Shown here piece by piece: positions 1 to 64,000 of a stretch of 64,000 nt of DNA (positions are counted from its first letter, which is position 1; each line of letters opens with the position of its first letter). Origin of the DNA: Chaetoderma sp. LZ-2023a. Taxonomy: Eukaryota; Mollusca; Caudofoveata; Chaetodermatida; Chaetodermatidae. The stretch is from NCBI GenBank assembly GCA_034401795.1, contig CM067365.1, forward strand, positions 8,652,009 to 8,716,008, given 5' to 3'. The position numbers and the translations under genes are program-made. The notes beneath the pieces were generated by a model that saw only the letters and a program-made list of their open reading frames with translations, did not search any database and was not told the origin of the DNA.

Positions 1-790
1 TCAGATTTTAAATTAAATAAGAGATACGAGTCCCTAATTCAACTTCATAGCCAATGATAATATATTGATTTAGGACCGAACAAAGTCATCATATGTTAAG
101 ATTAATTTCATTTCAATACATTAAGGTTCCCCGCATTTAAGCCTATAAAAGTTATACAATTTAACCATTTTAATTTTGAAGCATCCGTTGTTATATGTAG
201 CTTCAACAAGCTTGCGCAATTACTGCCTTGCAAGTGTGTTCAGAAATGTTCATTTGCAGACCAAAAGAATGTCATTTCAGTGGTAAATGTTTAAAAAAAA
301 TCTTTTCTTAGAATGAAAATTGACATTTGTCTGCGATTAAAATTTGCTTCTTTACACAAATTTGATGATTCGTTCAGTTACGATAGCTAATCCAAGAAGG
401 TAGTCTAGTCTAGTCCCGATACGTATTGCTCACGTGGGGAGAAATGCAGACATAACACGCCCTAGTTAGTACGATAGATCCAGTAATTTGGCAAGCAAAA
501 ACTATTATCAAACCCTGTATGCATCCATCTTAACTCTTTCACACGCATATTCACGTACACTCATTGCCTTCTTCTCAACATTATATATTTCTTTTGTTTC
601 AGAGTTTCCATAAGTTACAGAAATAGATGATACACATGACTGCGCCTCTATCCATTATGACAATGGCGAATTATGACTAGCGTGAACCATGGCAACGTGA
701 AATAAAATGTTCAATGTTAGCTAGGTGTAATCCTATGTAGGCTTCGTAATGGCTGTAGTAATTTAAATCGGCATCTATTTAAGATTTCTG

Positions 791-1037
791 TCAGATTCAG
801 CTAGCTGCCCATGTGGATACACTGATGAATCCACAAATCACTATCTCCTCCACTGCCCTCCTTTTAACGACCAAAGAGTCTCTCTCTAAAATCAGCTCGT
901 CCTAACCAATATCTCTCTTGCCACACTGACAGCTAATCAACTTCCTATACGGCATTAACAATGTCGACTTGGAAAAGAATATTACAATATGTAACGCCGT
1001 ATGTCAATATATAGTCAATACTAACCGCGTTAAGTAA
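791..1037 (+). pseudogene. LINE reverse-transcriptase C-terminal fragment (duplicate 1)
   Basis: Same remnant as 3467-3712. It encodes the cysteine/histidine module found after the RT domain of many non-LTR retrotransposons: C-P-C-G, then H, then C within about 20 residues (SCPCGYTDE ... HYLLHCPPF). This copy has one extra c near 944 compared with the second copy, which breaks the frame, and an in-frame stop after the module. No RT catalytic core remains, so it is a 5'-truncated insertion. Clade not assigned. Confidence 0.65.
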
Positions 1038-1263
1038 CTTCCTATGTGTTAAATTCGCAACTATAAGAGCGAAATGCAAACATCCCAACATATACAAGCA
1101 TGGTGAACGCAGCATTAAGAGCTCCTCACCACCTTACCTTTCTCACTCTTGTCCGATTCTTAGTTTATACCCTGCTTCTCATATTCTCCTCTCCTCTCTT
1201 TTTGTCTCTCTTTCCCTAACTCTCCCCCACCCCACACACATACACACTCATCCCAACCTCTCT

Positions 1264-1267
<4 letters not shown>

Positions 1268-1345
<78 letters not shown>
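1268..1345. repeat. (CT)n microsatellite
   Basis: An almost pure CT tract inside the LINE 3' untranslated region, repeated at 3945-4023 in the duplicate with a different length. Confidence 0.95.
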
Positions 1346-1692
1346 GCATCATGCACACACGCACGCCAATACGTACGCACACACGCACATATTCACGTAC
1401 ACATACGTAAGCGTGCGAACTACCTAGACAATTGTAATCAGTGGTTGAAATAAATTATCATTTAACTAGTTATACATACGTTTACTATTTAATTATGTTT
1501 TATTATACCCCATCTTGATGTATTTATTAATGTATTGTATTTGTATGTATGGGAGACACGTGTATAAGATTTATGTCTTACTGCGCTCCCATTGAACAAA
1601 ATAAATTATGTTAAACTAAAATGTTCAAACTATGAATGGATAAATCAAGTTTTTGCTATGCCACGCCCCATTTCTAGCTAAGCTCCGCCCAC

Positions 1693-2192
1693 NNNNNNNN
1701 NNNNNNNNNNNNNNNNNNNNNNNNNNNNNNNNNNNNNNNNNNNNNNNNNNNNNNNNNNNNNNNNNNNNNNNNNNNNNNNNNNNNNNNNNNNNNNNNNNNN
1801 NNNNNNNNNNNNNNNNNNNNNNNNNNNNNNNNNNNNNNNNNNNNNNNNNNNNNNNNNNNNNNNNNNNNNNNNNNNNNNNNNNNNNNNNNNNNNNNNNNNN
1901 NNNNNNNNNNNNNNNNNNNNNNNNNNNNNNNNNNNNNNNNNNNNNNNNNNNNNNNNNNNNNNNNNNNNNNNNNNNNNNNNNNNNNNNNNNNNNNNNNNNN
2001 NNNNNNNNNNNNNNNNNNNNNNNNNNNNNNNNNNNNNNNNNNNNNNNNNNNNNNNNNNNNNNNNNNNNNNNNNNNNNNNNNNNNNNNNNNNNNNNNNNNN
2101 NNNNNNNNNNNNNNNNNNNNNNNNNNNNNNNNNNNNNNNNNNNNNNNNNNNNNNNNNNNNNNNNNNNNNNNNNNNNNNNNNNNNNNNNNNNN
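1693..2192. other. Assembly gap (500 N)
   Basis: Exactly 500 undetermined bases, a conventional scaffold-gap size. Apparent reading frames across it are meaningless. Confidence 0.99.
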
Positions 2193-2390
2193 TTTTACAA
2201 GCCAAGAGACGAGTATATCTGTAAATTTGCGACTAAAATGTACAAAAAAACCTTTGAAGTTGTATTTTAATAAAAGGCCTTTATTCAAAATCACTGCTGA
2301 TGTTGTTTTTTACCGAGCTTGGCCGCAAAGGGGTATTGGTAATTTTTTGACATAAGCAATTTTAATGTGACTACTAAGAGAAAATTATCT

Positions 2391-2456
2391 TTGAAAATTT
2401 ACCACAGGAATGACTGGCTCGGTTACCGAGCCAGTCATTCCTGTGGTAAATTTTCA
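2391..2456. repeat. Family B palindrome (perfect hairpin)
   Basis: A near-perfect inverted repeat of about 31 bp per arm around the core ctcgg-tta-ccgag, with arms containing tggctcgg and ccgagcca and flanked by runs ending tttcaaaa. Related copies lie at 25168-25238, 25549-25615 and 63100-63230, with half copies at 42528-42605 and 42850-42940. Confidence 0.9.
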
Positions 2457-3466
2457 AAAAGAGTCTTCTTGGTCTGTAAATGAACATACCACAAGGTCGC
2501 TACAGAGGTTGTTTTGCCATTTTGATCATTTAAGGGTTAAATTGAGACAAGCGAGTTTTAAAGACACATATTCACACAAGAATGCTTGAAAATAAACTTT
2601 TGTGTGCCTATATGTAATGAAACATACGAAATTTTAACATTATGATGATTTCATTGCGTTTAATTTAATATAATTTTTTAAGATTTTAAATTAAATAAGA
2701 GATACGAGTCCCTAATTCAACTTCATAGCCAATGATAATATATTGATTTAGACCGAACAAAGTCATCATATGTTAAGATTAATTTCATTTCAATACATTA
2801 AGGTTCCCCGCATTTAAGCCTATAAAAGTATACAATTTTAACCATTTTAATTTTGAAGCATCCGTTGTTAATATGTAGCTTCAACAAGCTTGCGCAAATA
2901 CTGCCTTGCAAGTGTGTTCAGAAATGTTCATTTGCAGACCAAAAGAATGTCATTTCAGTGGTAAATGTTTAAAAAAAATCTTTTTCTTAGAATGAAAATT
3001 GACATTTTCTGCGATAAAATTTGGCTTCTTTACACAAATTTGATGATTCGTTCAGTTACATAGCTAATCCAAGAAGGTAGTCTAGTCTAGTCCCGATACG
3101 TATTGCTCACGTGGGAGAAATGCAGACATAAACGCCCTATTAGTACGATAGATCCAGTAATTTGGCAAAGCAAAAAACTATTATCAAACCCTGTATGCAT
3201 CCATCTTAACTCTTTCACACGCATATTCACGTACACTCATTGCTTCTTCTCAACATTATATATTTCTTTTGTTTCAGAGTTTCCATAAGTTACAGAAATA
3301 GATGATACACATGACTGCGCCTCTATCCATTATGACAATGGCGAATTATGACTAGCGTGAACCATGGCAACGTGAAATAAAATGTTCAATGTTAGCTAGT
3401 GTAATCCTATGTAGGCTTCGTAATGGCTGTAGTAATTTAAATCGGCATCTATTTTAAGATTTTCTG

Positions 3467-3712
3467 TCAGATTCAGCTAGCTGCCCATGTGGATACACTG
3501 ATGAATCCACAAATCACTATCTCCTCCACTGCCCTCCTTTTAACGACCAAAGAGTCTCTCTCTAAAATCAGCTCGTCCTAACCAATATCTCTCTTGCCAC
3601 ACTGACAGCTAATCAACTTCTATACGGCATTAACAATGTCGACTTGGAAAAGAATATTACAATATGTAACGCCGTATGTCAATATATAGTCAATACTAAC
3701 CGCGTTAAGTAA
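3467..3712 (+). pseudogene. LINE reverse-transcriptase C-terminal fragment (duplicate 2)
   Basis: An 82-codon open stretch with one in-frame stop at codon 33. The first 32 codons give a C-x-C-G ... H ... C zinc-knuckle-like module (SCPCGYTDE, HYLLHCPP) typical of the region C-terminal to the RT domain in Jockey/CR1-type LINEs. The remainder ends in a normal stop at 3710-3712 and is followed by a long AT-rich untranslated tail ending gaacaaaataaatta near 4290. No start codon or RT core is present: this is the 3' remnant of a 5'-truncated LINE. The exact clade cannot be told from this little sequence. Confidence 0.65.
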
Positions 3713-3942
3713 CTTCCTATGTGTTAAATTCGCAACTATAAGAGCGAAATGCAAACATCCCAACATATACAAGCATGGTGAACGCAGCATTAAGAGCTCC
3801 TCACCACCTTACCTTTCTCACTCTTGTCCGATTCTTAGTTTATACCCTGCTTCTCATATTCTCCTCTCCTCTCTTTTTGTCTCTCTTTCCCTAACTCTCC
3901 CCCCACCCCACACACATACACACTCTCCATCCCAACCTCTCT

Positions 3943-4027
<85 letters not shown>

Positions 4028-4328
4028 CATGCACACACGCACGCCAATACGTACGCACACACGCACATATTCACGTACACATACGTAAGCGTGCGAACTA
4101 CCTAGACAATTGTAATCAGTGGTTGAAATAAATTATCATTTAACTAGTTATACATACGTTACTATTTAATTATGTTTTATTATACCCCATCTTGATGTAT
4201 TTATTAATGTATTGTATTTGTATGTATGGGAGACACGTGTATAAGATTTATGTCTTACTGCGCTCCCATTGAACAAAATAAATTATGTTTAAACTAAAAT
4301 GTTCAAACTATGAATGGATAAATCAAGT
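3713..4328 (+). repeat. LINE 3' untranslated region with CT microsatellite
   Basis: Continues from the RT remnant. It contains a long CT tract (3945-4023), a short CACG-rich stretch, and a 3' terminal block with gggagacacgtgt and its partial complement gcgctcccattgaacaaaa, then AATAAA. Such compact 3' stem sequences followed by AATAAA are common at LINE 3' ends. Confidence 0.6.
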
Positions 4329-4329
4329 T

Positions 4330-4880
4330 TTTGCTATGCCACGCCCATTTCTAGCTAAGCTCCGCCCACACTTTGCCCCGTTTTGGGATCGATCGAACCA
4401 AGAACTCCCGGAATCTAAATTTTTCAGAAAACTACACAAGTAAGCCGTTGAATATGCATATGGCAGCAACAGCCAGCAGTTAAATTAGTTTCAAATATTC
4501 AAAAGTAGTATAATAAGGAATATTAGTTACCTCTCCTGGATGTAGAAATTGTTTGAGTGTAGTTTTCTCGACGATCTCTGCCACCTCTCCCTCACCAACT
4601 GACGATCGCTGGTTACGGTATAACAGTAGTTTACCAGTCCATGCTGTCACGTGACTTCACAAGACTGACCAGAGTGACGTTGCCAGCGACCGTCAGTTAG
4701 TGCTGAGGAAAGCTACACTCAAAAGATTTCTACATCCCGGAGAGGTAACTAATGTTTCTTTGATTATGAATCGTCCTGGGATTGGGGTCAACGTTTTCAT
4801 GACGTATTTGATTGTGACGTCAGCCTACATGTGACGGAATTGATTATGACGTCATATACTTGACTGACGGACTGGATTTC
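4330..4880 (-). mobile_element. Family A MITE, interrupted by another MITE
   Basis: Begins with the family A terminal block (gccacgcccatttctagct, then gggatcgatcga) and a shortened central palindrome at 4448-4503. The TGACGTCA-rich end is at 4815-4854 (two perfect TGACGTCA sites). Between them sits an unrelated foldback element (4522-4753), so this copy is older than that insertion. Confidence 0.75.
4522..4753. mobile_element. Foldback MITE nested in family A copy
   Basis: About 232 bp bounded by inverted repeats of about 40 bp: attagttacctctcctgg on the left matches the complement of the right end, with both arms also containing gatgtagaaa and gagtgtag. The interior is non-coding. It splits a family A copy. 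Superfamily not determined. Confidence 0.75.
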
Positions 4881-4924
4881 TCGATTGCTTTTGTTGTATT
4901 AATGTTATTCTGCATCGTCAGATT

Positions 4925-5095
4925 TGCTTGAATACGTGCGTGCGTGTGTGCATTCGTTTGTTCATGCATGTGTGCGTGCGTGTGCGTGTGTGTGTGTGCG
5001 TGTATTCGTTCGTGCTTGCGTGCGAGCGTACGTTCATGCGTGCATTCGCTTGTTTGTGCGTGCGAGAGGGGCATGCGTGCGTGCGTGAGCAAATC
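4925..5095. repeat. TGCG/TG-rich microsatellite
   Basis: Imperfect alternating purine-pyrimidine tract (tgcgtgcg, tgtgtgtg) with interspersed ttcgttcg units. Open frames read from either strand are repeat translations only. Confidence 0.85.
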
Positions 5096-5344
5096 CAACA
5101 GTACATGTAACTAATGCTGAGGCAATGCCGTTGTTTCGGGATTGTGCAGTCTCTAAACAACCTGACTGTGAATTGCGTACCTTAAAGCTGCTATCATCTG
5201 CATCTCGACACCAAGGTCATTGGGCTTGTTAATTCAGAAATGTAAAGCCCGGTTCTCTGAATGCTAACTCATATACGCTAAGTTCTATGTATATAAAGCA
5301 CCCGCTGCCTAGGGGCCTACATGTTCCTTTGAGTTACATTATAT

Positions 5345-5757
5345 GGGCGAATGGGCCTTTCCATTTTTAGCTATGCCCCGCCCATCTCTAGCTAAGCACA
5401 ACCACACCTCGCTCGTGTTGGGATCAATCGATCTCTGAACACCGTGACTTTTAATTTCCAGAAAAGTATACAGGTAAGCTATTGAATATTTTGAAACTAA
5501 TTTGACTGGGCCCTGTTGCTGCCTATGACAGCAACATCTTCCAGTCAAATTAGTTTCAAAATATTCAACAGTATGTTTATTAAATAGTAGAGACATACAA
5601 TTCGTACAACGTGTTGGACTATTAAGAGTTAAAGACGGACCATATGGAATCATTTATGACGCAATCATTATGACATCATCCTATACACCGCTTAGATGAT
5701 TATGACGTCATATCACGTCAGATTGATAGATGGATACTCTGGAAAGGTGAAGTTCGA
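5345..5757 (-). mobile_element. Family A MITE copy
   Basis: Nearly complete. It starts with gggcctttccatttttagct, followed by the gccccgcccatctctagct block. The central palindrome is 5481-5571 (arms containing attttgaaactaatttgact and its complement). Then come tgtttattaaatagtagaga, a TGACGTCA at 5703-5710, and the terminal ctctggaaaggtgaa. Confidence 0.85.
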
Positions 5758-6079
5758 CAGAGATCATCAGATGCTATATCCAGTGGATTTCCAAAGATTT
5801 GAAAATACATGTAGCTACATGCAGTCATCTTACAGAGAATGATTTCCAAATGGCAGCCGAGGGGTCATATTGGATTTCGCGTTTAGAGCCATGTAGAGAG
5901 TCAATGAATTTCCAAAAGTGTTTAAACACATGACATTATAAGCTTCAATACGTGATGGTTTTTCTTAATAAAAAATCGTTTTCAAGATGGCTGCCTGGTG
6001 CTATTATTCGGCGTCGTATTTGGACCAATATTTTAGAAAGTTCAATGAATTTCAAGAGTTTTTTTGTATCAAAGAATTA
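5758..6079. other. No gene recognised
   Basis: AT-rich spacer with scattered caagatggctgcc / aaatggcagcc words, also seen near 6901 and 31925, so probably repeat-derived. No frame with recognisable similarity. Confidence 0.6.
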
Positions 6080-6560
6080 ATCTGATCTGTCGATCATGTA
6101 TATGACGTCATAATCAATTACGTCGCATGTAGGCTGACGTCACAATCATAATTCCTTTCTAGAGTATCCATTCCATCATCTGACCTCGTATGACGTCATA
6201 ATCAGCTCAGCGTGTGCATGATGACGTCACAATCATTACCTCACAAAGGATGCCATATCTACCGTCACCAAATCTCAAACAGTCCGATACGTTGTATGAA
6301 TTGTATGTCTTTGTAATTGTTTGCTATTTAATAAACATGCTTTTGAATATTTTGAAACTAATTTGACTGGGCGTTGTTGCTGCCTTAGGCAGCAACAGCA
6401 CCCAGTCAAATTAGTTTCAAAATATTCAACAGCTTACCTGTGTAGTTTTTGGGAAATTGATAGTCATGGTGTTCAGAGATCAATCGATCCCAACACTAGC
6501 GAGGTGTGGGTGGAGCGTAGCTAGAGATGGCGGGGCATAGCTAGAACCGGAAATGTCCAT
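6080..6560 (+). mobile_element. Family A MITE copy with four CRE palindromes
   Basis: TGACGTCA occurs at 6103-6110, 6135-6142, 6191-6198 and 6222-6229. Then come the gaattgtatgtctt block, tatttaataaacatgc, the central palindrome 6343-6432, and the closing block ggtgtgggtggagcgtagct ending accggaaatgtccattg. The extra upstream CRE pair may belong to a second truncated copy fused in front. Confidence 0.85.
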
Positions 6561-6599
6561 TGCCATCAATTCTCGTTATGATCCTGGAATAGTCCGTAA

Positions 6600-6860
6600 G
6601 ATTTACGAATAGTATATCGTTGATGGATTTCATGTTTAATAAATATTCTGTTGAAATTAATCTTACGTGTCGCTGCTGGTGCCGTAGGCAGCAACAGCAC
6701 CCAGTAAAAGTATTTCCAAATTATTGAATAGCTTAGCTATAGTTACGTCGATATTGGGATTCCCAGAATTCAGGGATCGATTGATCCCAACGGGGGTAAA
6801 ACGTGGGCTGAGCTTAGCTAGGGATGGGCGGGTTATAGCTAAAATTGAATTCTTTCATTA
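6600..6860 (+). mobile_element. Family A MITE copy, degenerate
   Basis: Central palindrome decayed (6649-6733; right arm gcagcaacagcacccagt preserved), followed by gggatcgattgatcccaac and the gagcttagctagggatgggc block. The CRE-rich end is missing. Confidence 0.7.
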
Positions 6861-6989
6861 GTCAACGGTAGAGCGAATTATTCCATGGAAACTGATATTT
6901 AGGATGGCTGCCCAGTTTTCCTCATAACACACGTAAAAGGCTTCCAATGTTGTTAATGTTCCGATGAGATTTACACATGGAAAGTAATG

Positions 6990-7290
6990 GAGATATCCGG
7001 TTTATCGCTAAAGAATATGTCATCATAAGTACATACGTCACATGCAGGATGCCGAACTCCGTCAATTTAGCTGGAAAAGTTCGTCAAATGATCGAATTGC
7101 TTGTCGTTAAACATTTACATCTAAAAAAAACATTCTGTTGAATATTTTGAAAATATTTTTCCATCGGCAGCAACAGCACTCAGTCATGTTAGTTTCAAAA
7201 TAGTCAACAGCTCACCTGTATTGGTACGTTGCGATTCTGATGGATCCCAACACGCGCTAAACGTGACAGGAGCTTATATGGAATTGTGAC
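6990..7290 (+). mobile_element. Family A MITE copy, degenerate
   Basis: Contains catacgtcacatgcagg (decayed CRE module), a palindrome with a deleted left arm at 7135-7211, and a shortened terminal block. Boundaries approximate. Confidence 0.6.
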
Positions 7291-7346
7291 TATATTTTCA
7301 AAAGCTACGCTTGTCACACATTGTACCGAGCATCGTGATTAATCTA

Positions 7347-7436
7347 AGGTCGTGTTCCCGCTAGACAGTTAATCTGGAGTAACGCCATACGTATAGCGTT
7401 ACTCATGATTAACTGTCAAGTGTGAACACGGCCCTA
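7347..7436. mobile_element. Foldback MITE, copy 1
   Basis: A 90-bp near-perfect palindrome. The left arm includes gacagttaatctggagtaac and the right arm its complement (gttactcatgattaactgtc), with terminal cgtgttc / gaacacg. A second diverged copy is at 8773-8850. Confidence 0.8.
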
Positions 7437-8075
7437 GGGCGTGCATAGTCTTCACCATCTAAAGTCTTGCATAAATCAGGCGATGATAATGACACTATAG
7501 TAAGCAAGGAACTGAATATTTTAACATTGCCTATAATAGGAAACGTGACTTTGACATGTAGGTCTCTATTCTTCAAGAACTGTATCAAACTGACATATTC
7601 TTTAAACGGATGGTAGTAAGCTATATGCCCGGATGTGTTCACACGCAAATATGCTACACGTCCATGAAAAATTATGACAAAAATATGAACAATTTGTCAG
7701 ATTTCTCATAGTTCTAAATACATAACAGTGTAAAAGACAATCAATTTATATTATCTTAACCAATCACAACGATTCTCCGTCAACATGTCGCGTAATGTCA
7801 ATATACTCATTCCTACCAAACTAAAGTCCATTAGTAAGTGGCAAAATGTGCAGCAAATGATTTTTTTTCTGCGTAGATTTTAATACATTGAGCACAGGGG
7901 TCAAGGTGCCACGGCTGCGAGGGTTTTATTCTCGATATAATCACTCACATATTGGCCGTAAAGTTAATTAGTGATATTAGAAGTAACAACATGACACCCG
8001 TTAAGGTCAAGGTTACCATTTTGTGGTCAAGGTCGCCATTTAATGAAAATATTCGAGCTGCTACTGCGCCGAAAG
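7437..8075. other. No gene recognised
   Basis: No domain-bearing frame on either strand, no inverted repeat of note. Ends at the start of a pyrimidine tract. Confidence 0.6.
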
Positions 8076-8079
8076 TTTT

Positions 8080-8508
<429 letters not shown>

Positions 8509-8772
8509 TAACAATTGCGACAGACTCTGCTTTAAATGGCGCCAAGTGCATTATCTCAATCTAAATTTCCTTGTCATATACTGGTCTACTTACTTGATAA
8601 ATGACGATAATAAACGACGATAATTTATCATTTTAACCTTAGAAATCTAGAAACATCGTCATGACAATGCATAAATTAGAATCACATTAGCGTTATTTAT
8701 CCTTTCGACAAAATATAACTAAATCGAAAAATTCTTTTGCGATGTAAAAACATAGTATGTTTAAAAAAACCA

Positions 8773-8850
8773 AAGTCGTGTTCACGCTAGAGAGTTTATC
8801 CGGAGTACCGCCGTACGTCAGTATGGCGTTACTCCCGATTACCTCTCTTG
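8773..8850. mobile_element. Foldback MITE, copy 2
   Basis: Matches 7347-7436: cgtgttcacgctagagagtt on the left, tggcgttactcccgatta on the right, centred on tacgtcagta. The outermost right end is lost. Confidence 0.65.
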
Positions 8851-8929
8851 CATAAAGACGGCAGCAATATAATTTAACTGTACGCTGGCATCAACAACTT
8901 CCAGTCAAATAATCATTCTCATCTTCATT

Positions 8930-8999
8930 GTCGTCGGCGATGGTGGCAGCAGCGTCGTCGGCGGTAGCAGCGTCGTCGGCAATGGTGGCAGCGGCGGCC
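8930..8999. repeat. GTCGTCGGC-type short tandem repeat
   Basis: Three to four imperfect units of about 18-24 bp (gcagcgtcgtcggc, ggtggcagc). GC content is far above the surroundings. Confidence 0.7.
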
Positions 9000-9126
9000 G
9001 AGAGATACGAAAAGCGAGATTATTAGGAGCTCGTGCAGAGGTCATCTTTCCGTGATTCTATCTTGAAGGTCGCCGGAGACACTTATAGTTGAGTATTGCG
9101 GCTCTTTTTCGGATAACGCTCGTCAG

Positions 9127-9520
9127 AGTAATTGATGAATCCAGTTTTAACTATGCCCCGCCCATCTCTAGCTAACCACCCACCCTTCGCCCGTGTTGAC
9201 ATGGATCGAATCCTAATCTCCATGCCACTCAATTTCCAGAAAACTATACAGGCAAGCAGTTACATATTTTGAAACTAATTTGACTTGGTGCTGTTGCTGC
9301 CTATGACAGTAAGAGTGCTCAGTCAAATTGGTTCCAAGATATTCAACAGAATGGTTATTAAATAGTAAAGACTTCGACTTCATACACATAATGAACTATT
9401 AAGAGGTCCTGATGGACTTATTTACGTTATTCACGACGTGAAATTGTGACGTCAACATACATGTGACGTAATTCATTATGACCGCATATATTTGACTGAC
9501 AGATTGGATTCTTCTATGGG
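9127..9520 (-). mobile_element. Family A MITE copy
   Basis: Starts ccagttttaactatgccccg, with the central palindrome at 9258-9350, then gttattaaatagtaaagact and a decayed CRE module (a TGACGTCA at about 9451, plus gtgacgtaattc). Confidence 0.8.
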
Positions 9521-9734
9521 CCCTTCTAGGTAAATATTCAAACTGTTCTAACTGAATGCCTAAATGAAAACGACGTTTCATGCGCTAATAAATATCCTCA
9601 TCTCAATCCATGCACACCGGAGAAAAGCATCAATCAATTTCAGTTCATGTGCTGTCTTGTAAAAAATATTTCAAATGCCATTGTTAATCGCTTTTTGTGT
9701 CAACAGCGGGCGGCTCAACACGCTCAAAATGCAG

Positions 9735-9870
9735 ACGGGCAGGCATACAGGTGGACGGGCGGGTGGGTGGGCAGACGGTATGTCTGCTGCCTGCCTGCCT
9801 ACCTGTCTGCATGTTTGTCTGTCTGCATGTTTGTCCGTCCGTCAGTTCATCCGTCCGTCCGTCCGAAAGA
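9735..9870. repeat. GTCC/GTCT/GGCA tetranucleotide repeat
   Basis: Imperfect tetranucleotide array (tgcctgcctacctgtctgc, gtccgtccgtccg). Followed by a short stretch containing gatatctcggaaactgctgg, a phrase that looks repeat-derived. Confidence 0.75.
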
Positions 9871-10151
9871 ACCATCAGATCCGGATGGAATCAAATTATG
9901 GATCTGAGGATATCTCGGAAACTGCTGGTCCGATTTGGCTCACATTTCCATACAGGAAATGGTATGACTATGCATTAGGATTACACAACTCTGGGCATGA
10001 TAAGAAAAACTCACACTGAATATACTATTTTACAAAACAAATGCCAATTTTTAGCAATGGTTGTAATTGAACTTGGATGTAGGTATGAAAGTTATTCTTC
10101 ATCTTATATTGTCGTTGCACATTGACTTTGTACTTTGCCACTTATATTTAT

Positions 10152-10556
10152 AATGAACCTTTCCAGTGTATCCAGCAAACATATGACGTCATAATCTATT
10201 ATGATGTGTACGATGACGTCATAATCAATGGCGTCATGAGCGACGTAAATATATTTGACACAAACGCATAAGCGGCATAATTGATGACGGACAAAGCTAT
10301 TGCACGCATATCATGTCTTTAATTTTTAATAAATATGCTGTTGAATATTTTGAAACTAATTTGACTGGGCTCTGCTGCTACCCGCGAACAGTCAAATGAT
10401 TTTCAAAGTATTCAACAGCTTACCTGTATCGATTTCTTGAAATTGATAATCAGTGAGTTCAGGGATAGATCGATCCCAACACGGGCGAAGTGCGTGTGGA
10501 GCTTAGCTAGAGATAGACGGGGCATAGCTAAAACTGGAGTCCTCCAATGCTGTTCG
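10152..10556 (+). mobile_element. Family A MITE copy (reference-like left end)
   Basis: Left end aatgaacctttccagtgtat is the best-preserved terminal sequence of the family. CREs at 10184-10191 and 10214-10221, palindrome 10338-10418 with a shortened right arm, then gatcgatcccaacacgggc and a terminal gcataggct-like block ending near 10556. Confidence 0.85.
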
Positions 10557-10597
10557 CACCAGCAGCTGCACAGCTGTTGACACTTCTGCTCAATCCA

Positions 10598-10985
10598 CCT
10601 TTCCAGAGTATCCATCCATCATCTGACGTCATAAAAACGTCATAATCAGCTAAGCGGTGTGAAGGATGACATCATAATCATTACGTCATAAATAGTTATA
10701 TTTGGCCCGTCTTTAACTCTTAATAGCCCAACACAATGTACGAATTGTATGTCTACTATTTAATAAACATGCTGTTGAATATTTTGAAACTAATATGACA
10801 GGACGCTGTGTTGCCATAGGCAGGAACAGCGTACAGCCAAATTAGTTACAAAATAGTATAGTTTTCATGAAACTGATAGTCGGGGCATTCGGGGGATCGA
10901 TCAATCCCAAAACGGCAAAGTGTGGGTGGAGCTTAGCCGGTGATGGGCGGGGAATGGCTCAAACTGAAAAGGTCCATTCTGCTCA
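10598..10985 (+). mobile_element. Family A MITE copy, tandem with the previous one
   Basis: Begins cacctttccagagtatccat, CRE at 10624-10631, gaattgtatgtctactattt, decayed palindrome 10772-10860, then ggtggagcttagccggtgat and terminal ctgaaaaggtccatt. It lies about 40 bp after the preceding copy in the same orientation. Confidence 0.85.
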
Positions 10986-11204
10986 AATAATGGGAGTGCT
11001 GTACAGAAGATATGCTGTATGTCGCCTTGTTGTGTCCATCCCCAGTCCGCAGGACTTTGGGGTTCGAAGTTGCACATTGTTTACTGGTATGCCGCATGTC
11101 GGGCATGCTGAAGGAGAGCGGCTTAGGTTGAAGGAATGGCGTCATAGTGTAATAAAATTCAGAGTCGGTCGGTCATCCGGAAATGTGCCGTCGGCAGAGG
11201 CTGG

Positions 11205-12030
11205 ACCCTTGTATTGTAGCACGGACCGCGTAGGGCCGGGCCAGAATGGATTGTACCAGCACGTTCCTCCTCACCCCCCTAATAGGACCATTATGGTATA
11301 TACGCATAGCGCATGGGTCGTAACACGCTTGAAAACGAGTCTGTAAGATCGCCCACCGCGCATGCGCGATAATCCAGATAGGCCAGTCACGCTGTACTGT
11401 AAGTATGGAACTCGCATCTTTTATGCATATATTTCCTGTGTTCTCTAAATTGTTAATACCAGTCCATTTACTCCATCTTTGGGAGAATCTTAATACAAAT
11501 TACCCAAGAAATCCAAATCTGTCTTCATAATTTAAATCGAAGAAGAACTGGCAGACATATCATATACTATAAAATAAGCATATGTACTACATTCCCGCCC
11601 TGAGGCAGGCCCCGTAGTACATATGACGTCATAACATGTGACTTCATAGTTTTGCCTGGTTGTTACAACCGCATTTAGATTGGCTGAAGCGGATGTCTGG
11701 TGTCCTTTCACTGGACACCAAACACTTTAAAAGGTCCTTCATCGGTCCAGAGACGACAGTCGAGACTGAGTCGTCGTTCATAACTGATAACATTTGATGC
11801 TCCTTGCACTGCGCCAAGCAGCTAACGCATACTACACTGACGTAATATCGTGTAAACACTTGTTCTGAACGAGGACCCTCAAATATATAGCCGGCACGAA
11901 CCTTTGCGGCCCCAACCTTGGGATAAAACCCAAATTGCAAGTAATCGGTCTGAGCCAAATCCAAGACTAGCCAAAAGCGCACCAGAGTTCTCTGTCAACA
12001 ATCCGAGCAGGTTGCCATAATGAAAGTGGC
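11205..12030 (+). repeat. Family P repeat, copy C (5' part)
   Basis: Shares colinear blocks with 17440-18010 and weaker ones with 19370-19900 and 47055-47600. These are a tgtagcacgg start block; a cataagcgtat-like block; a tgttttgcctggttgtt block; CRE, CCAAT and TATA-like boxes in fixed order; and a later shared segment (C: gactagccaaaagcgcacca; A: ggttagccaaaaagcacaac). Beyond about 12030 I cannot follow the similarity. Confidence 0.65.
11357..11740 (+). promoter_or_regulatory. Promoter-like module of family P copy C
   Basis: In order: a cgcgcatgcgcg palindrome resembling an NRF-1 site (11357-11368), TGACGTCA (11624-11631), gattggctg inverted CCAAT (11679-11687) and ctttaaaagg TATA-like box (11725-11734). 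The same order occurs in copies A and B. That is the main argument for function in the ancestral element; activity here is inferred only. Confidence 0.5.
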
Positions 12031-13792
12031 TGGTTATTGTAAAGCCAGCTTCAGGTGCCACAAGAATAGTGACATACCTGTAAAAGAGTCCAAAAGAGCC
12101 AAAAGGTCATCAGCAACTGTCTCTCTTTGTGACTAATTCCGGCCCATTTTCGGCAATACTTGTTTTATATATTTATTAAGTCCCCCTTCAGTTCGGTTGC
12201 CCCATCGCAGAAATTTATTAGGTTTCTCCGCGAAGTCAATCTTAACCAGGACGCATCACACTCCCTTAGTATCTTCAGTGATACCTTATAAGATAGGAAC
12301 TTTCTGCCAAAGAACAAATTCACTGCGAACGTATTATTAATTATATCAACTGTAGCAGTGACCCTTGGGCATTTTCAAGTAAACCTAATGCAGTAATAAA
12401 CGTTAGATTCCAGGAATCAGGTCTATATGGCTTGATTTTGGCTCTTCTGTTCATGGCAAAAGATGCGCTTAACAGACCAACTCTCCGGTGACTTAGAAGG
12501 GTCAAGTGGGCCCTCCACACCTTTTAGGTATACAAGTCATCCAAAGGCTACTAAGGGTTTCTTTGGCCAAGCCGTAACTAGTTTACGGTGCTTCTAAACG
12601 TCTTTGTATTATCCTGTCTTTGTCTTGTCTTGTTGTTGCTGCTCTAGAGGACACAGGCTGGGAGATGCTTTTCAGCTCAGTCCCTTGTTACTAGAGTAGC
12701 ATCTGTATGCGCAGTCTGTTTGATGGGTTTGTTTCACTGTCGAATCCTACCGAAAGACAGAGCTCACCTTGGGCAAACAGATAAAAACCGGTTCTAAACG
12801 ATAGGTTAGGGTGCTAGGCCTCTGTAGGCAATAATCTCTGTGTTTTACAAAAGACATCAGCTTCGGCTCCTTTGAAGGACCGCTATCTACAGCAGTATCA
12901 ACCTAGCCTAATTAGTTTGAGGATTCGGCCTGGCCATTATCTGCGGAGACTGACCAGCAGTTTCTTGTAAAATAGCGTACACCACACACGTATAAATACA
13001 CAGAATCACAACCCATTACAGTACGTTAGGCCCACCTATGGTTGGATGAACTTATACTGATGGTGGCATTTCCTCTCGCTTCGGTGAAAGCTTCACTAAA
13101 TTGAAGGTTGTTTTTATATCATATATATTAAGTTTATACTAAACTGCAGTGAAGCTTGGTGACCCTCCGTCTTTATATTTTCACTTAGGTATTTTGAAGA
13201 TAAGTCGTTCTTTGACGAGGTATAAACTCGACTAGAGATAGTAACTCTCACATAAATGAGCGCGTCAATGTCGGCTTAAACTGAGTCAAATCAGCATTTG
13301 GCCAACACCAACAGTTGAGCAGAATTTACGTCTTATAGACTAATCTATATCAGTGGATAACATGAATACACACCACACAGGATTTAAAAAAAAAGCACGA
13401 ATGATACCGTCGTATGGAATCACGATGCATGCAGGTATCCTTGACAGACTTCACTGTAACATTATCATTCTGCCGATCCATGAGATCAGCCTTTGTATTC
13501 TTCGGAGCGTCTGACTCCCACCTCTATTGAATGGGAAACCCCGAGAACTAACCAACAAATCCACCGGGCCGAGTCGTACCCCGTGTATGGACCGGATCCC
13601 CATTATGAGGAACAACATGGATGCTCCGACACTACAGTATCCACAGTATGCATCAGTGTGTACTTCCTCCCTGCCTAGTGGTTGGGAGTGGGTTACCATG
13701 AATGGTGTACTCTCTTTGCACTAATAGGGCATGCATCTGCATGTTGCTGACCTACATGACAGCAGCGTCTGCATTAATGGCTAATTGTAATA
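12031..13792. other. No gene recognised; may be decayed family P
   Basis: No frame with recognisable similarity. By position it should be the remainder of family P copy C, but I cannot match blocks convincingly. Short frames at 13451-13724 on both strands overlap each other and lack any motif. Confidence 0.5.
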
Positions 13793-13794
13793 TA

Positions 13795-15315
13795 TACTGA
13801 ACCAAAAAAGTTTAGCAACACTGAGAATATTACTGCATAAATGTTATTTAACAAAAACAATAAATTGATTCAAATATATTATTTAATTGATAGGTCATTT
13901 TCCAATTTGAACAACAGTCTCTTGTTACTGTAATGCTAGGATCGCGCCTTTAACACGGCATCATTCAACGGAAGGGTCCAATTTAAACAATGACACTGAG
14001 CTGTCAATACCGGCTGTGACCTCCGCGCGCAATAACCACCACCGTACACAGCTTTCTCATGCTTCGAATTAAGCACCTGATGTCACGAAGAGGAATCGCA
14101 TCCCATTCCTGGAGCAGTGCAGCTTCCAGCTCCCGCACGTTATGAAGATGTGGATGGTTCTCATCCACCATACGGCCAAGAATGTCTCACACGTGTTCGA
14201 TAGGAGACAGGTCCAGTGATCGAGCTGGCCAGTCCAACACCGGAACGTTGTTAGCCTAAAGGAAATCACTGGTGACCCTAGCTGAATGAGGACGGGCGTT
14301 GTCTTGCTGGAACATAAAGTCTGCATGATGCTGCATAAAAAGGTTGACAACAGGGGCGACAACTTCTTCACAGAAACGTTGAGCCATTAAATTTCCGCGA
14401 ATCACAATAAGATCTGCTTTGCCATTTTCATGGATTCCAGCCCACACCATGACATTGCCGCCACCGAATCTGTCGTGCTGAATGATTTTGGCTGCATCAT
14501 ACCGTTCTCCTAAACGTCGCCAAACCCGTTGCCTACCATCCGCCACATCCACACAAAACCTCGACTCATCACTGAACAAAACGTGGCTCCATTATTGAGC
14601 ACGCCATCGCTGATGAGTTCTTGCCCATGCAACCCGATTCTCGATGTGACGCTCTGTAAGCGGAACAGCAACAAGTGGACGACGGGCATGCAGTCCAGCA
14701 TCGTGGAGTCTGTTTGGCGCAGTTTGTGCATGCACTGTAGTGCCGGTACCGGTTTGCAAATTACGGAACAGCCGCAGCGCAGTCTCAAACCTGTGACGTC
14801 GTGATGATGTCACTAAGTAACGGTCTTCTCGTGGTGTGTTGCTCTCGGTTTGTCAGATCGTCGTCGGTCATTAACATGTCCAGTTTCCTGCTCATGTTGG
14901 CGGAGACGGGAATGGTTGAGGCGTGAACATTGAAATGTCGAGCAACAGCGCGAACGCTCTGCCCAGCAGCGAGTCTTCCCATTGCTTTATGGCGCTGATT
15001 TTCTGGTGGCCCTGGGCGGCGGCCCATGTTCAGTAGGGTAAACTTTTAAGCGTTTTCTGTTAACGTTCGTTATCTGCTTTTGAAATATTGTGAATTTTTG
15101 CCTTCGCTACCCGCCAATGTGTGCCAGTGCATGAAAAATGCATTTTCACATGCAGTAAGCGTGCGGCCGAGAAATGCAAGAAATGATTTGCATTACTTCA
15201 TGATCAGCGAGACATTACATTGACGAAACATGCCTGCAAATTTGCTTATAAATGGACGCATAGTTTTAATACAACAAACCAAACTTCACTGTTGCTAAAC
15301 TTTTTTGGCTCAGTA
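13795..15315 (-). mobile_element. Degenerate Tc1-like transposon
   Basis: Bounded by inverted repeats of about 25 bp with one mismatch (left tgaaccaaaaaagtttagca at about 13798; right complement tgctaaacttttttggctca) next to TA dinucleotides, the normal Tc1/mariner target. Length about 1.5 kb. It carries a broken transposase on the minus strand. Confidence 0.85.
14030..15027 (-). pseudogene. Tc1-like (IS630/Tc1/mariner) transposase, frameshifted
   Basis: Reads from 15027 downward. The N-terminal helix-turn-helix region (GRRPGPPENQRHKAMGRLAA, SVRAVARHFNVHAST) is followed by a break. A middle part covers the second DNA-binding region (RRPLVAVPLTERH, NRVAWARTHQRW). The DDE catalytic region is in a third frame: FSDESRF (first Asp), FGGGNVMVWAG, QQDNARPH (second Asp). 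The last acidic residue lies in SPIEHVWD after another frame change. At least three frame breaks make it inactive. It differs clearly from the intact transposase at 45384-46382, and its inverted repeats are different, so the two are separate families. Confidence 0.9.
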
Positions 15316-15317
15316 TA

Positions 15318-16234
15318 TATATGTATAATTCTCGTTTCTATAATAACACACCAATCGGAGATATATTTGAATTCTTCGAGGGCAAAATTATCTGGGCTTA
15401 TGAATTGTGAAAATGGTTTCAGAATAGGATTAGTATCCACTGAGTTACTGAGGATTAAAGAGTCTGCAACTTCAATCACGCATGCGAAAGTTCAGCGACT
15501 ATAAAAGTAAATTCAAAGCCCTCTCCACATGGACTTTCAAATGTATCTTTTGATAAAAGAGTCAGGCAAACCATTAGCATTTCTGAGTCAAAGCTATTAA
15601 TTCCTTCTTACAATAATGGTTAGATCTTCGCCTGCCCTCCGTGTGGACATTTGTTAGCTGCCATTCTCGTAAGAGATTAAAAGAACTAGATAATGACCAG
15701 CTGGTCTTTCGATGGAAATGTGGTACGAGGCATCTAGCATACATACAGACGAACCCACATACACACGGACGGACATATGCCACTGCAGAACAAGGAACAC
15801 GCCATGCCGCGGACAATAGCCATAATGTGCATGAATGGACAGGATAGAACTACACATGTACCGACATATGCCCATCAAATTTGCAATCAACACTAGAATC
15901 TACATACAGTTTGGCCAAGATGTAGCTCAAACCGCGTACATAACGAACATTACTTAGCCGGCAACTAATTAACACTTCAACTGGACTTTGTGAATAAAAT
16001 TAATTATTCATATAACTTTATTATCAAAGTGTACAGTACCATGAATCTACATGTATTTTCCTGTACCGATTAATGATTCGTTTATTTCTTGACTAATTAG
16101 GCAATTATACCGTGTATATTAATTTGAGTATTCTTATACAACACACGCGTATTCTTACATGACTGGACAGGCGCGATGACGTCGCTGTAATATGGTTAAG
16201 TGACACGGAATAAATGTATGGATATCTAGGGGGG
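15318..16234. other. No gene recognised
   Basis: Frames up to 94 codons on either strand carry no recognisable motif and overlap each other antisense. Ends at a short G run beside the SINE. Confidence 0.6.
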
Positions 16235-16239
16235 GGGGG

Positions 16240-16452
16240 GACAATTGGTCATGGTGTTAGCATGGTCGACCGGTAATCAGCCTACCGGGGTTGAAATCCC
16301 GTTCGACTGTCAAGCGATCATGTGGCGGATGAGCAATCAGTGGAAACATAGGCAATCACCTTCACTCCTCGTTGCCTATCTCCACCCAGGAGTATAAATG
16401 GGTACCAGCTGGGGAAGTCACAAAAACAGACCGAAATAAAACCAAACTAGAT
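16240..16452 (+). mobile_element. tRNA-derived SINE
   Basis: A tRNA-like head (tggtcatggtgttagcatgg as box A region, ggggttgaaatcccg as box B region) is followed by a body with gcggatgagcaatcagtgga and cacccaggagtataaatggg, then a short AT-rich tail. The body and tail recur in reverse orientation at 59283-59515, which has a different head. This supports a SINE family rather than a tRNA gene. Confidence 0.75.
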
Positions 16453-17429
16453 ATGACGTGAATGATACCTGGAATCAGATAGACGCCAATCAAAGCAATA
16501 ACTTCCGGAGGGAGGTCGTTCGCAGTTCGTCTGTCGGTTGGTCAGGTACTCAGCTAGGTGCTGGTTAGGTATAGTGGGAGGTTATTATTAATAGTCAGAA
16601 ATATTTAATTCTTAATTAGGCCAGGCGGCTGTGTTTGGCAATCCACTTATCAGTCGTCGGGTTTTCGTCATTTAGGAACATAGGTTAGGATTATAATTGT
16701 TAATAAAGCATGTGTAAGTTCAATCAGTATTAACGTGTAACGTTGTTTATCTTAAAGCTAGATTATCGATATCGATTCACCAGGAGCAAACGTCCCACTG
16801 GGTATGAAATGAACACGAATGCTTCCCCAGTTCCATAGTATTATCATTGGACTTTTAGAGATGTCCACGCCATGTGACCAATCGTGTGCCTGCTAAATTC
16901 TGCTACAGTGTCTAATTTGGTATGGTGTGGGTCAAACTTACAATAAGGACTATCTTCGTTATCAAAAGAATAAGCTATTATTCCTGTTCGATCATCAGTG
17001 AACCTGCTTGCCAATGGAAATTGTAAATCTCATGAAACTTCCGTTATCAGACTCTCTCTAGACGGAGATTTTGGTGCATCCGCAAGACTTATGCTTTTTT
17101 GATGGAGAAAATTAAGATTAGTCACGTAGCATACTTTCACTAACCAACGTTTGCCTTGCAGGTTAGTGAAGACATCACCAAGCTTCTGTGTCAAACTCAT
17201 ATCCCATCGCCATTTGAGGACTTGCCTCCATAGTTGATGTTGCCTCTGGTGCCAGGGTAAGCATGACTTCCCACACAACCCTGACTGTTTTCCGCTATAG
17301 CCTCTTGTTTTGCCAGCCTCAAAATCCATCGGGATCTACTTCGTTTCAATGGGGTCACGTTTCAAAACGTCATAAATGGACTATATCTAAATAGCTCCTC
17401 TCTCCCATGCCAACCACCCCACCCCCAAG
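16453..17429. other. No gene recognised
   Basis: Mixed AT-rich sequence. A minus-strand frame at 17030-17329 has no recognisable domain. Confidence 0.6.
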
Positions 17430-17642
17430 AATATTGTAGGATCGCGTAGGCCCGGGCTGAATGGCCTGGCGCTTTTCCTCTTCACTTCGCTAATACAATC
17501 ATAATGGTTCATATGCTTAGCGTGTGTACTACAACGTGATTAGAAACCAGTTAGAGTCTGTGCGATCACATACAGTGCATCGTTTAATATAAACTAGGTG
17601 CATGTACTACTGCCCGCGCAGTGGTTAACCCCATAGTACTCA

Positions 17643-17780
17643 TGACGTCATAAACACGTGGTTGCTTGTTTTGCCTGGTTGTTGCAACTTGCGTTGGATT
17701 GGCTGTAACGTGCTGCCGGAACTTTCTTATTGGTCCCCCAAAACTATAAAAAGGCCCACTTCGGCCCATTAAAAATCAGT
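17643..17780 (+). promoter_or_regulatory. Promoter-like module of family P copy A
   Basis: TGACGTCA (17643-17650), gattggctg (17697-17705), a second attggtc (17729-17735), TATAAAAAGG (17745-17754) and an initiator-like atcagttg about 25 bp downstream. Spacing of CCAAT to TATA (about 40 bp) and TATA to initiator is that of a standard RNA polymerase II promoter. Confidence 0.55.
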
Positions 17781-19137
17781 TGAGAGTGATCATTCAGTAC
17801 GGACATATATTGAGAAGCTATCCAGCACACGTTGCCCGTCTATAAGCATCCGCTACAATGTGTTGCCACCAGTAATCCGAATCCACCCGTTGCCATTCCT
17901 AAATATTGATTTTGCAGCCTAAACTTGGACTAAAACTGAATTCATAAATCGGCGGATCCAGTACTGTAGGTTAGCCAAAAAGCACAACAGAATCCTCTGG
18001 TTTGCGCATCCGCAAAATTACATCTAATATCGGGACTCGTATTCAAAACTTGTATTGTGAATTGACTCGTGAGCCGTCCTATAGTCACGATAATATCTCG
18101 CCATCTCTTATCCGTGCCACAACTGAAAGTGGTATAACGAAATCCAACTTGTTTCCGGTTAAGCCGAATCTCTGCATCACTTGAATATGTGTACGATCGA
18201 GCAGATACTTCTAGGTGGAACTCGTTAATACTGTCGCATCTCTCTTGCCGTGCAGCACCTGAGCTTTCCTCACAGTTCCTTTTGTGCCAAACCTCTTCGC
18301 AAAGCTTTCGTTTTCCTTCGCAGAACTATCATGCTAGGTCCAACGTCGTCAACCTGCGTCGCACCACTTCATACCGTTGTTATTCACTACAACCGTAATA
18401 CTTATTGTCTTTTTCTACTGAAAGGATTTTTTGTGACAATTGTAACTCGACACATATTTTCGCCTTCACGCGCCGATGACTAATAGGCCACCTTGAAAGT
18501 TTATTGACTTCATTTTCATATGTTCTCTCGCCGACGGCTATTAGCCAAGCATATAATTCGTCACACGTCTTTTTGTTAAAATTACGTCGACGACTATTAG
18601 GCGTATTTTACGGCCAGTTTCGCCCCATTTGCTATCTTTCTGCCTGTAATATTTTCAACGATCTGTGCCGTTCTTTTAGAAATTATAAGGAGAGGTGGAG
18701 CGATAGGATGCTTTTTTCACACCTTTTTTCTTTTGTTATGCTAATTAGGTTTCAATGACGTCATGATTATTGATTTTGACGCCTTTCTTTTCCTTTGATC
18801 TCCACCGCCTTTTGAAAAGGTGGGAAAAAAGATTCTCGTTACAATGAAGGTTATCCCCTGTTAGTTTTATCGGAGGCCTGCGTGATGCACATAGTCCTCG
18901 TAACAAGAAATACCCTGGCGTTTTTACACCTACCAATTCGTAACCTTTATAATCTGAACGTCGATGCCGTTCCTCGTTGGGACAACTCAACATTCCATTA
19001 CATATATAAAAATTAACAAGCCTGATCATAGCATCGGCGCTGAAAGGCCCCTTAAAGCTATTTTCTTAAACCAGACAGCCATTGACTCGCTATGCTATAA
19101 AGCCTTATTTTAAAAGGTAGTGACAAATTATCTAATT

Positions 19138-19245
19138 ATGCAACATGATACGGGGCAAACAAATAGCTTGGACGAAACGGTGGTATTTAATTTTGGCGGG
19201 ACAGCTCGCCCAGCCACACGAACATTATCGGTTCACCGGTCCTAG
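19138..19245 (+). CDS. Small ORF of family P, copy A (35 aa, shortened)
   Basis: Starts at an ATG that aligns with the ATG of the copies at 23424 and 50132. It shares the core H-D-T-G-Q-T-N-S-x-D-E-T-V-V-F-N with copy B, followed by a GTA-P-x-x-R segment. It stops after 35 codons where the other copies continue to 84-87, so it is probably truncated. Function unknown; no signal peptide, membrane span or known motif. Conserved start and reading frame across three diverged copies argue that the ancestral ORF was translated. Confidence 0.45.
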   Translation: MQHDTGQTNSLDETVVFNFGGTARPATRTLSVHRS

Positions 19246-19487
19246 AGTCTGGTCTCTGTATCGCCCACCCCCAACTTCCCCCACCCATCGGTAGCGCACA
19301 CTCCTCCTCCCGTGTCCGCGAGTCTGGCTAACCAGCAATGGTGTAGTTCGGATCAGCCAAGCTGGGTATGCGCCGCCCGTCCTGGATTCGTTCCCTGAAC
19401 ACGCCCCCCTGGGTAGAGCCATAAGCGTATATGGGCCTATAAGAGAGATCGCGTTGTAAAAACGACTAAGTTCGTTAAAGCGCATAG

Positions 19488-19900
19488 TGCGCATGCGCAC
19501 GCTTAGATGCTATTTTTGATGGAGCACGTAGTTGACGACCAGGATAGGATGACGCTCTTAGTGTACCGAGATGGTACCCTGTAATCCTTTTTGATGACCT
19601 ATTCCCGCCGAATCTGGCATCAGTCAAGACCAGAATTCCACGGGCCTTTTAAATCTGTAAACCATTTCAAAATCGGTTAAGAAATGGCTGTGTTATCCAC
19701 AGAAAACCCTTCTTGATTATCTTCAAAATATTGCCGTGACGTCATAACCACATGGGCGCAGAACTTCTAGAATGTTCTAGAACATTCGACTGCACTATTA
19801 TTAGCTACGCGCTGATTGGCTGTTGCTCAGCAGATGATTGGCTGGAGCTTACGCCTGTGATGGCACGAGTAGTATAAAAGGAGACGCGATCTCAGTCTTC
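19488..19900 (+). promoter_or_regulatory. Promoter-like module of family P copy B
   Basis: Contains tgcgcatgcgca, an exact NRF-1-type palindrome (19488-19499), TGACGTCA (19737-19744), a heat-shock element (19765-19787), two gattggctg boxes (19814-19822, 19836-19844), TATAAAAGG (19873-19881) and an initiator-like ctcagtct about 20 bp downstream. This is the richest promoter-like cluster in the window. Confidence 0.6.
19765..19787. promoter_or_regulatory. Perfect five-unit heat-shock element
   Basis: TTC at 19765, GAA at 19770, TTC at 19775, GAA at 19780 and TTC at 19785, each separated by two bases: five alternating units of the HSF consensus without mismatch. It sits about 85 bp upstream of the TATA box. 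Not seen in copies A, C or D. Confidence 0.65.
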
Positions 19901-20184
19901 TCGGATGGGACTTTAAACTGAGGTCCCGTCACACAGTGCCCATCACTGTGTGAACGTGAGCTAGGGTTAGGTAGGCAAGAAATTTCGGCATAGTCAAAGT
20001 AAACCGGATGCTGAATGGATCCCTCCTCGTATGGAACCACGCAACATACGGATTACAAAACCAAAACCAAATTGCTAGAATTAGAATCTTTCGGAATTTT
20101 CGAGGGGACTATGGAGGGATGTAACCCGGATGACTGACCGAGTTCGTCCTCGGACGGACACAGTCACCATACGGGCTACCTAAC

Positions 20185-20672
20185 CAATCAAAATCAAACA
20201 AGTGCGCGCTGGTGCCTGCTCGGATGATGGCCAGAAGACCAAATGGGTCCCAGGACCCGAAAGACCCCACACCCCAACCTCCCCACTCCCCCCAAGGGGC
20301 CGGGAGGTCTCTGACCTAAAGCCCCCCCCCCTTGGGTGCATCAGGTCATAAGACCGTACGCACCTCCCCCGACCCAACACCTACCCCATCCCTTACCCAC
20401 CCCTGTTAGGTCCAGGTTAGGCCATCCCCATTACACACGCCCAAGCATGAGGAGCAACAAAAAAAGCCATGGAAAATAACAGCAACATGAGACAAAATCG
20501 AGAGACAACGATCAACACACACACACACACACAGAGAGAGACACAAGCTAATGCACAAACCGACGTCACAAGAATTCACAAGAATTCAACAGAAACCATA
20601 AAGGCCAGGCGTGAGTCTAGACCCTAGCATTGGGAACTAGCATATAAACGCCTCAAATATTACAACACACAC
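20185..20672 (+). repeat. Dispersed repeat R2, copy 1
   Basis: About 490 bp found in inverted orientation at 51848-52300. Shared landmarks include gggtcccaggacccgaaaga, a C-rich block, ggtccaggttaggccatccc, a CA microsatellite and gaattcacaagaattcaaca. No coding potential. Confidence 0.85.
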
Positions 20673-23423
20673 AGAGATCGAGAGCATCCTTGGCCAGTGG
20701 CCGAATAGGTTGGACATGTGCCAGCTACGATCGACAAGGCACAGATCACCTCGCTTTCTGTCGGTTTTTCACCCGTAGCTAGCAGCATCCAAGCCACCGC
20801 GTTAAAAGCAATTTTGCAACTCCCCTTACTTGCGGGAGCAATTTGGAACTTTCTAATTATTGTTCACGAGTATCAAGATCTACTTCAGGACACGAACTTG
20901 CGGTGAGGCCTTTACAGCCTGAACATGTGATTCTACAGATGTAGAGACAGCGATGTTCTTTGCTGGATGAGTCGCCCGATCCGCCGGCCACGCCAAAAAG
21001 TGGTATTTCAACCGTCCCCGCACTGATGTCATGCAGGTTCTTCTAACTTTCAACCGCAGCAAGTAAACTTTGCCCGGTGCATCTTCAGAGCTGGCTGACG
21101 TACCCAGCACCGTTATGCTTTGTTTTGTATCTTCATCTGCATCTAACAACCCCCACTTATGATCGGGTTGTTGTTAACTTCCATCCGTGCCATCGGTGTA
21201 TGGGAACTTTCTTCACAGCAGTAATGCTAATGTATCTCTTACTGACTACTCGTTAGACATTCCATATTGTGCTTACAGTCCTGAGTTCGATCCGCTCCCG
21301 TCATGAGCTGCTTGTGGGAATCGTGTATACGGGAACCAACCTGTGGGAACTTTCCAGCTTCCTGAGAATGCATCAACTCACGTCAACCAAAGAATGACGT
21401 ATCAATTTCGGTAACACGATAGCCAAACTTAAGAATGGCTACCGAGTATTCAAGTAACTATACTTAACATTTTAATTATTCTGCTAAATGTAAGCTTCTA
21501 ATTATATCGTATCCGTATAAACGGTCCCGATGACTAAAAGGTACCGTAACGGTCTTAGGACCGCTAGTTATAATTTCTGTATATGTTTATAGTTATTCTC
21601 ATTTTCTGTAAGGTGTTTTCACTAACCGCACCGTAGTAGGTTCGTTAACCTGTACTAAAGATATATAATTCTGATCATTTGATACTGTATTGATTGTTCT
21701 GGTTAGTTTATATATATATATATATGGCCAGTAGCCATCAGTTCATATGTTTTGTTTATTTGTGGAAAATATAGGGCTGCAGTGCACTTCGGAAACACTA
21801 TACAGCAACATATTATTATGCAGCACTTTCTCCCTCCACCAACAATTCTTCACTGAGGTTGCCATCCATGCCATAACTCTGTTTAGTCCGGCATGCTACC
21901 GACTAAAACCTGTTCTATTCAGCTCGATAGGATAGGGTTAATATGATTAGAGACACTTTCTTCGTTAAGAAATCTGTAATATACTCTTCTCTTCCGGTGG
22001 TTGCGATAATTTAGCCCCGCACTCTGGCAAGACTCATAACTCCAAGATATTGTCTCTCTTCATGCTCCACTCAGCCTTGTGGCTTCTTAATTGTTTGGAT
22101 GTCCCTATCCGCACCAAGGGCTGATCCGACACTGGGAAACTGTCGGCGTTTCCGAGTGGTGATGGCGAGGGTGTGGTGTCACATACATTCCCTCCATATC
22201 TTTGGATACTTAGTAGTTAGCACTTTTGCCAATGTAGGAAAGCACTGCGAAAACATATCTTATTTATTATTTTATTTGCTGAACAATCCTCCCGCACCGC
22301 AGTGCAAAACTGGGCAACATAAACCTAACGACAGGTTAAACGTTTAGTTCCATAGGACCCAGTGACGGGCGAGATGCGCATCCCTACCGAATTCCGTAAA
22401 AATGTCTGGGCATGATATTTAGATCTGCCACGCCTCATGGGAAGGACATTTACGGTGGGTATTCGTCTCTCTTACCCCCACCATAACGATAGATCAGTTG
22501 CCTACAAATGCTTTTGTGAAAAGTAACGAGTGTCTAGTGACGTTTTATGTGGGTGCGGAGTGAGATGTCCGGATTCTTATCCAGTTCGGAGATCTTACTA
22601 AGTAACATGTATGAGCGCTGTCTTCGGTATTGATGTCTTGGGGCATCGGTTCTCAATGACAACCGTGTCCAATAGCTAGGTAGATACCAGCCATTTGCGG
22701 CCTAAAATAGTTCTTGTTTCTAAAAACTAAAAGCTAGTTAAGCAGAGCAGAAGGCTCGCATAAATAAAGCGGCAGCTACTAATTCAGCATACTGAGAATT
22801 GCATAAGACGGCGACGTGGGAATCCCTCGGGAATCGTTCGTCCCGTCTTCACATAAAACAGCACGCAACCTTATAGTCATAATCTCACTAGGTATGGTCT
22901 TTCCTTTTTCAGTCATTTTGGTTGAAATACTAGAGTGGGCGCATTTTTGCCTACTGCTCTTCTCCCGCTTTAAGCAGTGGCGACACCTTCCTGAGACGGA
23001 GGCCTGCGTGAGGCACTTGCCTCTCGCAAGGATTCAGCAACGACGGTCCACGCGAGGATAATACCCCTCACCCAAACTAGCACTAGGAGTAGTGCCCGCG
23101 TGAGTAACATAATTTTTCGTCAGAGATAATCTTCTTTCCTTTCAGCTTAGAGGTATAATAACTCATATTCAGTTAATTAGTTAAGTCTCGTGTACGGGAC
23201 CCTCCCTTACGGAGATACCTCTACGGACCTACGAGTCTGTGTGGTACCTCCGGGAGCCCCATGTTTAAAAGTTTATCCAGCTGTCTCTATGTCTTGTATT
23301 TTCGTATGCTCCTCATTTTTATCTAGCATACTCGACAGTCTGTTTAGGTAAAACTATTGTATAGAATTATTTTAATTAGGTTACCAAATCAAATCTTGTA
23401 AGTCCATAGATCACGAAATTGCT

Positions 23424-23678
23424 ATGGGCAGGCATACTGGTGACACAAACTCTTGGGATGAGACAGTTGTGTTTAATGTTTGCGACAATGGTTCCACGGC
23501 CCCACCGGAACGATTGAGTTCAACTGGCCTTAGGAGCCGGTTTTTGTTACCCGTAGGGCAGTCTCGTACAGGATCCGTCACCCCGAGACCGGATGCTAAC
23601 CAGCGTCATCATTCGTCGTGCACTTGCGGCGCGGCGAGTCGGCATAATACACTGGAACGGTCCGACACTACCCCGTGA
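23424..23678 (+). CDS. Small ORF of family P, copy B (84 aa)
   Basis: A complete 84-codon frame, paralogous to 50132-50395. Both begin M-x-R-H-T-x-D-T-N-S-x-D, followed by V-x-F, then D-x-G-x-T-A-P-x-E-R, then a Ser/Arg-rich tail containing an L/S-x-T-P-R motif and a C-T-C. The protein is hydrophilic with no signal peptide or membrane span. Nothing in it matches a family I know. It lies at the 3' end of the family P unit, far (about 3.5 kb) from the promoter module, so expression would need splicing or an internal promoter. The conserved ATG supports this start. It could be an exon or the ORF1 of a mobile element. Confidence 0.5.
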   Translation: MGRHTGDTNSWDETVVFNVCDNGSTAPPERLSSTGLRSRFLLPVGQSRTGSVTPRPDANQRHHSSCTCGAASRHNTLERSDTTP

Positions 23679-23897
23679 GCTACAATGTCATCGCATCGGC
23701 GCATACGGGTCAGGAGAAGAAGACACCGAGGCAAGATGGCGAGGCTGGACGGTGTAGGGCAGGACGGCGTGGAGCCATCGGAGCTACAGTAATTTGCGTA
23801 AAAATGTGTTTGCGTATTTGTACACACAGATTTACTTATTTAAATAATGCCAAGTAGATACCAATACAACACCTTAGTTATGATCTAATAACAATCA

Positions 23898-23945
23898 AGC
23901 TGGATATTTTGAAACTAATTTGACTGGGAGCTATTGATCCCTACT
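23898..23945. repeat. Half of a family A palindrome
   Basis: Only the left arm (atattttgaaactaatttga) is present; the right arm is absent. Confidence 0.7.
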
Positions 23946-24121
23946 GACTATTCGTATGCAAGCATTCTACAGAGATACAAGTCTCGCCACCACACCATTT
24001 TAGTTAACCATAAGCTTTTACTTCTTGCCCTCTAAATAAAAAGAGTTATTTGATAGGGGGACTAACCCAAGAACAATTAATCATCCACCATAGTATAGAC
24101 AGAATTGCTTCAATGGATCTT

Positions 24122-24500
24122 TACATCTTTAGCTAACTTCCCGAAGCCTCCAACCACACTTCACCGTGATGGGATTGATCGACTTGAACTCACTGGCTAT
24201 CAATTTCCAGAAAACTATAGAGGTAAGTTGTTGAATATTTTGAAACTAATTTGACCGGGTGCTGTTGTTGCTTATGGCAACAACAGATCCCAATCAAATT
24301 AGTTTCAGAATATTCAACAGCATGTTTATTAAATAGTAAAGACATACAATTCGTACAACAACGCGTAGACCGTCACCGATTAGGCGTGCGTGACAAACGT
24401 ATCTACGTCATTCATGACAGCATTGATTATGACGTCATTCTACACGTTACGCAGTTGATTATGACGTTATATGATTGATGGATAAACTGGAAAGTTTCAT
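24122..24500 (-). mobile_element. Family A MITE copy
   Basis: Starts catctttagctaacttccc, palindrome 24229-24320 with both arms nearly intact, tgtttattaaatagtaaaga, CRE at 24430-24437, terminal actggaaagtttcatt. Confidence 0.85.
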
Positions 24501-25160
24501 TGAACTTGAGATATCGCACCAGGTATCGATACCGTTTCAATGAGTTTGATAATTACCTTTGACCGTGTGACCTCAAAATTGATACGCTCCTCCGGAACCT
24601 CAAGGCCAAACGGCCACCTAAGTTTGGTGAAAATCTCTTTAGTAGAATGTGAGATATTTGATACACAAATATACACAAATAGACAGACACACGCACGTGT
24701 CTCCTCCGTGTCTCTTCATCGGCTCGTTGAAGTAGGTTGTATTTGCCGCATTTGGGATTAATCGTTCCCCCAGAGTTATTGCTGCATTTTCTACCGTCCA
24801 GCCTCTCTTTCATAGCACACAACATCGCTAACGTAATCCGAGGCAACAATACAGTATTCAACGTTCAGAAAATAATGAATGGTTGTTATCTGATGAAATA
24901 CAATTACACCTGCCAATAAAGACCATCTGCTTTTGAGGACAAAATATGGTGGTCCTTTAAGAAGGGTGGTTAGAAGAACACTAGTCATAAGAACTCATCA
25001 TCACTTGTTCTCAAAAGCTATGTACTATTGAAAATGTGTTGTCTAACGACCGTCTGATGTTAACCCCCCTCTTGCGTCAACTTAACCCTTTAATAGTCAA
25101 TCTGACCAAAAAACAACTGTGCAGTGGTCTTCAGATATGGTTATTTGAAATGCCTAGAGA
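24501..25160. other. No gene recognised; partly repeat-like
   Basis: Overlapping antisense frames near 24540-24860 lack motifs. The stretch 24650-24710 (gagatatttgatacac, then cacaaatagacagacacacg) looks like a decayed repeat end. Confidence 0.5.
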
Positions 25161-25167
25161 AGAGAAT

Positions 25168-25238
25168 TTTTTAATATTTACCATTAGAATGACTGGCTCG
25201 GTTACCGAGCCAGTCATTCTGACGGTACATTTTCAAAA
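25168..25238. repeat. Family B palindrome
   Basis: Core gaatgactggctcgg-tta-ccgagccagtcattc identical to that at 2391-2456, with outer arms slightly diverged. A degenerate relative is at 25549-25615. Confidence 0.85.
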
Positions 25239-25548
25239 ATACTATTATCTGGGCCTGCAGATAGAGACTGGCTAATTAAAAACATTAATTTTCTTTACCA
25301 TTACTCCTTTAATTGTCAAGCCGGCAAAAAATATTCAGTGATAAATTTACAAAAATAGTCATCTAAAATTAAAATATCTTGAAAAATATTGACCATCAAA
25401 ATATGTAATTGATATATCAAGTGGTATTTCGAGCGCTTTTACGCACTGCTAACACAAGAATGGTTAATCATTTCATGATGAAAGTAACCTAAATCGGCCT
25501 TTGCAGTTGTCTTGAGGACATCTGCAGGCCGCCAAGAGAAAAAGAAAA

Positions 25549-25615
25549 TTTGAAAATTTTTCACTTGAATACCTGGCTCGATAACAGACCGAGTCATTCC
25601 AGTGGTATATTTCCA
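25549..25615. repeat. Family B palindrome, degenerate
   Basis: Contains tacctggctcgataac / accgagtcattccagtgg; the stem is partly mismatched. Confidence 0.65.
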
Positions 25616-25785
25616 AAAAATAGTTTTCTCTTGGCCTGGGAATGGACATTCAATAAGCAAAATATTAGTGTCTATTTGATAGATTTGACTTTATATACGC
25701 ACTAAATTAAACAACTTATCCCGAAAAAAATTGCAACGCATTTAAAATCTACACCCGGGTTACGCGTATAAGTAATATATGTGCT

Positions 25786-25960
25786 CATACCATCATCAAA
25801 AACAACAAAAACAAGAACAAGAACAAGAACAACAACAACAACAACAACTACAACGAGAATGACAATGACAACGGCAACGATAATGATAGCGATGACGACG
25901 ACGACGGGGGTGGGGGGTGGGGTGGTGAGGGAGATGGGGGTGGTTAGGGTGGTATTGCAT
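25786..25960. repeat. (AAC)n microsatellite followed by G-rich tract
   Basis: AAC/AAG trinucleotides, then GAC/GACGAC, then several runs of four or more G (25907-25953) that could form a G-quadruplex. Confidence 0.85.
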
Positions 25961-26184
25961 CTTTAAAAGAAAGGACCAGGGAACTAACAAATACTCTTGA
26001 ATGATAGATTTACATAATAATCAACCTATAGCCACCCGTTAGAACCAGAAATAAATCCGAATAATTTGAAAAAAGCAAATAAATACCATTTTTGTCACTC
26101 TGGCGGGAACGAAAAAATGTTTCAAAAATGTTGGTAACATGGGTTAATGGTGTAGTTATAGGGACGTATCCAGACATGTTGTAG

Positions 26185-26425
26185 CTTAGATAATAAGTAT
26201 TTATCTATCGTATTTAAGGAGATATTTGGCTTTAAAAATAGGTGCCATCAGTCATTTAATCGTTAAATTTTCAAAAATCATTGTCAGAGTGAAGTACAAC
26301 GTTACATGGGCTATATAAAACATACTTAATGATATTGTATGTATAAGCTTATATAGATAATAAGCATTTATCTATTGTATTTAAGGAGTGGCCTTTAAAG
26401 ATAGTAGGGGTTAAAGGTAACCATA
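26185..26425 (-). repeat. Dispersed repeat R3, transposon-free copy
   Basis: Complementary to the sequences flanking the intact Tc1-like transposon at 45005-45072 and 46728-46800. Here the two flanks are joined without an insertion at about 26350-26355. The repeat also contains an internal duplication (gataataagcatttatct and gataataagtatttatct). Confidence 0.8.
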
Positions 26426-27162
26426 TAAACGTACTCAATGGCATGCCCTTTTTGGAAACCACTCTGCTAATTGCTGTTGAATGTTTTTCATAAAATACGT
26501 CTTTCATATCACAGACTGTGCGCATAAAATACACTAATTATACGCATGCAAGCATGTAATGAAGCTTGCCACGATGAAAGTCCAGTGTTAGCACTTGATC
26601 CCAGAAAAAAAGTACTGACCAATATGTTTTGGGCGGAATTTTTTACATCACTTTGAACTCTTCCTACTTTCAAATTTCTTGCAGTGCCATATTATAGGGT
26701 GCACGGGGGCAAATTCAAATTTCTGACGTGTCCGTACGATTAGAGTGCTGAAAATTGGCATACATTGAACTTTATAAAATAATAACCTTGGAGAATTCTT
26801 TGATGATCACCAATTCACAGTATTTATGAAAATATAACTGTATCTTTTTTGCTATCAATATGTTTTGCGTTATAATAAGAAAGTTAGCGAATAAATTTGT
26901 TCAGGACAATACATCGTTTACAAATATAGCCAACTTAGCGCGGTCTGTGGTCAGATTACGCGTAGAATTAATCATTTGTAATAATAATACATGGTCCAGG
27001 ATAATTTTAGAAACTGGCAATTAATGTAAATCAAAAGCCAATTATGACTTTTGCGTGTAACAGGTTGAAATAAAGTAACCTAATATGCTTATTCACTATG
27101 ATATCGTGGTTGTGAACACGTGCTATGCTTGAATTCCTTATGGGTTTTTAATACATTCAACA
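26426..27162. other. No gene recognised upstream of the nuclease-like gene
   Basis: AT-rich, no recognisable motif or clear promoter box. May be the 5' flank of the gene that starts at 27163. Confidence 0.5.
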
Positions 27163-30100
27163 ATGAGTTATCAATTAGATGAAAATTGCATTCCCATGCC
27201 GGGTATCTTATCTGAGGGGAATTGTGTTGTTTGTCGGGAGGTTATGGGAGATGATAAACAAAACGTTTATAAAAAAAGGTCTTGAAATGCTCATTCGTAT
27301 AAGTCATCTTCGGGGGGATAGAAAACTGAATGAATATTTATTAGAAAGATCGGTAACACTGCCCATTGGTAACGTGTATGTACACAAGAGATGCTGGGCT
27401 GATTATACTAGGGATCCAGAAGCTGACCTGAGAAGAGGTAGAACAGATAGTGACAGTGGTGCAACAACATCAAAAAGATTAAGATCAAGTACGGAGCCTT
27501 TTGACTGGACGGGCGGTTGCTTTTTGTGTGGGAAAACAGCAGTCTTTGACAGTAAATATCCAGGCAAAGACTCGGTGTCAAAGGTCACCTTGCTTGCATT
27601 CAGAAAATCTGTCTTGAATCAGTGCATGAAACGAAATGACACCTGGGCTCATCAAAGTATGTTAAGAGTAGATTTAGTTGCATCATCAGCCCAATATCAT
27701 TGCAAATGTTATACAGATTTCTTCTGTTCCGCAAACACTACTAATGTACCAGTCGGTCGGTCAACAGATTCAAAGAAGCAAAGCTGGTTTGAGGCACCTT
27801 GCCATTGGCTGGATGATGAGGGGGTGTCAGAAAAATTGATATCACGGAAATATACGAGAAGATGATAGAGATATCCAGTGGTAAAGAAGTTTACGGCATT
27901 AATAACCTGAGAGAGAAACTGCACGACCATTACGGCAACCACATATTCTGGTCGTGAATGAAAGGGGTTCGTGAAGATGTATTATGTTTCCATGATATGG
28001 CTAGTTACATGGTACATGAGAAATGGCACTCCGAAAAGAGAGAAAATGTCAAACTAGAAACTGAAAGAATAGTTGATACGTGTGCTAAACTACTGAAAGA
28101 CGAGATACGTCAGCGAGAGTACGCAAAACAATGTTATCCGAGTAGCAATGATATTAGTGATATCGGTAAAGGAAGGGAGTTTCTCACCCCACTAACTCGT
28201 ATATTTATTGAAACAATGATAGAAAATGATAAAAGCATTGGTCAAGCTCTCACTCAAGCTGTGAGACCATCTTCTGTAATGTCGCCTATTTTGTTTGGTA
28301 CCGTGGTAGAGATGGACCATGTATTTGGTTCAAGGTGGCTGATAGACGAGCTGTTCAGATTGGGATTTTCCATCTCATATGATGAATTAACTTTGTTTAA
28401 GCAATCTATTTTACAAGAGGAAAATCTCAGCACATTGTCACCAGATAGCGACGCAGAAATCACACAGTGGGCCTCGGATAATGCTGACCATGATGTCCGA
28501 ACACTTGATGGTGGCAACCAGTTTCATGGTATGGGTACAATATCAATGTCGGCTGTAAAAGGATACCAAAAAAACTGTGATCAGCATGTTAGATGCATGA
28601 CAAAATTGGCAGTGTCTGAACTAGTGGGTGACAAGGGGATACAAATCGTTCAATAGGTAGGGCCAATGTTAGCATCACTTTCCTCCCTAAAGTTCAAACC
28701 AATACTGGAATCCCAACGACCCTATATCGTGCCACCAGCATGATAGTATGCCAACCTGCTGTTGCAATGAGCACGTGTGTTTAATAAATTGAGTAGACCA
28801 ATGCCAAATTATTCTGGATTCATGCAGTACTTCTACAAGCCCCTTGATGATGGTACTGAGAAATGGCAAGTCCTTATTCTTCCATTCATAGACCTCAACC
28901 CAAATGACGAGACTTGTCTGTACTCTACGCGTTTATACATTCACGATCAGTCAAGCAAACTGATGCAACCCAGTGCATCAATCACATTTGACCATCCACT
29001 CTGGCAGAAAGCAGTTGAAATTATTACAGCAAAAGATCTCAACCGGTTGGTTTGTCGACTTGGTGGATTCCATCTTCTAATGAGTGCATGTGGTAGTATT
29101 GGCAATGTGATGAAAGGGTCCGGTCTTGAAGAATCAGATTTTTGCGGGAAAAGCAATTTCCAGGGCTTCACGTGCAGATTTTCTTGTTGAACAATCGCTT
29201 ATGACAAAGCTGATTTCTGATCTATTACCTGTAGATGCTGAACTATCCAATTCTGTATGTACACAACAGCCAGATAGATTAACAACCAATCAAGTAATCA
29301 AACTGGAAGAAATGGTTCGATGTGCTCTAGAAGACGAATGTATACCAATCAATGAGATTTCCGATTTGGAAGAACTGGTAGCATTAGATCTATGTATTAT
29401 TAAACACATGGCAAAATTGGAAAGCAAGTCACGTACAGTCAATTATTGGATTTTGTATCTGTACTACATAAGCATCATTAGAGAGTTCATACATTGTGAA
29501 AGAGTCTGTGATTGGGAAGGGCATCTCACAGCTGTTGGAAAGCTGTTGAATCTTTTCGCGGCTTCAGGGCATATTAATTATGAAAAAAGTGCTAGACTTT
29601 ACCTGCAAATGATGAGAGATTTCCCGACCAAAACCCATGGTTGTACAATAAATTCTCTACAGGTCACCATGCAGTTCGTAGGAGTGATAAGCACTGGGCT
29701 GGATTATGGACTGATCTATGCATAGAGCAGATTCTTATGCGATCAATGAAAGCTCGAGGAGGTCTGACACATGGTCGTGGCAAATCTGAAAGCGTTAGGC
29801 ATCAATGGATCTATAGCATGCATCACTGTACAGCTGTTCAAGAGGCAATGACCAGCTTAACAAATCGTCAAAATGCAACAAGTGAACAACATGCGGAACT
29901 TGGTACATCTAGGTGCACGCGAGATTTTGTATACATGGAGAAGATCCTAGATTGGTTTGAACAGCACAACCCATTCGATGACGAGGTGTCCACGATAAGG
30001 TCGTTGGCAACTGGGCTAACGGCATCTGACTATGATGGAATTAATTGTGACATGGCTGGACAAGTGGGTTTGAAGATCCAGCAATCACTTGATGATCTCA

Positions 30101-31719
30101 ACTAGTTCGTACATTGAATGACCTCCCGCCCAGTATCAAGCTCGGGAAAAAACCTATCCAGATTGAGCCGAGTGTTTTATTCTTGCGATGTACGGCACTG
30201 GCAAAACGAGAATCTGAAGACGTCACACCTTATTTTAAGTATGAACTTTCTTCCATACCTACATCGCTGTTCAAAGACTATTTCATGCAAAAATCAGATA
30301 AATTAAAATTAGCCAGGGATATCAAGAAAGAGCTCCACAATGTCAGCCATGAAATGACTAATGTTACGAAAGACACCATGCCAGTAATAGATGGTGGTTG
30401 GCTGCTCCATCATATTAGATGGAAAACAATGTTACGTATCAAGAAATTGCCAAACAATATGAAACCTTTCTCAGCAATAAATTTGGAAAGTGCTGTGTTG
30501 TATTCGATGGATACGAAGGACCATCCACAAAAGACCACGAACATCTGAGGTGCTCTGGAACAACGTCTGCGGATATCACTGTCACAGATATATCAAAGTG
30601 TCACAAAGATAAAGAGGCATTTTTCTCCAACATGAGGAACAAGACACAGTTCATACAGCTTCTTGTTAGATTCTTACAATCTAAGGGTTATATCGTTAAG
30701 TGTAGTGATGGCGATGCAGACACCTTGATTGTATCAACTGCTCTGGACTTTTCGAAAAGCGGTCAATCAGTAATGGTTGTAGTGGAAGACACATACATTT
30801 TTATTATGCTAATTCACCACTGGAAAACATATATAGCTGATATATTTCTAGTAAACGAGAAAAAAACAAATGGACCGAATAAAACTGTGCAGATGTACAG
30901 CCTTCACGAAGCACATGAAGTGATGAATCCAGCATTGCACGACAACATGCTGTTCATCCATGCATGGAGTGGTTGCGATACAACTTCATCTACCTTTGGA
31001 CAAGGAAAAACTCATGTAATGAATGTCTTGTCTAAACAGAGCAAACTACAGTTACTAGCTCATGAAATGGCTGACACTGAGACGACATCCCAAGACGTCG
31101 GTAATGCCAGTATATCTGTTTTCTGTATCCTTTATGGAGGGAAAGATTTTGAATCACTGACATCCTTGAGATACATGCGTTATCAAGCAATGATTGCACG
31201 GTGTAATAAAATTGAGCCTGAGAGACTTCCACCAACTGATCGAGCGGCTCATTATCACAGTCTCTGTGTCCATCTGCAAATTGTCCAATGGGCTGAACTC
31301 GATTACAAGTGCCTTAATTCGTACGAATGGGGCTGGAAGTTGGAAAACAAGGTTATGCGCCCAGTCATGACAGATATCGACGCTGCACCTGCAAATGTTC
31401 TGAAATTTATTCGTTGTAATTGTAAAATTACTAATAAAACCCAATGTGGAACAAGGCAATGTTCATGCTACAAATCAGGATTACACTGTGTCACTGCATG
31501 TGGCAGTTGCGGAGACACGTGTAGCAACAAGGTTGTTCCTTCCAGATGTGAAGACGTTGCCGATGATGGTGAACAAGATTTTGATACGTGTACGGGCAAA
31601 GATAGCAGACAAGATGTGCTTCTTGGATACTCCTTTGTAATGATTTTTACATCTGTCAGAATCCTCAGTTCTCGTTGTTTAAAATATACCGCATTCACCT
31701 ATAGAAATATATGTCTTTA
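27163..31719 (+). pseudogene. FEN/XPG-like nuclease + CXC-domain protein, copy 1, broken
   Basis: About 1,450 codons in several frames. The proposed start is ATG 27163, upstream of the longer open frame at 27179, because it supplies an N-terminal C-V-V-C pair before a frameshift in a run of seven A (about 27281). Layout: N-terminal cysteine pairs (CVVC; CFLCGK; VHKRCW; YHCKC) suggesting zinc ligands; a long middle region (YSGFMQYFYKPL, RLGGFHLLMSACGSIGNVM, GGLTHGRGKSE); then VVFDGYEGPSTKD, SDGDADTLIV, a decayed third acidic motif VEDTYIF, and SGCDTTS-x(3)-GQGK. These resemble in order the N-region, I-region acidic motifs and GSD motif of FEN/XPG nucleases. The end is a CXC module (31415-31530; C-N-C ... 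C-S-C-x(4)-GLHC). At least seven lesions: frameshifts near 27281, 27838, 29150, 29700 and 30480, and stops at 27955, 28654 and 30103. I recall similar large uncharacterised proteins from many aquatic invertebrates; I know no assigned function. Confidence 0.75.
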
Positions 31720-31749
31720 AAATTCTTGATAGAAATTATAACTCTGAAA

Positions 31750-31842
31750 CTGTTGACTAATTTAAATACAATTTGACTGAAAGTTGTTGGTGACTTAGCC
31801 CACACTATCTTTCAGTCAACCCGTTTTCAAAGTAGTCAACAG
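31750..31842. repeat. Hairpin of the family A palindrome type, GAAAGTTG subtype
   Basis: Arms ctgttgactaattt / aaagtagtcaacag and caatttgactgaaagttg / ctttcagtcaac. Lies about 30 bp after the end of copy 1. The same subtype lies after copy 2 (39113-39196) and at 52855-52985. Confidence 0.75.
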
Positions 31843-32250
31843 GTCCAGAATTTTAGCAAAATAACATTATTTCCAAGTGGTTCGCAGCAGCAACAGAGTT
31901 AAAATATAGGTTAAAGTTCAAGAAATGGCAGCCATTTTAAATTTACTTTTGCACCATAGCTATGTGTCCACGAGCAAGAAAAACTACCAGAAACAATTAT
32001 TCCTTATGATACAGATAGCAAACAGTAATTCTTACATAATAAAAGAAATGCTTGTGTACATATTGGGAATGATGTTGCTGAAAGCTGTTGCTGTTTTAAA
32101 TTGCATCAGCTTACAACAGCATTATTTCCAACATGGACACCAGCTGTAATGTCAAAGGAATGGAATTTGAGACTCATAAATTTCTATGACTGAATCATAT
32201 TGGTGTAGTAATCATGTTTTTTGCTTTTCATTTCAGTAACTGACTGAGTC
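31843..32250. other. Spacer between the two nuclease-like genes
   Basis: AT-rich, with gcagcagcaacag and aaagctgttgctgtttt words reminiscent of hairpin arms. No coding frame with a recognisable motif; may be the 5' leader of copy 2. Confidence 0.5.
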
Positions 32251-34962
32251 ATGGTGTCTTCGTGTATCTTGGGTTGCTTCAAGACAGAGGATACCCTTAC
32301 TTCTGCAGCAAATCGAATCCGAAGTATCATTACTGCAAGCCAACAGCGAGGCGACACTCTACACATAGACTTAGATCTAGAAACTCGATTAGAGTCTAAT
32401 CCATACCTGACAATCCAGTGCCACAAATCATGCGTTTATTCGTATACATCCTTTGGTCATTGAAAAAGCGAGGCATTCAAGAACGATCGGCAAGTGAGCC
32501 GCCTCCGCGTAAACGTCGGTCACCCCAGTTCGATTTTAGACACCAGTGCTTCATATGTGGTGAACGGTGCTTGCCGCGAGATACAAAACACCCAGACAGA
32601 TGGAATGTTGTAGTACAGTGTCGGACAGTTGATCGCCCCGGTCAAAAAACATTCAAGGACGTCCTACTTGAAAAGTGTGATGAGAGGGGTGACGCAATTT
32701 CAGATGAAATGAGAATCAGACTTTTTGGAGCACCATCTGATCTCCATGCCACCGATGCCCAGTACCACAAGGATTGTAATGCGACATTTATGACTGGTAA
32801 AAACCTATCTGCGTGAGGTGAAAGTAGTTCACATTCTGGGCAGCCATGTGAGAATGAAGCCATATCTACTGTCGCGTCAATTATCAGGAAAGATCAAAGT
32901 TGCGTATGGACATCAGTGGAGCTCCACAAACTGTATCGCGATCTAAATATCACATCTTCACCATTAGCACGGCGACAGTTCATCAACAACCTACTCGACT
33001 ATCTTGGGAATGATGTTTTGGAAATGAGAATCAAAGGGTGTGCAAGTCTTATTGCGTTCACACAGTATATTCCGTATAAGTTATGTGAGGTTAATGATGA
33101 TGATTCCGGTGATAGTGTAGACAATCTAGTTAAACAAATGGCTAATGAAGCAAAGGGAATAACCCAACCACGCGAATTACTCTCTCATCAGAACAAGTAT
33201 CTGGGTGGATTCTCTTTATCAACGTGTGCAATATGGTTTTCTTTGCAATGGACAAGTTATTTGATGAAAGTGATGACGAATATGATGTAAGACAAGATAT
33301 ACATAAGGAAGAGGGGGAAAAGTGGAAGAAGCTCGATTCTTAAGCCAGAAAAAAGATTAACATGGAGTTTCAGACACATATCAATCCTTTGTAGACGGAT
33401 TCAGCTGAATATTTGTAATGGCTGCGTTGCAGATGACAAAGTGAATGTCCATAATGCTACATCTATTGGTGAGGAAATGACATCGGAGTTCAAAGACTGT
33501 CTCCCTGAAGGTTTCTATAAAGCATTGCATAAGAGAGTTGTTACAATGGAAACAATGAAAAAACCATCCAGGTTGGTGATTCAACTGCCATATATGACAC
33601 AGAAAAACTTTTTGGCCGCCTCTTAATTCTCTCACAAAAACGAGACATGGGTCTCTGTGACGTGTTCCGGTATGAACTCGCTCCCCTCCCTTCAGCTCTG
33701 TTTGATGACCATATCAAGATGCGGAAAACAACAAAGGCAGTGCTAGTGAAAAAAACATGGAGTGATAACATCAGATGCCAGTGACTCAAAAATAGACGCT
33801 AACATTTTTGATGGAAATGTAATGCTGTATCGTGTTTCTTGGCCCAAAACAGGACATGTACGCCAGCTAACTTCCAACTTCATGACAGCTATACAGAGAG
33901 AAGAAACATGTGTGTATGTTGTGTTTGATAAGTATGATGCAGCCTCAACAAAAGACTACGAGCGGAACAGACGTGCTGGCAACAAGCTACATCGGAATTA
34001 CAATCTTACCTTAGACACAGAGCTTCTATCTCGTGATGCGCTAATGAAGAACACACACAACAAACAACAAGTGATTAAACTCCTCTGTGAAGCTAACACA
34101 TTAACGACTGTTAACCTCTTTGGAGAAGACATTTGCATTTTCGGTCATGGTGAGGCAGATATCAATATTATTTCGTATATGATGATGCTGATCAATCTAG
34201 GCAAGAAGAATATACAGGTACTGGCTGATGACACTGACATTTTCCTGCTTCTGGCTTATTACTGCTGGAAGGATGACCTTGATACTAGACACCATTAGCA
34301 TGAAGAAGTCAGATGGTTCGGTTATTAACATTAACTCTTCAGCTTCGCAGCTTGGAGAACAATGCCGTAACGTTCTCGCCATGCATGCTCTGACGGGGAG
34401 TGATACAACAAGTTACCCATTCGGTAAAGGGAAGTTGTTAGGTGTAAAACTGCTAGCAACGGTCAATCTGCAATCTGTTGGCAACAAAACGTGTGCGGTA
34501 GAAGAGGTGATCAAAGCTGGAAGACACTTCTTTTCCTTGTTGTATGGATCTAAATCGGATATCACCATGGGAGAACTCAGGTACAAGACGTTTTCTAGCA
34601 GATCGGATGCGCCCAAGATTAAGTCATTACCTCCAACAGATGGTGCATTGCGGGAACACATTCTCCGAGCACATTTACAGGTGTTACTATGGAAGTCTGC
34701 ACATGAAATGGACCCTCCTAAGTTAAATGTTCAAGACTGCGGTTGGAGCCTTGTCAATGGAACTCCAGAACCTATCTTAGGTGTAACCTTACTTGCCGCT
34801 CCAGAACTGTTAAAGGTTGTGTCGTGTACGTGTGTTTCAGACAAAGCATGTTCACGTAATATTTGTAGTTGTAAAGCTTCAGGGCTCTCATGCACTACCT
34901 ACTGCAAGTGCGAAGGTCTAGAACAATGTAACAACCCACACACTGAACACTCTCTAACTTAT

Positions 34963-37900
34963 CTTTTTCTTCTTTTCGATCGCTGGTATCACACTTGGAG
35001 AGCCGTTCTCAAGATGAAATCTGTGGTTTTCTGCAGTTCTTCCACAGGCCCATACAGCTTTTCAAGAAAAGAGGTTGACAAAGGCCAGATCTCTTCTCTC
35101 AGCAGCTGATACGTACTGCAACATTGAAGTATGTGCTCTGTGGTCTGTTTCGCTTCTCCACAAGGACATGCGGGCGATGTCGTAAGGTGGAACCGCCTGT
35201 ACATGTGTTGGTTTAGTTTGTTGTGTCCAGTTCTGAGACGAAAAATGGTCACTTGCTCTGGCCTCGAGAGATGATGGTAGGCATCTTCTGATTGAGGTGT
35301 TCTATAGAGTGACTTGATGATAGTCTTCATCTCTGTATGGGTAACCATGTTTTCTGTCTGATTCTCTTCTGCACCCACCTTTGCCATCTTGTCTGCTTCC
35401 TCATTTCCTTGGACTCCACAGTGTGAGGGGATCCACTGCATTGCTATCCGAAAGCATTTGATGGTTTGTAGTGCTTCTTCAAGTTGTGGCAGCTTACCTT
35501 TGGTGATAGCCTCAAGGACGGAGCGGGCATCGGATAAAAAGCCAATCTGTGCAATAGGGTCTGCTGTTCTGCTGATGGTATTAGCCGCATGAACCAGTGC
35601 GTCGACATCAGTTCTGTAGTTTGTGCAGTGTTTGCCTGTCGGTATTGCAGCTGACTCATGTTGTCCGTTTGGATACTGTATGTGCAGTCCGGCACCTCCG
35701 CTCCGAATTGCATCTTTGGCTGATCCATCTGTGTAGATCCTTATCCATGTCTCCTGAGGGTACATTTCTTCCAGCATGGCTAGGGTCTGCGCCTTCTTGC
35801 TTACATCAATGTGTTCATCTTTGGTTGTGAGATGAGGTACTGTGGTGCGAATAGCTATGCTCTCTAGTTTGTTTTCCCAGGGTGAAGGATCAAGGGTGTG
35901 GTTTGGGTCTTCTATTTGTGCTGGCAACATTTCTTGGTGTTTCCTTTGAAGTGCTTTTGTCTCTTTCACAAAACTTGATCTTTTAAGTCTTCCTGATGAC
36001 AGCTGTGCGTGCCTGATCTTCATCGGGTTGTTGTTGAATGATTTGAGCTTTGCGGTTTAGATCAGTGCTTTGCATTCCCTTCCTTTGCTAAGTGGGGGGA
36101 TGCCTGCTGTCTGCTCCATTTTTTCTATTGGTGTTGATCTCATTCCACCAGTGATGATGCGCAGTGCCTGGTTTTGTACTCTGTCGAGGTTCTGTTGATG
36201 AGATTTAGCTGCTGTCATCCATGAGCTGGATCCATACTCAAGGTGTGGTCGTACGCACCTAGGTAGATGGTCTTGAGGATCCTTTCATTGGCACCCCACT
36301 TTGTTCCTGCCAGCTTCCTCATGATTTTTAGCTTTCTTCTGGCCTTTGCCTCTGCGTTCTGGATGTGCTCCTTCCATGTTAATCTTCTGTCATAGGTGAC
36401 CCCCAGGTATGTCTGCTGGTCCTCGTACTCGAGTGTAGTACCGCCCAGTGTCACACTGCCAACCTTGGTTTTGGTGGACAGTAGGAATAGCATGGCTGAT
36501 GATTTTTCTTTGTTGATGGTAATACACCAGCGATTGGCCCAAACTGTAATTCGGTCCAAGGCGAGCTGCATTCTGTACGTACGTGGCAGTCGTTGTGTAC
36601 TCCTCGGTGCACCAGAGTACGAGGTCATCTGCATAGAGGGCTGCTTGGATCCCATTGGGCAGCTCTGCTACAATGTCATTAATGAAGAGTATGAACAGAG
36701 TAGATGAAAATACTCCGCCCTGTGGCACCCCTTGTCTCAGCAATACATTCTGCCCAGATTGTCCATCCACCAGCACCCTAGCTCTGCGATTGTGTAGGTA
36801 TGACTTGGTCCATCGGAACATGTTGCCACCGATGTCTGTGCGCCGGAGCGTCAGAAGGAGGCCACCCTTCCACACCTTGTCAAATGCCTTCTGCAGATCG
36901 ATAAAGGCAGATAGCATCACCTTCTTGGATTGAAAAGTGTCCTCTATGACCTGTGCAAGAGGTGTTGTTTGATCTTCTGTGCTCCTGTATCTTCTGAAGC
37001 CGGCCTGCTCTGAAACTATAATGTTCTCCGACTCTAGGTACCAATGCAACCACTGGTTAATGATGCGCTCCATGGTCTTGCATATGCAGCTTGTAAGACT
37101 GATAGGACGGTATCTCAGCACTTTCGTCTTGTTCTTCCCTTTTTTCAGAATAGGAGTCATTCTGGCTTCCTTCCAGCACTGAGGAACCTCTCCATTGGTC
37201 CAACTGAGATTAAAGATGTCTAGCAACTTGCGAAGAGATGCATTACCAAGGTGTTGGATCATTTCATTCGTAATGCCATCTGGCCCGGGAGATTTCTGCA
37301 TCTTCAATTGGCGGATAGCCTGCTTCAGTTCTGCTAAACTAATGTAAACTCTCATTGGATTGTGAGTGTTGGTGTCTGTTCTTTCCTTTTGCTCTTTTCT
37401 AACCTCTTTTTGACGCATTCGTGGTATAGAAATGTTGCTCTCTTTTTTGCATATGCCTTTGCAAAGGCATCTGCAGCCATCTTTCCTGTCAGTGTTTGTC
37501 CATCTTCTTCAAGAGTAATCTTCTCTCCCCCGACACCCTCATCATTCAGTGCTTTAGTCAGTCTCTATAGCTTTGTGGTGTCTCTCTCTAAATTAAACCC
37601 TGCCGTCTTTTCCCTCCAGCTTCTTCTTTTGACCTCCAGCTTGGTCTTTAGATACCTGGCTTTAGTTTGTTGTAGCGTGATGTGGTTTTCTTGACAGGGA
37701 TTACCCTCTGCATCTTCTCTGGCCTTGTCTAGTTTATCATGTGCTGCTTGCAGTTCTGTTGTCCAGTAGGGGCGGTAGTTTTTCCTGAACCCTCGAGGAA
37801 TCGCTTCGTTGGCAGCCTTGAGGATACTTGAATTAAATTCCTTGACCACATTGTTGATGTTTCTCCCTTCTACTGCTATATTTTGGGTAAGCTCATTGGA

Positions 37901-38884
37901 ACGAATGCCGAACAGACTCCAATTTGCCTTTTTGTAGTTCCACCTTGGATGTTGAGGTGAACTTGTCGAAATACTTCCAGAAAGAGAGAGAGGAGGACTG
38001 GGCGGTGGTCGCTTCCTCCTAACTGCGATCCGACCACCTTACTGAGGTTTCTGTAAATGTCTTCTGTACAAAATGCCAAGTCCGGCATTGTTGTCGAGTG
38101 CCACCAGCACGAGTAGAAGGTAGGCTGATCTGTGGGATCGTTGACAAGTAAAAGGTGCTTTTCATCTTGCCATGCTTCAATGTCTTCTCCTCGTTTATCA
38201 AGTGTTCTGTATCCCCAGCTCTGGGACCGGCTATTAAAGTCTCCCGCAATGAGGAAGTGGCAGTCAGGGACCTGGATTGTGTCAAGTGAGAGATTCTTGT
38301 CTTTAGGGCTGTAATAATTGACAATGTCAATCACAGAGTTGCTGGTTGTTACCTTGATCTTGATATATTCTGCCTCTTCCATAAAGGTTTTTATCTGGCT
38401 GGCGTTCACGCTGTTTCGGACTAAGGTGATCACTCAGCCTTTCTTTCTTCCTCTTCGATCACACCGGAAAATCTGGTAACCTCTGATCTTAAATGGTTTT
38501 CCTTCTTGCAGATGTGTCTCTTGGATGCAGCAGATATCAATGTTGTTTTCGTACAGGAACTGTTCGAGCTCTGATTTTTTGTTGGTAACCCCTTCTGCGT
38601 TCCGGTGCATGATGTTGATACTGGGGTTCTCTTTGGGTTTGGACGAGTTGATCGGACCTCCAGTAGCTGAGGGTGGGCTCCTTCGAGGCCTAGAGCCCGG
38701 CGCTGCACCTGCCTGGCGGATCCTCACAGGGCGAGCACCATTTCGGTTGATTCGATCTCCAAGTGTCATTTCATTAGCGTTGTGCATATTGCTCTGGTTA
38801 GCCACTCCAAATGTCTGGATTGACACCCAGTGGGTTACACCCCTGCGCCACGTTGAGGCCGAGCATATAGTCTTAAACAGGGAA
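34963..38884 (-). mobile_element. Non-LTR retrotransposon with EN, RT and RNase H, flanked by a 14-bp TSD
   Basis: The target-site duplication actctctaacttat is present at 34949-34962 and 38885-38898. The element reads on the minus strand, starts near 38884 and ends at a (AAG)n-type tail next to 34963 (gatcgaaaagaagaaaaaga read on the minus strand), without a long poly-A. Total 3.92 kb, apparently full length with one main ORF. A 3'-truncated, nearly identical copy is at 53744-54284. Confidence 0.9.
34989..38826 (-). pseudogene. LINE polyprotein: endonuclease, reverse transcriptase, RNase H
   Basis: The start region at 38826 has no obvious ORF1. APE-type endonuclease motifs: CIQETHL, then after a frame change AGDFNSRSQSWGY and GGSDHRP. 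Reverse transcriptase (36390-37418 frame): RYRPISLTS (residues 102-110), FIDLQKAFD (172-180), GVPQGGVFS (230-238), ALYADDLVLW with YADD at 262-265. RNase H (34989-36023 frame): YTDGSA (97-102), FLSDARSVLEA (162-172), HCGVQGNEEADKMAK (201-215); the usual glutamate after the second strand appears as D in TDVDAL. It ends with C-P-C-G ... H ... C-C. Domain order and the RNase H place it in the I/Jockey group of LINEs. Frameshifts near 38434, 37860, 37560, 36500 and 36100 inactivate it. Confidence 0.9.
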
Positions 38885-39112
38885 ACTCTCTAACTTATGA
38901 CGAAGAGGATGACTCTGATAGTGACAATTAGTTTATGCATACTGAAAATTAATTTATTTGTAGTGACAGTTAGATACAATGTACGGTCAAACACCTCGTG
39001 TCTCTTTCAAAGTATGGTCACTAAATACAGGAGATCACTTAAAAGATATATATCATAGTAGATAGCCTTGATTATATCACTGTTAATTTTCGCAGACATT
39101 TACAGGCGGTAT

Positions 39113-39196
39113 GCCAATATTTTGAAAACAATTTGACTGAAAGTTGGTGATTAAGCCAGCAACAATTTTCAGTCAAATTGTTTTCAAAATATTTAG
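39113..39196. repeat. Hairpin, GAAAGTTG subtype, downstream of copy 2
   Basis: Arms aatattttgaaaacaatttg and caaattgttttcaaaatatt with an imperfect middle around gaaagttggtg. About 180 bp after the stop of copy 2. Confidence 0.8.
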
Positions 39197-39429
39197 CATG
39201 TGCAGAATTACTTTCTTGTCTTGTGGCTCACTGTAGCGAGACAGTTAAGAGCACAAGATGAGAATTTTAAGACAAGCAGTCTTACAAGCACATCTGTCTT
39301 AAATTCGTCATCATCGGGCCCCAAAAGCAGGTGTCCATTATATACAGGTTTGACTGTATAGGCGAGTGTGTGCATGCTTGCTTGTATATCTGTCACATAC
39401 AGTTGAACAAAATGGTTAACCCTTTGAAA

Positions 39430-40200
39430 TGTATTAAATTGTCCAACTATTGCTAAAATTTGTTTATAAAATTGCTCTATTTAGAAGGTGCTCAAATTCA
39501 AGATGGCCGCCATGTCATTAAATTTGATTTGTATGCAAAAAATTTAACCAACTATTTCTTGGGAAGATAGTTCACTCCATTTGAATGTTATTTTAATTCA
39601 TAATTTATTGTGGTTTAATAATTATAATCAAAATTTCATTGAGAAAAAATCCTAAAATGACGTTAATGGCCGCCATTTTGGATTTTTTGCTAATATTAAA
39701 AAATGCACAACGGTGCCAGGGCGGCACCCACCAGATATGTTTTCAGGACCTATTCCCGATATCGAATCTGCAAAAAACGTTTTAAAACCCATATTGCAAG
39801 GTTCCACCAAAAATCCCCATCTGGCAACCAGACTATAATATGACCATAGGGGAGCAAGAAAACGTTGCAATTTTTCCCCCAGCTTCTCCAAAGTCCGCTA
39901 GCCTAATACATTCCATCAAACACATTATGGTGAACAAATGACATGAGACTGACATTTGGCAAGAATCTTATGACAATGTCCTCGCTTGGAGTAAAGTTAA
40001 AAAAAAATCGATAATAACGCGCGCGCCCGCTCGCTAGCGTTTGTTGTTTACCGATGCGTAAAGATTAATGCATTTTTAAGTAAAGCTACAAGCACGATGT
40101 TCCAGTTAACGTTAACAGTAGTAAGTACAATGAATTGTGGGAAATTGGTTGGAGACCGAATGCCTTATCATTCACTGCATAGCATACATTAAAAAAATTA
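39430..40200. other. No gene recognised; repeat-like
   Basis: Contains two palindromic gatggccgccat / atggccgccattttgg words (about 39503 and 39667). A minus-strand frame at 39652-39891 lacks any recognisable domain. Confidence 0.5.
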
Positions 40201-40207
40201 AGAGCCG

Positions 40208-42420
40208 CCTTATGAGCATCAAGATAGTAATAATAATAATAATAATAGTACATTTTTAGAGCGCTTAATCCATGCAACTGCATGCTCTAAGCGCTAACGC
40301 GCGTAAGTATTCTATGGATATGCTATTTGAAATAAATAGAATTTAAGATTGGATTTAAAGATTTCTAAAGTTGATGAGTTTCTAATTTCATTTGGTAAGT
40401 TATTCCATTCGGTAGCTGCAGTGAAAGAGAAAGTTTTATGGCCATATGTTTTAGAGTTGACCTTAGGTACTTTTAGTAGATTTAGATTTGCAGATCTGAG
40501 AGAGCGACCAGGAATGTAAGGTTGTACAAGGTCAGAGAGATAGGCTGGTGCTGTGCCAGATACACATTGGTATGTCAGACATAGTGTCTTAAAAGTTATT
40601 CTTTGCACAATGGGGAGCCAGTGCAAATCATGTAGGACCGGAGTAATGTGTTCTCGCTTGGCACACAGGGATATGATTCTCGCTGCAGTGTTCTGGACCA
40701 CCTGAAGTCGCTGAATAAGTTCTTTTGAGGCGCCAATCAGGAGGCTATTACAATAATCCAGGCGCGACGTTATCAATGCTCGTACTAGCATGATCGCGGC
40801 CTCTTTTGTGATATAGCGCCTGATGCTGCCGATATTGCGCAATTGAAAATAGCAGACTTTGCAGATGTAACTAACATGTTTATCCATAGTCAGTTCATTG
40901 TCTAAGTATACACCAAGATCCTTTACGACAGTTGACAGCTTTATTTGACTATTTCCAGCTGTGATGTCACATAGGTCAGTCTTAGCACGTCGGTTTGCTG
41001 GCCCGACTAACAGAGCTTCGGTCTTTTCATCGTTAAGTTTCAGCATGTTTGTAGTCATCCACTCTTTAATGTCTATATAACACATATTGAGCTGACTTGT
41101 TGCTAAGCGTGCAGTACATGTTGAAGGTTCAAAACTAATGACAAGCTGTGTGTCATCAGCATAGAAGTGACGCATAATGTTGTGCTGATCAATAACCGAT
41201 CCAAGTGGTTGTGTGTAGAGTGTAAATAACACCGGACCTAGAATAGACCCCTGAGGCACACCACACACGAGGTTGACTGGTTCTGAAAGTGTGCCGTTAA
41301 TATATACAGACTGGTGTCTATCGGATAAATATGAGTGAAACCAGTTCCAGACAGTGCCTTGTAAACCAAATACACTACTCAATTGTGACATAAGTAAATG
41401 ATGGTCTATCGTATCAAATGCGGCACTGAGGTCAAGGAGTAGCAACAATGACACATTACCTCTGTCTACCGCCTCTCGAATATTATTGAGGACGCATAAT
41501 AGAGCAGTCTCCGTGCTATGACGCTGACGGTACGCTGACTGAAACGGTTCATATAACGCATTGTCACTTACATGAGCTGATAGTCTTTTGAACACCGCCT
41601 TCTCGATTAGCTTAGACATAAAAGGCAGGTTCGAGACAGGTCTATAGTTTTTTAGAGTATCTTCGTCTAGGCCAGACTTCTTCAACAGTGGTTTGACAAC
41701 TGCCCGCTTAAATGTCATTGGCATGAGGCCAGATTCTAAGCTGGAATTAACCAGCATAGTTATTGTTGGGAGCAAGATGTCAATGTTTTCAAGCACGATT
41801 TTCGTAGGAATGGGATCGAGAGTACAAAATGTTGGTTTTAATTCCTTTAAAAGAGCCATTATATCGCTTTCAGAAAATGAAATGAAATTGTCAAAAGTTT
41901 TATGAGCGAACATGGTTTGATTGGAGAGAAACGCAGCTGAATCATTTGACTGTTGCAATTGTGTACGGATATCCTCGATCTTGTCATGAAAGAAGTCAGA
42001 AAATGAGCGGGCGATCATTGTAGGATCATCACCATGTGGTAGAGAACAATCTCTTTTCTTACCCAATAAGGCAAACATTGTATTATACAATTCCTTAGGG
42101 TTAGACTTGCTTTCTAGAATCTTATCATTAAAAAAGGATTGTTTAGCACTCGCAACAGTCTTAGTGACGATGTTTCTCGCATCAACATAAATCTGACGAT
42201 GTACTTCTAGATTTGATTTCCTCCATCGTCTCTCCGCCTTTCGTCTGTTTGATTTGGCTATTGCAACCTCGGGTGTAAAAAGCCAATGCGACTGTTGTCT
42301 CTGAGGAATTGTTTTTAACTTCTCAGGAGCATGCACGTCTAGAAGACGTACTAGTTCTGTGTTATAAAGGTTAGCAAGACGTTCACAGTCAGGTGGTGGC
42401 ATATACACAGATGCTCATTT
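40208..42420 (-). mobile_element. 5'-truncated CR1/L2-like LINE
   Basis: Minus strand. The ORF (42408-40312) is followed by a short 3' untranslated region with a small palindrome (gcgcttaatccatgcaactg / gcatgctctaagcgc) and a (TTA)n-type tail at 40208-40249. This is the 3' end style of L2/CR1-related elements. No endonuclease domain upstream, so the copy is 5' truncated. Confidence 0.85.
40312..42408 (-). CDS. Reverse transcriptase of a CR1/L2-like LINE, intact 698-codon frame
   Basis: An uninterrupted frame. The N-terminal 180 residues are the linker that normally follows the endonuclease (WLFTPEVAIAKSNRRKAERR). RT motifs: NYRPVSNLPF (254-263), DLSAAFDTIDH (326-336), GVPQGSILGP (383-392), YADDTQLV with catalytic YADD at about 416-419, then KLNDEKTEALL and LGVYLD. 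The C-terminal thumb-like region ends with a TATEWNNLPNEIRNS block characteristic of CR1-type elements. No RNase H and no endonuclease. The enzyme would copy element RNA at a nicked target, but without the endonuclease this copy could not act autonomously. The intact frame implies a young insertion. The first methionine is probably internal to a longer parent ORF. Confidence 0.9.
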   Translation of the reverse strand: MYMPPPDCERLANLYNTELVRLLDVHAPEKLKTIPQRQQSHWLFTPEVAIAKSNRRKAERRWRKSNLEVHRQIYVDARNIVTKTVASAKQSFFNDKILESKSNPKELYNTMFALLGKKRDCSLPHGDDPTMIARSFSDFFHDKIEDIRTQLQQSNDSAAFLSNQTMFAHKTFDNFISFSESDIMALLKELKPTFCTLDPIPTKIVLENIDILLPTITMLVNSSLESGLMPMTFKRAVVKPLLKKSGLDEDTLKNYRPVSNLPFMSKLIEKAVFKRLSAHVSDNALYEPFQSAYRQRHSTETALLCVLNNIREAVDRGNVSLLLLLDLSAAFDTIDHHLLMSQLSSVFGLQGTVWNWFHSYLSDRHQSVYINGTLSEPVNLVCGVPQGSILGPVLFTLYTQPLGSVIDQHNIMRHFYADDTQLVISFEPSTCTARLATSQLNMCYIDIKEWMTTNMLKLNDEKTEALLVGPANRRAKTDLCDITAGNSQIKLSTVVKDLGVYLDNELTMDKHVSYICKVCYFQLRNIGSIRRYITKEAAIMLVRALITSRLDYCNSLLIGASKELIQRLQVVQNTAARIISLCAKREHITPVLHDLHWLPIVQRITFKTLCLTYQCVSGTAPAYLSDLVQPYIPGRSLRSANLNLLKVPKVNSKTYGHKTFSFTAATEWNNLPNEIRNSSTLEIFKSNLKFYLFQIAYP

Positions 42421-42499
42421 GCTACACGTCAAATATCCATATAAATACAGATGCTCATGGGTCATCATTACGTGGTCACATTCCTAACCCTTTAATCCA

Positions 42500-42610
42500 C
42501 AAATTTCTTCAAGAAAAATTCAATTTTCTCATAGAAAATGTCCATTTGCAGACCAAGAGAAGACTATTTTTGAAAATGTACTATTGGAATGACTGGCTAT
42601 CAATTTGTCT
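42500..42610 (+). repeat. Half copy of family B with flanking block
   Basis: Contains catttgcagaccaagagaag, tatttttgaaaatg and ggaatgactggct. The same order recurs at 42835-42950 and, complete with the palindrome, at 63095-63230. Confidence 0.65.
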
Positions 42611-42834
42611 TGACATTGCGCCAGCAAACACCCACCACCAAGCACCTACACCACCCAGCACCACAAACACCAGTGAAATTTACATATAAATATATCCTTT
42701 TGGTTACACAATAGTGAGCCGTTATATCAAGTTATTTACTATATAATCTTAGTCAAATCTACCCTAAGCAACCACCTCATGGTACAGCATTACATGATCG
42801 CTATAGACTGGTGATCTCTTATCATCTAACCCTC

Positions 42835-42950
42835 GAATTTCTTCAAGGAAATTTCAATTTTCCCATAGAACATGTCCATTTGCGGACCAAGGGAAGACTA
42901 TTTTTGAAGATTTATCATTGGAATGACTGGCTCTACTGGCTATCCTTTTG
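42835..42950 (+). repeat. Half copy of family B with flanking block
   Basis: Second tandem-like half copy: catttgcggaccaagggaag, tttttgaagatttatcatt, ggaatgactggctct. Confidence 0.65.
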
Positions 42951-43149
42951 TCTAGACATTGTGGGAAGAATTTGTGAGAGCGTGGTGTATGAAAAATGGC
43001 ATATGGGTTGGATAGGGTATGCCAATGGGTGCTTAATAGAGGTTTCGCACGTGCCTAAAACAGCATGAATGATATGCATTATGAGTGCTTATGAATCCGG
43101 ACTACAAAAATAATATAGCAGGCTATCCATTGTCTAGCCAGTGTGCCCG

Positions 43150-43545
43150 CAACCACTCACCACACATTAACAGCACCCACTACCACCACCACCACTATCA
43201 CTACCACACCAACACCTACCACCCCCATAAACACCACCACCTCTACCACCACCAGCACCACCATCACCAGCACCACCGCCCACCACCTTCACCACCACCG
43301 GCACTAGCACCACTACCACCAACACCACCACTACCACCGGTACTAACACCGACCACCAACCACTAAGCACTACCACAACCACCAAAACCATCAGTACCAG
43401 CACCCACCACCAAGCATTAACCCCACACCACCACCAACAGCTGCCACCACCAGAACCCACCACCACCACCACCACCACCACCAGCCCCTATTTCCACCAA
43501 CCACCAATCACCAACCCCCTGCGCCACCACCAACATCAACACCAC
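43150..43545. repeat. (ACC)n-rich microsatellite
   Basis: About 400 bp of ACC/CCACCA-type trinucleotides with interruptions. His/Pro and Val/Gly repeat frames here are artefacts. Confidence 0.95.
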
Positions 43546-43699
43546 CCACTCTGATTTGTGCATCGAGGGATGTGTGGGGACCCGGCTGGATATATAGCTA
43601 CAATCATCAAATCAATACTCACATAAAGAACTAATGTTTTATTTGTATCCATATTTTTACATTGAAGAAAATATTACATAGGATAAAACATGTAGTTTC

Positions 43700-44340
43700 T
43701 GTTTCTGAGATCCATGATTTTCATCAGCACTGGAATCATCATCATCACCGTCAACGACAGCATCTAGATTGTTGCTTTTGTACTTCATGATCGGAAAGTA
43801 TCTTTTGCAAAAATCTGAGAAGACTGCTTCATCGTATGCTTACCCCTCGGTGATAAAGTCTTCAGTTTCCAGACGAATTATTTTAATGAGCGTAGAGTTC
43901 TGCCATCTTCTTCGCTAGAGAATTATGGCTATACACCTTGTAACTAAAGCATCGGCATATACGGAAATAGACGCATTACCTACGCCATTGTGGTCTATGT
44001 TCACTTCACCATCTTTTAAGCCTGATTGTTCAGCATCTAAGACCTGCTTAATATTTTGGAATATGGCACCATTGGGTCTATGTTCACTTCACCATCCTCA
44101 TCTTCTAAACCTGATTGTTCAGCGTCTATGACCTGCTTAATATTTTGGAATAAGGCGAATAGTTCCTGATTGTCTATGACTTCTTTGTCATCTTCACCTT
44201 CATCTTCACTCTCAGACTCCGTTGAGTCATCATCGGCTTCACTCTCTGACACTATTGGCTCATCATCATCACCCTTCATCTCTGTCATTTCTTCATCTTC
44301 ACTATCTAGATTTTCGCCATCTTCATTGCTATGGAATCAG
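43700..44340 (-). pseudogene. Remnant of an acidic protein with an internal duplication
   Basis: Minus strand. An 83-codon frame (44037-44288) is rich in Asp/Glu/Ser (ESEADDDSTESESEDEGEDD), followed by NQELFALFQNIKQVIDAEQS. The block encoding NIKQVIDAEQSGL...GEVNID is repeated downstream in another frame (43984-44065 versus 44070-44156). After that come a stretch reading roughly DEAVFSDFCKRYFPIMKYKS and another acidic run (VVDGDDDDSSADEN). It could be the acidic N-terminus of a transposase or a nuclear protein exon; I do not recognise the family. Frame changes show it is not intact as a single exon. Confidence 0.4.
43984..44156. repeat. Tandem duplication of an ~85-bp unit
   Basis: Two units both containing ggtctatgttcacttcacca, cctgattgttcagc and gacctgcttaatattttgga, about 90% identical by eye. 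Confidence 0.85.
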
Positions 44341-44574
44341 ATCTTATGTCACGTCACGTCACGTCATTTGACCTATCAAAAGTTGAATTCCGTTCAAAAC
44401 ATTTATGTCTTGGCATATTGATTATAGGATAAATTTAGCAACCGTTCAAGTTACAAGTCGAGGGTCTACCTAACTACTCTGCAGTTAAAATACACATCCA
44501 ACCACTTTGGGATGTTTAAACTGGAGTGAGCAAAGGGATTGAGCTTGAGCCATTTTATAGGATTATATGTACTG

Positions 44575-44760
44575 CGGCCACAAATCCGCACATGTGCCCC
44601 GAAAATCTGCACATGCATCCCGCAAATCTGCACATGCAGCTGCAAACCCGCACATGTGGCTGCAAATCCGCACATGCGGCCACAAATCCACACATGGGGT
44701 GCAAATCCGCACATGCGGCCGCAAATCTGCATCATACAGCCACATGCGGCTGCACATGTA
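44575..44760. repeat. ~22-bp minisatellite (gcaaatcYgcacatgcRgcY)
   Basis: About eight imperfect units combining gcaaatccgcacatg with ggccgcaaatc-type halves. Directly adjoins the TG/CG tract. Confidence 0.8.
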
Positions 44761-44774
44761 TGCATGCATTTTGG

Positions 44775-44853
44775 CGTGCATGTGTGTGTGTGTGCACGCG
44801 CGCGCGCGCGTGCGTGCGTGCGTGCGTATGTGGGTGGGTGGGTGGGTGTGTAT

Positions 44854-44933
<80 letters not shown>

Positions 44934-44935
44934 GG
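44775..44935. repeat. TG/CG alternating tract
   Basis: Alternating purine-pyrimidine: a TG run, then a CG-rich core (cgcgcgcgcgcgtgcgtgcg), GTGG units and a TG run of more than 60 bp. Confidence 0.95.
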
Positions 44936-45004
44936 GCATGTACACACACATGCTGCCGCATGTATAAATGTGTGGCCACCTGTATAAAATTATGACCGCA
45001 TGTT

Positions 45005-45072
45005 TCCACCTTTAACCCCTACTATATTTAAAGACCACTCCTTAAATAAGATAGATAAATACTCATTATCTA
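45005..45072 (+). repeat. Dispersed repeat R3, left flank of Tc1-like insertion
   Basis: Matches the complement of 26355-26420 (ctttaacccctactat, cactccttaaat). Interrupted by the transposon at the TA at 45071-45072. Confidence 0.8.
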
Positions 45073-46727
45073 TACACCTGTGCAAAAGTTAAGCACCAGC
45101 AAAAACAATAGAACGTAGAAACATGATGGTACAACTAGGCTGCCATACTTTTTGTCCCCGCGTTAGCTGACATAATTCCAAGTACGAAATGCACATGCAT
45201 GCATGACTTCACGCCGCTTGATGTCCGTGCGTGGCGGGAAACAGCACACGTGTTCAGTTATGTAAAAGTCCAGTTTGAGGTGTAGAACATTACATACAGA
45301 TTTAGGCGACAAGATTAGGAATTTTGTGTTCATGACCGTGGTTTATTTGTACAGAGAGAATTAGCTCTTGATTGTGAACCGCTATGGCAAGACGAAGGTT
45401 AAGTGATCGTGTGAAATGGCAAATCATAGGCATGCATACCACTGGTATGTCATGCAGAGAGATTGGCAGACAGCTGAACATTAACCATACTGTAATCAGT
45501 CGTTTGATTGCAAAACATGGGCAAACTAACGAGGTGAAGGACAGGCCTAGATCTGGAAGACCGAAGAAGACTACTGCCCGTGATGATCGAGCCCTAGTAC
45601 GCCTTGTTAGGAGATCTCCATTCACCAACAGCAGAGTGCTCATCCAGCAATGGGAAACGCGCAATAGAGTGTCAATGTCTACCGTCAAAAGGAGACTGTA
45701 TGCTGCTGGCATGAAAGCTAGGAGACCTGTCAGACGTCCTCTCCTCACTGCACACCACAAAGAGGAGCGTCTGAGGTGGTGCAACGAAAGAAGACACTGG
45801 AACATGAGATCCTGGGTACACTGGTCCGATGAAAGTCGGTTCCTGCTTCATGCCACAGATGGTCGAACTCGTGTATGGAGGTCCAGACGCACGGCGTACG
45901 ACCAACGTAACATCATGGAAGAAGTTCCATTTGGTGGAGGTTCCGTTATGATATGGGGGTGCATCTCATTTGATTGTAAGCTGGATCTGTTGACTGTACC
46001 TGGAACACTAAATGGACAAAGATATCAAGATTCCATACTGGATAGAGTTGTGGTCCCTCATTTTGTAAATCATGCACCTGGAACCCACCCTATATTCATG
46101 GATGACAACGCCCGACCACATCGTGCTAGAGCTGTGCATGAATACCTCCGCCAGAATGCCATCGAAACCCTACCATGGCCAGCAAGGAGCCCTGACATGA
46201 ACCCTATTGAGCATATCTGGGACATTCTGGGAAACATGGTGAGAAGGAGGGATCCTCCTGTGCAGAACCTACAGGAATTAACAGACGCACTCCATCTTGA
46301 ATGGCAACGAATGCCACAATGGCGTATCAGTCGGTTGGTGACCAGCATGAGACGTCGTGTCCAGGCCGTCATCCAGGCATAAGGTGGATATACCCGGTAT
46401 TAATAATGACAGTCTCAAACTCGTGCACAGATGTTAAACTTCGTTTTCAGACACCATTAATGACAATCTAGCCACGTGTGTCAACTGTAGGGCAATAGTT
46501 GTCAGTTGTGTCAACGTAACCATATTCAGGCCTCGTTTTCAAGTTCAAACAAAAACATACAGTGTTTCCCCACCATCATAATCAGCATTCCTCTAGTTGC
46601 ATTATTACCTCTTGCACTAAGATGGATGGGTACATAAATGTTTATGCTATTGCTTTCTTCATAGCACATGAATATACCCTCGCATGTGCGTAAAAATAGG
46701 GTGGTGCTTAACTTTTGCACAGGTGTA
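45073..46727 (+). mobile_element. Full-length Tc1-like transposon
   Basis: Perfect 26-bp terminal inverted repeats (45073-45098 and 46702-46727; outer bases tacacctgtgcaaaagttaa), duplicated TA target (45071-45072, 46728-46729), 1,655 bp long, one intact transposase gene. Comparison with the empty R3 repeat confirms the exact ends. Confidence 0.95.
45384..46382 (+). CDS. Tc1-like DD34E transposase, intact (332 aa)
   Basis: Cut-and-paste transposase of the IS630/Tc1/mariner superfamily, acting in the nucleus on the element's inverted repeats. Residues 5-45 form the first helix-turn-helix (GMSCREIGRQLNINHTVISR). GRPKK at 58-62 is the AT-hook/GRPR-like linker. About 64-120 is the second helix-turn-helix. 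The catalytic triad is D149 (WSDESRF), D241 (MDDNARPH) and E276 (NPIEHIWD), with exactly 34 residues between the last two, plus the glycine-rich FGGGSVMIWG at 183-192. Length is normal for Tc1 transposases (about 340). The first ATG is used because it precedes the first helix and the frame is open throughout. All catalytic residues are present, so the protein could be active. Confidence 0.95.
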   Translation: MARRRLSDRVKWQIIGMHTTGMSCREIGRQLNINHTVISRLIAKHGQTNEVKDRPRSGRPKKTTARDDRALVRLVRRSPFTNSRVLIQQWETRNRVSMSTVKRRLYAAGMKARRPVRRPLLTAHHKEERLRWCNERRHWNMRSWVHWSDESRFLLHATDGRTRVWRSRRTAYDQRNIMEEVPFGGGSVMIWGCISFDCKLDLLTVPGTLNGQRYQDSILDRVVVPHFVNHAPGTHPIFMDDNARPHRARAVHEYLRQNAIETLPWPARSPDMNPIEHIWDILGNMVRRRDPPVQNLQELTDALHLEWQRMPQWRISRLVTSMRRRVQAVIQA

Positions 46728-46800
46728 TATATAAGATTATACATACAACATCATTCACTGACCTTTTTGAAAACTTTGAAAATTTAATGATTAAATGACT
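46728..46800 (+). repeat. Dispersed repeat R3, right flank of Tc1-like insertion
   Basis: Matches the complement of 26240-26350 (acatacaacatcattca; gaaaatttaatgattaaatg), with some bases lost relative to the empty copy. Confidence 0.75.
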
Positions 46801-47040
46801 GCGAGACCATTCCCCTCCACCAACCCCCTCCCCCCACACCCCCACCAAAACTCCCACTCCCAACCCCCACCCCACCAACCCCCACCTCATCCCCACCCCA
46901 GCCCACCCACAAACATCTCAGGTGGGGATTTAAGGTGCCAGACACCCACCACCAAACACAAGGTGGAATTTAAGGCAGGACACTACCTCACTCCCTCGCT
47001 CCCCCCCCCCCCAACCCCACCCCACCGCTCCCACCAGTGG
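46801..47040. repeat. C-rich low-complexity tract
   Basis: Runs of four or more C separated by A/T-poor spacers (about 46810-46915 and 47000-47030). The minus strand is a strong G-quadruplex candidate. Confidence 0.85.
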
Positions 47041-47459
47041 GATTATGCCAGTTAACTGTAGCACGGATCGACCTGTCAGGTACGAACTGGCCCAGTTCAT
47101 CTGGGTACGGAACGGACAGACGCGGGACAATCTAAACTCGCCCCTGGGTAGGACGATAAGCATGATAAAGTCATGTAAGAGACGCTCAGCATGAGAGTCC
47201 ATGAGATCGCCTATCATGCACGCACGGGCATAAGAGATAGCCTACCAATGCGCATTAGTATGTGGAGAGAACGGCATCTTATAAATATTCGGGTCTGTAT
47301 TCGCAATTCCTTTAAAAACATGCCCGCCTCGTTGTTCTTGGTGAGAATCATTACCAGAATTTAACGAGGATTCTAAAACTTTTTGCAGAATTAAAATGGG
47401 TCCAGGAATGGCTGCGATATCGGACATTTAATATCCAATATTTTGAGCTCCCAACCAAA

Positions 47460-47605
47460 ATAATGACGCCGTAGCGAATATACACACGGTAGGATGAAGT
47501 CCGACAGATCACGTGGTCACATAACCCTACCTAGTTATTGCGCGTTCGCTGATTGGTTGAAACGGCCAAATCATGATGTCACCAATTAGCGTAAAAGGAG
47601 TACAG
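47460..47605 (+). promoter_or_regulatory. Decayed promoter-like module of family P copy D
   Basis: A degenerate CRE (atgacgccgta, about 47462), gattggttga (47551-47560), a second caatt box near 47583 and a weak TATA equivalent (gtaaaagga). Order matches copies A-C but the sites are eroded. Confidence 0.4.
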
Positions 47606-48917
47606 AAATTTAATCTTCTGGAGAGAGACGTTGGGTGGTGTGGCTGCCAGAGAATACCGAGACACAAAAGTGCCGCTTACTGTAATATCATTGGTAGTAT
47701 ATAACCCAAACAGTGCCTATTGGTTTTCTCATCTCTGGAGCACACCCACTGCAGACGATATCACCGGGGGGGGGGGGGGGGGGGCGTCAAATATCTAAAT
47801 CAAAAAGACGGTTTCCCCACGAACAATACTTCAGAGTGACCTTCCATGCGGTGTGGCCTTTCGGACATAATGTAACACCCTAAAGACAGTTTGTAGGATG
47901 GTGGTGTTTTCCGATATCTCACCAGATCTGCCATACCACGCCTAAATAGTGGTAGAACTAACTCCGCACATGTCTCCTAAATAGTGGTAGGCCTACCTCC
48001 GAACATGTCTCGTGCATGTGTTCGTACGTGACTATCTACTAGCCATCCGCATAAGTTCTTCTTCACTGTTCATGAGCATGAGTGGCATTGGATAGATCAT
48101 CTGCGGATATTCACCAAGCAGCGACTTCAGTATTGAGCCAACTCGCGCCTCAAATATGTGACGCTTCAACTACAGTGACATTTGGACAATTTGTGTACCA
48201 ATGACTAATAGGTACTCGTAACCATTATACTGTATAATTCTTATTAGGTACCGAATACATGTAGGTACCGTAAGGTAGTCTGAGACATTATTTTTATAGT
48301 TTATATATTTTATTGTATATATTTATTTTCATTTATGTGCTGGTGATTAATAGGCACCACAAGGTCGTGTGACCATATATTTTTAACTGTGCTCTATTAG
48401 TTAGTAATACGGCAGTAGCCATCCAAGTTCCATCTTTTTGCTTAGTTATTATATTGCATAAAATACTTGGACCACACTCCACTTAGGTTACATTATACAG
48501 CACTAACAAACACGCCGTCTTATTCCCCTTCACCACCATTTTTTTTGCTACGGGCGCACGCTGTTCATGTTCTCATTGAGCGAACATGACATGCGGCCGC
48601 TAAATCTAACTATGATAACTCGGTAGAATTGGTTTTCAAGGTAGCTAGGGATGACTACTCTTTAGGAGACATTTGTGTAAGCCTCTTTTCCGGAAGCTGT
48701 GGATAAGTTATACACCGCGCACTGGCAAGTTTGTATAAATTGGCCATCCACCATATGGTTTCCTAAATTGATAATATAATATTAGTGGTTGTCTCTTCCT
48801 ACGCTCTTCCAGCCTCAGGACCTATTAATTGTTTAGACTCCCTCCGACACACTGGTTAGAACTGACTTTAGAAACTATTGGGGTTTCTGAGTGGTTAGAA
48901 TCAAAGTGTCGATGACT

Positions 48918-48970
48918 GCACACGCACGCACGCACGCACGCACTCACGCACGCACGCACGCACGCACTCA

Positions 48971-49006
<36 letters not shown>

Positions 49007-49029
49007 CACACGCACGCACGCACGCACAC
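48918..49029. repeat. (ACGC)n microsatellite within family P copy D
   Basis: About 28 near-perfect ACGC units with a few ACTC and ACAC variants. The equivalent position in copy B (about 22180) has only a short cacatacattccctcc. Confidence 0.95.
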
Positions 49030-50131
49030 ACCCTCTGTATCTTCGGATACTGGTTAGCTTAGTCTTCATGCCAAGGTAGGAATCATTGCAAAAATATATT
49101 TATGTTAGTCTGGCCCAGCAGTGCATTCTTTGGGCAATTCTCCTTAATCCTATATCAGATAAACCTTATCTCCAGGGACCGGATCTCACATGATCTGCTC
49201 TAGACACGCTAGGTGATGGATAAAGACACAGATCGCCATCTAACTCTATGGTGACTGGGTGCGGACTTCGAGCCCTCCATGCCTTCATAGGAAGGAAGTC
49301 TGTCTCTTTCTCCCCACTGTAAATAGATATATAGTTTCTAAATATGCTTATGTAATGTAACTTGTTCCCGTGTTGTTATTTGTGGTCATGATGTGGTATG
49401 TGACAGGATCATTATTTGATTCTGTAGCTGCCACCAGATGTCATGTTTTATGCTGTCCGTCCAAGGGGGATGCTCTGTGGTGGTGATCATAGCGGACACC
49501 GAGCATTCTCGCCAGGCAGACCTGTATGTTAAAGATAAGCTAAACACATAGCCACTTGCGGTCTAAACTTGATATTTGTAGACCTGAAAACTTACTGTTA
49601 AGATAGGTCCTAGCAAGAAGTCCCACACAAATAAAGCAGCAACTACTAAATAATATCTTTAACCCACATAATGTGACGGTGTTGAATTCTATGGAAATTA
49701 CCAACCCAACCTTCACGTAAATCAGCGTGCATCCCAATAACTTTTAATTACACTAGGTTGAATCATTTTTAGCATAGTTTGAATAAGAGAGTGGCCCTTT
49801 TTCCCATCTCTCCTCCTCCACTTCGGCATTGTAGGCATTTTCCTGTGATGGAGGCCCACTCAAGGAACTTTCCTCTCGCAAGCACAAAAGCTTGGCCGGC
49901 CTGAGACTAATTTAGTTTATTTTAAACCTGCTAAAGTAGCCATGCTTGGATCCTCCTTTGCAGGAATACCTCACAGATTATACCGATCAGAGATCGGTGA
50001 TGTACCTCTACCGAGTATGTAATCAAACAAACCCCATACGATCTTACATACTTATTAATCTCCATTAGTAGCCAACGAGTACCAATTTTAGCTCTAATAA
50101 TATTCAATAATGTCTCTAATCTAAGTTTAAT

Positions 50132-50395
50132 ATGGACCGACATACCAGTGATACCAACAGCCAGGATGATATGGTGTGGTTCAGCTTCCACGACGATGGT
50201 CGCACGGCTCCACTGGAACGTGAACGTTCCACCAACTCTAGAGGTCAGTCTGTGTACGATCCGCAGAAACCTGAATCCCAATCCCTTACCCCAAGATTAG
50301 CTAGCCAGTCTCTGCGATCCGATGCATTATGTACCTGCAGTGCCGAGGAATATGAGAGATTTACGGAGCAGCGCGCACCCCCGGAGGCTACATAA
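50132..50395 (+). CDS. Small ORF of family P, copy D (87 aa)
   Basis: Complete frame paralogous to 23424-23678: M-D-R-H-T-S-D-T-N-S-x-D-D, V-x-F-S, D-D-G-R-T-A-P-L-E-R. A hydrophilic tail follows, with SLTPRL and a C-T-C matching positions in copy B. No signal peptide or membrane segment. Identity to copy B is highest over the first 32 residues and weak after that. Either the N-terminal part is the constrained domain or the tail has drifted. An RT remnant lies about 400 bp downstream on the same strand, so this might be the ORF1 of the same LINE, but nothing directly joins them. Confidence 0.5.
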   Translation: MDRHTSDTNSQDDMVWFSFHDDGRTAPLERERSTNSRGQSVYDPQKPESQSLTPRLASQSLRSDALCTCSAEEYERFTEQRAPPEAT

Positions 50396-50396
50396 C

Positions 50397-50786
50397 ACCA
50401 GATTCTATGATTGTTAAAAAACAATTAATCGTTTTCACAACACAACAATAGACATGTCAAAATTGACACCAGAACAATATCAGCACACGGGAAAACAATA
50501 GCACACATACGCACACACAAAATACTCGATTTTCATTGGTCGAGTGGGTGTGACATCATCACATTTGCATAACAATAGCCCTTATATTCCCACACCAGAA
50601 CAATATGCGTATAATCCCACACGAAAACAATGGCGCTCATGTCCCCCCCCCCCCACATCACTACTCACTCTGGTGTATGCCAAGAGAGTAAATAATACCC
50701 GCTACAGCTGGTCATATAACCAGTGTGGTTACCTGTGAAATCAATGTAAATACTGTAGCAACCTACTCCAACTAAACTACGTGATG
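50397..50786. other. No gene recognised
   Basis: AT-rich, with ttttcattggtcgagtgggt and tgacatcatcacatttgcat, which resemble promoter boxes, and a C run near 50643. The repeated acaccagaacaatat words are unexplained. Confidence 0.5.
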
Positions 50787-51775
50787 CAATTTTAGACAGA
50801 AAATGCAGCTGGAAACGTGAATTGGAAGACGAATTTGCCAGCCGAGTTTGTACAAAATTTACTCAAAGATATGACCACGATCTAAATTGACCCACATAAT
50901 CTAGGCAAAATTACCATTGCAGAGGGTGTTGATAAATTCACCAAAGCAATAAAAACGGCAGCTGATAAACAATTCCTAATTATTAAATATCGCGATAACG
51001 CATTAAGTAATAGACACTGGTCAGTTTTCTCGTATTCAGTAGAATGTGAGGAAAAGTGAACACAGGTTTTTTTCGTGCACTTAATAGGATCCGCACTTAA
51101 TAGGTACCGGGAAGAAAATTTGAAATGTCACGGATTAACATGATAAAATCAAGAAGCGACTTCAAATGGTCTGTTAAAGTGAACACTGTAAAACAATCTG
51201 AAATTGTAACCAAGAACCTAGTACAGTACAAAGATAGTAAACAATATTGGAAAATCCGGTAAGAAGATTAGTAAAATAAACATAGATCTCGATGATTTCG
51301 TCGACTTTTTCGAACAGGTAAATAATCCTACTGGCGATTTCTACCAAGCGGAGGCTGATATAATTAACTACGTACAGGAAGAACTAACGACGAGCAACAT
51401 TAGTACCGCTGACGAGTTAAACACGACGATAACCGATACCGAGATTAGAAAGGCAGTAAGTCAATTAAACAATTGTAAGATCACCGGATCTGATATACTG
51501 ATAAACGAAATTGTCAAAAATGCTATAAACGAACTTTTGCCTTTTAAAAATGTATTATTCAACAGTATTTTTAGTAGCAGATATATTTCCCAAAATATGG
51601 TCGGAAGGCATTTTAGTCCCTCTGTACACAAATGGAAATACCTTGGATGTTAAGAACTACAGAGGGATAACGCTGTTAAGTACACTGGGTAAATTTTTTT
51701 TGCAAAAATTCTGAACAATAGGTTAAATACAAGGGCGGAAATAAACGGTAAATACGTAGAAGTGCCGGTAGGTGT
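50787..51775 (+). pseudogene. LINE fragment: linker and N-terminal reverse transcriptase
   Basis: Broken plus-strand frames. First the linker that follows a LINE endonuclease (NLGKITIAEGVDKFTKAIKT), with an upstream stop. Then comes the start of the RT domain: DTEIRKAVSQLNNCKITGSD followed by ILINEIV, then a frameshift, PKIWSEGILVPLY and KNYRGITLLSTLGKF. The YADD-containing half is missing; the fragment ends near 51775, shortly before the R2 repeat. It may belong to the same family as 55740-57240 and 61011-62880, which carry the complementary C-terminal part, but they do not overlap so this cannot be shown. Confidence 0.75.
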
Positions 51776-51836
51776 GCGCAAATTTGCCATACGAGTTATC
51801 TTCCTCTAGTTCGTACTTGCGCCATCTCGCTGAGAA

Positions 51837-51847
<11 letters not shown>

Positions 51848-51868
<21 letters not shown>

Positions 51869-52300
51869 TGTAATATTTAAGGCGTTTATATGCTAGTTCC
51901 CAATGCTAGGGTCGAGACTCACCCCTGGCCTTTATGGTTTCTGTTGAATTCTTGTGAATTCTTGTGACGTCGGTTTGTGCATTAGCTTGTGTCTCTCTGT
52001 GTGTGTGTGTTGATCGTTGTCTCTCGATTTTGTCTCATGTTGCTGTTCTTGTCCATGGCTTTTCTGTTGCTCCTCATGCTTGGGCGTGGGTGATGGGGTT
52101 GGCCTAACCTGGACCTAACGGGGGTGGGGAAGGGATGGGGGTAGGTACTGGGTCGGGGGGGGGAGTAGGTGCGTACGGTCTTATGACCTGATGTACCCAA
52201 GGTTGGGGTGTGGGGTCTTTCGGGTCCTGGGACCCATTTGCTCTTCTGGCCATCTACCGAGCAGGCACCAGCACGCACTTGTTTGATTTTGATTGATTAG
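51848..52300 (-). repeat. Dispersed repeat R2, copy 2 (inverted)
   Basis: Reverse complement of 20185-20672: gggtcctgggacccattt, ggcctaacctggacctaac, gaattcttgtgaattcttgt and a TG microsatellite in the matching places. Confidence 0.85.
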
Positions 52301-52631
52301 CTGAGAAACCTAAGTGGCGCTGCCATTTTCTCCGCAGCTGACCATTTGACCGTGAACAACGCAGACACGTGAATCTTCGCACTTTCAGCGGTATTTTTTG
52401 TTTTCCGCCATACTGTCAAAGCTGTCCGATATGTGGTCTCTATCAGTTCTACCCGTTGAAATAAAGCATACATCGCTACCACGACTAGGTCTACTTATAT
52501 CGCTACTTTAGAGTGTTAATACACTCTTTTCTCATCTCAGCTTTATCGATTTGGCATTTCCTATAATATATCGTCCTTTCCGAAAAAGGGAGTATACCTT
52601 GGAAATCTAAATTTCGAAATAAACGCTAGAA

Positions 52632-52727
52632 AACTGTTGAATATTTTAAAAGTAATTTGACAGGAAGCTGCTCCCGCTAGCGACAGCAACAGCTTCCAGT
52701 CAAAATAGTGTTAAATATTCAGCATAC
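52632..52727. repeat. Family A-type palindrome (solo hairpin)
   Basis: Arms ctgttgaatattttaaaagt and tagtgttaaatattcagca with centre gctcccgctagcgac. No family A flanks detected. Confidence 0.8.
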
Positions 52728-52854
52728 TGTTTCTTACATCATTTTAAATGCACATACAATTATTTAAAGTAGATTAAGAATATTTTAACCTACAAATTTT
52801 AGCATTTAAAGAATTTTATATACTTTTATACGATGTAAGAAATAGTACGGTGAT

Positions 52855-52985
52855 GTTTTTAAAACTATTTTGACTGGAAGCCGTTGGTGACTTAGTTTGC
52901 TGAGCATTTTGATAGAGAGTTGACTGAAAGACAGCGATTCCGAAGAAAATAACGACTTTCAGTCAAATTCATATTTAAATGTACA
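52855..52985. repeat. Hairpin, GAAAGTTG-related subtype
   Basis: Contains aaactattttgactggaagc, ggtgacttag, ttgactgaaag and gactttcagtcaaatt; imperfect nested palindromes. Confidence 0.65.
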
Positions 52986-53443
52986 TATTTTTTATTTTTA
53001 TGTATAGCCAAAAAGTCACCGTCATGTAGAATGGAATAGATTGATCAGGTTTGAAGGCACATCCAATTAAAATGTCTGTTCTAATTAACCCTTAAACTGG
53101 GCCGACCTAATCATATTTTCAGCTATAGCGTGCCAGCACGCGAATCTCGGGCTACTGGTTATTTATACATGTATTTACATCACACAGTTATATGATGCTT
53201 ATTGATGATTATGATGATGATTATGATGATGATGCATTCCCAACAATGAACTATACGAGCTCTACCCGGTGTACCACAACGGCATACATTATTTTCACAC
53301 CTTTCCAGTTTGGGCCGATTTCCTATGTCGCTAGTGCTAGCTATGCAACCATGTATTAGTAGGCCTACGACCTGGGCTAGGACGATAAACGTCTAACCAT
53401 TTTCAATCTTGCTATCTCAGTATCTCATATTGGGGTAACAAGT

Positions 53444-53535
53444 GAAATATTTTAAATTCAATTCTACTATTAGTTCTTACTTTCACTGCAATCGGCAGCT
53501 TAAAACAAAATTAGAATCAAAATATTCAGCAACTA
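53444..53535. repeat. Decayed family A-type palindrome
   Basis: gaaatattttaaattcaatt on the left and aaaattagaatcaaaatatt with cagcaac on the right; centre eroded. Confidence 0.5.
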
Positions 53536-53743
53536 TATTTCTACATCGGAAATAATGTAAAGTACGATATTTGCAGGATAAAATGGTTAGTTCTTTTCTT
53601 TTCTTTTCCATTCAAGCATGGCCGCTAAGAATCATTCGTGTCCTAACCTAGAAAGACATTGTCTGTATTAGCTAATTTATATTACGAAATCACTGGTCAG
53701 GTTAAATGTAAAGGCAATAAGAGTTACCCTATTCATGCCCTCC

Positions 53744-54256
53744 AAAGGTAAGCTGCCACAACTTGAAGAAGCACTACAAACCATCAAATGCTTTCGGATA
53801 GTATTGCAGTGGATCCCCTCACACTGTGGAGTCCAAGGAAATGAGGAAGCAGACAAGATGGCAAAGGTGGGTGCAGAAGAGAATCAGACAGAAAACATGG
53901 TTACCCATACAGAGATGAAGACTATCATCAAGTCACTCTATAGAACACCTCAATCAGAAGATGCCTACCATCATCTCTCGAGGCCAGAGCAAGTGACCAT
54001 TTTTCGTCTCAGAACTGGACACAACAGACTAAACCAACACATGTACAGGCGGTTCCACCTTACGACATCGCCCGCTTGTCCTTGTGGAGAAGCGAAACAG
54101 ACCACAGAGCACATACTTCAATGTTGCAGTACGTATCAGCTGCTGAGAGAAGAGATCTGGCCTTTGTCAACCTCTTTTCTTGAAAAGCTGTATGGGCATG
54201 TGGAAGAACTGCAGAAAACCACAGATTTCATCTTGAGAACGGCTCTCCAAGTGTGA
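53744..54256 (+). pseudogene. C-terminal RNase H and zinc-knuckle fragment of the LINE polyprotein
   Basis: An open frame of about 170 codons including the last RNase H motif (HCGVQGNEEADKMAK) and the C-P-C-G ... H ... C-C module. Only a handful of residues differ from the 34989-36023 frame (for example IAMQW to IVLQW, YGPVE to YGHVE). It lacks endonuclease, RT and the first RNase H aspartate, so it has no autonomous function. The leading methionine belongs to flanking DNA. Confidence 0.85.
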
Positions 54257-54284
54257 TACCAGCGATCGAAAAGAAGAAGAAGAC
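53744..54284 (+). mobile_element. 3'-truncated copy of the RNase H LINE
   Basis: Nearly identical to the 3' 540 bp of the LINE at 34963-38884 (opposite orientation), ending in the same gatcgaaaagaagaagaag tail. A gccctcc repeat flanks it (53737-53743, 54285-54291), a probable short target-site duplication. Confidence 0.85.
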
Positions 54285-54689
54285 GCCCTCCCCATCTCTT
54301 AATGATGTAGATAGAAGGCCCCTCGTGTTGCGCATAGGATAGAGACTGATTTATAATGGATCCACATTAGAGGGCCACACGTCGGTAGCGCTTTGGGATA
54401 GGTGGTCATAAGCAATTTTGTGGACACCAAAACATTCACTGCAAATAGTAATTTTGTATTATTCCGCATGGTGTCCATACTGAACTCACTTTTATGTTCC
54501 ATAATGTTCCCGTTATGGTTATAGACAGGCAAAATTAGGCATTGATATTCACCACGTCCAAACTCATTGATAAACGGATTTGTTTTATCAGCAGATTTGA
54601 ATGTCGGACACTAAACTATGATATTACGTCAACATGACTTGCCATTTTAACAATCCATTTGTCTGCCCATCTTCCTTTCTTTCCAGCTT

Positions 54690-54910
54690 CCCCTTCATTC
54701 ATTCATTCATTTATTCGTTCACGCGCCTGTCCTTCCTAAAATACGTCCGTCCATCCGTTAGTCCATCCGTCTGTCCGTCCGTCCATCCATTCGTTAGTTC
54801 ATTCGTTCGTTCACTCGTTCATTCGTTCATTCATTCATTAATTCATCCACCCATACATCCATCCAAGCCCATCCACCCACCCAGCCACCCATTCATTCAT
54901 TTGCTGATTT
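54690..54910. repeat. TTCA/TCCA/TCCG tetranucleotide repeat
   Basis: Imperfect tetranucleotide array with drifting unit (ttcattcattcatt, gtccgtccatcc, ccatccacccacc). Confidence 0.9.
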
Positions 54911-55598
54911 ATGTATTTATTTCCACCACTCCACCAAACACGTTCATCGACTCCCAATCCAAACACTGGTGTGTCGGAGTGTCGTAAAGCCTGTGAATCA
55001 GTAGCGACTTTAATTGTCGGTGTGGTCAAGAATTCACCACAGCGTGACGCCCTTTCGCCCCTGTCTACCAGATTGCTGTTTCCAACAAATATCTTTGATT
55101 TGAATATGATTTCAAACGTTCAAATGCAAAAGGAAGTAACAAAGAATTAGCACAAAAATATAATCTTTACAGATTCGTAATTCTGGTTATCCATACTTTC
55201 TAACACCTAGTGTTATAAATTTTAGATCGTGTGTTAAAGGTTCTAAATTCATGTTCAAAGTAGACAGATGCTCACATTTTCCTAGAATATTTGTGGATTT
55301 ACCATATATTCCTATTGGAGGGAATATCATCTGCATATAATATAAAAAGGAAGTAACTTCTAACATATGTAGATTATTATAATGTACATCAATAGATCGC
55401 TAATAAAATTTCCCTTCTGGGCATATGTGTTATTTTACAAAGATATAAATAGAATAGGAAAATAAGGATACTACGAACGTCTCCTCTTTGTTATGTAGTA
55501 GATTTCTGACCAAAATAGCCAAGAAATCCTGCGCATGTGTACTTGACTTCCGCCGTGATTGTTGGTCATGCAAAGGTCATGGTTTTCAGACGTGGGTG
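54911..55598. other. No gene recognised
   Basis: AT-rich, no motif-bearing frame on either strand. Confidence 0.55.
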
Positions 55599-55676
55599 TG
55601 GGGGGTAGACTCGGGGATGGGGATAATTGGTACCTTGTGGGGGTAGACTCGGGGATGGGGATAATTGGTACCTTAA
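55599..55676. repeat. Tandem duplication of a 38-39-bp unit
   Basis: Two perfect adjacent copies of a unit containing gggggtagactcggggatgg and ggataattggtacctt. Confidence 0.95.
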
Positions 55677-55739
55677 CGGATCGGATTTCGAAATAGTGAA
55701 ACATTTCAAATATTTAAGGAATTTTATTTAGTACCACAG

Positions 55740-56517
55740 GTTCCTTTATGGAGGCTCAGAGAACTTTAGAGGATCAAGGGCAAAAGGCTGTAGTTTCATT
55801 GTCACAATCATGTAACAAGTTTGTATGGTTAAAGCCATATTATTACTGTAAACTGTTTGACAAACTGGTGACACCAATATTATCTTAAGGTATGAGGATT
55901 CCACCAAAGCTATGAAGTCGAATGTTTTGTAAACAGATTTGAAAAATTAAGCAAAGTACCCCAAATTGTATTATATATGGGGAGTTGTGGGGTGCCTCTG
56001 TCCCTGATGAGAGAAGTAAGAATTTTAAAATATTGGTTCAAGATTCTGGAACCTGACGATCACAAATTAGTAAAATGTCTGTGTAAAGCAATGTATAATG
56101 ACTGGTTTAATGATAATTACTGTAATAACTGGGTCAGAAAACTGTGAGATTTGTTATGTACTCGCTGATTTAATTATGTATGGGAGACACAAGGCGAGAA
56201 TGTCGATAGGGTGCATTTTATTTTTCTGTACAAGCAGATGGCTATGGATAATCAGAAAATGTAGGTTATATAAACATATTTCGCCGGATTTATCATATAA
56301 ACATTATTTAGTCAACGTTGAAATTGCCAAACACAGACATACATTGTGCCAGCTTCGAATGGGTTCGCATAAATTACACATAGAAACGGGTCGATGTCAT
56401 AAGCCTTTAGCAACACCGTTGATTGAGTTAATATGTTTCCCATGCGACGATCTGGAAGACGAGTACCATTCTATTTTAGTTTGCCACTATTTCAAGAATA
56501 CCGAAAGAAAAGTATAA
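55740..56517 (+). pseudogene. LINE reverse-transcriptase C-terminal remnant
   Basis: Frame-broken remnant: QKAVVSLSQSCNKF ... KLFDKLVTPIL, then YGELW-type residues, and from 56098 a 139-codon frame with KHRHTLCQLRMGSHKLHIE and CFPCDDLEDEYHSILVC. That last part is the C-x2-C ... H ... C module and its preceding helix. It corresponds segment by segment to the minus-strand remnant at 61529-62880 (YGELGRYP; KLRTANHRLPIE; CPLCNNN ... DEYHYLFLC), so both come from one LINE lineage. RT catalytic motifs are absent here. Confidence 0.75.
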
Positions 56518-57240
56518 AATCCTACTAATTGCAACATCCAAGTGTTTATAAATTGACCAAATTATTGAACTCCACAGATCATCAGGTTCTGAAGGGGCTC
56601 GCAGCATTTACTTACAATGCATTTTTAAGCAGGCTGAACTTGTAGAACGAATGCTTCCTCAGCAAGACACTTTAGTCTCCCTAAATTATATACACAATTG
56701 TGCTCGGGTAGGTTGATTGGGCAATTTGGTGAAAATCTGAGCTTTTACGAAGAAGTCATCGGAAACTGTCAATACACATCTCTGCATTTGCCTCACTTTG
56801 CTAAAAGAATTATATGGTCATAGACCCACAGATAGGTTCACAATGAAGGTGGTTTGGTCAATATCCTATTATACGGAATCTGAGGGACCCATGTTTCGGG
56901 TGAGCATTAGGCCATTTGTTTTATCTTTCTGCCTAGAAAATTTTAGCATGTTTAACTCTACGAATTGTATTGCATAGTATTATTCATCTCATAGGTAATA
57001 TGTTATATATTGGTGACAACTGTAGAAATAATATGCTCAAGCCATGTTTTAGCTGTGTGAGCCCGCCTTTACAAAAGTTATTTGTGAATATAACGCTAAA
57101 GAGAATTTCACTGTATTGGTTATTAAATTAGGTATCTAGATAATTGTATAGCATACTAATTTAATTGTCAATATGTATAACGTATACATGTACACTCAAG
57201 GGCCTATGGGTTATAGTGAAAATAAATCAATCAATCAACC
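55740..57240 (+). mobile_element. LINE 3' fragment
   Basis: The RT thumb/C-terminal coding remnant (55740-56517) is followed by about 700 bp of AT-rich 3' untranslated sequence. It ends gaaaataaatcaatcaatca at about 57220-57238, an (AATC)n tail typical of LINE 3' ends. Confidence 0.75.
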
Positions 57241-57304
57241 ATATAATCTCAGTTCTATTCGCGCTAAACTGATTGGCTACTACTTCCTACAGGCAAAATT
57301 CTGT

Positions 57305-57500
57305 CTAATCCTAAAAACAATTTGACTAAAAGCCGTTGCTTCCAGAGACAGGATCTAAGGTAAGTTACACGAAATTAAAAATATTCAGTAGGCATCATGT
57401 TGCAACCTTGGACAGCAGCAGGTATTTTGAAATCATTTTTACCGAAACTCGTTGCTTCCCCCAGAAACACTGCCTTTCAAATATAATGTTTTCAAAAGGA
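57305..57500. repeat. Two decayed hairpins of the GAAAGTTG-related subtype
   Basis: caatttgactaaaagccgtt with aaaatattcagtagg (57305-57392), and gtattttgaaatcatttt with gcctttcaaatataatg (57420-57500). Stems weak. Confidence 0.45.
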
Positions 57501-57943
57501 TCAATAGTGAACTAACAGTAGCGAGTTAATCGCTCTATATCGGCGCCTATAGCGAATATTATTCATACCGATTACTAAACTATGTTCAGGTTTGCTTTTG
57601 TTGTATTCAAGTACGCGGTATACCTGCACACACAGTTGACACACGGCGGAGTGCGAAGCACCAGTTACGTCACTAATTGGTTCCGAGTTAAGCGCCCCTA
57701 GATTTAGCAAATGCTTTTTCTCAAATAATCCCAATTCATTTCCATTTTTACCGGTGGTATTTTATTTAATATTGTGTGAAATTACCAATAAACATCATTT
57801 GTTATTTCCCTTTTCCCTTCCTTTAATTTGTTCCAGATAAAAAGGTAATTAACCCGCTTAACGCAAGAAACCAATTATAACAAATTATAAGTGTTGTATG
57901 AAATACTACGTAGACTATGTGAAGCCAATGGACCATTACAGTT
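57501..57943. other. No gene recognised
   Basis: A 77-codon minus-strand frame (57501-57734) shows no recognisable motif. Confidence 0.5.
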
Positions 57944-58311
57944 TATCCATCCGTCATATGACGTCATAATCAACTACGTGACGAGTAGGATGACGTCATA
58001 TTCAATTACAGCATGGATGACTCGATGTAGTCCGTTTTAATAATCTGACACGTTGACGAATTGTATGTCTTTACTATTTAATAAACATGCGGTTGAATAA
58101 TTTGAAACTAATTTAATTGGACGCTGTTGCTGCAGCAACAGCACTCAGTAAAATTAGTTTCAAAATATTCAACGGCTTACCTGTATAGTGGTCTGGCAAT
58201 TAGTTAGGAAATTCAGGGATCGATCAACATAGCTTGATTAGGGAGGTGTGGGTGGAGGTTAGTTAGAGATGGGCGGGGCATAGCTAAAACTGGAAAGGTT
58301 CATTGCCCTAG
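57944..58311 (+). mobile_element. Family A MITE copy
   Basis: Left end caatggaccattacagttta; CREs at 57959-57966 and 57991-57998; gaattgtatgtctttactat; palindrome 58090-58173 with a compact gctgttgctgcagcaacagc centre; gatcgatcaac; terminal aaactggaaaggttcattg. One of the most complete copies. Confidence 0.9.
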
Positions 58312-58573
58312 GGAGCAACAGATGCCAACCAAATTGAAATAGTCGACAGGTTACCTATTTGTTTGCTGAGAAATACTATATTATGGGCCCAGTCTAAACA
58401 GGGTCGAGTACGATTTGATGAGTGCTGTCCAGGGATGGGCCACGCATCATTAGTTATAACTACTATTGGCTTATTAGTTAAAACGACTGTCATTTATCAT
58501 AAATCTACGTATTTTATTGGCTGATCAACTAAATTGGTTTTGGATACTTATAATTATTTGTCGGTTTGGAGCA

Positions 58574-58583
58574 TATAATAAAT
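58574..58583 (+). promoter_or_regulatory. TATA-like box upstream of peptide gene candidate
   Basis: tataataaat about 95 bp before the ATG, with aaattggttt 40 bp further upstream. Plausible position; not proven. Confidence 0.3.
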
Positions 58584-58675
58584 AAGCTATTGAAATCTAA
58601 AAATTAGTATTGCGGGTACAGTTTTAGCAAAAACAACTCGAACAGAATTTGACACTTTTAAACACTGCTTAGAGA

Positions 58676-58904
58676 ATGAAGAGCTTGTTAGCATTCGGCG
58701 TCGTTGCTATCGTTCTCGTTGTCATTGGACACCAAGGTAATTTAATTAGATTTAAGTAATTAACTGATATAAATTATTGATTGTCATTTGGTAGCCATTG
58801 GCACCCCAGCATTAACACGCCAGCGCAGAGAGCCTTGGAATTCGCTTTACTCGGAGCCATCAAATACAAAGCCAGGAGAGGACGTCATTGCATTAATCTG
58901 CTAA
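58676..58904 (+). CDS. Candidate two-exon small secreted peptide precursor (56 aa)
   Basis: Predicted as join(58676..58736, 58795..58904). Exon 1 encodes a textbook signal peptide: MK, then a long hydrophobic stretch (LLAFGVVAIVLVVIG). It ends at a phase-1 donor (CACCAAG|GTAATT). The 58-bp AT-rich intron ends in TTTGGTAG; it has no strong polypyrimidine tract. Exon 2 continues AIGTPALT-RQRR-EPWNSLYSEP and ends with a single cysteine before TAA. RQRR is a furin/prohormone-convertase-type cleavage site. A neuropeptide-like or secreted effector precursor would fit: signal, short spacer, tetrabasic-like site and about 25-residue product. It is not recognised as a known family. The intron is very short, no polyadenylation signal is visible nearby, and the hydrophobic exon could occur by chance, so confidence is moderate. 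Confidence 0.4.
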
Positions 58905-59282
58905 GCATGCTATGAGGTGACATCAAGAAAACAGGACTCGGTTGTATCAAGTCAAGAATGGACCTGAGGAAGCGAAGGATTTCGGTGGAGGGCAAGATAC
59001 AGTGGGCAAAAGCGTAAAAGGGCTGATTGCAGCTGTATGATGTTTCTACTACTACAGCCGCAAAATACAGTAATCATATGTATTGACATTGAACAGGGTA
59101 ACTAACCAAGTTACTAGCTTCATAGAATCTGCCTAGATATGAGTATTGACATCATATACTTTGCACTAATGCGGATTATTTTGAGAGTAATTTGTTTATA
59201 GGTTTTTGCTCCATATGTTATCTGGAAGTTATTGGTTTGATTGGCGTATATCGAGTCCCTGATACCAGGTCTCATTAACGCC
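58905..59282. other. No gene recognised
   Basis: Downstream flank of the peptide candidate. A continuation in another frame (CYEVTSRKQDSVV) ends quickly; no polyadenylation signal found. Confidence 0.5.
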
Positions 59283-59515
59283 ATTCTAGGCTGGTTTTAT
59301 TTCATCCTATTATTGGTAGCTTCCCCAGTTTTTACACTGGTACCGATTTATACTCCTGGTGGAGAGGCAACGAGAATTGAAGGAGATTGCTTATGTTTCC
59401 AACGATCGCCATGCAGTTGGCCGAACAGAGACGCGATCCAGGGGTCGCCTGTTTCACAACTCTGCTCGTAACAAGCTGAGCTACCGCCGCCTAATAAGCT
59501 ATCTGGGCAGTAGGC
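59283..59515 (-). mobile_element. tRNA-derived SINE, reverse copy
   Basis: Read on the minus strand: a tRNA-like head (gcggtagctcagcttgttac, a normal box A; ggatcgcgtctc as box B region). The same body as 16240-16452 follows (caatctccttcaattctcgt, ccaggagtataaatcggtac), then a tail with ctggggaagc and gaaataaaacca. The head differs from that of the first copy. Confidence 0.75.
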
Positions 59516-59664
59516 TCAATATTTTAATTACAAATCTAAATTTTAAAAAGTGGTTCAATTGAAAACGGAATTATATAGGATTTTCAGAATTCCTTGTGAG
59601 GCTTTGTCGACCGCTGGAATTACGGATTTAGCACATTATATCGTTATTATGGCGTGCTCGAATC

Positions 59665-60000
59665 TGTCTCTGACGTCATAATCAAACACGTGACATACCA
59701 ACCGACGTCACCATCAAAATGACGCAGCTCAGTGACGAAAATCGAACGAAGTGTGTGGCTTTAAGATGAATTTACAATTTATTACAGATTCTGTTGCATA
59801 TTTTGAAACAAATTCTACTGGGAGCTGTTGCTGCCATATGCAGTAAAAGCACCCAAGTCAAATTAATTTCAAAATATTCAACAGCTTGTCTGCATAGTTA
59901 CCTTGAAATTTATATTCTGGGATTTTTAGGTTTTAAAGTTTCAAATATGTTCTAACAGGCGTAAAAGTTGGGCAAAGTTTAGTTGTTAAGGGTTGGGGCA
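59665..60000 (+). mobile_element. Family A MITE copy, right end decayed
   Basis: CRE at 59671-59678 and ccgacgtcacc near 59702, palindrome 59791-59884, then an eroded terminal block (gttgggcaaagtttagttgt). Confidence 0.75.
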
Positions 60001-60093
60001 AATATCAACATAAATAATAAATTTGATTGCATTTATGCCATTATATTATAATAGTTGTCCGCCAGGCAATATATATATAGGATCTGGAATGAG

Positions 60094-60208
60094 GTCGCAT
60101 TTCATATCACTATTTTCAACTGAGTCAAAAATTATCACACTTCACGAGCTTTAGCGATTGCAATGTGATAATTTTCGAGGAGGTTGATAATAGTGATATG
60201 AAATGGGA
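60094..60208. mobile_element. Foldback MITE
   Basis: About 115 bp with inverted ends gtcgcatttcatatcactat / atagtgatatgaaatgggac and inner aaattatcaca / tgtgataattt; centre acgagctttagcgattg. Confidence 0.8.
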
Positions 60209-60209
60209 C

Positions 60210-61010
60210 GGCGTTTGAGATTCTATGTATCATATAAAGTCATATTTTGATAAATTGTCCAATAAAGTCGATTCCTGAAACCCGTTTGAACACACGATTT
60301 TGCGCTGATCGTTTGCGTCGTCGTGACGCATCATTTGTTAAGAGGATAATTAATGCACCACAAAAATAATGACAAACTAAGCATCGTTATTTCGGATTTG
60401 AAATTACTTTTGATCCAACGTTTAAAATTTCTGCGTCTATCATGCAAACGTACACACGTATTTCAACAGTAGGTAGTATATATTAGACAATTTGAATCAA
60501 CAACATAACGTATCCCGTCTTATTTACGTTTTCGCCATCGTCGTTGCTAGGAAATATTCGCTGTGTCACTGGGAATATTGGATTATTATACGTTATCTAA
60601 CCAAATAAAATGTTTTACGCATTATCTAACCAATTAAAAATTTTCGTCAAATATTACACGTGTGTTAAGATTGAGAAATATGGAACGGATTGAAAGACGT
60701 GTTTATATGATAAATTCTAATCGTGTGCACCCAGGAGCCAATAATGCCATATTGAGAAAATAAATCTACTTATATAAATCTATCAACAGCGGCAGCAGGG
60801 AGACCCGTGTGGTCATGTTCCGGCGGTTGGACGGTGCTTGGTCCAAGGTGTCGCATACAGATGGGTCTAGTGTGTTCAGACTGCTCTACCCAAAGAAGCT
60901 TGGTTATGGCGTGTAAAGGGATTGGCGCTCGTTACCGCGGTGGATATTGCTGGACGAGGGCGCGGAAGGAGGCACCGGGTAAGTAACTTTTACATGGTAA
61001 TAAAACTCTC
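60210..61010. other. No gene recognised
   Basis: Contains a short imperfect duplication (ttatctaaccaaataaaa / ttatctaaccaattaaaa, about 60592-60640). Nothing coding recognised. Confidence 0.55.
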
Positions 61011-61157
61011 AATTCAATTCAATTCAATTCAATTTATTGCTCCCAGACTTTATACAACGTGTGTGGGGAGCATATTTACATTCATATAGATATATTCTAG
61101 TGGTAAACAAGGGTACAAGTTTATAGCAGGTTTTTATTGTTTCAACAGAAACAGTAC

Positions 61158-61163
61158 TACTGC

Positions 61164-61259
<96 letters not shown>

Positions 61260-61260
61260 C

Positions 61261-61358
<98 letters not shown>

Positions 61359-61370
61359 CAGGAGTCATCA

Positions 61371-61403
<33 letters not shown>

Positions 61404-61405
61404 TT
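61158..61405. repeat. (AGT)n / (CGT)n microsatellite
   Basis: About 70 AGT units with two short interruptions, then CGT units. It lies in the 3' untranslated region of the LINE. Confidence 0.97.
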
Positions 61406-61528
61406 ATTGTTGTTCTTCAGTACTAGGTCAGGGATAAATACACATTTTAGAGTGTCATAACTATTGTGACTAGTATCTCTGATCTCATTGTATAGCACAC
61501 CTCGGCATACAAAATGAGAACAATTATT

Positions 61529-62869
61529 CTATTTCTGCCCAAAGTGCGCTATAACCTTTGCAGCAAATTGGCATAGTTTTCTTTGCAATGCCAAGTTAGG
61601 AGTCGACAATAGCTTTTCAAATCTATAGTAGTTTGGTGGTGTAGAGTAATAAACAGGTGTGAATAATTTACAGGATTCTTCAAAGAATGGACATAGAAAC
61701 AAGTAATGGTATTCGTCACCAATATCATTATTATTGCATAATGGACATGTTCTGTTGATTTTTGCTATTCCTGCCCAGCAGTCTGTTTCAATTGGTAAGC
61801 GGTGATTGGCAGTCCTAAGTTTCGTAAGGGTTCTTCTACTGGCTTCATTTAATTTTAATAAATATGGCTCTAAACAGATTTTCAATTTAAATATTCTATA
61901 TGTTTCGCCCCCAGATAAATTACTTAATGATTCTTGTCATGTTTGTTTGAACTGATCGATGATTCATTGCTTTATATTATGTATTGTACTTCTTTCCTCC
62001 ATTGATTTGTTGTGAGATCCACAAGTAACTGTACCCTGCGTTATTTAAGATTGATTCGACATACTTAACCCATTTGTATTGAACCCCTCCTCATTGTACT
62101 GTTTATGCATATATTTGTATATTTGATGTGATAATTTATCATGTTTACCGGTTAGAAGTCCTGCCCAGAAATTTAACATTCTGCATTGTACGTTTATTTG
62201 TACAGGATACCTTCCCAGTTCACCATAGACCATTGCAGATGGTGTTGTACGTTTCACTTAGAGAACATATCTCATAAATTTTAGATGGACTTGCTCTAAC
62301 GACTGATATTTTTCAAAACACCATATTTCTCTCCCATGCAATGCTATTAGGGCTATCATTGCATCGAATAACTTAAGTTGGCAGTCAATGGGTAGGCTTA
62401 AGTTGGAGGTACGGCGATACAGGCAATGCATTGCTTTTCGGCATTGTTGTGTAAGGTGCTTAATTCTCTCACCGTATCTTTTGTTTTTTGAAAACATAAT
62501 TCCTAGATATTTATAGCTATCAATAATTTCAATTTGTATATTATTTAGTTTAAAATCCAAAATTTGTGTTAATTTTTGTGCTTGCCCGGAAACGACTATC
62601 TTAGTTTTATTAAGATTTATTTTTAATTTCCATAGTATACAGTAATTATTATATTCAGTCAAGGTTTTCTGGAGATCTTCCTTTCGGTTAGCCATTAATA
62701 CAGTATCGTCTGCATAGAGTAGAGCAAGGATTTTTAGGTATGTTTCTACGTTGTCACTTACACTTATTTCCTTGCCGTCCTTACCATCCAAGTAGTCAAT
62801 TAGATCATTTAAATATAAGCTGAAAAGTACAGGCGAAAGGTTCCCCCCTCCCCACCTCCATTGTCTCAT
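61529..62869 (-). pseudogene. LINE reverse transcriptase, palm to C-terminus
   Basis: Three successive minus-strand frames. 62869-62258 (203 codons): GGNLSPVLFSLYLNDLIDYL, then ALLYADDTVLMA (catalytic YADD), KLKINLNKTKIVV and YKYLGIMFSKN. 62257-62045: MVYGELGRYPVQINVQCRML, the conserved YGELGR block. 61885-61529: KLRTANHRLPIETD and CPLCNNNDIGDEYHYLFLC, the C-x2-C ... H ... C knuckle, ending near AAKVIAHFG. Interruptions between the frames inactivate it. The layout (no RNase H; IE-GR/W then knuckle) matches 55740-56517. Upstream finger motifs and endonuclease are missing. Confidence 0.85.
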
Positions 62870-62942
62870 TGAACGCTTTAGTCATTAAAATTCCAGAATC
62901 ACAATTCCAAAACAAATATGCTGGACATCTTTTGAACAGGCC

Positions 62943-63004
62943 TATTTTGAAAACTAAGCTAGCTGGGAGCTCCAAGTCAAATTAATTTCAAATTATTAAT
63001 CAGA
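62943..63004. repeat. Decayed family A-type palindrome
   Basis: attttgaaaactaagctagc / aaattaatttcaaattatt; the tips and centre are lost. Confidence 0.55.
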
Positions 63005-63094
63005 ATGTTTACTACATTGTAACGAATTTGCCATGTATGATCTTTACCTCTATAACAACATTCATTTTGGCCAAAACACGGCTTCTGTAGTGGT

Positions 63095-63230
63095 CTTGAG
63101 AAATGTTCATTTACACTGCCAACAGAAAACTATTTTTGAAGGATTGTCACTAAAATCACTGGCCCGATAACCGAGACAGTCGTTCCAGTGATTTATTTTC
63201 GAAAATAATATTCGCTTGGTCTGCAAATGC
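63095..63230. repeat. Family B palindrome with flanking blocks
   Basis: gaaatgttcatttacac, aactatttttgaagg, then actggcccgataaccgagac and its partner, ending tatttgcgc-like cttggtctgcaaatgc. It is symmetric over about 110 bp, so the full family B unit is a long foldback, not just the short stem. Confidence 0.75.
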
Positions 63231-63384
63231 AGATCTTCTCTGAGAAAATTGAATAATTCTTGAGCAGATTTGACGATTAAAAAGTCAAATGAGCTGTACT
63301 ATTATTAGCTTGTTGGAGCTCGATAGCCTATTAGTCCCAGGTTCAGTTAGGATCGATTTAATGAAACTATTACTATTATATGCA

Positions 63385-63775
63385 TATTAATGAAGCGTCA
63401 TAATCAACTAAGTGACGTTGAGAATGACGTCATAATCAATGACGTGATAAATGACGTAATTAGGTTCGTCACGAACGCATAAATGGTAATGGACTAATCG
63501 TTGTTGTACGAATTGTATGTTTTTACTATTTAATAAACATGCTGTCGAATATTGTGAAACTAATGTTACTGTGCGCTGTTGCTGCCATTGGCAGCGACAG
63601 CACCCAATCAAATTAGTTTTAAAATATTAAACAGCTTACACATGTATAGTTTTCTGGAAATTAATAGTCAGCGAGTTCAGGGAGCGATCGATCCCAACAC
63701 GAGCTAGGTATGGGTGGAGCTTAGTTAGAGATGGGCGGGGCATAGCTTAAACTGGAAAGGTTCATTGTGTCTGGA
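63385..63775 (+). mobile_element. Family A MITE copy
   Basis: CRE at 63425-63432, tacgaattgtatgtttttac, tatttaataaacatgctgtc, palindrome 63542-63634, gagcgatcgatcccaacac, ggtggagcttagttagagat, terminal aaactggaaaggttcattg. Confidence 0.9.
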
Positions 63776-64000
63776 AGAAGCCTCTTGCCCTCAGGAGTCT
63801 ATCCGTATGTATGTTCGTCCGTCCGTCTGTCATCTGAATACATGTCTATCGAAGCGAATGGACGGATAGATGGAGTGGTAACCGGATGGACCAATTTAAC
63901 CACAAACATAAGATGTGTTTACAAATCTCAATTATCATCAGCAGTAGGGGCATCTAGGTGACATCCATACAATGTTACAGTTCAGAAACATTTGGCTTGT
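63776..64000. other. No gene recognised
   Basis: Begins with a short GTCC-type tetranucleotide stretch (cgtccgtccgtctgtc). No motif seen. Confidence 0.5.

Follow-up and report, generated by a model that had tools for sequence, protein, structure and literature searches.

The apparent pair of nuclease–CXC genes in the window (the whole 64,000-nucleotide stretch of Chaetoderma sp. LZ-2023a DNA that was analysed) consists of two diverged, decayed DNA transposons, one nested in the other. Both are probably of the nuclease-bearing Academ type (AcademX-like), to which they are likened by described features and not by sequence. The initial annotation had taken the region for tandem copies of a gene family; tandem gene duplication was rejected on the evidence of ends, target-site duplications (TSDs) and nesting, copy 2 being of a different family and lying inside copy 1. 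The whole nested structure extends over approximately 26598–39905 and comprises the following features.

26598–31739, + strand: copy 1, the remnant of a family A element; blastn matches to L012, L014, L015 and L017 stop at 26598 and 31739, and other copies extend past both.
27179–27865, + strand: N-terminal piece of copy 1 with Cys/His clusters (CFLC...YHCKC); an open frame, with like clusters in L037 and L038.
27958–30105, + strand: transposase-like core of copy 1, with SDNAD, TFDHPLW and TDLCIEQ motifs; L044 shows homology (1e-13) to the core of family B.
30096–30548, + strand: start of the FEN-like domain of copy 1 (MPVIDGGWLL, with the first-strand aspartate); the motif also occurs in the aligned family A and B rows.
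30419–31720, + strand: remainder of the FEN-like domain and the CXC array of copy 1, the D-x-D motif being DTY; from the frame and alignment.
31740–34962, + strand: the part of copy 2 that precedes the LINE; placed by a tblastn search with L037 protein as query and by blastn matches to L030–L036.
34963–38884, − strand: LINE (endonuclease, reverse transcriptase and RNase H) inserted among the final codons of copy 2; Pfam RVT_1, RNase_H and Exo_endo_phos_2.
34949–34962 (left) and 38885–38898 (right), no strand: 14-bp target duplication of the LINE; a sequence repeat.
38885–39837, + strand: the part of copy 2 that follows the LINE, with the acidic C-terminal tail and the 3′ end (...AACCAGACTA); from comparison with relatives.
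39835–39905, + strand: 3′ terminus of the family A element (...CTAGCCTA); a 77% match to L012 7624–7706 over a short stretch.

Copy 2 was placed inside copy 1 because the 3′ terminus of copy 1 resumes at 39835–39905, beyond copy 2. The 31739/31740 junction lacks ~360 bp of copy 1 together with the start (5′ end) of copy 2. Compared with other copies, the remnant at 26598–31739 is short of ~100 bp at its beginning and ~440 bp at its end. The core of copy 1 is distributed over four broken frames that overlap or adjoin (27958–28656, 28771–29190, 29114–29725 and 29596–30105). The core proper of copy 2 is deleted, the N-terminal piece (~32270–33190) meeting the end of the core at ~33174, with the FEN-like domain following from 33750 and then the CXC array; residues matching positions 667–835 of the L037 protein are encoded in L031–L035 where the similarity to the window stops (~33174). 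Seven relatives (L030–L036) run from 34962 to 38885 without the LINE. The transposase-like core (DUF6589), of ~600 residues and upstream of the nuclease, broken in one copy and deleted in the other, was absent from the initial annotation.

All of the motifs cited in that annotation were present on the + strand of both copies and in the order stated there. Copy 1 (30419–31720, +) contains VVFDGY, SDGDAD, EDTYIF and SGCDTTSSTFGQGK, then CNCKITNKTQCGTRQCSCYKSGLHC, in that order; copy 2 contains VVFDKY, GHGEAD and DDTDIF (33750–34298, +), and TGSDTTSYPFGKGK and the CxC array CTCVSDKACSRNICSCKASGLSC (34201–35109, +). In both, the acidic motifs of the FEN/XPG superfamily come first and the CXC-like cysteine array after them. 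The acidic tail noted for copy 2 (SLTYDEEDDSDSDN, followed by a stop) exists, though it is read from 38885 on, beyond the LINE, and the zinc-type Cys/His clusters were found near the N-terminus of both copies (27179–27865 in copy 1, 32400–32816 in copy 2).

The genome that contains the window (2.44 Gb, 2753 contigs) was searched for relatives. The copy 1 protein (30419–31720) gave at least 109 matches (97 of 12,314 candidates scored) and the copy 2 piece at least 132 (130 of 18,770 candidates scored), part of the latter covering only the LINE tail of the query; the matches were dispersed over many contigs. Among the 20 regions around copy 1 relatives that were examined and the other elements, the ends were inverted (TAG...CTA) and terminal inverted repeats were found. 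Elements of families A and B have the ends TAG(A/G)CTAG...CTAGCCTA, L037 ends in TAGTCCGG and L038 in TAGTCAGGGAGCAC. Perfect 3-bp TSDs flanked 10 of the 12 elements in which both ends were readable (L016 GTT, L017 ATA, L027 TAT, L021 TAA, L020 TGT, L023 TTA, L026 TAA, L022 TAT, L037 TGA and L038 CTA), the remaining two, L014 and L015, having a one-base mismatch each; elements with one end or none found, among them L010, L012, L024, L019, L025, L009, L011, L013, L018 and L028, fall outside this count. The copy count and the search for ends and TSDs thereby bore out the suggestion that the nuclease is transposon-encoded. Seven family A/B elements measured 5630–5799 bp and three others were shorter (3.2–4.1 kb), the L037 element being ~6.4 kb and the L038 element, as judged from its ends, ~7.2 kb.

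Family A copies were 88–93% identical to the window (40 of 220 candidates scored, with the window itself excluded), whereas an 801-bp stretch of L037 occurred in at least 21 copies at ~100% and in one at 97% (40 of 119 candidates scored). Family A is therefore the older and the L037 family a recent burst, and by their sequences some relatives look recently active. Intact elements encode a single protein of ~1,480–1,630 residues (a 1481-aa frame from ATG in L037, a 1624-aa open frame in L038), in which the Cys/His clusters are followed from the N-terminus by the DUF6589-like core, the FEN-like domain, the CXC array and the acidic tail; of the 130 scored matches from the copy 2 search, 12 belonged to a 1485-aa frame and another six to one of 1624 aa. 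Families A and B have diverged under purifying selection: four comparisons over the nuclease/CXC stretch, sharing sequences and with dS at 1.4–1.9 and so near saturation, gave dN/dS values of 0.10, 0.12, 0.13 and 0.15. Values within families (0.55, 0.67 and 1.00) were as expected of decay after insertion; of five further pairs, four were saturated at synonymous sites and the fifth, L037/L042, gave 0.42. The many matches in the genome and the low A/B values indicate that the motifs are more than chance.

The nuclease region was compared in an alignment of 24 rows (A1), many of them from the same family and hence not independent, with motifs counted by eye among the rows that had letters at each position. 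The first-strand aspartate was present in 10/11 rows (the exception being L025), FD in 11/12 (GD in L038), acidic-x-D in 11/11, D-x-D in 12/13 (the exception being window copy 1) and the GxD aspartate in 13/14 (the exception being L043). A 15-row profile searched against the PDB placed Exonuclease 1 at the top (E 0.031), with an alignment that spans the motifs; the 13 chains listed comprised five of Exonuclease 1, one 5′-3′ exonuclease and, at similarly weak E-values, annexins and one reductase. Single-sequence PDB searches gave weak candidates that were rejected: at the head of the list for copy 1 stood NSD-type histone methyltransferases (E 0.35), and for L037 a ribosomal protein (E 1.2).

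Structure prediction, as had been proposed initially, was carried out on the intact relative L037. The AlphaFold2 model of residues 300–1481 was poor overall (mean pLDDT 51.7), but in the nuclease part (model residues 741–1090) 23 of the 35 ten-residue blocks had a pLDDT of 75 or more. The best eight PDB matches of the model in Foldseek were all FEN/5′-exonuclease relatives (E 0.0054–0.38): T5 D15/T5 5′-exonuclease (three entries), Xrn1, ExoIX, XPG, Rad2 and GEN1; none of the 181 matches reached E 0.001. One of the 15 alignment rows touched Pfam NYN_YacP (0.041), a PIN-like family. Pfam XPG models were absent from the matches of the window pieces, of L037 and of the 15 rows. Profile, predicted fold and motifs together support the initial view of a divergent PIN/FEN-type nuclease, more precisely a divergent FEN/XPG-type domain for which a FEN fold is predicted. 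The acidic motifs stand in the same order as in the FEN1/EXO1/XPG/T5 superfamily and the predicted fold matches it; the present domain differs in being fused to a transposase-like core and in being too diverged for the Pfam XPG models.

The window pieces themselves gave only weak, sub-threshold Pfam matches, CXC among them. That a CXC domain is joined to the nuclease holds to the extent of a CXC-like array, so termed because the cysteine pattern appears similar by eye: Pfam TCR, the model of the Tesmin/TSO1/LIN54 CXC domain, matched 3/15 rows (best E 0.0022), whereas the window copies scored 12.0 and 12.4 bits, under the curated cut-off of 23.5 bits. The array shares C-x-C arrays of similar spacing with that domain. 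TTYRAA is the LIN54-type CXC site, and it was not enriched at the element ends when counted in L037, L038, L021 and L017, a result that counts against this site as the one bound by the CXC-like array.

For the core, L037 matched Pfam DUF6589 at E 0.0069 (15.6 bits, under the cut-off of 27 bits), and 4/19 rows of the core alignment (A3) matched it. A search of the genome with DUF6589 found at least 102 places, each above the cut-off (102 of 1,025 candidates scored). One of these, L044, matches DUF6589 at 1.5e-13, is homologous both to L037 (2e-17) and to the family B core, and runs into the start of a FEN-like domain like that of the window copies. The core can thus be likened to DUF6589 through L044, although L037 itself scores under the cut-off and Pfam gives the family no function. 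A candidate catalytic triad common to the families was recognized by eye ([AVIS]DN, T-x-D-x-x-L and D-x-x-x-E), with single rows departing from each motif. The core model was weak (mean pLDDT 52.9), with strands and helices arranged in an RNase H-like order; Foldseek returned nothing significant for it, the top match being Transib transposase (E 1.1, probability 0.05), and no PDB chain was found with the core profile. We infer that the core may be a DDE transposase.

Kojima's 2020 description reportedly has the AcademX nuclease as XPG-like, and a 'Cys8' zinc finger is reported for AcademX elements. Inverted ends, 3-bp TSDs, an encoded nuclease and, in families A and B, a length of ~5.6–5.8 kb are shared by the elements described here with AcademX. 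According to one report, AcademX has TSDs of 3 or 4 bp; AcademH, a sister lineage in the same superfamily, differs in having a helicase and not a nuclease and TSDs of 9 or 10 bp, and the TSD lengths are related there to the encoded nuclease or helicase (PMC10045372). Curated bivalve Academ elements average 5565 bp according to another (PMC10294476). A separate, undescribed superfamily, with inverted repeats and a DUF6589 core and with a resemblance to Academ limited to the nuclease, the size and the length of the TSDs, would accord with the fact that AcademX was compared here by description only, and with the literature searched, in which neither the word DUF6589 nor a title concerning transposases with a CXC tail was found. 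Such a superfamily is nevertheless unlikely, as the present elements conform to the Academ reports in the length of their TSDs, in the nuclease, in the inverted ends and in size (PMC10045372, PMC10294476). The initial suggestion of an undescribed transposon therefore stands with regard to the transposon, but 'undescribed' is questionable, a lineage of Academ that carries a nuclease and makes 3–4 bp TSDs having already been published (PMC10045372). The elements are most likely new examples of the known AcademX kind, and the gains are the smaller ones of DUF6589 as a transposase-like core and of a young family with complete frames.

Many diverged copies with a nuclease domain might also be expected if a family of host genes joining a nuclease to CXC, perhaps with a part in defence, were duplicating rapidly. 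This reading is extremely improbable in view of the defined inverted ends with 3-bp TSDs, the spread over many contigs, the presence of one copy inside the other and the within-family dN/dS values, which fit decay after insertion; copies lacking ends and TSDs yet under selection were not seen among those examined, although domesticated copies may occur elsewhere. No sign of the rapidly evolving defence-type gene suggested earlier was seen, and a defence gene was rejected on the ends, TSDs and nesting. A search of phage records found no similar sequence.

For the AcademX-like elements, mobility, a 3-bp stagger and the order of domains are shown by the data; how their domains would work together is a matter of proposal. 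In the likeliest scheme the zinc modules would bind the element ends, a DDE core would free the 3′ ends and join them 3 bp apart, and the FEN domain would cut or trim the 5′ (non-transferred) strands. One eukaryotic transposase chain would then hold two catalytic centres: a DDE core (DUF6589) would make the 3′ ends, and a flap nuclease of FEN type, acting in cis, would cut the 5′ strands. This would be an alternative to hairpin-forming excision; we advance it tentatively and consider it somewhat doubtful. In Tn7, TnsA performs 5′-strand cleavage beside TnsB. The proposed split of labour is similar, with a DDE enzyme for the 3′ ends and a second nuclease for the 5′ ends, but in Tn7 the second nuclease is a protein of its own, TnsA, whose fold resembles that of restriction enzymes, and no homology is claimed. 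It is quite possible that the FEN domain is instead a passenger that aids the element otherwise than by end cleavage, for example in gap repair after insertion or in trimming of replication flaps, since FEN-type enzymes generally act on 5′ flaps. That it forms one chain with the core, and that dN/dS between A and B is 0.10–0.15, suggests a role close to transposition, without deciding between end cleavage and later repair.

What had appeared to be a novel nuclease–CXC gene pair is replaced by two transposons, one inside the other, and annotation of such frames as 'CXC domain proteins' or as expanded nuclease families would mislead. The analysis also connects Pfam DUF6589 with a transposon core, in elements that have inverted repeats, and the young L037 family could be used to test what a fused FEN-type nuclease does during cut-and-paste transposition.

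The following features were recorded in the window, in and around the two nested Academ-like transposons (copy 2 within copy 1):

31737-31855, palindromic stretch near one end of copy 2
34989-36056, minus strand, part of the LINE within copy 2 that resembles the fragment at 53672-54256
39114-39210, palindromic stretch near the other end of copy 2
40312-42414, minus strand, 700-aa open frame belonging to another LINE, distinct from the one in copy 2 (Pfam RVT_1, E 1.5e-31), just past the end of the nested elements
45378-46382, plus strand, 334-aa open frame
53672-54256, plus strand, LINE fragment, apparently a second piece of the LINE inserted in copy 2

The C-terminal residues of these two LINE segments were near-identical, and the plus-strand one thus looks like a second fragment of the LINE inside copy 2. 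Judged by eye, the 334-aa frame resembles a Tc1/mariner-type transposase.

In L037, a related transposon copy elsewhere in the genome, word counts gave seven occurrences of AAGATGGC, a YY1-like word, outside the reading frame (1559-2274 and 6721-7964) compared with ~0.04 expected, an excess partly due to the inverted ends being repeats of one another; none occurred inside the frame. Counted likewise at the element ends of other copies, the word was found once in L017 and was absent from L038 and L021.

At another locus (L012:8172-9701), a tandem array of ~148 bp units with ~95 % identity adjoined one copy of family A, to which copy 1 belongs.

The palindromic stretches near the copy 2 ends were alike in both orientations, and similar stretches were present at the loci of copy 2 relatives (L031-L036); these palindromes are possibly subterminal hairpins of copy 2's family.
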